DNA of 64,000 nucleotides from Porpolomopsis calyptriformis (taxonomy: Eukaryota; Basidiomycota; Agaricomycetes; Agaricales; Hygrophoraceae). The notes beneath the pieces are model-generated. The model was not told where the DNA came from. It was given only the letters and a program-made list of their open reading frames with translations, and made no database searches. Numbering within the stretch: the stretch's first letter is position 1; each line of letters begins with the position of its first letter. Positions 1 through 64,000 of the stretch are shown one piece after another. Position numbers and translations under genes: made by a program. The stretch is from the NCBI GenBank assembly GCA_951640195.1, contig OX621166.1, positions 841,001-905,000 on the forward strand, in the 5' to 3' direction.

Positions 1-868
1 AACCAAGGAAGTAAGCGAGATGAAGCATTTTCAACTTGATTAATTCTTACGTCATGTTAAGGACGGAAATCATGCCAAGGTCGTAGAGAATTTCATTGCG
101 GGGAAGGAAGCCGACATGTTTCCGGCTGGTATGTTGGTTCTTAATGCTGACTTCGGATATTGATCTCTTTGCACGCGGAATAGAATATTTACCGGGGGAT
201 GAGTTTTGCGACATGTGCCGGATCACGCTGGCTCCCGAGAGTGGCCAAGACTTTGATCAAGTACCCATTCCGGGTCCTGGAAAGTACGAGATCAATTGGC
301 GAAGGTGAGGATAGAGAGTTGCCTATTGATGAACTTGAGTATCGATATTCACAGAATCATGCCCAACGGTGAGCGCGGCCCCCTTTCTACGACTCGGCGA
401 CCCCTGCCTGCATTACGACCACCAACGGCCGGGTTGGTAGCGCATCTGAGTGTTCCTCCAATTGCAAAACTGCACGTTCCCATATCCATGCTTCTCACAA
501 TCCGTAACCAACATCCAACGCGATCTGCAAACGTCACTATCCAACTCGAGCCTGACTCGTCGGACGGATTCGTGGTGGCAGGATTGAGAGTGGGCCGTGT
601 GCCGATACTATTGCCAGGAGCGGAAGAACAGCTGAGCTGGAGGCTCGTTCCTCTTGACTGCGGGTATGTCAATGTCCCACGGTTGAAAGTAGTTGATCAG
701 AGGAAGGCGATCGCGAGTTCACAAGGGATTGAGGGAGCTAATGCAGAAGTTGATACTGTGGGAGAGGCGGTGGGTGTCGTGGATGTGAGACGAGATGAAA
801 GAGATGGAATGGGCGGAGAAGTAAGGAATAATAGCCTCGGCATGACTACAGTTTTGGTCTTGCCTTAA
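1..868 (+). CDS. TRAPPC11: TRAPPC11-like trafficking protein, C-terminal end (partial, 4 exons)
   Basis: This is the 3' end of a host gene that begins left of the window. I read exons 1-10, 62-128, 184-304 and 355-868, with introns 11-61 (GTAAGC..AG), 129-183 (GTATGT..TAG, CTGAC branch site) and 305-354 (GTGAGG..CAG). Without removing the 50-nt last intron the frame hits TGA at 306; removing it joins ..KYEINWRR to IMPNGERGPL in frame. The spliced C terminus has RSANVTIQLEPDSSDGFVVA and a later LVPLDCGYVNVPRLKV. I recognise this pattern from the C-terminal Gryzun region of TRAPPC11, a TRAPP complex subunit acting in ER-Golgi traffic. The last about 60 residues are low-complexity. The stop is TAA at 866-868. 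The family call rests on memory; TRAPPC10/Trs130 is the main alternative. The exon structure is well supported. Confidence 0.68.
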
Positions 869-1054
869 TGTTTATCAGATAGACCTGACCTTCAAATATT
901 AGAAGACTAGATCTAAGGATAATTTATGAACTCTCGGTCTCCTAGGGAGGATACAAGGTCTAAACATGATAGAACATCCACTTGGAGTCCCTCTGTGGAC
1001 CTTCTGAGTAGACCAGGGGAAACCTAAAATCAACTGATGCAATTGCTAAGGGCC
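869..1054. other. Intergenic stretch after the TRAPPC11-like gene
   Basis: No gene or clear repeat seen. It separates the host gene stop from the leftmost copia LTR and presumably holds the host gene's 3' UTR and polyadenylation region. I see no convincing AATAAA. Confidence 0.4.
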
Positions 1055-1236
1055 TGTTTGGAAACACTTTCACACTAGAAAGAGACAGCTGAAATATTCA
1101 GATTATATCTGTTAGGAGTAGTACTTCGGATTCTTAATAAATCATCATAACTGTAGTCAGCAGCAGCTGACATTTCCATACTCATGAATACATGGTATAA
1201 TGACTAATGGGATGTAGTACAATTGCTATCTCTACA
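1055..1236 (-). repeat. Probable 3' LTR of copia element B
   Basis: The right edge (..CTCTACA, 1236) is well placed. On the minus strand the B polyprotein ends (..DKLGLCAN, stop), then a purine tract GAGAGGGAG, then TGTAGAGATAGC, the expected polypurine tract and LTR start. The left edge is a guess: the nearest upstream TG that would give a TG..CA unit is at 1055. No second copy of this LTR is in the window, so the boundary cannot be confirmed. Confidence 0.45.
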
Positions 1237-1785
1237 CTCCCTCTCAATTGGCACATAGTCCAAGTTTGTCATGAAAGAAGTGGAATTTTGGAGATAGCAG
1301 TGGTTTGGTAGAGATGTCCACAACATTCTCAGCAGTTGGGACATATTGTATGTCTACCTAGCGGTCCAGTACAGCTTCTTGGATGAAATGGTATCTAATG
1401 TTGATATGTTTTGATTGGGCATGATACTTGTTGTTTTCAGCAAGAGCAATAGCTCCTTGATTGTCAGAGAACATGGTGGTTGGTTCAGAGAAGTTGCCAA
1501 TGAGTTCACTGAGGAATTGACGTATCCAGAGTACTTCCTTGAGTGCGTGCATTTGGGCTATATACTCAGACTCGGTTGTTGATAGTGCTATAATGGGTTG
1601 CTTCTTTTAAGCTCCAGGTCACTGCACCCTTTCCAATCATCATGGCATAACCAGAGATGGAGTAGCAATCCACCTGAGATCCCCAATCAGCATCTATGTA
1701 GGTTTTCGGTTCTACCTCTTTCTCTCCCCCCAGAGTCAGCCAGAGATCTTTCGTTGATCCCAAGTATGAGATCAGTTTCTTAAGT
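1237..1785 (-). pseudogene. Copia element B, 3' part of pol (RT end and RNase H)
   Basis: Minus-strand remnants of a Ty1/copia polyprotein. About 1785-1580 encodes the RT-RNase H connection (SYLGSTKDLWLTLGG, then TYIDADWGSQ). About 1552-1250 encodes RNase H (SDNQGAIALA, KHINIRYHFI) and the terminal DKLGLCAN. In-frame stops and small shifts break it. It is the downstream continuation of the fragment at 16660-19907: the two halves are separated by the C LTR, whose TSD gcatc is at 1786-1790 and 16660-16664. Close relative of element A, not functional. Confidence 0.8.
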
Positions 1786-1790
1786 GCATC

Positions 1791-2347
1791 TGTTAGAAAT
1801 ATCTGCACCAAATGAGCACACTCGTTTTGCGCACTCTCAGGTGACGTTGTGACACCTTGCGTGAAACGAGCATACTTGTTCTGTGCACCTGTTATAGTGT
1901 TTATACCAAAATCACTAAAGAGACCGTAACTCAAGAACCAGTGATTGGATTAACTTCAAACTTGGTTCACCGGGCTCCTTGAAAGCTGCGCCAAACGAGC
2001 ACACTCGTTTCGCACACTCTGAGCTACTGTGCCACTCGGATCATCCATGACGGTCCCTTTCACCCTTTCATTTCACTTCATTCTGTACTCTTATTGAACC
2101 CCCTTTAAAAGACTATATTGCGGACCATTATCCCTTACATATCAGGTCCCTATGGCCTTCAAACACTTGTCTGTTATAGTCCTTCATATATTCCCCTTTT
2201 ATTACTTCATATATAAAGATACACTTTTTCATAGTAGACTCCCTAGTTTTAACTTACTTGTCTACATACTGTGGTTCCATCCTGAATCCAACAGTCCCTT
2301 TGGATCACTTATCAGCTCTATATTGTGTCGTGCTAGGCCCAGAGAAC
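1791..2347. repeat. Solo LTR C, left piece (split by copia A)
   Basis: Starts TGTTAGAAATATC after TSD gcatc (1786-1790). The right end lies across element A at 16636-16659 (..CGGTCCTAACA) followed by the same gcatc (16660-16664). Joined, it is about 581 bp, TG..CA, with 5-bp TSD, inside the RT of copia B. It contains a TATATAAAG near 2210 on the plus strand and two similar 36-bp blocks (about 1803 and 1984, both with GAGCACACTCGTTT). No internal coding region, so a solo LTR is the simplest reading. Confidence 0.75.
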
Positions 2348-2459
2348 TGATGAAGTTGGTTGGGTGAAAAATGTCAGATTAAGGAAAATACTAAAGATTA
2401 TGTAATCAACATATGCATACATTTGTATCAACTGAGTCGTGATTGTATATATCCCAACA
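2348..2459 (-). repeat. Copia A 3' LTR (112 bp)
   Basis: TGATGAAGTTGG..CCCAACA on the plus strand, nearly identical and equal in length to 16519-16630. The minus-strand polypurine tract TTGAGGGGGAG (2460-2470) lies directly against it. 112 bp is very short for an LTR. Confidence 0.9.
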
Positions 2460-2466
2460 CTCCCCC

Positions 2467-3990
2467 TCAATTACAACGTAGTCCTAGTTTGTCGCGGAAG
2501 TACATAAACTTTGGGGCCGGGAGGGCTTTCATGAAGATGTCAGCGATGTTTTCGGAGGTAGGTACATAGATGATTTCGACATCCTTGTTTGTTACCGATT
2601 CCCTGATGAAATGATATCGGATGTCAATGTGCTTGGATCGAGCATGGAACTTGTTGTTCTTCGCGAGGGCGATTGCGCCTTGGTTATCCGAGTAGAGAGT
2701 AGTCGGGTTCGTGAATTTTGAGGTGAGTTCTCCCAAAAATTGTCGTACCCATAACAGTTCCTTCAGGGCATGGGTTTGCCCAACGTACTCGGATTCCGTA
2801 CTTGAGAGGGCCATGATAGGCTGCTTCTTCGAGCTCCATGTGACAGTCCCTTCTCCCATCTGCATCACATATCCAGATATTGAGTGTCTATCCGACTGGG
2901 ATCCCCAGTCGGCATCAGTGTATATTACTGGGTCTGACCGTTCACCCCCACCCAAGACCAGCCATAGGTCCTTCATTAAGTTGAGGTATATAATGAGGCG
3001 TTTTAAGGCCTCCCAGTGTGCCATTCCTGGGTTTTTAACGAATTGGGCAAGCTGCCCAACTTGGAATATCGCATCCGGCCGGGATATCATAACTGGCCAG
3101 AGAACATGACCTATAGCCTCAGCATAAGGTACATCCTGCATCTCACTTATCTGATGTGGTGTAGCAGGTAATTGATCTGCAGATAGCACCTGACCAGGCA
3201 GAGCCGGGAGATTTACAGGTTTGGCATCTAATAGTCCGAACCTTGTTGCCATTGCCTCTATATAGGCTCATTTGTTGATGGAGATGGTCCTCATTGCTCT
3301 GTCCCTTCTTATCTCAAATCCTAGGAACCAGTGGATATCTCCCATATCTGCAATCTCGAAGTGGGTTCGAAGCCCTCGTTTGAATCCATTTACGGCTCAA
3401 ATAGATGACCCGGCAATAGCCATGTCATCTGTGGCTACAGCAACAATGACGGATTCATGGGCATTGCGTTTGAAGAATACGGAGTGGTCCATGCTTGATC
3501 GTTGGTATCCAAGCTTGTAGAACACGGCAGAAAGTGTTTCATACCATTCATGCCTGGCCTGTTTTAGTCCATACATTGCTTTCAGCAGACGACAGACCTT
3601 CCCTTCCTCTCTGGGTTTCAGAACTCCTTTGGGAGGCCACATATAGACCTCCTCCTTCAGTGGGGCATTGAGGTAAGCACTCTTGATATCTACCTGGTGG
3701 ATTTCCCAGTCAAGTTGAGCAGCTAAAGAGAGGATGACTCGGACAGATGGCATCTTTGCAGCTGACGAGAACGTTTCCATGTAATTTACACCATATGTTT
3801 GGCAGTGTCCACCAGCAACTATGCGAACCTGACATGTATCCACAACGTCATCCGCATTCCGTTTCTCCTTCAATACTTCAGAACATGGGATTACGGGTTT
3901 TCTGGGAGGTAGGTCAACAATCTCCCAAGTCTGGAGTTTCTGGAGTTGACCTATCTCATATTTCAGAGTAGTATCCCATGCCTTTCCATG
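2467..3990 (-). pseudogene. Copia A reverse transcriptase and RNase H
   Basis: Minus-strand copia RT and RNase H, read from about 3990 down to 2467. RT landmarks: WEIHQVDIKSAYLNAPL, YGLKQARHEWY and an active-site box VAVATDDMA (ATDD at 3424-3435) in place of the usual YVDD. RNase H landmarks: YTDADWGSQSDR, SSTESEYVG, SDNQGAIALAKN and C-terminal DKLGLRCN. Two TGA codons (about 3397 and 3270) interrupt it. In the reaction the enzyme would copy element RNA to cDNA and remove the RNA strand; this copy cannot make it without readthrough. Confidence 0.85.
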
Positions 3991-5628
3991 TGGGCCCTCA
4001 AGCGCTTCAGTCATTGAGTGCGGTTCTAAGCCCATGGATCCCGCTATCGCATAAAGCGGGTTAAGGGTGTCATTATCGGAATCGAAGTTGAGTGGGATTA
4101 CTCCCCCTAGTTCATCACCACTCTCCAGATTGAGATCACAGATGAATGCCTCAGCATATGCTAGGGCAGCAGGTTCATAAACACCCTTTGCCATATCCCA
4201 GTAGGATCCCGGGGGTAGATGTGTACGCATTCCACATCCAAAGGTAGGTGCCAATTCCGGGATTTCTGGGTTAAGTCCCTGGGTTTCTGGGATTTTTGGA
4301 GTTTCCGGAACAACTTCGGAATTGGGTGGTAGGTGTGTAGGTTCATCGGGATAGCGCTGGATGACTTTATTCTTCTCCCCTTCATCCAGGGTATCTTCAG
4401 GGATGATAATACCTTCACCCTGAAGCAGATGTAGGTCTTCCGGGTTGAACACAACATCCTGTTCGATACTGATGGTTCGCTTATCAGGCCAGTAAATCCA
4501 GAACCCTTTGCTCTCGGAATCGTATCCAACAAAGCAGGCTTTCCGTGCATGTTCATCAAGCTTTCCAGCATACAAGTCTTTCACATATGCGGCAGCTCCA
4601 AACTCATGGATCCCACCCAGAAATGGTTTCCGGTCACGTACCATCTCATATGGGGTCTTTCCATTCAGTGCTCGGGTTTCAGTCGGGTTCTCTAGCCACA
4701 CACAGTGGTGCATAGCTTCAGCCCAAAGGGATCACGGTAATCCCGACGCAAAAAGGAGGCCACAGGCATGTTCAGCATGGGTATGCATACCACGTTCGGA
4801 GACTCCATCCTGTTGAGGAGAGTCATGGACAGTAAGTTCACGTTTTGTCCCTTTTGTATTGAGGTGGTGATCAAAGTCATTACTCAGGAATTCTCCCCCT
4901 CAATCACACCGGAGGTATTTGATCCAGGCACCATTCTGTTGAGTATTAATGGCTGCCTCATCCTTCTTGTAGGCATTGAGAGTTTCACTTTTCTTCGTGA
5001 GGAAGTAGACTTGTGTCTCACGGGAGTAGTCATCTTTCCGGAAGGCAGCATAGTGCTTTCCACCTAGGCTAGATGTTGAAGCAGGTCCCCAGAGATCCCA
5101 ATGGACTCGTTCACCATATTGTGTCGCTCGGGTAAGTGACTCTTTCGGAAATGGTTTTCACACTGCCTTTGCCTTTACGCATGGCTCACAAAATTCTTCC
5201 TTGGACAATGGGTCAATCTCGATACCCAATATCATTCCATTTGACACCATATGCTTTACTGTCGACACAGCAATATGGCCCAACTTCCGGTGGGCCTCCA
5301 TCAGCGTCATCTTGGTAGTCACGGCATTCACATGATCACACCAGGTTTCAGTTCCAGCTGTAATCCTATATAGCCCTTGGAATCGTGGAATCTTCACTAT
5401 CACATGTCCATGAGGGTGAGTAACAATTGCGTGGTCTTTTCCGAAGACCACAGACTTAGCAGCTTGAGCTAGTCGGCTGACAGAAACAAGTGTGAAGGCT
5501 AAATCCGGTGTGTACACACAGTCCTTCAACATCACTGATGATGATGAACTGCTGTTAGGTAGCTCAATCCTTACGTCTCCAGTTCTGATTGCCTTGAACG
5601 TCCTTCCATCGGTGGTTTTGATTTCTCA
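3991..5628 (-). pseudogene. Copia A GAG-pre-integrase and integrase
   Basis: Minus strand. About 5535-5160 is the GAG-pre-integrase segment (KDCVYTPDLAFTLVSVSRL, then HRKLGHIAVSTVKHM and EPCVKAKA, the zinc-binding H..H..C..C region). About 5120-4690 is the catalytic core: VHWDLWGP (first Asp), a CD-stop-GGEF box (second Asp; TGA where Arg is expected), and DGVSERGMHTHAEH (Glu). About 4690-4000 is the C-terminal region. TGA codons occur near 5155, 4896 and 4737, each at an expected Arg. It would have joined the cDNA to host DNA. Confidence 0.82.
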
Positions 5629-6151
5629 GTCAATCGGTACGTAGGTTTCAAACCTTGCCCTATCTAGGCAAAAGTGACGACTGGCACCACTATCGAGGAT
5701 CGTATCGCGACCCAATCCATCCAACCCGAGGTTAGATACGATGGCTTTAAAGTCCGAGGTGCATGTGAATGCAAACAAGTCATCGTTTTCTGATACTTTC
5801 GCTACATTAGCCACCTCAAGTTTCTTTTTCACCTTCAGTTGATGGGGACCTTGCCCCTCCATGCCGCCTCCTGGGGCATAACACGTTGCCTTCAGGTGAC
5901 CAACCTTTTGGCAGTTATAGCAAGTTTTAGTCGTTGCGGACTTCTTTTCTGTACATTTCGATCCAGATCCTCGGGAACCTTGCAAGGCAAACATTGCTGC
6001 CTCAGCAGCCATTTCTTGCCCACTGGCAATCAAGCGGTGTTCTGCTTCCTGGATGAAAATTGATGCTAGGTCATCAGGCTGGATAGATTTTCCAGTGACC
6101 TTCATAGTGGTTTCGACCATCTGCACAGTGGCATGGTAAACCTTGAGCCTA
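5626..6151 (-). pseudogene. Copia A gag C-terminal half and protease
   Basis: Minus strand, continuing the gag piece at 15907-16496 across the foldback element. Contains the gag segment KSIQPDDLASIFIQEAEH, a CCHC zinc knuckle (CYNCQKVGHLKATC) and an aspartic protease motif (ILDSGASRHFC). It ends at a TGA (5626-5628) in front of EIKTTDG, where integrase-side coding resumes in the same frame, so gag and pol form one polyprotein in this element. Confidence 0.85.
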
Positions 6152-6584
6152 TTCAGCCAAGATAGCAGTGAACTACAGTGAAATGAACTTGCTATATAGC
6201 GGTGTTTCTCGGTCTACCGATCTTCGGCCGAAAATACATATATAGCTGATGTACACTGAAGCGCTGAAATTTATATATAGTAGTGAAATACATCTCCACT
6301 AAAAGGCAGGTATGCCAGTACACTACAGGGTAGCCAAGAGTGATAAGGGAGATACACTAATGGGCCGAAGATAGTACTCACCAAAGACTATGGAGGGGCC
6401 GAGAAATGGATGTATATGTATATGGCTCAGCCGAGATATAGATTGCTGATAACTACCGATGGGCCGAAGGTGGTTTCTACTATATATACAGGTTGGCCGA
6501 GATCGGTATGCTATACTACACCTTCAGAGATGTCCACTGATGCTGAGAATGGCTCGGCTGAGGGGTAGCAGTTGCATCGGTACC

Positions 6585-6841
6585 TGTTACATCCCAGTTC
6601 CGATGAACTCCGATGAATTCCAATGAACTCCGATGAACTCCGACAACTCCGAACACTCCGTACTTTTCACATGTTTCTTACTTATGACGTCCTCTGTTGT
6701 CACTATGTCTCAGATATAATTATCTAGCAGGTATATAAGTACTGCATTTTTTCCCTGTATCTGTAGACAGAATATCGACTAAGTCCCATCGTTTATTTAT
6801 CTCCGATCTCTGAATTCAACTCCGAAACTTCAGACATAACA
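6585..6841 (+). repeat. Gyp1 5' LTR (257 bp)
   Basis: TGTTACATCCC..CATAACA. The first 75 bp are a degenerate run of CCGATGAACT-like units. TATA box GTATATAAG at 6731-6739; the expected transcript start is about 6762-6767, where AGACAGAATAT (6765-6775) lies, the sequence complementary to the priming site after the LTR. Confidence 0.92.
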
Positions 6842-6843
6842 GT

Positions 6844-6854
6844 ATATTCTGTCT
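6844..6854 (+). promoter_or_regulatory. Gyp1 self-priming site
   Basis: ATATTCTGTCT, three bases after the LTR, is the exact complement of AGACAGAATAT (6765-6775) in the LTR, 33 nt after the TATA box. In Tf1 of fission yeast the first 11 nt of the transcript fold onto such a site and prime reverse transcription. No tRNA-like site is visible here. Confidence 0.75.
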
Positions 6855-6876
6855 CTAGCTCGGGTTTTTATTCACG

Positions 6877-8103
6877 ATGACACAACGTACTCTTGAACGT
6901 TTTACGGGATTTTCAACTAGAGGTCGATTATCTCTGACCAACTCCGAGACAAGTCCTGTGTCTCCGACTACGCATATATCTGAAAGGCTTCCTACTGCTT
7001 TTCATGATCGAGAAAATCCATTACAACCCGTAACTCCGCGGACTACTCAAGGTCAAGCATCAACTTCGGTTGAAGAGACACCGCAAGTCCAGCCAGCTCA
7101 GGAAGCTCCGGAACAGGAGACAGCTGAAGAGAGATTGATCATGGCTTTTCAAAATATTGCCACCATCGCTCAAGCTTCTTCTGGAGCCAAACCCACAAAA
7201 TCTAAAGTCCGAGAGCCTGACCCTTTTGATGGCTCTGATCCGATGAAACTCCGACCTTTCCTGGTTCAACTTCAATTGAATTTCAAGGATAGGCCTTCTG
7301 CGTTTACTTCTGATGAAGCTAAGGTCAATTACACTATGTCATTTCTGAAGGGAATGGCGTTATCTTTATTTGAACCTTATCTTTTGGAGACTATTCCTAA
7401 CCCTCCATTGTTCCTTTCGGACTTCTCGGAGTTCTGCTCCGAGTTACAGGACCAATTTGGACCTTTGGATCCAATAGGAACTGCTGAAGCGGAATTAGAA
7501 TCCTTGAAGATGTTCGATAATCAACGAATCGCCAAATATATTGTGCATTTCAATAGGCTAGTGGTTCAAGTCCAATGGGACGTTGGAGCACTGCGGCATA
7601 TCTTTTACCGTGGTCTTCCAGATCGAATCAAGGATCAAATGTCTCAAGTTGGAAAACCAGCCACGTTGGTAGCTATGAAGGAGTTAGCTCAAACGATTGA
7701 TGCTAGGTATTGGGAACGTAAAGGGGAGCTTAAGCGTGACTCTGGTCATGCTCCTGCACCTCCGACGAATGCTCCTAAACCACCTTCAACTCCAACAACA
7801 CCTTCTACTTTCAAGAAAACTCCTATGAAATCCACTCCGACTACCTCAACTCTGAAGCATCCTAACCTCTCCGATAAGCTTGGAAAAGACGGGAAGCTTA
7901 CTCCGGCTGAACGAAAACGTCGTTTGGATAATAACTTGTGTATGTTTTGTGGATCCCCAGGTCATATGGCAAAGGAATGTCCAAAGTCTGGTTCCTCTGC
8001 TTCAAAGAAGGCTTCTGGACGTGCCACTGTTGTTGCTGATCCACCCACTCAGGAATCCCCTACTCCTATTCCGAGCGCCCCTCCGGCTGCTCCGGAAAAA
8101 TAG
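6877..8103 (+). CDS. Gyp1 Gag
   Basis: Intact 408-aa structural protein that would form the particle shell and bind RNA. The N-terminal 100 residues are Pro/Thr/Gln-rich. Residues about 110-290 look like a retrotransposon gag capsid (KVREPDPFDGSDP, then a helical region ending ELAQTIDARYWER). A linker rich in Pro and Thr follows, then one CCHC zinc knuckle (CMFCGSPGHMAKEC, 7937-7978). The ATG at 6877 is the first in frame, 36 nt after the LTR. Pol lies in the -1 frame and its reading frame is open upstream of 8121, so a frameshift is plausible. Confidence 0.88.
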   Translation: MTQRTLERFTGFSTRGRLSLTNSETSPVSPTTHISERLPTAFHDRENPLQPVTPRTTQGQASTSVEETPQVQPAQEAPEQETAEERLIMAFQNIATIAQASSGAKPTKSKVREPDPFDGSDPMKLRPFLVQLQLNFKDRPSAFTSDEAKVNYTMSFLKGMALSLFEPYLLETIPNPPLFLSDFSEFCSELQDQFGPLDPIGTAEAELESLKMFDNQRIAKYIVHFNRLVVQVQWDVGALRHIFYRGLPDRIKDQMSQVGKPATLVAMKELAQTIDARYWERKGELKRDSGHAPAPPTNAPKPPSTPTTPSTFKKTPMKSTPTTSTLKHPNLSDKLGKDGKLTPAERKRRLDNNLCMFCGSPGHMAKECPKSGSSASKKASGRATVVADPPTQESPTPIPSAPPAAPEK

Positions 8104-8120
8104 GAGGCAGTCCGCATAAG

Positions 8121-11100
8121 ATGCGGAATGTGGACTGCGTTGAAACCGTTCCTGCGTCTTCTATTGTAAAGCTCAACGCTTCCATTCCTTGCTCTGATTC
8201 CTTTTTGATCACTTTATTTATCGATTCGTTATCTATTCCAACTCTTATCGATTCAGGATCCACGCACTGTTTCTTGGACTTTGACTTTGTCCATCGAAAC
8301 AAGCTCCAAACATCTCTGCTTCCTCCGAAGCAACTCCGATTATTTGATGGATCTCAAGGGAGAACCATTGATATGGGAGTTATCCTCCCTGTCCAATTTC
8401 CATCTGGAGAAACTCTAAATATTGAGTTTTTGGTCACTCCGTTGGATGCATCTTGTTCTGCTGTTCTTGGATTCAACTGGCTTACCTGCTACAATCCGTT
8501 GATTGACTGGGTTACAAGCAGTATTTCATTTGGGACACCAAAACCGATGTATTCGTCTTCGTTGTCGACACCTATGCCCTCCGAGGCAACTCCGCTTGAC
8601 CCTCCAGCTCCAACTCCAGCTCCGACTTCACTTCCTCCTGTGTCCATTATTTCGGCAGCTGCATTTGTACATGCTAGCAAGCAAGAAGGATCTCAATCAT
8701 TCGTTCTTCAAACTGCTGATATTGCGAAAGCATGTTCTGTCGACATCTCCGATGTTCCTCTGGACCCTACATTTTATGTGAAAGTTCCTCCAGAATATCA
8801 TGACTATGCTGATGTTTTCAGTGAAGGAAAATCTAAATGTCTTCCTCCTCATCGTTACAGCGATCACCATATTGATCTAGAGGAAGGTACGACACCTCCA
8901 CTGGGACGCATCTATTCTCTTTCTGTTGCGGAACAAGAAGCCCTTCGTATATTCTTGGATGAGCATCTTAGAAAAGGTTGGATACATTCCTCCGGATCTC
9001 CGGGCAGTGCTCTGATCGTTTTCATCCACAAGAAAGATGGTTCCTTATGATTATGCGTAGACTATCGAGGCATCAATAAAATCACCAAGAAAGATCGTTA
9101 CCCACTTCCGCTCATCTCCGATCTCCTGGACTGTGCCAGCAAAGGTCGTATTTACACCAAAATCGATCTATGAATTGGATACTTCAATGTACGAATCACG
9201 GGAGGGGATGAATGGAAAACCACTTTCCATACCAGGTATGGTGCTTTCGAATTATTGGTTATGCCCCTAGGTCTATGCAATACCCCATCAACATTTCAAC
9301 GTTTTATAAACGAGATTTTCTCCGACCTCTCCGATATCTCCGTTGTAGTATATCTTGATGATATCCTTATCTACTCGGATAACGTTGCGGATCACCGGAG
9401 ACATGTCTGCGAGGTACTCTGAAGACTCCGACTTAACAGTCTTTTCAGAAAACTGGAAAAATGTTTCTTTCATCAAGATACAATTGAATACCTTGGATTT
9501 ATTCTTTCCCCTGGTGGAATTACCATGGACCCCGCCAAAGTTCAAATTATCCTGGATTGGCCAGAACCATGTAAAATCAAGGATGTCCAGTCATTCTTAG
9601 GTTTTGGAAATTTCTATAGGCGTTTTATCAATAACTACTCAGGATTGGTATCTCCGCTTACGCGACTGACCCGGAAGAATGTTCCGTGGAATTTCGATAC
9701 TCAATGCAAGTTCGCATTTGAATCTCTGAAGCGGGCCTTCACTTCCGCTCCTGTTCTTGTCAATTTCACTCCAGGATCACATCTGGTAGTAGAGACAGAT
9801 GCCTCCGACTACGCCATAGCAGGCATCTTATCAACTTACGCTGATGATGAATCATTACATCCCATTGCGTTCTACTCTCGGACTTTAACTCCGCCGGAGT
9901 TGAACTACGATATTCATGACAAGGAACTGTTAGCCATTCACAATAGTTTTTGCAACTGGCGTCATTACCTTGAAGGCTCTTCTGACCCAGTCGACGTTGT
10001 CACTGATCACAAGAATTTGGTATACTTTTCTATGACCAAACTCCTGTCACGGCGTCAGGCTCGTTGGTCTGAATTTTTGTCAGGCTTTAATCTGGTCATT
10101 CGTTTTCACCCTGGAAAACTCGGAGCAAAACCGGACTTCTTAACACATTGGTATGACATAAACCCTAAAGAGGGAGATAGCAACTACGCCAGTATCAACC
10201 CTCAGAACCTCCGACCGGTTTTTACCTCAGAGCAACTGGCTTCGTCCCTACGAGCTTTATCCTTATTGGATCCAGTGTTAAAGGCTGCATTCATTATGGA
10301 TGTGGACTCCCTCCACTCGAAAATTTGGAATTCACTCTGTGATGATCCAGTGGCTATGGAGCATCTGAAGGTTGCAGAGTCCAACTCCGAGGCCAACTCC
10401 GATGCCAACTCCGATCTCCGATGGACTATCAACACTTCTGGTTTCCTTCGTTATAATGGTCATATCTATGTGCCCAATGTAGATGACTTACGACTTCAAA
10501 TTTTGTGTATGAAACATGATCATCCAATTGCTGGTCATTTTGGTCAAAATAAAACGCTTGAATTGATCCAACGAGAATACACATGGCTGGAACTTCGGAC
10601 CTTTGTAAAGGACTACTGTAACTCCTGTACTATGTGCGCTAGGTCCAAAGTCCCTCGCCATCGACCTTATAGTTTGCTCAAGCAACTCCCAATTCTGGAG
10701 AAACCTTGGAATTCCATCTCCATGGATTTCATCGAGCAACTCCCTAACTCCGATGAATTCTCTGCTATTCTTGTCATTGTTGATCGATTCTCCAAACAAG
10801 CTATTTTCATACCAACCTTCAACACCATCACTGCTCCTCAACTCGCTCAACTTTTCCTTGTCCATGTATTCTCCAAACATGGAGTTCCCTCACATGTCAC
10901 CTGTGACCGAGGCTCGGAGTTCGTCTCCCGCTTTTTCCAGTCATTGGGTAAAGTCCTTGACATGCGTCTCCATTTTACCTCCAGGTATCATCCGGAAGGT
11001 GACAGACAAACTGAACGAGTTAATCAAACCTTGGAGCAATACCTACAGATGTATTGTAACTATCAACAGGACAACTGGTCCCATCTCCTGGCTATTGTGG

Positions 11101-11798
11101 AATTCGCATATAACAACGCTCCAAATGCTACTACTGGGATATCCCCTTTTTTCGCTAACAAGGGTTATCATCCAAATATTTCAGTACACCCTGAGCGTGA
11201 CCTTACTTCCGTTCAAGCCAGAGAACTAGCTGTTGATTTGGACGAACTCCACTCTGAACTCCAAAATACCATCTCCGAAGCTCAAAAGCGTTATCAGCAC
11301 TACGCTGACTTAAAACGCATTCCAGCCCCTGATTTCGAAATAGGAACTCAAGCCTTCGTAAAGGCCAAGTTTTTCTGAACTACCAGACCCTCCAAGAAAC
11401 TCTCGGAGAAGAACTTAGGTCCTTTCAAGGTCATTGCCTGAGTTGGAACCCATTCCTATACTCTCCGTTTGCCTAGTTCCATGAAAGCTATCCATCCTGT
11501 CTTTCATGTATCACAGTTGGAACCAGCCTCACCAAATACGATTCCGAACCGAGTACAACCTCTGCCTCCTCCGGTAATCATAGACAGAGAACCGGAGTTC
11601 GAGATCTCCGAAATCCTAGACTCGAAAATTGATAATAGGCGTCGCTTATGCAAATTATTGTATTTGGTTCGTTGGGAAGGCTATAAAGGTACCGACGAAG
11701 AAACCTCATGGATCCTCGCTACTGAGCTAGGACATGCTTCAGAACTCATCTCGGAGTTCCACTCCGCTTATCCGGAGAAACCCGGACCTGACTATTGA
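8121..11798 (+). pseudogene. Gyp1 Pol: protease, RT, RNase H, integrase, chromodomain
   Basis: Protease motif TLIDSGSTHCFLD near 8245. RT runs about 8850-9600 with YLDD at 9350-9361. RNase H follows (VVETDASDYAIAG, 9790). Integrase has an H..H..C..C finger (CNSCTMC near 10618), then catalytic Asp in SMDFIEQLP, Asp in TCDRGSEF and Glu in ERVNQTLE. The C terminus (about 11590-11790) is a chromodomain (LYLVRWEGYKG, TSWILATELG), which in this group is thought to steer integration to marked chromatin. Five TGA codons interrupt it (9048, 9171, 9420, 11376, 11439), each where Arg is expected and without frameshift. Otherwise full length. Confidence 0.9.
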
Positions 11799-11847
11799 TT
11801 TCTTTCGCTCTTATTTATTCTTTACTTCAATTCAAAAAATTCATTAT

Positions 11848-12633
11848 CTATTCCAAAGGGACTATTTCTACATCCCTTATGGGCATTTCCTCCTCCAACA
11901 TCTCCGACTCCTCTGACATCTCCGAACTTTCTCCACTTTCTCCACTATCCTTATACTCCCCATCTAACAACTCCTCAGTCCTCTCCATGAACTCCCTCAT
12001 TCTCTTCATCTCCATCCTCATCTTCCTCATCTCCCCCCGAACTCCTTGCAGCTCCTCCCTCAAAATCGCCATCTCCGACAACTCCGCATTTCCCTGTCGC
12101 CTTTTTCCGCCGTGCTCCGGTTCCTCCATGGTGTTCCGGACGTGCTTTCTTTTTGCTGGTTCTTCCCTAACCCAGCATTTGGCCTTCACCTGTTGGCAGG
12201 CAGTACAACTCCGGGCCTTCCCTTGTCCGGTCGGCCACACACACCCCTCTGCGCTCCCTTTCTTGATGCAAGGCTCACACAGAGCCCTCCTAAACGAACT
12301 CTGGTCAACTCCGGAATAAAGCGGATAATAAAAAGAAAGTACTTATGGTTGTCTGATCAAGGCCTCTTGCCCTGATCTTTCCTCCGCCGCCATCTCTGCC
12401 TGCTCCACTGGCTCCGCTATTTGAGCCACCTCCTTCGCCCTCCTTGCTGCCTCCTTTTTTGCAGCCTTGGCTGCCTTTCTGGCTGCTCGTCGTTCCTCTG
12501 CCAACTGACGCTCTTCCTCCACCCTCCGGGCCTCCTCCGCTTGCTCCACTTCCTCACGCTCTCATTGTTCTTCATTTTCAAGCAGGACTTGGAGCTGTGC
12601 GAGTTGAGCTTGGATTTCTTCGCGAGTGGGCAT
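11848..12633 (-). pseudogene. Antisense two-exon gene inside Gyp1: coiled-coil, Cys-rich protein
   Basis: Minus-strand reading from ATG 12633: MPTREEIQAQLAQLQVLLEN, then a long Glu/Ala/Arg helix (to about 12346), a likely 42-nt intron (12342-12301, GTACTT..CAG), then a Cys-rich block LCEPCIKK..GCVWPTGQGK..SCTACQQVKAKC, a second helix and an acidic Ser/Glu tail ending 11848. The spacing C-x2-C..C..C-x2-C-x5-C suggests metal binding. Breaks: TGA at 12564-12562 (expected CGA) and TAA at 12345-12343 at the intron edge (expected CAA). It resembles, from memory, uncharacterised agaricomycete proteins with the same WPxGxGK block. It lies convergent to pol, between the chromodomain and the 3' LTR. 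Function unknown. Confidence 0.6.
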
Positions 12634-12802
12634 TGTTAATGAAGAAAGGTGGTCCGCCGGACCTTATTATATATGTTCCGATTTCAAACTCCGACGATTC
12701 TCCGAAATCCGCCACATTCCAAAACTCCGATTTCTTGGTCATTACCAAATATGGTCAAGTCCAATATGCGGTCTCGAGGGCTCGCCCTTAAGAGGGAGAT
12801 AC

Positions 12803-13059
12803 TGCTACATCCCAGTTCCGACAAACTCCAATGAATTCCAATGAACTCTGATGAACTCCGACAACTCCGAACACTCCGTACTTTTCACATGTTTCTTACT
12901 TATGACATCCTCTGTTGTCACTATGTCTCAGATATAATTATCTAGCAGGTATATAAGTACTGCATTTTTTCCCTGTATCTGTAGACAGAATATCGACTAA
13001 GTCCCGTCGTTTATTCATCTCCGATCTCCGAATTCAACTCCGAAACTTTGGACATAACA
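12803..13059 (+). repeat. Gyp1 3' LTR (257 bp)
   Basis: TGCTACATCCC..CATAACA, same length as the 5' LTR; followed by TSD gtacc. The second base pair differs from the 5' copy (TGC versus TGT), a transition. Confidence 0.92.
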
Positions 13060-13859
13060 GTACCCTATAAATATGTGTATAGTAGATATAAATATATATT
13101 GCGAATAATTAATTGCTTCAGCTATAAACAACTTTGCTGATAATTGTATACTTTAATCCACCTTCAGAGAGGTCCGCCGATGCCGAGAATAGCTTGGCCG
13201 AGGGGTGGCAGTTGCCTCAGTACCCTATACATATGCATATAGTAGATAGAAATACATATTGTCAATAATTAATTGCTTTGGCTTTAGATAACTTCACTGA
13301 TAATTGCATGCATTAATCCACCTTCGGAGAGGTCCGCCGATGCCGAGAATGGCTCAGCCGAGGGGTAGCAGTTGCCTCGGTACCCTATACATATGCATAT
13401 AGTAGATGGAAATACATATTGTGAATAATTAATTGCTTTGGCTTTAGATAACTTTGCTGATAATTACATGCATTAATCCACCTTTAGAGAGGTCCGCCGA
13501 CACCGAGAATAGCTCGGCTGAGGGGTAGCAGTTGCCTCAGTACCCTATACATATGCATATAGTAGATAGAAATACATATTGTCAATAATTGATTGCTTTG
13601 GCTTTAGATAACTTTGCTGATAATGGCATGCATTAATCCACCTTTGGAGAGGTCCGCCGATGCCAAGACTGGCTCGGCCAAGGGGTAGCAGTTGCTTCAG
13701 TACCCTATACATATGCATATAGTAGATAGAAATACATATTGTGAATAATTAATTGCTTTGGCTTTAGATAACTTTACTGATAATTACATGCATTAATCCA
13801 CCTTCAGGGGGGTCCGCCGACACCGAGGATGGCTTCGCCGAGGTTTCACAGCTGCCTTG
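13060..13859 (+). repeat. Five 160-bp tandem units, left arm of the foldback element
   Basis: Units start with gtaccc at 13060, 13220, 13380, 13540 and 13700, an exact 160-bp period. Each has an AT-rich half (catatgcatatagtagat, aataattaattgc) and a GC-rich half (gaggtccgccgatgccgag, gaggggtagcagttgcctc). The last unit diverges at its end. Confidence 0.92.
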
Positions 13860-14506
13860 GTAACCTACACTCCATGGATAATTTATTAATATAACTTCTA
13901 TAGAGATGTAAGACTATCTATCTTAGAGTAGTGCAATATACTTCCTATTTTATTTCTATCTCAATAGTGAGGTATTCAATGTTTAGTTGTTACTCTCTAC
14001 TAAAATGCAACGTCAAATTTCAGACTTGATAAATATGCTTGTAAAAAATCCAGAAATATTTGTACCACTTGTATATGTACTTCATATTCTATTAATACTA
14101 TGTGCCTAATACTGAGTAGTCTACTATGTTTGAATGTAATGAAAAAACTCTATAGATTTATATAGTAACCTATACTGTGATAGTGTAGAGTAACATCAAA
14201 CATAGGTTAATCTAACACAACATTTTCTACACAGTTTACTTATACTAGTGCACCCTGTCAGGCACATCAAATAAATGTAATATAGAGTATATAAACAAGT
14301 GGTACAAATATTTCTAGATTTTTTACAAGCATATTTATCAAGTCCGAAATTTGACGTTGCATTTGAGCAGAGAGTAACAACTAAACATTGAATACCTCAC
14401 TATTGAGATAGAAATAAAATAGGAAATATGTTGCACTACTCTAAGATAGATAGTCTTACATCTCTATAGAAGTTATATTAATAAATTATCCATGGAGTGT
14501 AGGTTA
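13860..14506. repeat. Inner arms and spacer of the foldback element
   Basis: AT-rich DNA. 13865-14075 is repeated inverted at about 14287-14506 (for example ccatggataatttattaat / attaataaattatccatgg, and aaatttgacgttgcat). The spacer 14076-14286 is not repeated. No coding sequence. Confidence 0.88.
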
Positions 14507-15147
14507 CCAAGGCAGCTGTGAAACCTCGGCGAAACCATCCTCAGTGTTAGCAGACCCCCCTGAAGGTGGATTAATGCATGCAATTATCAGTAAAGTTATC
14601 TAAAGCCAAAGCAATTAATTATTCACAATATGTATTTCTATCTACTATATGCATATGTATAGGGTACTGAAGCAACTGCTACCCCTCGGCCGAGCTAGTC
14701 TTGGCATCGGCGGACCTCTCCAAAGGTGGATTAATGCATGCCATTATCAGCAAAGTTATCTAAAGCCAAAGCCATCAATTATTAACAATATGTATTTCTA
14801 TCTACTATATGCATATATATAGGGTACTGAGGCAACTGCTACCCCTCGGCCGAGCCATTCTCAGCATTGGCGGACCTCTCCGAAGGTGGATTAATGCATG
14901 CAATTATCAGTGAAGTTATCTAAAGCCAAAGCAATTAATTATTGACAATATGTATTTCTATCTACTATATGCATATGTATAGGGTACTGAGGCAACTGCT
15001 ACCCCTCAGCCGAGCTATTCTCGGCATCGGTGGACCTCTCCAAAGGTGGATTAAAGTATACAATTATCAGCAAAGTTGTTTATAGCTGAAGCAATTAATT
15101 ATTCGCAATATATATTTATATCTACTATACACATATTTATAGGGTAC
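14507..15147 (-). repeat. Four inverted 160-bp tandem units, right arm
   Basis: The same 160-bp unit as 13060-13859 in the opposite orientation; gggtac unit ends fall at 14667, 14827, 14987 and 15147, again exactly 160 apart. One unit fewer than the left arm. Confidence 0.92.
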
Positions 15148-15224
15148 CGATGCAACTGCTACCCCTCAGCCGAGCCATTCTTGGCATCGGTGGACATCTC
15201 TGAAGGTGTAGTATAGCATACCGA

Positions 15225-15626
15225 TCTCGGCCAACCTGTATATATAGTAGAAACCACCTTCGGCCCATTGGTAGTTATCAGCAATGTATATCTCGGCCAA
15301 CCTGTATATATAGTAGAAACCACCTTCGGCCCATTGGTAGGCATTGGCAATCTATATCTCGGCCAACCTGTATATATAGTAGAAACCACCTTCAGCCCAT
15401 CAGTAGTTATCAGCAATCTATATCTCAGCCAACCTGTATATATAGTAGAACCCACCTTCGGCCCATCGGTAGTTATCGGCAATCTAAATCTCGGCCAACC
15501 TGTGTATATAGTAGAAACCACCTTCAGCCCATTGATAGGCATTGGCAATCTATATCTCGGCCAACCTGTATATATAGTAGAAACCACCTTCGGCCCATTG
15601 GTAGTTATTGGCAATCTATATCTCAG
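15225..15626. repeat. 66-bp tandem repeat, right arm
   Basis: Six units with ccaacctg at 15231, 15297, 15363, 15429, 15495 and 15561, an exact 66-bp period (tctcggccaacctgtatata, then gtagaaaccaccttcggccc). The left arm has only about one unit (about 6425-6505). Because 66 is a multiple of three, both strands stay open across the array; these reading frames are not genes. Confidence 0.92.
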
Positions 15627-15906
15627 CCGAGCCATATACATATACATCCATTTCTCGGCCCCTCCATAGTCTTTGGTGAGTACTATCTTCGGCCCATTAG
15701 TGTATCTCCCTTATCACTCTTGGCTACCCTGTAGTGTACTGGCATACCTGCCTTTTAGTGGAGATGTATTTCACTACTATATATAAATTTCAGCGCTTCA
15801 GTGTACATCAGCTATATATGTATTTTCGGCTGAAGATCGGTGGACCGAGAAACACCGCTATATAGCAAGTTCATTTCACTGTAGTTCACCACTATCTTTG
15901 ACTGAA

Positions 15907-16496
15907 CCATGTGAAACCTCCGGCATCGACGCAATCATTATATTGACCTGCATCGGGTCAGAAACAGGTGAGCTAGTCACCCTCAGATACTCCACCCGCT
16001 CTGTCATCTTAGCCAGATGAGCCTTCAGCTCAGCAAGATGTATCTTCAGGTCCGGAGACGATGCGCATCTCATGTTCTGTAGCGCATTAAGCATGTCGAC
16101 CTGGTGAAGAACACTTTTTGTGGTCGCATCTGCTTTAACCATATCCCACATGTCCTTGGCAGTGGTAAGCTTCATGATCTTTTGTGACAAACAAGGTGAG
16201 ACTGTCGAGAGGAGTAGATGTTGCGCAAGATACTCCCGCTGATCAAAGTCAAGCATTTTCTTCTCTCTAGTTTCAATTTGTTCATCAGTGGCATCTTTGC
16301 CATTGTACTGGGGGACACTATTAAGCTTGACCAGGTCCACTGGTCGTTTGGATCATCCATTCAAGTGGGGTACAAGGCCTTTCGAGCCCATCGCTCGCAT
16401 GGCCCTTGGCTCATAATCCGCCTAGTTAGAGCTGTCATCTCAAAGTTTTGGAATAACCAAGGATTGGGAATTGGAGGTGAGTATAGAATCAGACAT
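15907..16496 (-). pseudogene. Copia A gag, N-terminal half
   Basis: Minus strand from ATG 16496-16494, just inside the PBS. It encodes a copia-type gag (UBN2-like): DLVKLNSVPQYNGKDATDE, DQREYLAQHLLLSTV, AKDMWDMVKADATTKS, DLKIHLAELKAHLAKMTERV. It runs into the foldback element after PEVSHGSVKD; the protein continues at 6151. Three early stops (two of them TGA) occur before the conserved part. Confidence 0.8.
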
Positions 16497-16504
16497 TGGT
16501 GAAC

Positions 16505-16518
16505 CAGGGCTCATAACC
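16505..16518 (-). promoter_or_regulatory. Copia A primer-binding site (half-tRNA, initiator Met)
   Basis: Plus-strand CAGGGCTCATAACC directly against the 5' LTR equals 14 nt of the anticodon arm of fungal initiator tRNA-Met (anticodon CAU inside). The element strand therefore carries the complement, GGTTATGAGCCCTG. Drosophila copia and yeast Ty5 are known to prime from this internal tRNA position rather than the tRNA 3' end. Confidence 0.85.
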
Positions 16519-16630
16519 TGATGAAGTTGGTCGGGTGAAAAATGTCAGATTAAGGAAAATACTAAAGATTATGTAATCAACATATGCATACATTTGTATC
16601 CACTGAGTCGTGATTGTATATATCCTAACA
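16519..16630 (-). repeat. Copia A 5' LTR (112 bp)
   Basis: Twin of 2348-2459, followed by TSD agaac (16631-16635). One of the few differences is CCTAACA against CCCAACA at the end. Confidence 0.9.
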
Positions 16631-16635
16631 AGAAC

Positions 16636-16659
16636 CCCCTTGGAACCTCGGTCCTAACA
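16636..16659. repeat. Solo LTR C, right piece
   Basis: Last 24 bp of the LTR that begins at 1791, ending CCTAACA and followed by TSD gcatc (16660-16664). The preceding agaac (16631-16635) is the second copy of the TSD made by insertion of copia A; the first copy is 2343-2347. Confidence 0.75.
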
Positions 16660-16664
16660 GCATC

Positions 16665-17990
16665 CCAATGGGATATGCCAGGATTCTTGACGAATTGGAC
16701 TAGCTGACCTACCTGGAAAGCAACATCTGGGCAGGATATAATAGCTGGCCAGAGTACATGGCTGATGGCTTCAGCATATGGAACATTCTTCATTTCAGAT
16801 TGTTCTGCTGGAGTGGATGGGGAGTTGGCATGGGTGAGCAGTTGACCAGGTTAAGCAGGAAGGAGCACTGGTGTTAAGGCGCAGTGATCTTTCGGTTGGC
16901 TTAGTGGTCAACGGGGAGAACAGAGACTCCAGTCAAAGACTAGAGGGGGGTGTCTATGTTGAGATCGAAACTAAGAATACAAACTCTGACTACGCGCTAC
17001 TTATCTACTCTGAGTTTGAATTCTATGACTCAACGATGATCCATAGAATGGCTGACTCAGCTGCTGCGGATGGCTGCGCAACTGCGGATGGTGTTATTGC
17101 CGACCAATAGCAGAAGTCACTCATGTGTGACAGTCACAGGTCACAAGTGATGAGAAGGAAGCGACAGAGGAAAAAGACGAGATAAGGAAGGTGGTGGATG
17201 GGTGAGATAAGATTAGATAGGCTGCGATAAGATAAAACGAAAAAGAAGTGGACGCATCGTAACAACTGGTTTGGCTTTTTCAAGGTTGAATTTGGCAACC
17301 GTAGCATCTATATATGCTCATTGATTGATTGAGATGGTTCAGGCAGGGTGGTCTCTCTTGATCTCAAATCCAAGGTACCAGTGGATCTCTCCCAGATCAG
17401 CAATGTCGAAGTGGGATGTAAGTTGGCATTTTGAATTCAGTGATTGCCTCAAGCATGGATCCTGTGATGGCCATATCATCAGTTGCGACAGCAATAACAA
17501 CATTAGTGGGTTCAGTTTTGTAGAATACAGAGTAGTCAATATTGGATCTTATGAATCCAAGCTGATCAAGCACAGATGTGAGCATTTTGTACTACTCACA
17601 ACCAGCCTGTTTAAGGCCATACATAGCTTTCAATAGATGGTATACCATTCCCTCCTGCCCAGGCTTTAGAACAGTGGGCGGCAGGATCATATAGACTTCC
17701 TCAGTGAGTGGGGCATTAAGGTATGCACTCTTTACATTGATTTGATGGATGTCCCAATCCAATTCAGCTGCTACAGTGAGTATTGCTTGGACAGATGGCA
17801 TTTTTGCAGCACATGAGAAGGTCTTGGTGTAGTTGACACCATAGACTTGTTAGTGGCCCCCTGCAACAATCCATATACATCAAGTTTTGATGTTATCATT
17901 GGCATCAGTCTTTTCTTTGAAGACAATTGAGCAGGGGATGATGGGCTTACCCTGTGGTCTGGGCATAATCTCCCATATCTAGAGCTTCTC
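16665..17990 (-). pseudogene. Copia element B, reverse transcriptase part (interrupted by solo LTR J)
   Basis: Minus-strand fragments of a copia RT related to A: WDIHQINVKSAYLNAPL and YGLKQAG (17801-17592), VIAVATDDMAITG (ATDD at 17475-17486), HWYLGFEIKR (17339), then across J PYAEAISHVLWPAIISC..HWDAV to 16665. Frameshifts and TGA/TAG codons are frequent; it is more decayed than A. The pol continues at 1785 after the C/A insertions. Confidence 0.8.
16872..17264 (-). repeat. Solo LTR J (393 bp)
   Basis: TGTTAAGGCGC..CATCGTAACA flanked by 5-bp TSD actgg (16867-16871, 17265-17269) inside the RT of copia B. Its minus strand starts TGTTACGATG like solo LTR I (56155), so both belong to one family. 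Near its left end the plus strand has GTTGGCTTAGTGGTCAAC, a tRNA D-arm-like hairpin with an A-box-like core. Confidence 0.88.
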
Positions 17991-19650
17991 CAGCTGCCCT
18001 ATTTTATATTTCAGGGCCTCCCTCCATTCCTCGGCATGAGGACTTTGAAAGGCTTCATTGAGGGATTTGGGCTCATTGCCTATGGAGCCAGCAAGTGCAT
18101 ACATCAACTCTATAAGTGTGGAGTTATGTGACCAGTGATAGTTGATAGCGATAGCCGATTCAGTATTGCTGTCACATTGTATATCACATACCAACACTGC
18201 AGCATCTGCAAGAGATGCTTGAAGGGGTTTCCCTTCATTCAGTGCCCAGTAGGATCCCACAGGCAAGCATGGATGGGTCAAGTGGGTGGGTATGAGCAGG
18301 ATAGCAGAGGTGGAAGTAGGATGAGCAGGCATATATGTGGGGGTTGGGACTGGATTGGAGGTAAGTACCCCAGTCAGCTCTATGTTATCCCTGGGTGCTG
18401 ACTAGTTTCTATGAGTCTCAGGCACTAACAGAGACCCTTCCAGGTTAGTTTTTTGAGATGTGGGGTGAGCGGTGTTACCCTCCCCCTCACCCATGGCATT
18501 GGTGGGGACAATGACAGATTCGTCATTTTGGATGTGTACATCTGCTGGGTTAAATTTTATGTCCCATTCAATACTAACCATCCATTTGGTTGGCTAATAG
18601 ATCCAGTAGCCTTTGCTTTCAGTATCGTAGCTGATGAGTCGGCCTTTGCAGGCATGGGGATCAAGTTTCCTGGCTGTGAGGTCTTTAATGTAGGTGGCGG
18701 TGCCGAATTCTTGAATCCCTGAGAGGTTCAGTCGCTTGCTGTTGGCTATTTGGTATGGCATTTTGCTGTTCAGTGCGCAAGTGGATGAGCAGTTCTAGAG
18801 CTATACACTGTGATGCATTGCTTCTGCCCAGAGGCTCCAAGGCATGCCGGAGGCAAGTAGGAGAGCATGGGTGTGTTCTGTGTAGGTACGCATGCTGCAC
18901 TCAGATATGCCATCTTGCTAGGGGGAGTTATGCATGGTGAGTTCACGTCTGGTACCTTGTTTCATCAGGTGCTCATTGAACTCTGTACTAGTAAATTCTC
19001 CTCCTCAATCTGAGTGCAGGTGCTTGATTTTTGCACTGTTCAATTGGGTATGGATTAGGGCCTCATCTTTTTTGTAAGTGTCAAGCATCTCACTCTTTTT
19101 GGATAGAAAGTATATTGCAACTTCTCAGGAGTGGTTGTCTATTTGGCAGGTAGTATAGCTTTTACCACCTAGGCTTCAGTACTTGGAGGGTCCCCATAGA
19201 TCCCAGTGGATGCATTTGCCATAGTACGTAGCTCTCATTGTGGATTCCTTTGGGAATGGTTTGCAAGCTGCCTTGGCTTTGGCACATGGTTCACAGAATT
19301 CTTCCTTAGAAGTAGGGTTGATTTCTATTCCTTCCACAAGTTTTGCATTAACCATATGCTTTACAGCAGCACAGGAGATATGACCAAGTTTGCGGTGAGC
19401 TTCCATTAAGCTCATTCTCATTGCTGAGGTATTGGCATATGTTTTAGTGTCATTGGAGGGGAGAAATTGGTAGAGGCCATTAGAGTATGGTGCTTGTGCT
19501 ATGGTATATCCTTTCAGGTGGTTGATTAAGGCATGGTCTTTGTTAAAGATCACATTCTTTGCCTCCTGGGTTAGTCTACTAACCGATATCAGGGTGAACG
19601 CAAGATTGGGGGCGTAGATGCATTCCTTCAGGAGGACTGGCATTTTAGAT
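17991..19650 (-). pseudogene. Copia element B, GAG-pre-integrase and integrase
   Basis: Minus strand. 19643-19180 holds KECIYAPNLAFTLISVSRL, HRKLGHISCAAVKHM, EPCAKAKAACKPF and IHWDLWGPSKY (first catalytic Asp). Further down are remnants of the core and C-terminal region to the RT boundary (EEWREALKYKIGQLEKL, 17979). Repeatedly broken. Confidence 0.78.
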
Positions 19651-19658
19651 GTCCCATT

Positions 19659-19907
19659 TTAGAGGGTCAAGGGGATGTCACCCATACCAAGGGCTTTGAA
19701 TGTATGGCCATCAGCAGTTTCAATGTTGTTGTCGATGGGGTGGTAGTTTTGGAAGCGGGAGCAGTTTAGGCTGAAGTGGTGGCTAGCACTGCTGTTAAGG
19801 ATGGCATTGACCTTGGATGGGTTGGTGTTGTGATCTGCTGCAAGGGATTGGTAGTCCGATGTACAGAAAGCAAACATCTCCTCCTCACACTGCATGCAAA
19901 AAACCAT
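19659..19907 (-). pseudogene. Copia element B, protease remnant
   Basis: EEMFAFCTSDYQSLAAD, then AILNSSASHHFSLN, aligned with ILDSGASRHFC of element A. The catalytic Asp is Asn here (G to A change), so the protease is dead. Homology stops at about 19900; the gag of B and its 5' LTR are missing from the window. Confidence 0.75.
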
Positions 19908-20613
19908 GTAGCTGACTAATTAATTGTTTAATAATATAAATTCAAAGTCAGAATTTGCACAACCTCAAATCAGTTTCTTCATTTTATATCTGACAACAGC
20001 TTTTGACTGATCTTTCAAGACTGCAAAATTGGTACCCACATTTTGCCTTTAAAGAAAATTAAATACAGAATTCAGAAATTTACCTTGTTTTGTATTTGGA
20101 AGTGGACAAATATTATTAATAAAGACAAAATCTGCTTTATTTGAAATTATACTTTGAATATGAACTCACTCGAATAAAAATCCAGATATATATTGCAATA
20201 TCAAATGTAAGGAAATTTACTTTATTTACTCAACTTTAAATTCACATTTAAGATACATTTGAAATATGTTTTCCCCATTATATATTCAGAAATACCTATC
20301 TAAATACCTGCTTGCAATAAAACTTGGGATACTTATTTGAGAACTATTAAATAGTAGCAAAAATATTGAATTTGGCAATGTATTTCCAAATGTGTAAACA
20401 TAATAGTGCACTTATTGCCATTTGCAGAGGAGTTTGCAGAGCATGAACTCTATTATAAATGTGGCAGATATTATATATGATCAATAACTCAAGAAATACT
20501 TGATGGATTTTTAAGATTTTATAATGGAAAAATATATATTTACAAGGGCTAGGTGCCCCCATAGTTATCTTGGAGGATCTTAGCATTTGAGAGAAGTTAT
20601 AGATATGTATTTA
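19908..20613. other. AT-rich stretch of unknown origin
   Basis: About 700 bp, strongly AT-rich compared with both neighbours, with no long reading frame of note, no recognisable domain and no repeat partner in the window. It begins where copia B homology ends and stops at the D LTR. It could be the body of another insertion or old intergenic DNA. Confidence 0.5.
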
Positions 20614-21012
20614 TGTTATAAACCGGTTGTTCAGAACGCATTTTACTTTGGGTGTTCTGTCCCAAGAGATGAAGGTATGGTTCTAAGTCCTTGTTATGAG
20701 TAGCTAACGAGGAATCAGACTTAAAGTCTGATATGTACAGAAGGTCCTCTTTATATACTGACTACTTATCTGTGTGAGTCAGTGCGACATAAACATGAGT
20801 CAAAGATAAGGATGAGTCATTGTGATTGATGATGAATCATAAGGGGTTGAAACATAGATGGAAATGAAAGTGTCTGCATATGGATAGAGTGGTGGGGAAT
20901 CCCTGAGAAAGGTAATGGGGAATCCCAACGAAGAAGTGTGGGGAATCCCAAGATGAGGACAGGTTTGCATACGATAAGATAAAGGAAAGAAAAGAAAATT
21001 ACGACTGTGACA
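20614..21012 (-). repeat. D 3' LTR (399 bp)
   Basis: Minus-strand TGTCACAGTCG..TTATAACA. The minus-strand tract GGTGAGGTGTA just inside it is the polypurine tract. Confidence 0.92.
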
Positions 21013-21047
21013 TACACCTCACCTTCAAAGGAAATTCGTCCCGAATT

Positions 21048-21788
21048 TCAAACTTGGGCGGTGTCAGTCATTTTGTCCTCTGAGGCCTGAGTCGGGATTT
21101 CCTCGGTGGCGGGGGCCTCGATAGCCACTGAGGGGGAAGCGATGAGTTTGACTTCCAGAGTTGCTTCGATGGGGGAGGGAGCTTGGACTGTCACAATGTC
21201 GTCGTTGTCATCGGGATACTCCAAGTTGAGATCGATGGGGTATTCGACCAACTCTCTGTACTCGATCAATGTTTCCATTGTCGCAAGGTCCCGTTGAGCC
21301 CAAAGGAAGTCTTCCCTGGTGAGCCGTTCACTTCGATGACTCTCTTCTACGAGCTTGGCGATGATGGCGTGGGTGGTGATGTTGTAGCAGTCAACCCATG
21401 TTCGTCTCTTCTGTTGCTGGAGCTCCCAAACTTTCAACTCACTCTGATCCCAACGATTCTTCCAAAATAAGGCACTTTTTTCTGATGCCTTGAGTTCGGC
21501 TTGTAATACCTCGCGCTCTTGACGAAGTTCACAATTCCAGTTGCTGACGCTGTTGCTATGGACCGTGAGGTGGGAGATGGTGACAGCGGGATCTTTGGGG
21601 GGAGGAGTTTGAGTAGGACTGAAGAAATCTTCCACGCGTGCGCGAGCTTGTTGATATAATTGTCGAGTGGAGGAGGCAGAAGTGGAGGGACCGGGAGTAG
21701 GGGAGTGGATGGTGGACAAAGGGATTTGTCCAGCATGTCGGATGGCAACTTGAGGGGAAGGGGATCGTGTGGATCGTGTTGCGGGCAT
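21048..21788 (-). CDS. D third gene (ORF3): coiled-coil protein, intact
   Basis: 246 aa, uninterrupted, 116 nt downstream of the pol stop and close to the polypurine tract. N terminus MPATRSTRSPSPQVAIRHAG is basic and Ser/Pro-rich. The middle (about residues 80-160) is a predicted coiled coil with Trp (SALFWKNRWDQSELKVWELQ). The C-terminal third is acidic and Pro/Thr-rich. The same gene, at equal length, is at 55304-56044 in D2, and E and G carry a gene of the same layout. It has no transmembrane segment or signal peptide, so it is not an envelope gene. Function unknown. Being open while pol is broken may be chance or reflect fewer CGA codons. Confidence 0.75.
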   Translation of the reverse strand: MPATRSTRSPSPQVAIRHAGQIPLSTIHSPTPGPSTSASSTRQLYQQARARVEDFFSPTQTPPPKDPAVTISHLTVHSNSVSNWNCELRQEREVLQAELKASEKSALFWKNRWDQSELKVWELQQQKRRTWVDCYNITTHAIIAKLVEESHRSERLTREDFLWAQRDLATMETLIEYRELVEYPIDLNLEYPDDNDDIVTVQAPSPIEATLEVKLIASPSVAIEAPATEEIPTQASEDKMTDTAQV

Positions 21789-21903
21789 GATGAAGTATTT
21801 GTTGTGAAGGAAAGTGGAGATGTCTTTGCAGTTTATAAGGAGTGATTCTAAAAATAGAGGTCAATTCTTGGCAGACGGGATGATGACAAACAAATGAATA
21901 GAA

Positions 21904-24900
21904 TCAAGTTGCCATTTGAATTGAGTCTTCATATGTCTTCACAATTTCCTTGGCATGTTGTAAAATGTTTGATCGATCTTCCCAAGTGGCTTCTTCGATC
22001 AGATAGCCTTTCCATTTGACTAGATATTTTCATCGTCGTCTAGCTCCGGAATGTTGTAATATGGATTCGACCTTGTATTCTTCTTTGTTTTCGATCAGAT
22101 CAGGAGGAGGCCATGATGTGTCGATGACATCAGGATGGAGCAATTCATTTCTGACATTGGGTCTCAGGAGTGAAACATGAAAGACTGGGTGTAGTCTCCA
22201 TGTTCCGGGGATGTCAATCAGATAAGCAAGGTCCGATATCTTCTTCAAGACCTTGAATGGTCCGGTCCGTCGATTGTCAAGTTTCTTCGAGGGTCATGTT
22301 GTCTTGATATTTTTGGTGTCCAACCAGACTAGATCTCCTTCTTTGTAGGAGGGTGAAGGTTTCCGTTTGCGATCAGCATATTTCTTCATCGATTCCATTG
22401 TCTTCTGTAAAGATCGTTCGGCATTTTGCTGTGCGCGTGTGAGGCATTCGTGAAAGGTGTTGGCTGCGGGCACATTGCTTTGATCCAGAATAGTCATGGG
22501 GAGGTGGGGATGATGTCCGTATTCCATATAGAATAGTGATTGTGAAGTTGCAGAGTGTTGTTGATTGTTATAGGCAAATTCTGCAGAAGCGAGCTATTCT
22601 GACCAGTCATCTTGCATAAAGTTGGTATAGAAATGTAAGTAAACTTCGAGTTCTTGACTAGTACGTTCCGTTTGACCATCTGTTTGGGGATGGTATGCAG
22701 TGGAGAGACTGGAGATGATTCCTAGGGAGTTATTGAGGGCTTCTGTGAACTTTGACGTGAATTGTACTCCACAATCAGATATAACCTTTTGAGGCCATCC
22801 ATGGTGTTTCCAGATGTGATTCTGAAAGAGTTTCATAGCACCTTCTGATGAAAGATTGGAAGTTGTTGGAATGAAATGGGCTCGTTTAGTGAAACAATCC
22901 ACAACGACCATTACAGCATCATAGCCTTGTGACTTAGGGAGTTCGATGATAAGATCGATGGTAATCTCTTTCCATGGTTCCATGGAAGGGGGTATGGGTT
23001 GGAGTAATCCTGACGGCTTCGAAGGGAAGTTCTTATTTTGTTGACAAGCGGGGCAGGATCGAACGTAGTTGGTGATGTCTTGTGGGGCACCATCCCAGAT
23101 AAAGTTACGAAGAACGAGTTCCTTCGTCTTCTCAATGCCAGGGTGGCCAGCGTGGGGGTAAGTGTGGGACAGTCGTATAATGTCTGTGCACAAAGATACT
23201 TCCTCTGGCACCACTATTCGACCTTCAACATCGCGAACAAGCCCATCGGCTTGGGTCCAAGCAAGTGAGGCATCCTCGAGTTTATCTTGGATCTTCTGTG
23301 GGAGCGGGATTTTGAAGCGTAACCTAGAAAGAAGACTTGAATTTGACAACTTGACAATCGAATTAATCTATCAGTCGTGTGCTATTAGAACTTCATTCTC
23401 CACGTCAGCTTCAACACTGGGTAAGTAATCGGGGTGCCTGGACAGGCTGTCGGCCTTGTTCTTCCTACCTGGAACATACTCGATTTTGAATCCAAATCTG
23501 GACAGATACTCAGACCAATGAGTCTGGCAATTCGATAAACGAAGATTCTTGGAGAAGTATCATAAGGCCAAACTGTCTGTTCTGATGAGAATATTGTGTC
23601 TCGCTCCTTCGAGAAGATGGCACCATTGTTTGAAGGAATCAATGATCGCCAGGAGCTCCAGATCGTGAGTTGGATAGTTCTTTTTAGCAGGGGAAGTAGA
23701 TCTTGAATGGTAGCCAACAGGTTTCCAGTGTCCGCCGTGAAGCTGGGAGAGTATTCCTGCGATTCCAATAATAGAGGTGTCAGTTTCTAGACAGTAAGGG
23801 AGATTGCGATCAGGAATATGAAGGACAGGTGCATTCGTCAAAAGGGATTTGATGTTGTCAAAGGCTTCTTGTCTTCGAGGGGTCCATTCCCACACAGTTT
23901 CATTGTGTAAGAGTTCGTAGAGAGGGGTAGTGACCTTGGAGAAACCCTTGATGTATCTTCGCCAAAAGTTTGCACTGCCTAAGAAGGATTGGAGTTGTTT
24001 CACCGTTTCTGGAATAGGCCAGGACATAATAGCGTCGACCTTCTTCAGGTTGGTGGTGATTCATCCTTTGGATAAGACGACTCCTAGATAAATGACTTCT
24101 TCCTTCTCGAATTGGCACTTGACAGGTTTACATGAGAGACCGTGTCTCTTCATGATATCCAGAGTTTTGAAAGTCCAGTATCGCAGTTCCTGTAAATCAT
24201 CTCCACAAACAAGCACATCATCGATATAGATGAAAACATTCCCAGAGTTCAGGACTTCTTTGAACCTTGTGTCGATCATCCATTGAAAGGTGGCTGGGGA
24301 GTTCCATAAACCAAAGAACATAATAGTGGGTTTGAAGGCGCCTGCTTCAGTGATGAAAGCAGCTTTCCATTCGTTGCCTTCCTTGATCCTGACATTGTTG
24401 AATCCCCATCGGATATCCATGACCGTGAATAAGGATGCTGTTAAGAGTTTTGGTCGTTTGAGGATTTGATGAAGTAGGGGAAGGGGATAATGGTCAGGGA
24501 CCGTGTGTTCATTGAGGTAGTGATAGTCTTCAATAGGGCGTAGACCAGCACTTTTTCCTTTAGCGTTTACTTCTTCAGCTTTCTTTCCAAAAAAGAACGG
24601 AGAGACCTGTTTTGACTTAGAAGTTCATATTCATCCAGTAGACAAGTTTTTGTTGATGAACTTGTATAAGTGATCCATCTCAAGAGGGGACATTGCGTAT
24701 TTCATGCCTTTGACTAGTTTGAAGGTTTCATCCAGTTCTATGGTGTGGTCAAATTCTGAATGCGGTGGAAGGCAGTCGAAGGATTCTTTGGCAAAGATGC
24801 TAGAATAGTCTTTCCAGTATACCTCCAGTACAAACTTTCGCATATCTTCTTCCACAGTGCTGGCTCAGGATTCATCCGACTTCGATACACATCGATTCAT

Positions 24901-25431
24901 GGCCAGCGTGACCGATTCCATTCCTGGTGACTCCGCATCATCGACTATCCATCGTGGAAGAGGGAAATCTTTGCTATCCAGAGCCAGTGTTGCCTCTTTC
25001 CAATTGATGTTGGGGTTGTGCTTTTTGAGCCACGGGAAGCCAAGGATAATATCTGTCTTAGATCCGAGATCGGTCACTTCCAATCAGATCCATTCATTGT
25101 GTCCTCCAGGAGCCTCTAACCAAATGTCAATATCATTCTCAATGGGTCCACCTCGGTTTTCAGATCCATCGGCATTCCATATGGGGATTGGGGTTTCCAA
25201 TCGTGTTAGAGTAAAATTGTGGCGAGTTGCGAAAGATTCATCCACAAAATTTCCAGAGGCTCCACTATCAACTAGAGCAGTGGCCAGAACACATTGACCA
25301 GTGTTGGTAGCTTCAATCCAAATGTCCAAAATGAGTCCGAGATTGCCTTCTTCAATAGTACCAAGAATTCGGAATAGATTGCATGGGGTGATGGTACATT
25401 CTTGAGTAGGTATGTCCATAATGGCAGGCAA
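21904..25431 (-). pseudogene. D Pol: protease to chromodomain
   Basis: Minus strand. Protease: LVDSGASGNFVDES (25431-25084). RT: QDYRYLNE-type box near 24530, FGLWNSPATFQ and IYIDDVLVCGDD (about 24230). RNase H: LETDTSIIGIAG. Integrase: zinc finger with CPACQQNK (about 23040), DLIIELP, SDCGVQFTSKF, ERTSQELEVY. Chromodomain near 22080-21930 (EYKVESILQHSG, KGYLIEEATWEDR). Stops occur near 25083, 24855, 24630, 24420, 24060, 23559, 23350 and 22030. The stop is at 21904-21906. Confidence 0.87.
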
Positions 25432-25445
25432 AATGTTTGGACTCT

Positions 25446-25712
25446 CTAAAAACCCTGTTCTTTCAGTTCCTTGACAAGCTGAGCTTTTCTCTCCTTTGGC
25501 CAGCGATCGATCCCGCAGTTGTCCACCACTCGAATAGTTTCCTCTGTAGTAGCTGGGGAAACCATCTCGTCAACTCATTCCGTCTCGATACTTCGAATGT
25601 TTCATCCTCGACCTCGCCCTGTGTTTGGTCTTCCTCGTTGTCTGGCAGGGGCACTACTCGATGGGTGCGCTGACAAAGAAGAGGCAAGAGGGGAATTTGG
25701 ACATTTGTTCGC
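25446..25712 (-). pseudogene. D gag, C-terminal part
   Basis: Minus strand from the E insertion point: second half of the zinc knuckle (HWANKCPNSPL), a Gly/Arg-rich basic stretch (RGRPNTGRGRG) and a conserved tail (DRWPKERKAQLVKELKEQGF, stop at 25446) that matches the gag tails of E2 and G. Two TGA codons. Pol starts just after in another frame. Confidence 0.82.
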
Positions 25713-25717
25713 CCAAT

Positions 25718-26084
25718 TGTTATAATTCGGTAGTCGAAGGCTTTACTTCTCGCATTGGAGGGGCTGATGAGGAAATAGAATTCGACTAAAGAGTGAGGGA
25801 GTTAACTAGGAATTGAACTTAACCTACTGACTAGAGGTTAGGCTTTATATACTAACTACCTGAGTCGACATGAGTCAGTCGTATGGACGATTACAAAGCG
25901 GAAAACGGAATGTGACTAGTGAAAAGTCACGAAAAGAATAGTGGAAACGGAATGTGACTTGTGAAGAGTCGGAAAGAAGGTACATGTGACTAGTCTCTAT
26001 ATACAAAGCAGTAAAGCGGAAGGGTAAACGGAATAAAGACTAATCAAGTATGACTAAAAGAAAAAGGAAAAAGTATCTGTGACA
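25718..26084 (-). repeat. E 3' LTR (367 bp)
   Basis: Minus-strand TGTCACAGATAC..ATTATAACA, against the polypurine tract GATGTGGGTGTA. Confidence 0.92.
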
Positions 26085-26165
26085 TACACCCACATCAAAA
26101 GGAATTTCGTCCCAAAATTCGAGGCAGCCTTCGAGAGTGTTGATGGGTGCAGAGGAGGGGAAGGA

Positions 26166-26744
26166 CTAGGATAAGTCCTTGTCAGAAATGGCAGTCGACA
26201 GGGAAATAATGTCAGCCAGGGAAGTAACGTCGTCATCGGGGATGGTGATAGGGTTCGACGACGAACCGGAGGGAATAATGAGCGGACCTGGGAAAACAGG
26301 GGGAGCAGGGGAATCAAGATGAGGAAGTACCTTTGTGATTTCCTCATGTTTTGCTTCCCAATGCTTGGCCTGTTCTCACCAGTACTTGCTCGTTCTTCTT
26401 TCTCCATCCAGACTCAACCACTGACTGTACAGTTCTTCATTCAACCTCGCGATCTCGCTCTTATAGTAATCAACATCTTTTTTCAATGACTCAATGATCT
26501 GCTCGGGTGGGATGGGTGGTGCGACAATTTCCTTGGGCCATATGGTGAGGTCCCAGTTTCATGCACGTCGGTTGTGTTGCCAGAGTTGTCCAGCGAGCTC
26601 GGCTTCACCATAAGCGGATGAGGTGGAAGCGAGAGGAGGGGGAGCGCGATGAGGGGGTTGTCCTCCTGTGGACATATGGGGAGCATGGGGTGGACGACCA
26701 CCAGTAGACTTGCGAGCAGTTTGGTGAGAGCATTTGGCGGGCAT
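26166..26744 (-). pseudogene. E third gene (ORF3) with histone H3-like N terminus
   Basis: Minus strand, same length and frame as the intact E2 copy (44366-44944). It starts MPAKCSHQTARKSTGGRPP: residues 8-16 (QTARKSTGG) equal residues 5-13 of mature histone H3, around K9. Then HMSTGGQPP, an AYGEAELAGQLWQHN segment, a coiled coil and an acidic tail (PDDDVTSLADIISLSTA). Broken by TGA at 26556-26558 and another near 26380. Placed between the chromodomain end of pol and the 3' LTR. Confidence 0.75.
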
Positions 26745-26868
26745 AGCGATGTTGACTTTTGAGGGGAAAGATGGAGGCGAAAGAGGTTATAAGGATGAGT
26801 CGGAGTTTGGAAAAGGTGATGAAAGTGAAAAGTTTCAAAAGAGGGGAGTTGATACCATGAAAGAGTGG

Positions 26869-27273
26869 TTAAGTCGCCATTTGAATTGATCGTTCATATT
26901 CTAGAATTCATTCTTTCGCATGAGAAAGGTTCTTCTTCAGCTCCCAAGTTGCTTCTTCAATGGGATAGCCGACCCATTTGACTAAATACGTGCGACATCG
27001 GGTGGACCCGTGATGTTGAAGGATTTGTTCAACCTCATATTCCTCTTTTTCTTGAATGACATCTGGAGGTGGGCGGAGATTATCGTCTACTTCTTCTGGA
27101 TAGAGATCGGAGTTAATGTTAGTGGGTCTCAGGAGTGAAACGTGAAAGACGTCGTGTATTTTCCATAATAAGGGGAGGGCCAGGCGATAAGAGACTCTTC
27201 TGATTCTTTCTAGAACTTTGAATAGTCCTGTGCATCGGACATCGAGTTTGAGGGTTGGACAACCTGTTTTTAG
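26869..27273 (-). pseudogene. E Pol, C-terminal end with chromodomain
   Basis: Continues the integrase across insert F: TLKLDVRCTGLFKVLERIRR, IHDVFHVSLLRP, RPPPDVIQEKEEYEVEQILQ, then the chromodomain TYLVKWVGYPIEEATWE. A TGA at about 26905 precedes ILEYE; the family stop is TAA at 26869-26871. Confidence 0.85.
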
Positions 27274-27278
27274 GTTAC

Positions 27279-28984
27279 TGTCACAACTGTAGTTGCAAGT
27301 CTTTTTGTTAATCACAAGGCAGGCCTTGGAGCTCAATAAGTCTAGAAGGATGTAGAAAAAGGTTCTGACAGGAACATCTTCGTAAAGGGTAATGATTCCT
27401 TCTGAATGGATTTTGACTTCTACAAAGAAGTTCTGTTGTGGGTTAAATCTGTTCCTTGCCTCTGCTGAGAGTTTAGGGAATATAGGCATGAACAGTCAGT
27501 TCAATAGTTTCGAGTTTATGTTTCTCTTTCCTTAGTCTGATGGGAAAGAAGTCTGATGATTCTGATTGCGTTCGTGCTACTACAAGTAATCTCATAGGAG
27601 GACGAAGTAATAATCTGCTTCGCCCTCAGGGTTTATATAGTATTTCTAAAATAGGAGTCATTATTTGTCAGCCTCTGTAGTCACCCCATTTTCTATTGTT
27701 CACAGCCTCCAGTTTAAGGTTTGCCATTGTTCCTAGTCATACTGTGGAAGGCTGTGTGCTTCTGTTGACTCAATTCTATTGGGCACTGCCTTCCGCAGCA
27801 TTTAGGCTGTGTTGTCTCATGACTGGTTCCTATTGTTCTTCTGGTTATGAGATCGCCATTGTTTCTATCTCTTGTCTGGCGTATCGGGTTTCTCTTCTTT
27901 GACTGAGGAACCTTCTTTTGGTCCTCCCTTAGTTCCTAGATGTATAAAAGGTGTGGAGTTGTATCCCTATGCTTCAGTTCAATCCTTGTCAATCATCATG
28001 ACTCCCTCCCACCAAGGCTACTACGTTCGATTCTTCAAGCAGTCTGGAGTGGTGCACCACACTGCTCCTGTCTTTCTCGATTGCGATTCATTTCATTACT
28101 ACCTCCAGCGCATCCCCTCCGATGCCGACCTCTGTTGGTCTTCCTTCTCCTGCTTTGCTTGCGGTGGCAAGCACAAAGTCAAGAAGTGTCCGTTTGTTCG
28201 CTGGCGAATTCAGCATGCTTGCGGCTTGATGGAGGATCCGCTTGGTGAGTACTTTGTTTTGTCTTTATTAGTCTGTGTTTGTTGATAATGGGCTTTCCCT
28301 TTCTTAGCTTGGGATGATGAAGCCCCTCCCCCTACTTCCCAGCTCCCTTTGGAGGAGCAGGTTAATTGGGGGTCCGACAAGTGGGCTGACTCCCTTCCTT
28401 CTATCAGGAAGGAGGCAGTTGACCAGGCTGCCAGTCCCCCTTTCCGTCCTTGGACCCCTGGTCCATTAAGTCCCTTATCTAGTGGTAATGCTCTCAACTC
28501 TCTTGCCCTCTTCATAACTGCTGATCTCTTATCTCTTAGTTGAAGATTTGTCCTTGTCATCAACCAATGTTAACGTCAAGATTGAGGAAGAGGAAGTTCC
28601 TCCTAGTTTGTTGTGGAGTCCTACCAACGATTGGCTGGGTGAAGAGGCGAGGAAGATTGCAATGGGTTTTGTCGAGGGGAAGGCCGCTGAGTTGCAGGCT
28701 TCTGGTGGAGATACCAATGGGGCAATCTATTGGGGTAATAAGTTGGCCGCATTAGATGGTCAAGTGGTTTCTAGTTTCATAGAGTTCTTGAGGGATAGTA
28801 TGGTGCAGGAGATTGCCAAAGTGGACTAGTTTAGATAATCAGTCGGACATGGACTTCCCCCTCTTGTATAAATAACTTCTGCCATCAATAAAGACAGCCC
28901 CTTCCAAAGAGAAAAAGATATGAAAACAGGAAAAGATAATGAGAAGAGAGGATTTTTAAGAGAGTGAACGCCGATTTCATGACA
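27279..28984 (+). mobile_element. Insert F: 1.7-kb unit carrying a spliced gene
   Basis: Starts TGTCACAACTG, ends TTTCATGACA, flanked by 5-bp direct repeats gttac (27274-27278; 28985-28989) exactly within an integrase codon series of E; removing it and one repeat rejoins the reading frame between YLDT-N and LKTG. The termini are inverted (TGTCA/TGACA) as in LTRs or LTR-bounded units, but I find no long direct repeat at the two ends, no gag-pol and no transposase. It contains a complete Pol II gene on the strand opposite to E. It could be a very long coding solo LTR, or a non-autonomous element that carries a gene. Confidence 0.8.
27998..28829 (+). CDS. F-encoded 237-aa zinc-knuckle protein (3 exons)
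   Basis: Exons 27998-28244, 28308-28484 and 28540-28829; introns 28245-28307 (GTGAGT..TTAG) and 28485-28539 (GTAATG..TTAG). Phases match and the spliced reading frame is 714 nt with no stop, although every single exon frame is short. Upstream is TATAAAAG at 27943-27950, 48-55 nt before the ATG; downstream AATAAA at 28887. The protein starts MTPSHQGYYVRFFKQSG, has a compact Cys/His motif CFACGGKHKVKKC (C-x2-C-x3-H-x4-C), then a Pro-rich linker with Trp, and an acidic, helical C terminus. I do not recognise the family. An open, spliced gene inside decayed elements suggests a recent insertion or selection. Confidence 0.78.
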
Positions 28985-28989
28985 GTTAC

Positions 28990-31900
28990 AGGTATCAAGG
29001 TAAATGAATTGACCTATTTGGAGCTGGGTATCTTTCCATTTGCGATCTGCGAAGCGCTTCATGGTTTCTGCCGTGGCTTCTAGGGCTTTTGCGGCTTTCT
29101 CACGGGCTTCTGTGAGATGATCGTGGAAGGCGTCTGCTGCGGGATTGGAGGTAGAAGTCGCAGGGATGGATGGGATGAAGGCATGTTGGCCAGTATCAAG
29201 GTAAAAGGGAGTGTGTTTCATCGAGGAGTGTTGTTGGTTGTTGTACACGAATTCAGCTGGAGATAGCCAGTTGGACCAATCGTCTTGCATAAAGTTTGTA
29301 TATAAACGAAGGTATTGTTCAAGTTCTTGATTGGTGCGTTCCGTTTGACCATCAGTTTGGGGATGATAAGTGGTAGATAAACCAGAGATAATTCCCAAAT
29401 GAGTGTTGAGAGCTTTCGCAAATTTGGAAGCGAATTGAGTTCCTCGATCGGTTATGATCTTCTTTGGCCAGCCATGGTGTTTCCATACGTTGTCCCTAAA
29501 GAGTTTTGCGACTCCTTCTGCTAAAATGTTTGAAGTCGTCAGGATGAAGTGAGTGCATTTGGTAAAGCAATCGACAACAACTAGAACAGCATCGTAACCA
29601 GATGATTGGGGGAGTTCTATGATCAGATCGGCGGTGATTTCTTCCCAAGGTCGAGACGAAGGGGGAATGGGTTCTAGAAGACCTGCAGGCTTTGAGGGGT
29701 AGAGCTTGACTTGTTGACAGGTTGGACAAGATGATACGAATACATGGATGTCAGGGGCAGTACTATTCCAGGTGTAGTTCCGCAACACAAGCTCACATGT
29801 CTTCTCGATTCCGGGATAGCCTCCATGGGGTAGGGAGTGGGTCAATTGAATTATCTCTGTGCATAGCGATATGTCCGCTGGCACAACAATACGATCTCCT
29901 GCATCTCTCACAATTCCGTCAGTGAAGGAGTAGCCGGAAGAGGAATCGGATAATTTGATGCGAATGTCCTCTGGGATTTGATTGAAGTCGGGGAAATGAA
30001 GTCTTGACATGAAAGAGGGTTTAGACATAGAAATGATAGCATTGATGAAACATTCGGGAGGAAGAAGGGCTTGACCTTCTAGTTCTTCTTTATCTGTTCA
30101 GCGGTGATCGGGTTGGCGAGAGAGTCCATCAGCTTTGTTTTTGACTCCAGGGGAATACTCGATATTGAAGTCGAATCTGCCTAAGAATTCCATCCAACGT
30201 GCTTGTCGTCTGGAGAGGGATCTGTTCTGCATGAAATACTTGAGCACTAAATTGTCCGTTTTTATCAACACAGTATCCCTTGCGCCTTCTAAAAGATAGT
30301 GCCAGTACTTGAGGGAAGTGACAATTGCAAGCATCTCCAGATCGTGGGTAGGATAGTTATACTCAGCAGGGAGTAAGGACTTTGAGAAAAAGCTGATAGG
30401 GTGCCAACCATTGTCATGTTTCTGGGACAAGACCGTGCCAATACTGAAATCAGAGGCATCGGTCTCCAAGAGATATGGAAGGTCTGGCTGGGGAGTAAGA
30501 AGGACAGGGGCTGTGGTGATGAGGTGTTTGAGCTGTTCAAAGGCTTTTTGACACAAGGGAGACCAATCCCAAGGTTGGTCTTTCCATAAAAGGCCACAGA
30601 GAGGACGAACCACTGAGGAGAAACCTTTGATGTAGCGGCGCCAAAAGTTGGTGGTGCCAAGGAATGATTGGAGATCTCACAACTTTTGGGGTGTTGGCCA
30701 ATTGATGATGGCATCCACCTTCTTTGGGTTAATAGTGAGTTGACCTTTGCTGATAATCATTCCAAGGTAGGTAACAGAGGTCTTCTCCATTTGACACTTG
30801 ACGGGTTTAGCAGACAGTTGGTTTTTCTCCATGAGTTTGAGGGTTTCATCGGTCCAGTGGCAAATTTCTTCAGGGGTGTCGCCCATGATGAGGATGTCGT
30901 CAATATAAATGTGAACACAGCCAGAGTCCAAGACGGGTTTGAAAAGAATGTCTATCATTTGTTGAAAGGATGCCGGGGAATTTCATAGTCCAAAAAACAT
31001 AACGGTCGGTTCAAAGAGTCCTCAATTGGTGATGAAAGCTGCTTTCCATTTGTCGCCTTCCTTAAGTCGTATGTTGTTAAATCCCCATCGAATATCAATA
31101 ACAGTGAAGAGAGAAGCAGTAGCAAGCTTCAGTACTTGGAGGATTTCTGATAAGAGGGGAAGGGGGTAATGATCAGGAATGGTTTTGGAATTGATATAGC
31201 GATAGTCTTGGATAGGACGTAGACCAGCACTAAGACCTTTGGCATTGATCTCTTCAGCCTTTTTCACAAAGAAGAAAGGGGCAGCTTGAGGTGATTTCAA
31301 TGGACGTATTCGACCTGTTCAGAGATTTTCATCAATAAACTTGTTGAGTTCCACCTGCTCATAGGGAGAAAGGGGGTAGAGTTTTCCGACTTGAAATTTG
31401 GTATTTGGATAGAGGTTGATTGCATGATCAAAGGGACATTGAGGAGGGAGTTTGTCAAATTCTGCAGTATGGAAAACACACCAGAAATTGTGATAATAAC
31501 TGGGAATGAAGGATTTAATATCCTCCTTGATGGAAACTGGTCGGGAGTGGTCGACTCTGACCAAGCGAATAAAGGAGTCATGTTTCAGACTCGAATTGAA
31601 GACATAGAGTTCTTCCTGTGGGGGCAACACTCCGACTTGCATACTACTGAACAGTGTGTCACCAGACACAAAAGTTAAGGTGCCTTTTGTCCAGTTGATA
31701 GTGGGATTGTGTCGCAAGAGCCATGGGAAGCCAAGGATGACCTGTTGTTTTCTTCCTAAGTTGGTAACCTCCAACTGGATTCGTTCTCGAAAAGATAAGT
31801 CTGGTGCCTCGATAAACAGGTCTGTATCGTGCGTGATGGGACCTCCTTGGTTCTCGGAACCATCAGTGTTTTGTACTGGTATAACCTCATCCAATGGATA

Positions 31901-32200
31901 GGTCGATATCTCCATTTGACAAATGTATGCTTTGTCAATAAAATTCCCTGAGGCGCCAGAGTCAATGAGTGCTATGATAGCTACTCATCGAAGATTGTCA
32001 GCACTCGTGATCCAAAAATAGAATTTGAGAGCGCCTTCGCCCTGTTCAAGTGTGCCAAGAAAATGAAAACTTTTCATAGATGGTGGTACACATACATGGG
32101 ACACAGCCAGAGTGCTCAGGCTTTCAGCACTTGGCTGGACTAAAAATCCTTTTGCTCTTTTAACGCTCGAGCTAGCGCAGCCCATCTCTCCTTGTCCCAA
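28990..32200 (-). pseudogene. E Pol: protease, RT, RNase H, integrase (to insert F)
   Basis: Minus strand. Protease LIDSGASGNFID near 31960-31920; RT about 31320-30680 with YIDDILIMG near 30905; RNase H LLETDASDFSIG (30455); integrase finger SCPTCQQVK (29715), TADLIIELP, TDRGTQFASKF, ERTNQELEQY, ending at DRKWKDTQLQIGQFIYLDT. Stops near 31990, 31315, 31020, 30985, 30676, 30097. At one site E has CAA where G has CGA and E2 has TGA, which fits CpG decay on either strand. Confidence 0.88.
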
Positions 32201-33576
32201 TTTGTGATTCCCATATCCTTCAAGTCGTCCTTTGCCGTCCTTTTCTCTTTCTCGTTGTCCTCTGGTACTTCCTCTATCCGCGCTTCTGATTCTTCTGTAT
32301 CAACCTAATTGATTGTTCAGACATTTCATCCTTTGCCTCGACCGCGGTTTCCTCCTTTTCCTCGAGTAGAAGTTGAGGTCTCTTGACATGCCGGAACGTC
32401 TTCAGCGTGTGGGCTTCGACATTTGTTGGCTTAGTGTCCCTTTTTGCCACAGTTGTAGCAGGTAATGGAGGAGTTGTCTCGTTTCACAGTTTTGAGAGAG
32501 GCTTCTCTCGATTCTTGTTTGATCGGGGATGAAGTGGTGGTGGTGGAGCGGGAACAGTTTCCTCGGGGATTTGACTTGGCTTCGGACTTCTTTCCTTTTT
32601 GATCCCAAGTTGACCACAATGCTTGTTCGGCTCGTTGTTCCTGGTACTGTTCTTCAAATTGGGCCGCTTTTGCCATCCAGTCCAGCAAAGTTGACGGCAT
32701 GTTGTCCATCGAATAAATCCGTGTTCGGATTGGCTAGGGGAGTCTGGCTTTATAAAATTGAAGTAGTGCAGCCTCGTTGTACTCAGTTCTTGTTGCATGC
32801 TGCATGAACCGAAGGTTGTAGTCTTCTATCATTCCTGTCATCTTTACTTTTTCTAGCTCAATCCGCGCCTTTGCCGCTGGGTTGATTCTTCTGAAAGCCT
32901 CTTGAAAATTGTCTAAAAATGTCGCATAATTCCACACGTAGTTCCTCAATTTGTCAACCATTTCAGTAAACAGTCGTCCCCAAGCCCGTGGGTTGCCATC
33001 ACTGAGATAGGAGAGCATATAGATGATCTTCTATTTGTCATTGTAGTCCTTGACCACAAAGTTGAGTCGACATTGGTGAATGAAGTCCTCTAGCTTCTCC
33101 GGGGTTCCATCGTATTCGGTCAGATCAGCAATTTTAATTTTGGTAGGGGTAGGGAGTATAGGGGGAGCAGTTGTCTGGGTAGTTGGTTGAGGTTGGGTGG
33201 GAAAAGATGGTTGGAAAGGGGGTTGGACAGATTGAGTTCTTCTTGGGGCGTAAACGAAAGGGTTTGATGGGGAAAGCCCAGGTCCCCGAAGCATAGATTG
33301 TCGTCATGTGATGGGAGGGGTGGCTGGTTCAGATTCTTCTTGTCGACCTTCTTTGAGGGCTTTCAGCTCTTTTCAAAGTTCGTCGTTAATGTCGACCTCA
33401 TTATAGTACCAGCCATGGAACTGGTCGATTTGTGTTCTCAGATCTTTGAGCTCTTGTTCCATGTTGAATGGGACAACATCTTCTTCTTCTTCTTGAATGG
33501 TGGGGGGAATGTTGCTGGGTCCAGGTGTGGGAATGGATTGTTCAGCTTCGTAATCTTGTTGAGATGCTTGAGACAT
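32140..33576 (-). pseudogene. E gag
   Basis: Minus strand from ATG 33576 (MSQASQQDYEAEQSIPTPG). Capsid-like region KIKIADLTEYDGTPEKLED to EYNEAALLQFYK; basic linker; CCHC knuckle CYNCGKKGH; RGKGGNRGRGKG; tail NWDKERWAALARALKEQKDF with stop at 32140. Nonsense codons include TGA after residue 67 (also present in E2), TAG near 32735 and several TGAs in the tail. Overlaps the start of the pol frame by about 60 nt. Confidence 0.85.
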
Positions 33577-33739
33577 TGAGGTTAGTGATGATGACGAGGG
33601 GGAAAGAGGGATGATGGATTGTGCAGGGGTTTGGAATACTATTGGTTGAAAGGGAGTATCTGAATCCGCAGATGAAAAGATTGACCTTGTTAAGTCTTCA
33701 GTGGGATCCAGAGTGAGAGTGATTTGTTGCGCAAGAAGG

Positions 33740-33750
33740 AAGTTCGATTC
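33740..33750 (-). promoter_or_regulatory. E self-priming site
   Basis: Minus-strand GAATCGAACTT, one base after the 5' LTR, complementary over all 11 nt to AAGTTCGATTC inside the same LTR (33844-33854), about 30 nt after the LTR TATA box. Same geometry as D, G, E2 and Gyp1 with a different sequence. Confidence 0.78.
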
Positions 33751-33751
33751 T

Positions 33752-34118
33752 TGTTATGATTCAGTAGTCGAAGGCTTTACTTCTCGCGTTGGAGGGGCTG
33801 ATGAGGAAATGGAATTCGACTAAAGAGTGAGGGAGTTAACTAGGAATCGAACTTAACCTACTGACTAGAGGTCAGGCTTTATATACTAACTACCTGAGTC
33901 AACATGAGTCAGTCGTATGGACGATTACAAAGTGGAAAACGGAATGTGACTAGTGAAAAGTCACGAAAAGAATAGTGGAAACGGAATGTGACTCGTGAAG
34001 AGTCGGAAAGAAGGTACATGTGACTAGTCTCTATATACAAAGTGGTAAAGCGGAAGGGTAAATGGAATAAAGACTAATCAAGTATGACTAAAAGAAAAAG
34101 GAAAAAGTATCCATGACA
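33752..34118 (-). repeat. E 5' LTR (367 bp)
   Basis: Minus-strand TGTCATGGATAC..AATCATAACA with TATATAAAG (plus-strand ctttatata, about 33878-33886) as the promoter element. Followed by TSD ccaat. Confidence 0.92.
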
Positions 34119-34123
34119 CCAAT

Positions 34124-35340
34124 GACCTAGTTCTCCGCAGCGATAGCAGTTGCCTCACAGAACGTGTGATATTGATGAAGAGGAAGTTGTCTCCTGTTTG
34201 ACAGGAGCAGAGGAGGGAGTTCAGGTCATTATTCAAGCCACGGTCTCCCTGGGAGCATAGTAGTTACTCTGGGGAGCGGCACGACACTCAAGTGCGAGTT
34301 CAAGATGTTGTCGGTCGAAGGTGGAAGCTTTTCATTTCCAAGCGTTGAGGGTAGCGGGGATGGGATCAAGGGCATAGATTTTTTTGAGGATCTCAGGATT
34401 GAGGCCTTTTCGGTAGAAAACTTTGAGCGCGTCGTCGTTGAAACCAGTTTTGTCTGCAAGAGCTCCAAATCGTATATTATAATTGTCCACAGTTGAAAGT
34501 CCTTGAGTTACCTTTTGAATCTTGACCTGCACTGTTGCCTTAGCATCTACATCTCCGAAACATTCCTCGATTTCTTCTATAAAGTCCTTGTAGTCGGCTC
34601 CAACCCATTGGGTACGATTAAACTCTTGAGTCTGCTGTCGGGCCCACGATTGGGTGACACTGATCTTCATAAATGACATGACGTAGGTAATCTTTTGTCT
34701 GTTGGACCATAGGCTGTTGTCAAGAACTAGACGACAAGCCTGGATGAAGTTCAGGCACTTGGCTGCAGACCCATCGTATTCATTGGGTTTAGCAATCTTG
34801 ATGGGGGGAGGAGCAGGTTGTTGAGGAGGTTGAGGAGGTTGAGGAGGTTGAGGAGGTTGAGGTTGCTGTTGTTGTTGAAGCTGAGTAATCAGCTGTGTTT
34901 GTTGAGCAATGGTCTGCTCGAGTTGGTGAACAGTGGCCATTAAGGTCGTGATATCAATGGTAGGGGGGTTGGTGGGGGCATTGGTGGACATTCCTGACAT
35001 GCTGGCAGATGTCGTAGGTAAGGGAGTTGTTGGAGCTGTTGGTGTTGGTGTTGATGTCGCAGAGGAAAGTTGGGAGTAAAGGGAACTGTATCGTCCTAGT
35101 GGAGTAGCAGTCCGTTGATGAACTGATCTTGTTACTGGGGCTGAAGATGAAGAGAAGAGTCCTCTTGTTCTTGATTGAGTTCGCGGTCCTAGGGGAGCAG
35201 GAGTGGGAGTTGGGGTTGGAGCAGCTAGAGTTTCTTCAAGATCAGAGGAAAAGGAGGGTTCTTGATCTTGGATGGTAGCTGAGAAGGTTGATCTTGAGAG
35301 AGGGTCTTCATATTGTTCAGCGTCAGAGTTATTGGTAGAG
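34124..35340 (-). pseudogene. D gag, N-terminal part
   Basis: Minus strand. A Ser/Thr/Pro-rich start, then MSGMSTNAPTNPP (35000), a glutamine run followed by Pro-Gln-Pro repeats (about 34910-34810), a capsid-like region (KIAKPNEYDGSAAKCLNF to DDALKVFYRKGLNPEILKK) and the first half of the zinc knuckle (CYRCGELGHW), where E inserted. Stops follow NAWK (34329) and near 34236. The N-terminal start is not certain. Confidence 0.82.
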
Positions 35341-35434
35341 GCCAGGATGGAAATGGGTAGAGGTCAAAAGGGTGATGTCAATGATCACAGTGACAAAGAG
35401 TGTTTGGATAAGCAAGTGGGAGAGAACCAGAAGG

Positions 35435-35445
35435 AAGTCTGATTC
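35435..35445 (-). promoter_or_regulatory. D self-priming site
   Basis: Minus-strand GAATCAGACTT, one base after the 5' LTR, exact complement of AAGTCTGATTC in the LTR (35545-35555), which lies 35 nt after the TATATAAAG box (plus-strand 35583-35590). Confidence 0.78.
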
Positions 35446-35446
35446 T

Positions 35447-35845
35447 TGTTATAAACCGGTTGTTCAGAATGCATTTTACTTTGGGTGTTCTGTCCCAAGA
35501 GATGAAGGTATGGTTCTAAGTCCTTGTTATGAGTAGCTAACGAGGAATCAGACTTAAAGTCTGATACATACAGAAGGTCCTCTTTATATACTGACTACTT
35601 ATCTGTGTGAGTCAGTGCAACATAAACATGAGTCAAAGATAAGGATGAGTCATCGTGATCAATGACGAATCATAAGGGGTTGAAACATAGACGGAAATGA
35701 AAGTGTCTGCATATGGATAGAGTGGTGGGGAATCCCTGAGAAAGGTAATGGGGAATCCTAATGAAGAAGTGTGGGGAATTCCAAGATAAGGACAGGTTTG
35801 CATATGATAAGATAAAGGAAAGAAAAGAAAATTACGACCGTGACA
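35447..35845 (-). repeat. D 5' LTR (399 bp)
   Basis: Same length as 20614-21012. Contains the near-perfect palindrome ATCAGACTTTAAGTCTGAT at the expected transcript start. The right neighbour is the gag of H, not a copy of the left flank. Confidence 0.92.
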
Positions 35846-36700
35846 CTAGCGCTATATGTCACCTCTTACCCAAAGGCTACTCAAAGAGAACGTGTCATTA
35901 TGGCACTTTCCTTCATGAAGACTGGAACCACGGCTACTTGGGCCAACAATTTTGTTGACAGGATAACCCAAGATGAACAAGATGGCAAGCCAACAACCTA
36001 GGTAGCCTTTGAAACAGAGTTGCGGTCCACCTTTGGAGACTCCGACCCTGCTGCCACAGCCCGACATCGAATCAAGATGGTCAAGCAAGGAGGATTGACT
36101 GTTGATGACTATATCACCCGATTTGAACAGCACAAGTACCTCACCAGCTATGATGAAACTGCCTTGATCGAGGCATTCAAAGATGGACTCAATGCTCCTC
36201 TTGTGGAGAAAATCTATACTCTCCCCCAGATGCTAACAACCTTACTAGACTGGAAAAAATGGGCTCGACAACTTGACCAACAATAGAGAGAGCTCCAACT
36301 TCACCAGTGACGTGCTGACTTACTAAAGGGGTTCAAGACCATTAATGGAATGGCCCCTAGGTCACGACAAGCCCCTGTCTCCCCATTCTTGAAAACACCA
36401 TTTGCTCCCTCAGCACTAAAACCCTTTACCCCTCACTTCCCACCTTGACAAAACTCCTAATGAGAAGATGTCCCAATGGATCTTGATCGCACGAGGCAAT
36501 TTCTGCCTCCTCAGAAGCCAAGAAGGTCTTGGATCCAAAGCCCTGCTTCAACTGTGGAGAGTCTGGGCACTGGATACGAAATTGCCCTCATCCTACCTCT
36601 CATGGAGAAGTCGTGAGGACAACAATCAAGACCCCCAAGGAGAAAAGTGTCTGGATTGTCAGAACCAACATACCAAGAATGTCTCCCCCAACTCCAAAGC
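35846..36700 (+). pseudogene. Gypsy element H, gag remnant
   Basis: Plus strand. Capsid-like region (VIMALSFMKTGTTATWANNF, GDSDPAATARHRIKMVKQGG, YDETALIEAFKDGLNAPL), then CFNCGESGHWIRNC, a CCHC knuckle. One TAG (about 35999), several later stops. It is cut on the left by the D LTR and on the right by E2 (last flank aaagc). No LTR or pol of this family is in the window. Confidence 0.78.
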
Positions 36701-37279
36701 TGTCACGGACACTTTTTTCTTTTTCCCTTTAGTCATACTTGATTAGTCTCCTTTCCGTTCATCCTTCCGCTTTACCGTTTTATATATAGAGACTGATCAC
36801 ATGTACCTTCCTTCTGACTCTTCACGAGTCACGTTCCGTTTCCGTTATTCTTTTTGTGACTCTTCACTAGTCACATTCCGAATTCCGCTTTGTAATCGTA
36901 CATATGACTGACTCATGGCGACTCAGGTAGTTAGTATATAAAGCCTGACCTCTAGTCAGTAGGTTAAGTTCGATTCCTAGTTAGCTCCCTGTCACGGATC
37001 TGAAATTCGAGACATGAGATCGAGCGCGCCTGTGGCCGTCTCTCATGCACGTTGAGCAGATTCCAGCCAGTCACGTGTAACTTGGTATATATACTGGGAA
37101 CAACCGAACTGGGTAAGTCCAGTTCTGCGACGTTTTGGCTCAGTGGTCTGAGCCGTTGCCAAGATGCGCACGTTCCCAGTGCAATTCTTAACACTCCCCC
37201 ACTCTTTAGTCGAATTCCATTTCCCTCATCAGCCCCTCCAACGCGAGAAGTAAAACCCTTTGACTACCGAATCATAACA
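36701..37279 (+). repeat. E2 5' LTR (split by repeat L)
   Basis: TGTCACGGACAC..AATCATAACA; about 370 bp after removing L and one TSD, against 367 in E. TATATAAAG at 36935-36943; transcript-start site sequence AAGTTCGATTC at 36966-36976. Confidence 0.88.
36990..37193 (+). repeat. Repeat L: 204-bp solo LTR-like insert
   Basis: TGTCACGGATCTG..TTCTTAACA with TSD ctccc (36985-36989; 37194-37198). Its first 36 bp match the repeat starting at 63085, with only C/T and G/A differences. Near the 3' end is GGCTCAGTGGTCTGAGCC (D-arm-like hairpin with an A-box core), followed about 35 nt later by GTGCAATTC, one mismatch from a Pol III B box. It could be a solo LTR or a tRNA-related short element. Confidence 0.82.
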
Positions 37280-37280
37280 A

Positions 37281-37291
37281 GAATCGAACTT
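37281..37291 (+). promoter_or_regulatory. E2 self-priming site
   Basis: GAATCGAACTT, one base after the LTR, complement of AAGTTCGATTC at 36966-36976, 31 nt after the TATA box. Confidence 0.78.
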
Positions 37292-37454
37292 CCTTCTTGC
37301 GCATCAAACTACTTCCACTCTGGATCTTACTGAAGACTTAACAAGGTCAATCTTCTCATCCGCAGATTCAGATACTCCCTTTCAACCCATAGTATTCCAA
37401 ACCCCTGCACAATCCATCATCCCCCTTTCCCCCTCATCATCATCACTAACATCA

Positions 37455-38269
37455 ATGTCTCAACAAGAATATGAAGCCGATCAGAGCGTTCCCGCACCCG
37501 GACCCAGCAACATCCCCCCTACCATTCAAGAAGAAGAAGAAGTCGTCGTCCCACTCAACATCGAACAAGAGCTCAGAGATCTAAGAGCACAAATCGACCA
37601 GTTCCGTGGCTGGTACTACAACGAAGTCGACGTCAATGACGAATTCTGAAAGGAATTAAAAGCTCTCAAAGAAAGTCGACGAGAAGACTCAGAACCAACC
37701 ACCCCTCCCCCACGACGACGATCTGTACTTCGGGGACCTGGACTTTCCCCCTCGAATCCTTTCGTTTACCCTGCAAGAAGAACCGAATCCGTCCAACCTC
37801 CTCTCCCATCAACCTTTCCCACTCAACTACCTACCTAGACAACTGCTCCCCCTACACTTCCAGCCCCCACCAAAATCAAAATCGCTGATCCAACTGAATA
37901 CGATGGAACTTCCGAGAAGCTTGAAGATTTCATTCACCAATGTCAACTCAATTTTGTGGTCAAGGACTACAATGACAAACAGAAAATCATCTACATGCTC
38001 TCTTATCTCGGTGACGGCAACCCACAGGCTTGGGGACGACTGTTCACGGAAGGAGTTGATAGAACGAGGAATTTCATATGGGACTACGCAACATTCTTGG
38101 ACGATTTCAGGGAAGCTTTCGGAAGGATTAACCCAGCAGCGAAGGCGCGGATCGAGCTAGAAAAAGTGAAAATGACAGGAACGATAGAAGACTACAACCT
38201 TTGGTTCATGCAACATGCAGCAAGAACTGAGTACAACGAGACTGCTCTACTTCGGTTTTACAAAGCCGG
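37455..38269 (+). pseudogene. E2 gag, N-terminal part
   Basis: ATG 37455 (MSQQEYEADQSVPAPGPSN); capsid-like KIKIADPTEYDGTSEKLED to YNETALLRFYKAG, where M inserted. Stops: TGA at 37647-37649 (same codon position as in E) and a TAG near 37837. The frame otherwise is continuous. Confidence 0.85.
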
Positions 38270-40075
38270 TGATACGACTGGGCTGGGCCTGAGCCCTCCA
38301 GAAGTGCAAGTAGAGGGAATGTGGTGGTTGCATACAAAGGCTTCTTCTGTTGTTACATGTCACATCTACTGTAACTAGTCACTATCAATATCAACACATA
38401 CAAATCATGAATCGGAGTCCAAAGGACCAATAGGTCGTATCATCTCCTCTGGACTGAAATAATGACTGTCCTCAGTCATCAATACAAAATACAAACGAAG
38501 AAATCCATATACAAAAGAAACTTTGATAGATAGTCAGTCAAACGATAGGGGACTGCGAACCATACTCTGATGGCCAGTCAAACGATAGGGGGGGGACTGC
38601 GAGCCATACTCTGATGGCCAGTCAAACGAAAGGGGACTGCGAACCATCCTCGTAGCTTCTAAAGATTAGATTTAGTTGAAGAAAATGTTGAAATGAAGAG
38701 GGTATGGTCGAAAAAGTGAGATTTGAGGATGAGCGATCGAAAGTCGAGTAAGACATGATGATGAAACTGAGAGGCGAAGACCGGGAGTGCAAACGAAGCA
38801 CTTAAATAAAGAAAACGGACCAAAATTGAGGGCGATATGAGCAGATTGGCCAAGATGGGGGTCCAAAATCTAAAGCGGCAGAAATGACCATAGTGACGAT
38901 GAGGGAGGTAAAATCGATGAAGGCGGATAAGGCGACCGTGAAGGGCTCGAGAAGACGCTCTAGATCGAGTATCTAAAGGTCCGAAACGGTAGAGAAATAG
39001 TCACGAAATTGGTCGGCCTAATAATGAGGGGGGAGGAGGATGGGTATGTCGTTGGTCGATAACGTGTGGATGGATATGGACGGTCTTGGGGTCGTTGGAA
39101 ACGTACGAACGAGGAGTCGTGATGATCCAAATATCGGATGAATCCGCGAAGTCGATCTGGAGATATGGCCGAATCATATCCTATCTAGTCCAAAAAAAGG
39201 AAAACCAAAGGAAGTCTCTGTGAGCGCTGAACGGAATCCTACATATGCGCGGTCGTTTTGAAGCTATCGACGAGGCGAACAAAGGGGACGCTTGCGACGT
39301 GGGATACGTGGAGAAACGAGCGAAAGCGAAATTAGGCAAATGTAGGGGGAGGGGCACAAAGACAAAGGTGTTTTTCGACGACGAGGGGGTGTATCTGAGC
39401 GATAGCGGGCTCGTTAAAAAGGGACGAAAGGGTACTTATCGTGACCCAAAGATGAACGAAGAACGAGCTGTCAAACTATCGATATCGATAGGTCATCATC
39501 CGGGTGTGCCACAACAAAGAAACGCGGAAGTCCACTGAACCACTGGGCCAAATCGTATGAGCTGGGAACCGTTGGAAAGCCTTCGAAAACGCGAATCGAG
39601 GGACGTGAATATCGTAAGAATCGAAGCGAAAGCGAGCGAGATCGACGTTGAAAGCTAGTTGGGAAATAGTCACGATGTCTTGAGATGGGCATCTTGAACA
39701 GTGGTGCAGATGGTCTGGAAAGGCGAGCTGAGGTGCAGGGATGATAGGGCGTTGTCGAAAACCATGGAAGATAGGATAATGAAGAGAGAATGAGGGTGGA
39801 GATACACTGAAAAGTGCATAGTTGGCAAAATGAAGGGGAAATGAATGAAACAAGCCAAAGATGATACAACTAGAGCACAATCCCTCGCGGTGGGCTCCAG
39901 AATGATACAACTGGGCTGGGCCTGAGCCCTCCAGAAGTGCAAGTAGAGGGAATGTGGTGGTTGCATACAAAGGCTTCTTCTGTTGTTACATGTCACATCT
40001 ACTGTAACTAGTCACTATCAATATCAACACATACAAATCATGAATCGGAGTCCAAAGGACCAATAGGTCGTATCA
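38270..40075 (+). mobile_element. Non-autonomous LTR element M (1806 bp)
   Basis: Direct repeats of 173 bp at both ends (38270-38442; 39903-40075), each starting TGATAC(G/A)AC and ending GTCGTATCA, so the LTR termini are a 9-bp inverted repeat. Flanked by a 4-bp duplication ccgg (38266-38269; 40076-40079); removing M rejoins E2 gag (YKAG to LPQPI). The LTRs differ at very few places. The interior has no gag, pol or other recognised domain. It contains three tandem units of about 42 bp (38535-38650, cagtcaaacgataggggact) and open frames at 39245-39538 (+) and 39476-39970 (-) without known homology. A TRIM/LARD-like element; strand is arbitrary. Confidence 0.88.
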
Positions 40076-40683
40076 CCGGACTCCCCCAGCCAATCCGAAT
40101 GCGGATTTATTTGATGGACAACATGCCATCGACCTTGCTGGACTGGATGACGAAAGCGGCCCAGTTCGAGGAACAGTACCAGGAGCAACAAGCTGAACAA
40201 GCGTTGTGGTCAAGTCGAGACCAAAAAGGAAAGAAGTCTGAAGCCAAATCGAATCCCCGAGGAAACCCTTCCCGCTCCACCACCACCACTTCATCCCCGA
40301 TCAAACAAGAATCGAGAGAAGCCTCTCTCAAGACAGCGAAACGAGACAACTCCTCTATCACTTGCTACAACTGTGGCAAAAAGGGACATTACGCCAACGA
40401 ATGTCGAAGCCCACGTGCTGAAGACGTTCCGGCACGTCAAGAATCCTCAACTTCTACTCGAGGAAAAGGAGGAAATCGCGGTCGAGGCAAAGGACGAAAT
40501 GTCCGAATGATCAATCAGGTTGATACAGAAGAATCAGAAGCGCGGATAGAGGAAGTACCAGAGGATGACGAAAAAGAGAAAAGGACGGCAAAAGACGACT
40601 TGAAGGATATGGGAATCGCGAATTGGGACAAGGAGAGACGGGCTGCGCTAGCTCGAGCGTTAAAAGAGCAAAAGGATTTTTAA
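40076..40683 (+). pseudogene. E2 gag, C-terminal part
   Basis: Resumes after M: PIRMRIYLMDNMPSTLLDW, basic linker, zinc knuckle CYNCGKKGHYANEC (about 40363-40404), GKGGNRGRGKGRN, acidic stretch, NWDKERRAALARALKEQKDF and TAA at 40681-40683. No stop in this half. The pol frame (-1 relative to gag) is already open from 40623, so gag and pol overlap by at least 60 nt, consistent with -1 frameshifting. Confidence 0.87.
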
Positions 40684-43600
40684 TCTGGCCAAGTGCTAAA
40701 TGCCCGAGCACTTTGGCTGTGTCCCATGTATGTGTACCACCATCTATGAAAAGTTTTTGTTTTCTTGGCACACTTGAACAGGGCAAAGGCGCTCTCGAAT
40801 TCTATCTTTGGATCACGAGTGCCGACAATCTTCGACGAGTGGCTATCATAGCACTCATTGACTCTGGCGCCTCAGGGAATTTTATTGACGAAGCATTCGT
40901 TCGTCAAATGGAGATATCGACCTATCCGTTGGATGAGGTTGTACCGGTACAAAACGCTGATGGTTCCGAGAACCGAGGAGGTCCCATCACACACGACACA
41001 GACCTGTTTATCGAGGCACCAGATTTATCTTTTCGAGAACGAATCCGGTTGGAGGTCACCAACTTAGGAAGAAAGCAACAGGTCATCCTCGGCTTCCCAT
41101 GGCTCTTGCGACACAACCCTACCATCAATTGGACAAAAGGCATCTTAACCTTTGCGTCTGGTGACACGCTGTTCAGTAGTATGCAAGTCGGAGTGTTGCC
41201 CCCACAGGAAGAACTCTACGTCTTTGATTCGAGTCTGAAACATGACTCCTTTATCCGTTTGGTTGGAGTTGACCACTCCCGACCAGTTTCCATCGAGGAG
41301 GACATCAAATCCTTCATTCCCAGTCGTTATCACAATTTCTGGCGTGTTTTCCATACCGCAGAATTCAACAAACTTCCTCCTCGACGTCCCTTCGATCATG
41401 CGATCAACCTCTACCCGAACACCAAATTTCAAGTCAGAAAACTTTACCCCCTTTCTCCCTATGAACAAGTGGAACTTAATAAGTTTATTGACGAAAATCT
41501 CAGAACAGGTCAGATACGTCCATCGAAATCGCCACAGGCTGCTCCTTTCTTCTTTGCGAAAAAGGCTGAAGAGATCAATGCCAAAGGTCTCAGTGCTGGT
41601 CTACGTCCCATCCAGGACTATCGCTACATCAACTCGAAAACCATTCCTGATCGTTATCCCCTCCCCCTTCTATCGGAAATCCTCCAAGTACCGAAGCTTG
41701 CTACTGCTTCACTTTTTACTGTTATCGATATTCGATGGGGATTTAACAACATACGACTCAAGGAAGGCGACGAATGGAAGGCAGCCTTCATCACCAATCG
41801 AGGACTCTTTGAACCGACCGTTATGTTCTTTGGACTACGAAACTCCCCAGCATCTTTTCAACGAATGATAGACGTTCTCTTTAAACCCGTTCTAGACTCT
41901 GGCTGTGTTCACATCTATATTGACGACATTCTTATTATGGGCGACACCCCCGAAGAAATCCGCCACTGGACTGACGAAACCCTTAAACTCATGGAGAAGA
42001 ATCAACTATCCGCCAAACCTGTCAAATGCCAAATGGAGAAGACCTCTGTTACATACCTTGGTACGATCATCAGTAAAGGTCAACTCGCTATCAACCCAAA
42101 AAAGGTAGACGCCATTATCAATTGGCCAACACCGCAAAAACTGCGAGACCTCCAGTCCTTCCTTGGCACCACCAACTTCTGGCGTCGTTACATTAAAAGT
42201 TTCTCCTCAGTCGTTCGTCCCCTCTGCGGACTTTTGCGGAAGGACCAACCTTGGGATTGGTCTCCTTTGTGTCAAAAAGCCTTTGAACAACTCAAATATC
42301 TCGTCACTACAGCCCCTGTCCTTCTTACCCCGTGGCCGGACCTTCCTTACCTCCTGGAGACCGATGCCTCCAATTTCGGTATTAGCGCGGTCTTATCTCA
42401 GAAACACGACAATGGTTGGCACCCTGTTGGCTTTTTCTCGAAGTCCCTACTCCCTGCCGAATACAACTATCCTACCCATGACCTGGAGATGCTTGTGATC
42501 GTCACTTCCCTCAAGTATTGGCGCTATCTTTTAGAGGGCACAAGGGATACTGTATTGATAAAAACAGACAATTTAGCGCTGAAGTATTTCATGCAGAACA
42601 GATCCCTCTCCAGACGACAAGCACGTTGGATGGAATTCTTAGGCAGATTCGACTTCAAGATCGAGTATTCTCCTGGAGTCAAGAACAAAGCTGATGGACT
42701 CTCTCACCGACCCGACCACCGTCGTACAGAAAAAGAAGAATTAGAAGGCCAAGCCCTCCTCCCCCCTGAACGTTTCATCAATGCTATCATTTCCATGTCC
42801 GAACCCTCTTTCATGTCAAGACTTCGCTTCCCCGACTTCAACCAAATCCCAGAGGACATTCGCATCAAGTTATCTGATCCCTCTTCTGGCTACTCCTTCA
42901 CTGACGGAATTGTGAGAGATGCAGGAGATCGTATTGTTGTGCCAGCAGATGTATCGCTACGCACAGAGATAATTCGATTGACCCACTCCCTACCCCATGG
43001 AGGCCATCCCGGAATCGAGAAGACACGTGAGCTTGTGTTGCGGAACTACACCTGGAGTAGTGCTGCCCCTGACATCCGTGTATTCGTATCGTCCTGTCCG
43101 ACCTGCCAACAAGTCAAGCTCTATCCTTCGAAGCCTGCAGGTCTCCTGGAACCCATTCCCCCTTCATCTCGACCTTGGGAAGAAATCACCGCCGATCTAA
43201 TCGTGGAACTCCCCCAATCATCTGGCTACGATGCTGTCTTAGTCGTTGTCGATCGCTTTACCAAACGCGCTCACTTTATCCCGACGACATCGAATATTTC
43301 TGCAGAAGGAGTCGCAAAACTCTTCAGGGACAATATATGGAAACACCACAGTTGGCCAAAGAAGATCGTAACCGATCGAGGAACTCAGTTCGCCTCCAAA
43401 TTCGCGAAAGCTCTCAACACTCATCTGGGAATCATCTCCAGTCTGTCCACCGCTTATCATCCCCAAACTGATGGTCAAACGGAATGCACCAATCAAGAAC
43501 TTGAACAATACCTTCGTTTATATACAAACTTTATGCAAGACGATTGGTCCAACTGGCTATCCCCAGCTGAATTCACGTATAACAACTGACAACACTCCTC

Positions 43601-44243
43601 GACGAAACACACTCCCTTTTACCTTGATACTGGCCAACATCCCTTCATCCCATCTATCCCTGCGATCCCTACTTCCAATCCCGCAGCAGATGCCTTTCAC
43701 GATCATCTCACAGAAGCCCGCGAAGAAGCCACAAAAGCTCTAGAAACAACGGCCGAAACCATGAAACGCTTCGCAGATCGTAAACGGAAAGATACCCAAC
43801 TCCAAATAGGTCAATTTGTTTATCTTGATACCCGTAACTTAAAAACAGGTCGTCCAACCCTCAAACTTGATGTCCGACGTACTGGACCATTCAAAGTTCT
43901 AGAAAAAATCGGAAAAGTCTCTTATCGCCTGGCCCTTCCCTTATCATGGAAAATACACGACGTCTTTCACGTTTCACTCCTGAGACCTGCTAACATTAAC
44001 TCCGATCTCCATCCAGAGGAAGTAGATGATAATCTCCGTCCACCTCCGGATGTCATTCAAGAGAAAGAAGAATACGAGGTCGAACAAATTCTCCAACACC
44101 ACGGGTCTACCCGACGTCATACGTATTTGGTCAAATGGGTCAGCTATCCCATTGAAGAAGCAACCTGGGAGCCGAAGAAGAACCTCCTCCATGCGAAAGA
44201 ACGAATTCTAGAATACGAACACTCAATTCAAACGGCGACCTAA
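40623..44243 (+). pseudogene. E2 Pol: protease to chromodomain (one stop)
   Basis: Open from 40623 to a single TGA at 43587-43589, then open to 44243. Protease LIDSGASGNFIDEAF; RT with IQDYRYINSKT and YIDD at 41916-41927; RNase H LLETDASNFGIS; integrase finger SCPTCQQVK, catalytic ITADLIVELP, TDRGTQF and the Glu of QTECTNQELEQY (Cys replaces the usual Arg); DVFHVSLLRP; chromodomain (about 44060-44215) EYEVEQILQHHG, TYLVKWVSYPIEEATWE. The TGA sits where G has CGA. The best-preserved pol in the window apart from G. Confidence 0.9.
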
Positions 44244-44365
44244 TCATTCTTTCACGGTATCAACTCCCCTCATTTATATTTTCACTTTTGTCACCTTTCC
44301 AAACTCCGACTCATCCTTATAATCTCTTTCGTCTCCATCTTTCACTCTCAAAAATCGACATCACT

Positions 44366-44944
44366 ATGCCCGCAGAACGCTCACACCAAACTGCTCGCAA
44401 GTCTACTGGTAGTTGTCCACCCCGCGCTCCTCATATGTCCACTGGAGGACAACCCCCTCGCCGCGCTCTCCCTCCGCTCGCTTCCACCTCCTCTGCCTAC
44501 GGTGAAGCTGAGCTTGCCGGACAACTCTGGCAACATAACCGTCACGCGCGTAACCGGGACCTTCCCATATGGCCAGAAGAAATCGTCGCGCCACCCATCC
44601 CACCTGAGCAAATCATCGAGTCGTTACAGAAGGATGTCGAATACTACAAAAACGAAATCGCGAGATTGAACGAGGAATTGTATAATCAAGGAATGAGCTT
44701 GGATGGAAAGAGAAGAGCGAGTGAGTATTGGCGAGAACAGGCCAAACACTGGGAGACGAAATACGAGGAAGTCGTAAAGGTACTTCCCCATCTTGATTCC
44801 CCGGTTCCTCCTGTTTTCCCAGGTCCGCTCATCATTCCCCCCGGTTCGTCGTCGAACCCCATCACCATCCCCGACGACGACGATACTTCCCTGGCCGACA
44901 TTATTTCCCTGTCGACCGCCGTCTCCGACAAGGACTTAATCTAG
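44366..44944 (+). CDS. E2 third gene (ORF3) with histone H3-like N terminus, intact
   Basis: 192 aa. I chose ATG 44366 because E starts at the same place. Residues 8-15 are QTARKSTG (44387-44410), identical to residues 5-12 of mature histone H3, including the K9 position in ARKS; the following CPPRAP parallels GKAPRK in spacing of the Arg. Then LASTSSAYGEAELAGQLWQHN, an IWPEEIVAPPIPPEQI linker, a coiled coil (about residues 87-145) and an acidic end. It lies 122 nt after pol and just before the polypurine tract. Role unknown; binding by chromodomains or H3K9 modifiers is an inference. Confidence 0.78.
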   Translation: MPAERSHQTARKSTGSCPPRAPHMSTGGQPPRRALPPLASTSSAYGEAELAGQLWQHNRHARNRDLPIWPEEIVAPPIPPEQIIESLQKDVEYYKNEIARLNEELYNQGMSLDGKRRASEYWREQAKHWETKYEEVVKVLPHLDSPVPPVFPGPLIIPPGSSSNPITIPDDDDTSLADIISLSTAVSDKDLI

Positions 44945-45026
44945 TCCTTCCCCTCCTCCGCACCCGTCAACACTCTCAAAGCTGCCTCGAATTTCGAGAC
45001 GAAATTCCTTTTAGTGTGGGTGTATG

Positions 45027-45385
45027 TGTCAGAGATATATTTTTTCCTTTTCCTTTGCTCGTCTATTCCCATTTACATCAGACAGTTTACACCAATAGCC
45101 GCTTAGCCACCCAAACTCCGCTTAGTAATACAAGGTAACCAAGCCATATCTATATTTAGTCAACCATCACTCTCCTTATCTACATGACTCATCCATAGTC
45201 GTTACGACTCACACGTAGTCAATATGACTCATACTTAGCTAGTATATAAAGCTAGCAGTAGATAGACTTAGGATAAGTCTGTTTCTTTCGTTAACACCCC
45301 AATCAGTAGTCTTCCAACCCTTTAAAACCCTACACCCAGAGCCTGAAGTAAAACCTTGCGATCAACCCTAGACTGCCGTCTAACA
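45027..45385 (+). repeat. G 5' LTR (359 bp)
   Basis: TGTCAGAGATAT..CGTCTAACA. TATATAAA at 45243-45250; 32 nt later AAGTCTGTTTC (45275-45285), the partner of the priming site. Confidence 0.93.
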
Positions 45386-45386
45386 A

Positions 45387-45397
45387 GAAACAGACTT
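45387..45397 (+). promoter_or_regulatory. G self-priming site
   Basis: GAAACAGACTT, one base after the LTR, complementary to AAGTCTGTTTC (45275-45285); pairing can extend to 13 nt (AAGAAACAGACTT). Confidence 0.8.
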
Positions 45398-45565
45398 CCT
45401 TCTTGCTCACTCCACGCTATACAACCCCTACTCTGTTTGGCTAGTGCTGAAGGTCTTCACCCACGAGATCAATTTCACCACCCAGACATTAACATCGATT
45501 AGGCTTGCTCTCTCCCCTTGTATTCCCGTCAAGCCCCCCAATATCCAACTGCCACCGTTCCACCA

Positions 45566-46987
45566 ATGGTTTTGACTCGTTCATCATCCACTATCCCTCA
45601 CCCTGCTATCCCTCTCTCCCAGGAAGGCTCTCTCCCTCCTGCCCCAGCTCCCATCCTCAACGAGACGGTTGACCCTGCCCAAGAAGAAGAAGAACAAGAA
45701 CAAGAAGAACAAGCGGGTCCCTCTCACTCAAAAGGGAAAGGTTGAGCTGAGGACAATGATGAGGATGAAGAAGAAGATCCACACGTAGCCTTTGAGATCA
45801 TGAAGCAGGATTATCAACAATTGCTGCAGGTCCAACAAGACCAAGCGCAAGCGAGTCATAGAATCGAACAACAACTTCAAGTATTGATGGCCAACCTCAT
45901 AGGCCCCCAACCTGTCCCTGCCCCTCTTGGGCTATTCCCACAACCTCTCCAAGCACCCCCAGCATTCCCCCAACCTGTCCCTGCCCCTGCCCCTGTCCCT
46001 GCCCCTGCCCCTGCCCCCGCCAAGATCAAAATGAACCCTCCTGACGAATTCTCTGGTGATCCCACCAAGCTCCGCAACTTCCTGCGTCAAGTGAAGTTGA
46101 ATCATTTGGGACGACCAGGAATCTCAGAGGCCGACAAGATTATCTATGCCTTGTCGTTTATGATCGGAGGAAATGCAGAACCATGGGCTGAGCGTCAAGT
46201 AGACGCTTACACAACGTTGAACTGGGTTGGTGCCGATTGGGCTGTCTTTGAACAAGCCCTCACCCGAGACTTTGGAGACTTGGACCCCAAGTCAACTGCT
46301 CAACTGAAGATCAAGGACGTCAAGCAGTTCAACAAGAGCGCAGAGGAGTACAACATCAATTTCAATTGATGGGCCCATGATACTGGATACGGACAAGAAG
46401 CTTCGGTGACTTTGTATAAAGACGGACTCAACCCCTCCCTTTTGCGACAGATCTACCTTTCAGATCGTCAACCCACCACCCTCTTTGAATGGCAGTCTCA
46501 TGCTGCAGAACTTGACAGACGACATCGAGAATTCCTGGCTAGAACATCTTCTAAGCCCCAGACTCGTAACACCCGCATCACCAACACCCCCTACCAACAA
46601 GGACCACCTGCTGGTCCCTCCACCTATTCCAACCCTGCTGCCCCCAGAATCAAACAAGAAGAAAAGCCTGCTTCACTAGGAGGAATTCCCAAAGGAGCAT
46701 GTTTCAACTGTGGATGATTTGGCCACTTTGCCAGTTCTTGTCCCAATGCTCCTAGGACGAGTACTTCTGGTTCTGGAAGCCGCCCCTTCACCCCAGCAGC
46801 TAGAGGTCGTGGAGGAAAGAAACCCGGTCGAGGAAGAAATGTTCGAGTTCTGGAGACCTCAGCCTCGATTGAGGAGGTCAACTCCAATGAAGATTCTCGT
46901 CAAGACTTCGAGAAGTGTGGTATCGTCAACTGGGAGCCTAAGAGGAAAGAAGAGCTGAAGAGAGCTTTGGAGAAACAGGGTTTTTGA
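45566..46987 (+). pseudogene. G gag
   Basis: ATG 45566 (MVLTRSSSTIPHPAIPLSQ). Glu-rich stretch, coiled-coil-like QQLLQVQQDQAQASHRIEQQ, a Pro/Ala repeat (APAPVPAPAPAP), capsid-like KIKMNPPDEFSGDPTKLRNF to SVTLYKDGLNPSLLRQ, knuckle CFNCG-stop-FGHFASSC, RGRGGKKPGRGRN, and tail NWEPKRKEELKRALEKQGF. Three TGA codons (45743, 46367, 46715), each at an expected Arg; one falls inside the zinc knuckle. Confidence 0.87.
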
Positions 46988-49900
46988 ACAGTCCAGACAA
47001 TAGCTCGTGCGTTGCGGACTCCTTTTCTATGTGTACCACTACCCCTATGCAATCTATTTCCCAAATTCTTGGTGCACTTGATTCGAGCGAAGAAGCTTTA
47101 ACCATACCCCTTTGGTTGGAAACCACAGACACTGGTAGACGAATTGCCGCCAGTGCATTGATAGACTCTGGCGCCTCTGGATGCTTTATAAACTGGAATT
47201 TTGTGCAGGAGCGCGATATCCCTTTTTATCGATTGGAAGGACCAATCCCCGTGCGGAACGCAGATGGGACAGACAACCGAGGAGGTCCCATCGAATATGC
47301 TGTAGACCTGTGGATGGAGACGCTGGATTTTCCTAGGGAACGAACCCATTTGGAAGTAACAAATTTAGGAGATATGGTACAGGTTATCCTTGGCTACCCG
47401 TGGCTCAAACGTAACGATCCCCTGGTTGACTGGAAGGCTGGAACACTGACTTCACGTCAGACTGTGGCCCCAACCAAGACTTCTCAGGCTGGAGTGATAG
47501 TGTCACAAGTAGGCTCTACATTGAATGGCGACTCCTATGCCAAGATTATCAGATTGGTCTCACTGGGAGACCATGCAAGACCCACTACCGTAGAGGAAGA
47601 TATGAAGAAGTATGTGCCGAAGAAATACTGGAGGCACTGGAAGGTGTTTATGAAGACCACCTTCGATGAACTTCCCCCACGACGACCAGAATTTGACCAT
47701 GCGATCGATCTCGAACCTACCTTTAGACCCAAGATCGGAAAGGTGTACAAACTCACTGAGTACGAACAGGGAAAGCTGAATGAATTCCTGGAGGAACAAC
47801 TTGCAAGTGGACGAATACGACGATCGAACTCTAAACAAGCTGCCTCCTTCTTCTTTGCTGCTAAAGGTGAAGAAGTTAATGCCCAAGGACAAGATGCTGG
47901 ACTACGTCCAATCCAAGACTATCGCTATCTGAATGCTCACACAATCCCAGACGCCTATCCCTTACCTCTCATCTCTGAGATTATTCAACAGACCAAGTTA
48001 TCAGAAGCGGAACTGTTCACAGTCATGGATATCCGATGGGGCTTTAACAATATTCGTATCAAAGAAGGAGACGAATGGAAAGGAGCCTTCAACACTCGAC
48101 GAGGGCTGTTCGAGCCCACCGTTATGTTCTTTGGAATGCGAAACTCGCCTGCCTCCTTCCAATGAATGATCGACGTTCTCTTCAAAGAGGTTATCGATTC
48201 CAAGCAGGTCCATATCTATATTGACAATATCCTGATCATGGGAAAGGACCTCACTGAACTCACCTATTGGACGGAACGAACTCTAGAGATCATGGAGAAG
48301 AACCAACTGTCCTGCAAACCCGTCAAGTGCCAGTTTGAGAAAAAGGAAGTGATTTATCTGGGGATGATGATCTCAAAAGGCCACATTGCTATTAACCCCA
48401 AGAAGGTTGAGGCGATCAGAACCTGGCCTATCCCCCAGAAGAAACGAGATCTCCAATCCTTCCTTGGCACTGCCAACTTTTGGCGGAGGTTTATCAAGGA
48501 TTACTCCCTGATTGCTTGTCCTCTTAATGAGCTCCTACGAAAGGATCAAGAATGGATTTGGACTCCTAGGCAACAACGTGCTTTTGATACCCTCAAGAAT
48601 GCGCTTACCTCTGCTCCTGTTTTGAGGACCCCGAAGCCAGACCTTCCTTACCTTCTGGAGACGGATGCCTCTGGTGTTGCACTGGGTGCAGTCTTGACCC
48701 AGAAAGAGAATGACAAAGAAGATTGGCATCCCATTGGCTTCTACTCCAAGACCCTCCTCCCAGCTGAACGAAATTACCCCACCCATGACCAAGAGCTTTT
48801 GGCCATCATATCTGCCTTGAATGAATGGAGATACCTTCTACAAGGGACGCGACAGCCTATTATGGTCAAGACTGATAACCAGTCCCTCCAATATTTCATG
48901 ACCAGTCATCAACTCTCCAGGCGCCAGGCTAGATGGTCGGAATTTTTAGCTCGCTTTTGGTTCAGAATCAGTTACCAGCCTAGAATCAAGAATAAGGCTA
49001 ATGGACTCTCCAAACGTCCAGATCATTACCCGGAGTCTTATGAGGAGGTGGAGGACAAGGTCCTTCTGCCAAAAGAACTTTTTGTCAATGCGCTTTTCAT
49101 CAATGCGATTATCAGTTTATCGTCCCCCAACTTTTTATCCAAGCTTTGTTTTCATTCCCCCTTACCTCTCGAGATCATGGCTAAAATTGAAGATCCCTCT
49201 TCCGGATACACCCACATAGATGGCATTGTGCGCGATGCTGGAGATTGTATAGTTGTGCCAAAGGACGTATCTTTGCGCACAGAAATTATTCGATTGACCC
49301 ACGACACACCCACTGGTGGCCATCCCGGTATTGAGAAGACGAAGGAATTGCTCCTCCGTAATTACACATGGGAAGGTGCCCCACAAGATATCACCAATTA
49401 CGTGAAGTCCTGCCTTGCTTGTCAACAGACCAAGGTTTATCTACAGAAACCCACTGGACTTCTCCAACCGTTACCCCCTCCTACTAAACCGTGGCAACAG
49501 ATCACTGCTGATCTTATCGTGGAACTCCCTAACTCAAAAGGATTCGATGCTATTCTAGTTGTGGTGGACAGATTCACCAAACGGGCTCACTTCATCCCAA
49601 CAACTGGAAACCTGTCTGCTAAAGGAACTGCTGCGCTATTTCAAGAACATGTCTGGAAGCACCATGGATGGCCAGAGAAGATCATTACTGATCGAGGAAC
49701 CCAATTCTCATTGAAGTTCGCTACATCATTGAATGAACTCCTAGGAACCACTTCTGGGCTTTCTACCGCCTATCACCCCCAAACAGATGGACAAACCGAA
49801 CGAACCAATCAAGAGTTAGAGCAGTACATACGGCTCTACACTAACTTCATGCAAGACAATTGGAAAGATTGGTTAGCTCCGGCGGAGTTCGCTTATAACA

Positions 49901-50565
49901 ACCGAGAACATTCCTCCACTCACCAATCCCCCTTCTGGCTTGAATATGGCCGACACCCTCACACCCCCTTATCAGTTCCAACCCAAACCTCAAATCCCAA
50001 TGCCAACGAGTTTTACGTGCAGCTTACTAGAGCTAGAGAGAACGCTGAAGAGTCTCTTCAAAAGACCGCTAACTCAATGAAGCTCTATGCCGATCGAAAA
50101 CGTCAAAAGGAACCCACGTTTTACGAAGGACAAAGGGTCTGGCTTGATGCCAAGAATTTGAAAACTGGCCGGCCCGCAAAGAAACTGGATGTCCGCCGGC
50201 TCGGACCTTTTATAATTCTAAAACAAGTATCGCCTGTGGCTTACCGACTAAAGCTACCGCTGTCATGGAGGATTCATCCCGTGTTTCACGTTTCGCTACT
50301 CAAGGCTCTAGAAGAGAATCTCGATCTCCACCCCCCGATCGGAGAAGATGATAATCTCCGACCACCTCCAGATGTGATTGAAGGAGAGCCCGAGTATGAA
50401 GTGGAACGTATTCTCAATCACACCCCAGGAAAACGGAACCGACAATACCTAATCAAGTGGAAAGGCTACCCAATAGAGGCAGCCACCTGGGAACCACGAT
50501 GGAACCTCAAGCACGCAAAAGATGTCTTAATGAATTATGAAAAGTCTATTCAAGCGGCGATTTAA
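46984..50565 (+). pseudogene. G Pol: protease to chromodomain
   Basis: Protease LIDSGASGCFINWNF; RT with IQDYRYLNAHT; a TGA at 48163-48165 in the FQ-RMIDVLF box; active site YIDN (48217-48228) where the family has YIDD; RNase H LLETDASGVALGAVL; integrase finger SCLACQQTK, catalytic ITADLIVELP, TDRGTQFSLKF, ERTNQELEQY; DVRRLGPFIIL; HPVFHVSLLKA; chromodomain (about 50390-50550) EYEVERILNHTPG, YLIKWKGYPIEAATWE. With only these two lesions the copy is near-complete, but the Asp to Asn change should abolish polymerase activity. Confidence 0.92.
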
Positions 50566-50679
50566 CTCTCTTTCACAAATACTACCGACATCACGATCGT
50601 TGAGCCTCTTTTTCTCCTTTTCAATCTCCGACGATTATAAGGACTTCCCCTTCCCGACAATCATCAAAAGAAGCACGAA

Positions 50680-51372
50680 ATGCCCCGCCAAGTTCTTTAT
50701 GCTCGCAAGTCGACTGGGAGGCGTCCACCTCGAGGGAATCCCACCGCTTCTACCTCCAACCTCCCCCCCGATTCTTCTTCCTCCTCTTCCTCGTCCGACA
50801 GTGTCTTGGTTACCCGACGGTTCAAGAAGCCGAAACGACGTACCGATACTATCGACAAGCCAGGATGAAACTGTAACTACCGAGGGCTCCCCTTTGCCAA
50901 GGTTGAGCACCTATCTGGGTGCCCCGAAACCTATGTCCCTTTTATCTCTGGAGCACGTCGATGCGAACTTAACTATGACCGTCACTGGTACACGTTCGAC
51001 AAGGACAGCGACTTTGACGACAAGAAGAATCAACTCAAAGATTGGCTGGAGGCGTACCAAGTTGGGCGCCAACTTTTGATGGTTATACCGGACCAGGACG
51101 AATCCGACGTCACCACCCCCACTATCCCCGAAGACCCCATCTCGCACCGCATCCATCGCGTCGCCGACCGACTCTATGCTGCCCGAAACGGGTACCGCTC
51201 GATGATGGATGCCAAGTACGAAAGGATCCTTGACCTGGAGGAGAATGCTGTGATGTGTAGGGAGCTGGCTGAAACTTGGTTGCGACGTGCCCGGGAGTTG
51301 GATGGCCGTTACCACTGGTTTGACCCAGATGGACACCTGCTTCAACCCCCAGTTTATGATGGCGCGACCTAG
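50680..51372 (+). pseudogene. G third gene (ORF3) with H3-like N terminus
   Basis: ATG 50680: MPRQVLYARKSTGRRPPRGN. ARKSTG equals H3 residues 7-12, and Arg-Pro-Pro-Arg falls where H3 has Lys-Ala-Pro-Arg. Then a Ser run, a basic patch (RRFKKPKRRTD), TGA at 50866-50868 (expected Arg), and a C-terminal helical domain (DRLYAARNGYRSMMDAKYER, CRELAETWLRRARELDGRYH). About 230 aa if read through. Same position as ORF3 in D and E but clearly diverged. Confidence 0.72.
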
Positions 51373-51651
51373 GGACCGGATGCTGTTTCCGAACGAACAG
51401 TATTCCTTACGCCTCCCTTCTGGATGTGTGGTTAGAGAAGGTGATATCTACTGGAGAGTTGAGGAAAAGTATACCTAGTGGATAGTCTTTGATCCGACAA
51501 CTATCCACTCATCCCTCCTCTTCATCGCTCACCCATCTCATCACCCCTCTACCCACCTCTACCATCCCTTTACACCTCCCCTTGACACCCTTCCTTCGCT
51601 TCGAAGGGTCTCCTCAAAATTCGGGACGAATTTCCTTTTTGTGGAGGTGAA

Positions 51652-52010
51652 TGTCAGAGATATATTTTTTCCTTTTCCTTTGCTTGTCTATTCCCATTTA
51701 CATCAGACAGTTTACACCAATAGCCGCTTAGCCACCCAAACTCCGCTTAGTAATACAAGGTGACCAAGCCATATCTATATTTAGTCAACCATCACTCTCC
51801 TTATCTACATGACTCATCCATAGTCGTTACGACTCACACGTAGTCAATATGACTCATACTTAGCTAGTATATAAAGCTAGCAGTAGATAGACTTAGGATA
51901 AGTCTGTTTCTTTCGTTAACACCCCAATCAGTAGTCTTCCAACCCTTTAAAACCCTACACCCAGAGCCTGAAGTAAAACCTTGCGATCAACCCTAGACTG
52001 CCGTCTAACA
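51652..52010 (+). repeat. G 3' LTR (359 bp)
   Basis: Preceded by the purine tract GTGGAGGTGAA. Differs from the 5' LTR by one C/T and one A/G that I can see. Confidence 0.93.
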
Positions 52011-55000
52011 GGAAGTGACCAATCTCGGATCTAAGATGGATATTATCCTCAGCTTCCCGTGGCTCAAAAAGCACAACCCCAACATCGATTAGAAAGAGGC
52101 AACACTGGCTCTGGATAGCAAAGATTTCCCTCTTCCATGATGGATAGTTGATGATGCAGAGTCACCGGGAATGGAATCGGTCACGCTGGCCATGAATCGA
52201 CGTGTATCGAAGTTGGATGAATCCCAAGCCAGCACTGTGGAAGAAGATATGTGAAAGTTTGTACCAGAGGTATACTGGAAAGACTATTCTAGTGTCTTTG
52301 CCAAAGAATCCTTCGACTGCCTTCCACCGCATTCAGAATTTGACCACGCCATAGAACTGGATGAAACCTTCAAACCAGTCAAAGGCGCGAAATACGCAAT
52401 ATCCCCTCTTGAGATGGATCACTTATACAAGTTCATCGACGAAAACTTGTCTACTGGACAAATACGAACTTCTAAGTCAAAACAGGTCTCTCTGTTCTTT
52501 TTTGGAAAGAAAGCTGAAGAAGTAAATGCTAAAGGAAAAAGCGCTGGTCTACACCCTATTGAAGACTATCGCTACCTCAATGAACACACAGTCCCTGACC
52601 ATTATCCCCTTCCCCTACTTCATCAAATCCTCCAATGACCAAAACTCTTAACAGCATCCTTATTCATGGTCATGGATATCCAATGGGGATTCAACAACAT
52701 CAGGATCAAGGAAGGCAATGAATGGAAAGCTGCTTTCATCACTGAAGCAGGCGCCTTCGAACCCACTGTTATGTTCTTTAGTTTACAGAACTCCCCAGCC
52801 ACCTTTCAACGGATGATCAACACAAGGTTCAAAGAAGTCCTGAACTCTGGGAATGTTTTCATCTATATCGATGATGTGCTTGTTTGTGGAGATGATTTAC
52901 AGGAACTGCGATACTGGACTTTCAAAACTCTGGATATTATGAAGAGACACAGTCTCTCATGTAAACCCATCAAGTGCCAATTTGAGAAGGAAGAAGTTAT
53001 TTATCTAGGAGTCGTCTTATCCAAAGGACGAATCACCACCAACCCGAAGAAGGTCAACGCTATTATGTCCTGGCCTATTCCAGAAACAGTGAAACAACTC
53101 CAATCCTTCTTAGGCAGTGCAAACTTTTGGCGAAGATACATCAAGGGTTTCTCCAAGGTCACTACCCCTCTCTACGAACTCTTACACAATGAAACTGTGT
53201 GGGAATGGACCCCTCGAAGACAAGAAGCCTTCGACAACATCAAATCCCTTTTGACGAATGCACCTGTCCTTCATATTCCTGATCGCGATCTCTCTTACTG
53301 TCTAGAAACTGACGCCTCTATTATTGGAATCGCAGGAATACTCTCCCAGCTTCACGGCGGACACTGGAAACCTGTTGGCTACCATTCAAGATCTACTTCC
53401 CCTGCTGAAAAGAACTATCCAACTCACGATCTGGAGCTCCTGGTAATCATTGATTCCTTCAAACAATGGCGCCGTCTTCTCGAAGGAGCGAGACACAATA
53501 TTCTCATTAGAACAGACAGTTTGGCCTTGTGATACTTCTCCAAGAATCTTTGTTTATCGAATCGCCAGACTCATTGGTCTGAGTATCTGTCCAGATTTGG
53601 ATTCAAAATCAAGTATGTTCCAGGTAGGAAGAACAAGGCCGACGGCCTGTCCAGGCACCCCGATTACTTACCTGGCATCGAAGCCGACGTGGAGAACGAA
53701 GTTCTGATAGCGCGCGACCGATGGATTAATTCGATTGTCAAGTTGTCAAATTCAAGTCTTCTTTCTAGGTTACGCTTCAAAATCCCACTCCCACAGAAGA
53801 TCCAAGATAAACTCGAGGATGCCTCACTTGCTTGGACCCAAGCCAATGGGCTTGTTCGCAATGTTGAAGGTCGAATAGTGGTGCCAGAGGAAGTATCTTT
53901 GCGCACAGACATTATACGACTGTCCCACACTTACCCCCACGCTGGCCACCCTGGCATTGAGAAGATGAAGGAACTCGTTCTTCGTAACTTTATCTGGGAT
54001 GGTGCCCCACAAGACATCACCAACTACGTTCAATCCTGCCCCGCTTGTCAATAAAATAAGAACTTCCCTTTGAAGCCGTCAGGATTACTCCAACCCATAC
54101 CCCCTTCCACGGAACCATGGAAAGAGATTACTGTCGATCTTATCGTCGAACTCCCTAAGTCACAAGGCTATGATGCTGTAATGGTCATTGTGGATCGTTT
54201 CACTAAACGAGCCCATTTCATTCCAACAACTTCCAATCTTTTATCAGAAGGTGCTGCGAAACTCTTTCAGAATCACATCTGGAAACACCATGGATGGCCT
54301 CAAAAGGTTATATCTGATCGTGGAGTACAATTCGCGTCAAAGTTCACAGAAGCCCTCAATAACTCCCTAGGAATCATCTCCGGTCTCTCCACTACATACC
54401 ATCCCCAAACAGATGGTCAAACAGAACGTACTAATCAAGAACTCGAAGTTTACTTATGTTTCTATACCAACTTTATGCAAGATGACTGGTCAGAATGGCT
54501 CGCTTCTGTGGAATTTGCCTATAACAATTGACAACACTCTGCAACTTCACAATCACCATTCTATATGGAATACAGACGTCATCCCCACCTCCCCACAACT
54601 ATTCCAGATCAAAGCAACGTGCCCGCAGCCAACACCTTTCACAAACACCTCACATGCGCACAGCAAAATGCCGAATGATCTTTACAGAAGACAACAGAAT
54701 CGATGAAGAAATATGCTGATCGCAAATGGAAACCTTCACCCTCCTACGAAGAAGGAGATCTAGTCTGGTTGGACACCAAAAATATCAAGATGACATAACC
54801 CTCAAAGAAACTCGATAATCGATGGACCAGACCATTCAAGGTCTTGAAGAAGATATTGGACCTTGCTTATCTGATCGACATCCCCGGAACATGGAGACTA
54901 CACCCAGTCTTTCACGTTTCACTCCTGAGACCCAACGTCAGAAATGAATTGCTCCATCCTAATGTCATCGACACATCATGGCCTCCTCCTGATCTGATCG

Positions 55001-55188
55001 AAAATGAAGAAGAATACAAGGTCGAATCCATATTACAACATTCCGGAGCTAGACGACAATGAAAATATCTAGTCAAATGGAAAGGCTATCCAATCGAAGA
55101 AGCCACTTGGGAAGATCGATCAAACATTTTATGACACGCCAAGGAAATTGTGAAGACGTATGAAGACTCAATTCAAACGGCGACTTGA
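52011..55188 (+). pseudogene. D2 Pol, truncated
   Basis: Collinear with the D pol: EFDHAIELDETFKPVKG; RT with IEDYRYLNEHT, FSLQNSPATFQ and IYIDDVLVCGDD (about 52865); RNase H LETDASIIGIAG; integrase with CPACQ, DLIVELPKSQGY, SDRGVQFASKF, ERTNQELEVY; chromodomain near 55010-55130. Stops include those at about 52247, 52636, 53530, 54052, 54529 and 55061, largely TGA; stop codon at 55186-55188. Confidence 0.87.
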
Positions 55189-55303
55189 TTCTATTCATTC
55201 GTTTGTTATCATCCCATCTGCCAAGAATTAACCTCTATTTTTAGAATCACTCCTTATAAACTGCAAAGACATCTCCACTTTCCTTCACAACAAATACTTC
55301 ATC

Positions 55304-56044
55304 ATGCCCGCAACATGATCCACACGATCCCCTTCCCCTCAAGTTGCCATCCGACGTGCTGGACAAATCCCTTTGTCCACCACCCGCTCCCCTACTCCCA
55401 GTCCCTCCACTTCTGCCTCCTCCACTCGACAATTACGTCAACAAGCTCGCGCACGCATGGAAGATTTCTTCAGTCCTACTTGAACTCCTCCCCCCAAAGA
55501 TCCCGCTGTCACCATCTCCCACCTCACGGTCCATAGCAACAGCGTCAGCAACTGGAATCGTGAACTTTGTCAAGAGTGCAAGGTATTACAAGCCGAACTC
55601 AAGGCGTCAGAAAAAAGTGCCTTATTTTGGAAGAATCATTGGGATCAGAGCGAGTTGAAAGTTTGGGAGCTCCAGCGATAGAAGAGACGAACGTGGGTTG
55701 ACTGCTACAACGTCACCACCTGCGCCATCATCGCCAAGCTTGTAGAAGAGAGTCGTCGAAGCGAACGGCTCACCAGGGAAGACTTCCTTTGGGCTCAATG
55801 GGACCTCACGACAACGGAAACATTGATCGAGTATGGAGAGTTGGTCGAATACCCCATCGATCTTGACTTGGAGTATCCCGACGACAACGACAATGTCGCG
55901 ACAGTCTGAGCTCCCTCCCCTGTCAAAGCAACTCCAGAAGTTGAACTCATCGCTTCCCCCTCAGTGGCCATCAAGGCCCCCGCCACCGAGGAAATCCCAA
56001 CTCAGGCCTCAGAGGATGAAACGACTGACACCACCCAAGTTTGA
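55304..56044 (+). pseudogene. D2 third gene (ORF3)
   Basis: Same length and frame as the intact D copy (21048-21788) but with stops at codon 5 (TGA), in SPT-stop-TPPP, in the coiled coil and near the C terminus. The sharp contrast with the open copy in D is useful for dating. Confidence 0.8.
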
Positions 56045-56079
56045 AATTCGGGATGAATTTCCTTTGAAGCTGAGGTGTA

Positions 56080-56872
56080 TGTCACGGTTGTAATTTTCTT
56101 TTCTTTCCTTTATCTTATCATATGCAAACCTGTCCTTATCTTGGGATTCCCCACTGTTACGATGAGTCTCTTTTTTGGTTATTATTTCCTTTCTGTGTGC
56201 CAGTTCTCTTTACTATCATTTTCGATGCTGCGATTGTCACGCTGTCACAATGTGACTGTTACCTGACTGGTCGAGTTGCAGTCACAAGTGTGACGTTTGT
56301 CACTCCTTCTTATCTTTCTTATCTTATCTTTTACACTTAATCATTGCTTACACAATCGTTCCATGGATTGATTACATAATCACATTTTCGGACTCAGCTA
56401 GGGTAAATATAGGCAGCTCAGAATTGCTTGTACTTCTCTAGGTTGAACCACAACTTGGACTTGCCAACTTCCTTGTTTGCATCAGCTAAGACCCACATTG
56501 GACCTCCCAGAGTGAAGTCCTGAGTCCTGCTTCGCACCTAACACCCACACTTCTTTGTTGGGATTCCCCATTACCTTTCTCAGGGATTCCCCACCACTCT
56601 ATCCATATGCAGACACTTTCATTTCCGTCTATGTTTCAACCCCTTATGATTCATCATCGATCACGATGACTCATCCTTATCTTTGACTCATGTTTATGTT
56701 GCACTGACTCACACAGATAAGTAGTCAGTATATAAAGAGGACCTTCTGTACGTATCAGACTTTAAGTCTGATTCCTCGTTAGCTACTCATAACAAGGACT
56801 TAGAACCATACCTTCATCTCTTGGGACAGAACACCCGAAGTAAAACGCATTCTGAACAACCGGTTTATAACA
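56080..56872 (+). repeat. D2 3' LTR (split by solo LTR I)
   Basis: TGTCACGGTTG..TTTATAACA; 399 bp after removing I and one TSD, equal to the LTRs of D. Preceded by polypurine GAAGCTGAGGTGTA. Has the palindrome ATCAGACTTTAAGTCTGAT near the transcript start. Confidence 0.9.
56155..56543 (+). repeat. Solo LTR I (389 bp)
   Basis: TGTTACGATGAG..GCACCTAACA with TSD cccac (56150-56154; 56544-56548). Same family as J (16872-17264), in the opposite orientation, each in a different host element. Confidence 0.88.
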
Positions 56873-57659
56873 GTCTTCCTGTTCACGCCTACATCCACAC
56901 TTCTGCTATGACATGCATTTAGCCTGTCATTGTAATATCATATGTAAACTACCTACATTCCTGATTTGACCTGCATAGTTCACTTTTGTTTCCCATTCGT
57001 GGCGTCAAAGTAGGTACTAATCCATTTTTTTCAGTTCATTTTGACATGTATAGGGATGCATACTCACATCTCTCCACTCTCAAGTCCAAATATAGCAAGG
57101 GTCATATACTTCTTCAAGAAGTGTACACCTCTCAATATCGTTGCTCCTAGTACACTCTTCACCCACAACAACTTGAGTTCATCTAAAAGACTATCAGAAT
57201 CATTTCAGAAAGCCTTCATTTTTCCTCGCTGCACTTATTCCAAGTGAATAAATGGACACAGCCATCATGGCTGCTAATGGTGATCCTCTTGTTTTCGGGA
57301 TCATGAGCAATTGACTCCACGCTTGCATCAAACACCGACACTGAGAATACCTCCTTGAGAAAAGTCTATGTGCAGGTAAGCTTAGTAACAAATTGGTGTG
57401 ATGTCTATACACACTAATAGCTTCTTAGATTGATATGCTAGTAGCTGCCCCCGGCTAGTGCCAAATAGGATTATTTCAGGCAAAGTTCTATCTGCGACCC
57501 AACGCATAGTGGTAATCTGCCCAGTATTGGAGTACTGCCGCTATAAGGCTGAAGTTAGTGTCGGCAACATACAACATGTCACCAAACATGCTGTCAACAG
57601 CAAGACATAAGCAACCTCTCGGCGTCAGATTGCCGGTTGATGCGGTGCAGTCGAAAATG
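56873..57659. other. Non-coding stretch between D2 and the hAT gene
   Basis: No gene recognised. It must hold the 5' end of the hAT transposon. Several (N)CAACAT-like words cluster at 57550-57600 and again near 60780-60820, which could be hAT subterminal repeats; I cannot fix the terminal inverted repeats. Confidence 0.4.
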
Positions 57660-60600
57660 AAAATCCCCCCAACTTTGTGCTACTGCCGCAACTGCTATGA
57701 GTGCAAGAGCAAGAAAATGGTGGCGAGACTACTTCCATGACCACCCCCGCTTGCATGTTCACCCAAAGGATCCTGAGGTGTGGTTCTCCTCTGGGAATTC
57801 ATTGGGTAGAGTGTACTGTAAGCAGTGCTTCTGCATTCATGCAGCTGAGATTTTGCACGACCAGGAATTGGAGATAGCAATAGGGCAGCAGCAAGAGCTG
57901 CAACCATTAGGTGTGATTGAAGCATTTTGTATGTCTTTCTCCATCATTTGTGAACCTTTGATAATCAGTGTCAGTAGTGTGGACACTCAAATTTGCCAAA
58001 GACCAGAGAAGGGGTTAGCTCCCTGCCTGAGCAGGCACACTTATTGTACATCTCTGCTCATGTTCATACCAACTGGATGAAGTCAAATTGTGTGCAGAAC
58101 AAGAACGAAGTGAGGATCCACCCCAATCACCCCAATCAGTACGCACTCATCCCTACCAACCGACAATCACTCCATTGCCTCTCAACTTCTCCTTTGGCCC
58201 CACCACAATTCTACCTGTGGCTGCTCCAATAGTAGTCAATCCTTCACCTTTGCAGCTTATTTCCCCCCCAGCTAGTCTACCTCCTGGGCGTGAAATGAAT
58301 TATCATTCATCTACGCAGTCATCGGCATCTACGTCTGCACACAGTTCTCCATTAATTTCACTATACCTTGGCAACCATTTTGACACCTATCAACTCCTGT
58401 CTAGAGCACCGAGTCCAGCTGGTCCAGCTGGTCCAGAATTAGGGTCGCCATTGTACTTGCACCTACACCCTCTAAAATGAAGAGCATCATCACAGCTTGG
58501 CTGCCAGGCTCCTCCTCCTTTTAACCAACCACAGTTTGAAGAGTCTATAGCCCGCCTCACTGCATCTGCTGGACTTCCCCTTTCATGGGTAGAAAATCCT
58601 GATTGGCTTTCTTTTATAGATGAATTTATTCCGGCTGTGATATCACCCTCTCAGAAAGTTCTGACAGGGCGGTTACTTCCTCAAGCTGTCACTCGCCTTT
58701 GGGAGGATGCTATAAAACTAGCCCAGGGTCATGTAGCAACTCTTCAGGCAGATGGTTGGACTTGAGAATACTACCACCATCTGATTGCATTTATGATGAG
58801 TGCAAATCATGAGGTGAGTGCATCTGATCTTGACTCACCTTGAGAATTGACCTAGTCTACTAAAAGATTCATACACTACGTGTTCATGATGCATCTAGTG
58901 AATGGAAAATGGTAGAAAATCTATTGAAGCTTATGGTCGAAGTGATGGAAATGGCGGAGAGTAAATGGGGCATAATCATAATTGCTTTTCTAACTGATAC
59001 TTCCGGAGAATCTCGCAAGGCACGAAGACTTCTTTCAGTGAGATTTCTGCACATTATTGTACTAGATTGCTATGCTCATCAGGTTCATGGTATTAATCTT
59101 GTTCATTTTTATGCTAATACTATTATTAGGTGAATCTTGTGGTTGGCAACTATTTTAAATGCTCAGGTGATTTCCTTCACTACGCAGATCTAGCCAATGA
59201 TCATATAACTTGGCTTCAAAGCAAGACCTTTATACTAGCTTTAATCTGGGATACGCAGACTGAGTTAACAGGTTCAGCAATGGCAGTAATTCAGGCTATT
59301 CTCACCCAATGGACTGCCCACTACCTGGCGTATTCTTGTCTCCTAACCCTTCGGCCATGTCTCCTCATGCTTGTTAATTGTGATGAGCTTCTTCCTGTTG
59401 ACCAGAGAAAGCTTGTTCAGTCATCTTCAGATGCAAAGTTGCGGGCTAAAGCAGAACAAATGGTTCAAATCATGAACGATCCCTCATTTTGGCACCATTT
59501 GGCTCAGTATAATAATTTGATAATTTGAGTTCAAACATACTTATTAGCTATTTTCAGAATTAAATGTCACCTTGAGCCTCTTGCAGTTGCAGCTAATATT
59601 GCTCAAGGTGCCTTTTGTCAGGTTGACCAAGTACTTTTGACCTTTGGGGCATTGTATATACAGTTCCGCAACTTCAATGAGCTTGATGAACATAACCTTC
59701 AGGAGGCTGTTCTTTCTAGCCTTGAGAAACAGTGGAGCAAGGCCAACTAGGATGTGTTTATTGCTGCTGTAATCCTAAACCCATATACCCACACCACCCC
59801 ATTTGTTGCTCACCGACTCTTCTCTATCGCGGAAATCTGGGGATTATTCAAGTGGCTTTGGACACGATTTTTTCAGACAGAGCCATCACCCCATCTCTTC
59901 ACACTTGTTACCAAGTATATCAATAATCGGGGAGCTTTTCAGAATCTGGATACCATTGCAGAGACTATAGGAATGCTGGCTAATACTGATGTACGTGACA
60001 ACTACTAGAGAATTGTTTATCATATTGACACTCTCTTAGCACAAAACCCCTGATCCTTTGTCAGTCTATGAATCATTCAATGTTGTTGGACAACCATCGA
60101 ATGACTTGATCAAGCTTGCATCCCATATTCTATCAGTCTCTGCCAACTCTGCCTCCTGTGAACGACTTTTCAGTGTTTTTGGGGCAACATTAACCAAGCT
60201 TTGCAACCGGTTAGGAAAGTCAGCACTGGAGAATCTTGCGGAATTGAAGATGCACATTTGTAATGAGCACATTCGAAACAAGCAGGTAAAAGATTAGCTC
60301 AAATGATTCTTTTGTAAATGACCCCCTCCTCTGGTTGCCATCCCTCCAACAAGCCAACCCATCCCTTTGGCCACACCAACAATTCCCACAGTGGAATCAT
60401 CACCAATAACTAGTGAAGCCCTTGGTGATGGTAGTTTTCAGGATATCACAACAGGACTCATTTGGCTGCTTGATGAAGATTGCGATGTGGATAAGAACCA
60501 ACCTGAGGCTCACCCCACACCTGGTGCAGTATTTACATCTAAGATCACTATTAAACTTTGCGATCTCTTCAATTTTCAGAATACACATTGGATTGCAGTA

Positions 60601-60721
60601 CAACAGTGAAGCGCGCATTATGGATTAGCTGATGAGCTTGACTTATATAACTTACTGGATGCTGATGGGGTTGGTGGGGATTTCGGACTGGATGAGACTA
60701 CCAGTACAATACTAACTACGT
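57660..60721 (+). pseudogene. hAT-family transposase gene, decayed
   Basis: Spliced hAT transposase. BED-type zinc finger split by an intron: RVYCKQCFC (57805-57835) and later IVHLCSCSYQ (about 58045). Central domain: SWVENPDWLSFIDEF, HVATLQADGWT, then AFLTDTSGESRKARRLLSVR and LDCYAHQ. Introns supported by frame: 58814-58855, 59083-59129, 59507-59557 and 59991-60039; joins give CYAHQ-VNLVVG, HLAQ-IKCHLEPLAV and ANTD-HKTPDPLSVYE. C-terminal dimerisation block ILSVSANSASCERLFSVFG (60125-60185) and an end NTHWIAVQQ. Stops: TGA at 58764, TAG at 59749 (expected Gln) and others. It would cut and paste hAT DNA; this copy is dead. Confidence 0.85.
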
Positions 60722-61639
60722 AGGCATGTTGCAAATGTTAGATGTTGTGTCATTTGAGGTTGCTTAATGTTGTCTAAGTTAACATCTTGCCAACATCTCC
60801 AACATATCGGCAACACGCACATCACTGGATCTGCCCCCATCTGGATGCATGGTTTCTCAGGATCTGGTGACAAGTCTTGTTGCTGAGGTACCATATACAA
60901 ACTGATTCATTGTCCCCTGTCAAAAATGATTAGTCCTTGCCAAAACCATATCACACAGCTTACCTCTGCTTGACATGATATCACCTACACTTGTAAATGC
61001 AATGCAGTTGATGTTGCCAGTGTGGCCTTTGAGTTTCACGCAAAGATTGAAGTTCAAGGATGGCATAGTTGAGTGTGCGCTGCTCTGAATGGAATCCTGT
61101 ATTTATGTGCCCCATACCCTTTGCCTATCGCGATAGACTCTACCGATGTACCATAGCAGATTGCTATTGTTTGCCTCTTTTTGCTGCCTGCAATGCCACT
61201 AGTTAATCCATTGTGCCTAGAAAATCTTTTGTTAGCCTCGATGAACACTGCTAGTACCCTATTGTGCCTGAGGGTTAGCCACCGCTTGGGGGATCTCTAT
61301 TTTTCACTGCTTTTGTCTAGCCTGGATGATGCAGTGCTAACTCACTAGAGCCTACCTTTAAGGTTGCTTCCTTATTTGGTCAGCTGTATCTGATCACTGC
61401 TATCCTCAAGTGCCTGACTATTGCAAATCATTTGTAGATAAATTCCCACAGAGATAGATGCTCACATTCTCTCATCCCAATGCATTTCCTACAGAAACAC
61501 CTTCCCCTTGTTACTACTGGAATTGAATTCCAACCTGTAATTTTGCCTCCCACTTCTCACAACTCACCAGGAGTTCTCCCACATTAACAATCATGTTTAT
61601 TCATCTCCCACTTTCTTCAAGGCTACTTGGGACACTGAC
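60722..61639. other. Region with a possible pogo-like transposase fragment
   Basis: Mostly featureless. On the minus strand 61248-61054 reads SGIAGSKKRQTIAICYGTSVES..AIGKGYG, reminiscent of the KKxRxTxxLCxNADGS..IGK stretch in pogo/Fot1 DDE transposases. The match is short and from memory. No other domain found. Confidence 0.3.
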
Positions 61640-62130
61640 AGTGAAGTTACTGATAACGATACTGTGGATATCAATGATGGAATATCCTCATCTTCATCCT
61701 ATGGTGACAACTCAGATGTTGAGATCCCACTTATAAAGAAACCTAAGGGAACAGTTTCCTGTCCTCATTCCAGTGGATACAGACTTAACAAGGTGCTAGA
61801 GAAATCAGGCTGGACATCGGATCTGTTTGCAAACTTGCAGGTGAGGATTTGTGAGATAAAAGTGTACAAACTTGCTGACTCTGAATAGAACTACATGCAC
61901 AAGAAAGTGGATAACAACCTTGACCTTTCCATCTCTTATTCATCGCAGAACAAAGATAACATCAATCTCCTCTGTGTGGAGGTAAATGGGCCATTATTTG
62001 ACAAGATACATTCACAACTAACATGTTCAGGCTGAGACCAGGTTCCCAGAATTGTGAGGATATGAAGACTGCTGGCTAGTCATTAACCTTCTGAAGGCAT
62101 GGTTGAAGTGTACATCTGAGCATGCTCACT
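61640..62130 (+). pseudogene. Decayed gene of an uncharacterised agaricomycete family
   Basis: Plus-strand pieces: acidic DSEVTDNDTVDINDGISSSS, then VSCPHSSGYRLNKVLEKSGW, then DNNLDLSISYSSQNKDNIN, and after a gap (probable intron 61981-62030) AETRFPEL-stop-GYEDCWLV and LLKAWLKCTSEHAH. I recall fungal hypothetical proteins with the order Gly-Tyr-x-Leu..Trp, then SxSYSxQ, then KFPFL..YEDCWPV..L; this fits that order. Function unknown. Stops at 61886 (TAG) and about 62058 (TGA). Confidence 0.45.
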
Positions 62131-62540
62131 AACGATTAGCGATTGCACTGGCAGGAAAGACAATATCTTGGGGTAAGGGTAAGGGGAGGGAAAGGCATAG
62201 GCTACTGGAAGATGATGAGTAGTTTATGCATTGTATGTATTCCATTATTCCAATGTAAGCAGACTGGAGCTGTCGTAGTCACTCATTATATTCATGGCTT
62301 ATCTGAGGGGTTAGTCGCATTCACTATGGAATGTGAGAGAAAAAGGTTATACACAGGGAAGTCTCTGCCCAAGGCAGCTGAAATTTTACCCAGGGTTTTC
62401 AAGAACCATATCTTGAGATCTGTACAGGGAAGTCAAGGAGCAAAGTTACCCAATGTCAACTACAGTAACCTCAGTCTTATGTGAAATACTATGTGTTAGA
62501 TATGACTGTGAAAGACAAATACTATTAAGAAATAGCAGTA
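62131..62540 (+). other. Open frame of unknown status
   Basis: A 113-codon frame runs 62143-62484 (MHWQERQYLGVRVRGGKGIG). No domain, promoter or intron pattern that I recognise. It may be chance. Confidence 0.25.
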
Positions 62541-62583
62541 CAGTTGAACCCCTCATAACCCATACCTCTGATAACCCATAATG
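62541..62583 (+). repeat. Terminus of a pogo/Tc1-like transposon
   Basis: TA followed by CAGTTGAACCCCTCATAACC and a second CATAACCC-like word (62600-62610). The TA flank and CAGTTGAACC start resemble pogo-type terminal inverted repeats. The opposite end was not found, so it is likely truncated. Confidence 0.45.
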
Positions 62584-62652
62584 TTAGGGTCCAGTCATAA
62601 CCCTGGCATGCAATGTGCAACCATATATATACTGGGTACTGCATACCAAGAT

Positions 62653-63084
62653 GAGCTTGGTATTGTGATGCTTTTGGCATAGTGGTGACCACCTTCGGTT
62701 ATACCCAGTCATTGTAACAGTAGGTATGTATACAAAGGATAGTTCCTTTGTGAGAGTATATGGGTGGAATTTAGATAGATAAGTGAAAGGGAGATAGGAA
62801 AGGGTAGATTAGATAAAGAAACAAAGGAAGGAGACTTTTCTGATAGATTGAAGGTGTTTCTGATAGAATTCATGTTTTCTGGGAACATTCTGGTTGGAGG
62901 CAGACATTTCAGATTATTTATTGGAAAGTTGGAGGGGTTTGGCTTGGGATATGTGAGTGTGGATTTAGTGAGGTTGAACTCTTGTGGATGGTGGAAGGGT
63001 TTTCTGTTTATAGGGAGGATGGATCTCTTACAGTGATTGTAACAAGTAGTTACCACTGCACAAAAGTATCACAATACCAAGCTC
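62653..63084. mobile_element. 432-bp MITE-like element
   Basis: About 40-bp imperfect terminal inverted repeats: GAGCTTGGTATTGTGATGCT (62653) and the inverse ending ..CACAATACCAAGCTC (63084); subterminal ACCAC/GTGGT and TTGTAAC/GTTACAA also pair. No coding capacity. The TSD is not clear because another repeat starts at 63085. The left arm contains TGGCATAGTGG, an A-box-like core. Confidence 0.65.
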
Positions 63085-64000
63085 TGTTACGAATCTGAAA
63101 TTCGAGACATAAGATCAAGCATACTGATATGACCCCTCTATCCCCTGAGCACCATATATTCAACTATACGAATACTAGATGCCTATCAAGTCCTTCAAAC
63201 ATGAACATAAACCCTCTGAACACCCCTGACAGCTTCTAAATGTCCCAAATGAGTTTGAGAAACATCAAACACTCTGAACGTGATCAAAGCTTTCTGAATG
63301 CAAATGAAAGTGTGTATATCAAAGGGAAGACACTATCCAAAGGCATCAGTTCTCTTCTATTTCTCCCTGTTCATTCGACTTCTTCATTCCTATTCACTAC
63401 TTTCCCCTTAGATCATTAGAGAGGCTCCCCTTTTATCATATACATTCAAAGGGATCCTTGTACTAGAAGATATATATACTGTATGTTGTAGCTAGTGATC
63501 TAACAAGTTAGATATTCACTTCTCTCTCACTCTCGAGTCTAGATCTTCTAAGACTTCCTCTCAACTTCCTATTTTGATCTTCCGATTGTCCCAATCCCCC
63601 AATCAATCTCATTTGTGAATGATCGAAGACTCCCTTTCCATGATCATCGATCATAGATTGTGTTGAGACTCTTTATAGTCATCCTTGCACCTTGTTCTGT
63701 GTTCAGTTCTCATACACGAAGGAGACGTATCACTGCACATACGACTAGTGTTGAAATAGAGCTTTGCTCGAGAACCAAATCAGGTGGGCTAGGTTGTCCC
63801 TGCGGAAATGCTAGGATTGACTTGCCTGCGAATCACAATTTATCATATGAGTGGGGGTGAATCTTTTGTAGACGACTTAAATGGAGACGGGGTACTGTAA
63901 GCGGTAGAGTAGCCTTGTTGCTACGATCCGCTGAGGTTAAGCCCTTTGTCGACAGATTTGTTCAACATAATTACAAGTTGAACTCTTTCTCTCTTTACTA
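63085..64000 (+). repeat. Start of LTR-like repeat K; rest unresolved
   Basis: TGTTACGAATCTGAAATTCGAGACATAAGATC matches the first 36 bp of repeat L (36990) with four differences, all C/T or G/A. The end of the repeat is not found. From about 63130 to 64000 I see no gene I can name; a 66-codon frame at 63660-63860 is not convincing. It may be the 5' LTR and leader of an element that continues past the window. Confidence 0.5.

Follow-up and report, generated by a model that had tools for sequence, protein, structure and literature searches.

H3K9 methylation silences transposons, and it is presumably also the mark by which chromodomain retrotransposons select their integration sites. The window, a 64,000-nucleotide stretch of DNA (C4:841001-905000) from a genome of 33.5 Mb in 17 contigs that looks fungal by its size, its intron-bearing H3 genes and its elements, holds three elements of this kind, E2, E and G, in which a third gene, ORF3, follows pol. 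The question raised by this locus is why the protein encoded by that gene should begin like histone H3.

Organization of the elements and position of ORF3

The features of the three elements within the window are the following.

25717..26084, minus strand: 3' LTR of E, 96.2% identical to 33751-34118
26166..26744, minus strand: ORF3 of E, starting at 26744, with two in-frame stops further on
26723-26697, minus strand: QTARKSTGG in the ORF3 of E
33751..34118, minus strand: 5' LTR of E, the partner of 25717..26084
36701..36990 (first part) and 37193-37280 (second part), plus strand: E-type 5' LTR of E2, 89-93% identical to E LTRs
43587..43589, plus strand: in-frame stop in the pol of E2; the ORFs 40569-43589 and 43590-44243 share one frame
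44067..44240, plus strand: chromodomain at the C terminus of the E2 pol (Pfam Chromo, E 6.8e-13)
44366..44944, plus strand: ORF3 of E2, with ATG at 44366, 192 codons and a stop ending at 44944
44378..44425, plus strand: H3-like tail of the E2 ORF3, residues 5-20 set against H3 residues 2-17
44387-44410, plus strand: exact QTARKSTG in the E2 tail, with the K9-equivalent codon at 44399-44401
44429..44467, plus strand: second H3-like unit of the E2 ORF3, PHMSTGGQPPRRA, with Met at the K9 position and Gln at the K14 position
44603..44782, plus strand: two predicted helices, E2 ORF3 residues 80-107 and 112-139 (AlphaFold2 single-sequence model, block pLDDT 76-89)
44985..45389, plus strand: 5' LTR of G, also lying 3' of the E2 ORF3, 96.8% identical to 51612-52014
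50395..50562, plus strand: chromodomain at the C terminus of the G pol (Pfam Chromo, E 7.1e-15)
50680..51372, plus strand: ORF3 of G; a TGA at 50866-50868 interrupts the frame in the window copy
50701..50733, plus strand: tail of the G ORF3, ARKSTGRRPPR
51612..52014, plus strand: 3' LTR of G, the pair of 44985..45389

The family of E and E2, like G, has the make-up of Ty3/gypsy chromoviruses, with RT/RNase H, integrase and a C-terminal chromodomain in pol and flanking LTRs. In the G pol, RT_RNaseH, Integrase_H2C2, SH3_Tf2-1 and Chromo score above the Pfam cut-off, and RVT_1 and rve fall slightly under it. The C-terminal piece of the E2 pol contains SH3_Tf2-1 and Chromo by Pfam, and the piece preceding it is 66% identical to G over 581 aa. 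The pol that precedes the E ORF3 has 45 aa of chromodomain and then a stop. The initial annotation placed all three ORF3 genes right after a pol with a chromodomain, and this is borne out by Pfam for E2 and G and by these 45 aa for E.

The ORF3 of E2 starts 122 nt past the pol stop in a different frame. Its protein begins MPAERSHQTARKSTGSCPPR (also given as MPAERSHQTARKSTGSCPPRAPHMSTGGQPPRR), that of E begins MPAKCSHQTARKSTGGRPPH, and that of G begins MPRQVLYARKSTGRRPPRGNP, also given as MPRQVLYARKSTGRRPPR. Other E copies (L003-L008) have an E-type LTR ~80 nt past the ORF3 end, which makes ORF3 an internal gene of the element, with pol on one side and the 3' LTR on the other. In E2 itself the 5' LTR is of E type, but the LTR that comes immediately after ORF3 is of G type (window 44945-45389); the junction common to E2 and G perhaps arose by recombination. 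In the AlphaFold2 model of the E2 ORF3 the N terminus has low confidence and the helical region is probably a coiled coil, such that the E ORF3 is predicted to join the tail to a helical region. Near the C terminus of the E2 ORF3, NPITIPDDDD (window 44855-44884) resembles a SUMO-interacting motif.

We also observed a repeated composite in several very similar copies (L019, L022, L023 and L032, and in part L020 and L031). It opens with an extended reading frame, of which 533-682 aa lie within the locus boundaries, followed by a fragment of E-type integrase (found in L019 and L022), an intact tailed E-type ORF3, and the pol and ORF3 of a further family, T. The composite of L019, L022, L023 and L032 is possibly a non-autonomous element or a nested pair.

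Extent of the H3 match and its expectation by chance

The usual E tail, R-S-H-QTARKSTGG-R-PPR, is identical to H3 residues 2-17 at 12 of 16 positions in a direct reading. In E2 the number is 11 of 16, with S replacing the second G of the QTARKSTGG found in most E copies. The QTARKSTG of E2 and QTARKSTGG of E that the initial annotation saw at the ORF3 N termini are indeed in the sequence. The tail of G, ARKSTG-R-RPPR, has six residues in common with the E match; the RPPR reported to follow the G motif is there, but after an extra R. It had further been stated that the eight-residue match is kept in two families. ARKSTG does recur in G, but E and E2 are one family, and the eight-residue match is therefore confined to that family.

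A match of this kind was argued to be unlikely by chance, and our numbers agree. A random protein of equal composition is expected to have 3.5e-6 exact 8-mers in common with H3, wherever in H3 they lie. A degenerate DNA pattern for QTARKSTG hits 72 places in the whole genome and the reversed control hits 0; 69 of these places are in ORF3 copies, and at the other 3 a host H3 gene begins. With the shorter ARKSTG pattern the count is 125 places, against 14 for its reversed control. The H3 tail match is thus far beyond chance.

Searching the genome with the E2 ORF3 returned at least 128 matches. Because this search scored the best candidates alone, all E copy numbers are lower bounds. The tail stretch is reached by at least 97 E copies (start at residue 8 or before), and among these 97 the exact 8-mer is encoded in 69 and missing in 28. 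The motif is therefore not restricted to the locus, which had been named as an outcome that would count against a functional tail.

Conservation of the tail among copies

We compared codons in 48 E ORF3 copies together with the window's E, 49 in total, of which 47 could be used after L073 and L074 had been excluded because of their frame. Within codons 8-16, 7 variants are silent and 4 change the amino acid (2 of these 4 at CpG), and five of the nine codons are silently variable in at least 12 copies (n = 47). Among non-CpG variants found in at least 5 copies, 6 are silent and 0 change the amino acid in codons 8-16, compared to 61 and 21 outside codons 8-20. Neutral drift of the motif, the other outcome foreseen as unfavorable, is not what these copies display, since each non-CpG amino-acid change in codons 8-16 is limited to at most 2 copies. 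The comparison of the tail with the rest of ORF3 that the initial annotation proposed gave Fisher p values of 0.19, 0.18 and 0.33 at three thresholds: the tail appears constrained, yet not measurably more so than the remainder of the protein. We therefore rejected an exceptional constraint on the tail relative to ORF3.

K12, the K9-equivalent, is kept in 47 of 47 E copies although its codon varies between AAG and AAA. The neighboring R11 is kept in 38 of 47; where it is lost, C or H has replaced it, and the site is a CpG. The complete QTARKSTGG is present unchanged in 36 of the 47 copies, and an E subfamily that is 75% identical overall retains QTARKSTGGRPPR. C to T changes in E copies amount to 16% at CpG versus 4.7% elsewhere, as would fit DNA methylation of the elements. 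CpG sites decay 2.7 to 3.5 times as fast as non-CpG sites. K12 is also the sole lysine of residues 1-80 in 38 of 47 copies; we did not count this as evidence because ORF3 has few lysines. For G, the tail was seen in 19 of 20 fetched copies (L094 is without the tail region) and ARKSTG is exact in 8. The lysine is present in 19/19 tailed G copies by a pattern that itself requires it, and a pattern that does not require the lysine found the tail in 18.

The tail is separable from the ORF3 body

With the tail removed, the ORF3 proteins of E and G have no detectable relationship (hhalign probability 0.4%), and the same comparison gave 0.4% for G and T and 0.1% for E and F, the latter with the F protein's own N terminus; the alignments are shallow and these negatives correspondingly weak. 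The ORF3 bodies of E and T, in contrast, are related (hhalign 95.7%, E 1.1e-8). A new observation is that E and G have the tail in common despite ORF3 bodies without detectable relationship, while the body of E is related to that of T. The T ORF3 lacks the tail, its protein starting MSTPYSAEAQRQW, and even with an E limit of 1 Pfam shows no chromodomain in the T pol. The pol pieces of E, G and F are 51-74% identical to one another and those of T only 23-31% to them. With a related ORF3 body, no tail and no chromodomain, T is a built-in comparison family.

The fourth family, F, likewise combines a chromodomain with a third gene at the equivalent position; its protein, however, starts MPATRSTRSPSPQVAIRRSGRIPSS, without ARKS. 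We also looked at 20 chromodomain regions picked from 150 scored of 718 candidates. Fourteen have a C-terminal extension, 4 are F, 1 belongs to another element and 1 is host-like, which by motif we take to be a host chromatin remodeller. No ORF3 of this kind was in view in any of the 14 regions with the extension. Together with F, these 14 indicate that a chromodomain alone is not sufficient for the tail. E and G thus have both tail and chromodomain and T has neither, but F breaks the rule, and the numbers are too small for a test. In the F ORF3 an acidic stretch follows INVDLEYPV.

Database proteins with several H3-like tails

A protein-homologue search with the E2 ORF3 alone found nothing. 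A profile of 7 E-type ORF3 proteins, in contrast, led to one database protein, P0002 (E 1.2e-5), which carries three tails. Using P0002 as the query gave P0003 (E 1.7e-5, 4 units), P0004 (E 6.8e-3, a hypothetical protein of Daedalea quercina, 4 units), P0005 (E 0.54, 3 units) and P0006 (E 3.1, 2 units), the last two being retained despite their weak E values because of their visible motifs. Five database proteins hence carry two to four H3-like tails each, 16 units in total. Across these units H3 R2 is present in 14/16, Q5 in 13/16, and T11, G12 and P16 in 15/16 each. A7-R8-K9 is present in 16/16, as the units were picked by it. K14 occurs in 0/16 (R in 12, H in 2, Q in 1 and V in 1), and E and G also do not have K14. 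The P0004 unit KLYARKSTG is close to the VLYARKSTG of G. None of P0002-P0006 has a Pfam domain at the Pfam cut-off. The N-terminal part of P0006 looks to us like a SNAP-25-type SNARE motif, followed by its two H3-like units; Pfam shows no SNARE family in this protein.

Searches with P0004 in the source genome gave 15 weak matches (best E 0.04), by position 3 E and 12 G copies. In viral contigs A1 and P0004 had no match, and the QTARKSTG DNA pattern had none in viral or genome contigs. P0004 matched 4 loci in genome contigs (L129-L132), all ordinary eukaryotic H3 genes on contigs labelled as bacterial MAGs, and those bins therefore look contaminated. To judge by the multi-tail proteins, the putative device may occur outside the source genome as well.

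Candidate readers and writer of the tail

Sequence matches of the E2 chromodomain in the PDB are the chromodomains of Oxpecker, CDYL2 (CDYL), HP1 and Clr4. The Y/W/Y cage residues (Y24, W45 and Y48 of HP1) stand at aligned places in the E2 and G chromodomains, which by this alignment would both belong to group I (HP1-like), with cage residues as in PMC3350952. The AlphaFold2 chromodomain model is weak (pLDDT 68); a fold search with it reached no PDB entry within an E limit of 0.001, and the 50 matches listed include no chromodomain.

On the host side, a pre-SET segment on L118 matches Clr4, SUVH4 and DIM-5, and the best matches of its SET segment are SUV39H2, SETMAR and EHMT2/G9a. The host thus carries a Clr4/SUV39-like gene on L118, a further new observation, and is expected to have an H3K9 writer. 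A search for the HP1 chromoshadow domain came up empty in the genome, as it did in the control genomes.

A second unit with methionine in place of K9

The second unit of E reads [R/H]MSTGGQPPR, in which Met replaces K9. The Met is kept in 46 of 47 copies and is preceded by His in 29/47 and by Arg (CGT) in 13/47. Residues 25-31 are each conserved in no fewer than 46 copies. In the 75% identical subfamily the second unit is HMSTERQPLH, with STGG changed to STER, and the first unit is intact. A plain alternative for this Met is an internal start codon.

Discussion

Our data suggest that in E and G the third gene encodes an accessory protein of the retrotransposon, whose N-terminal tail would mimic H3 around K9. 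Recognition of the tail by the H3K9 system is the most economical reading, and we consider it probable that the tail engages an H3K9 writer or chromodomain readers, whether those of the element's own integrase or of the host. The initial annotation had proposed much the same. Its idea of a mimic gains from the retention of the tail across the genome, from the adjoining pol with a cage-bearing chromodomain and from the recurrence of the tail in database proteins; it is weakened by the 28 of 97 copies without the 8-mer and by family F, which pairs a chromodomain and a third gene with no ARKS.

Methylation, binding and effect, the steps that this reading would add to the observed match, position, retention and recurrence, can be set out as follows. 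The K9-equivalent lysine of the tail would be methylated by the host's Clr4/SUV39-like enzyme, and the methylated tail could then be bound by a chromodomain, either that of the element's own integrase or that of a host HP1-type protein. An ORF3 oligomer would present several tails. The oligomer might link the particle or pre-integration complex with the chromodomain integrase, or it might be a decoy drawing writer and readers off the element's chromatin. The pairing with a chromodomain in E and G favors the integrase, a use that is doubtful when taken singly, and the multi-tail proteins favor the decoy, which we hold as a tentative possibility; jointly the two make up the whole reading. If it is true, an element that makes an H3K9 tail of its own would add a third component, one that ties integrase to particle or disarms silencing, and histone mimicry by a transposon would become open to experiment. 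A bolder and quite unlikely version would make the E ORF3 an anti-silencing device, with the first unit as K9 substrate or chromodomain ligand, the second as a K9M-like trap for the host H3K9 methyltransferase, and the database proteins with two to four tails as multivalent decoys. We keep the K9M trap as no more than a bold reading because of the His before Met in 29/47 copies and the decay of the unit in one subfamily.

The absence of a measurable excess of constraint on the tail is what would be expected if the tail were inherited baggage, a piece of H3 coding sequence captured by an ancestral element and carried along by the overall constraint on ORF3. One host H3 gene apparently has a 25-nt exon coding QTARKSTG plus one base (splice sites were placed by eye), which makes capture of a single exon conceivable, and between one E variant and a host H3 gene there is a single mismatch over 23 nt. 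We regard this origin as rather unlikely, since G keeps the tail on an ORF3 body without detectable relationship to that of E, separate proteins carry several units, and the copies differ in silent codons and not in amino acids. Recent capture of host H3 DNA was considered as well. Six E tail variants that we tried each differ from the most similar host H3 gene at 1-3 of 23 nt. Sequences drawn with random synonymous codons get to within 1, 2 or 3 mismatches in 2.8%, 14.7% and 41% of draws, and the mismatch counts decide nothing either way. The apparently split host H3 gene is at L015 (C2:3412600-3413700), and the other two H3 genes are without the first of these introns.

The tail could also be a nuclear localization signal borrowed from H3, with H3-carrying importins bringing ORF3 and the particle into the nucleus. 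H3 1-28 is described as an NLS read by Kap123 through K14 and K23, residues of which the first is missing from the units found here; the reading stays alive because K14R is reported to have only a minor effect on H3 localization (PMC5677370). Arg stands at position 14 in 12/16 mimic units, and the E tail has further Arg residues. A Kap123-type signal would call for a basic residue at 14 and another more than 7 residues on; E copies have Arg14 in 37/47 and Arg at ORF3 residue 33 in 40/47. However, the Arg at 14, a CpG codon, is kept in those 37/47 compared to 47/47 for K9, and the second unit of E has Q there. In the Kap123 structure (PMC5677370), only H3 12-17 and 21-26 are ordered, whereas the stretch conserved here is 5-13, and a nuclear localization signal does not account for the conserved residues 5-11; we thus judge it unlikely. 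That a basic, Ser/Thr-Pro-rich tail binds RNA or Gag and resembles H3 by convergence would suit an element whose other products handle RNA, and the F tail is likewise Arg/Ser/Pro-rich without ARKS. Such a tail would need neither an exact match of 8-9 residues (chance 3.5e-6) nor P16 and R17, and we find this reading very unlikely.

Comparison with known systems

Returning to the tail as a probable H3K9 mimic, literature searches covering titles and abstract starts of the papers listed, with most subscription journals outside them, contained no H3-tail mimic in a retrotransposon. The nearest viral cases are influenza H3N2 NS1 (ARSK), SARS-CoV-2 ORF8 (ARKS) and adenovirus protein VII (PMC10208167), which likewise put a short copy of the H3 tail into an accessory protein of a virus or selfish element. 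The motifs named in the accessible part of that source are 4-5 residues long and are mentioned without a chromodomain, whereas here 9 residues are exact (12/16 over H3 2-17) in a retrotransposon and beside a chromodomain integrase. Cellular H3K9 mimics are reported among targets of G9a/EHMT (PMC10611923) and of Clr4/SUV39 (PMC9768651), with methylation reported for some. They are alike in having an H3K9-like motif as a presumed methylation substrate and HP1 ligand; those described are host regulators, and ours is an element protein known from sequence.

Swi6/HP1 is auto-inhibited by an internal H3 mimic (PMC7192584), a non-histone mimic regulating a chromodomain protein as may be the case for ORF3. 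The mimic there acts in cis within HP1, whereas here it is on a separate protein next to the chromodomain integrase. For the second unit, the parallels are H3K9M, which traps Clr4 (PMC5030085), and the cellular protein EZHIP, which carries an inhibitory K27M-like peptide (PMC6513997). What the E unit has in common with EZHIP and H3K9M/K27M is that Met takes the place of the lysine, here K9 within RMSTGG or HMSTGG; inhibition is demonstrated in those systems, whereas the E unit is a likeness in sequence that decays in one subfamily.

Closest in the element itself are MAGGY, whose chromodomain binds H3K9me2/3 (PMC3350952), and other chromoviruses, which have a Ty3/gypsy pol with a C-terminal, cage-bearing chromodomain, as do E2 and G. 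A fungal survey reports that some chromovirus elements have an additional ORF of unknown function (PMC2864245). In the available text of PMC3350952 and PMC2864245 no H3-like tail is described in an additional ORF, and it is in this tail that the elements described here differ.
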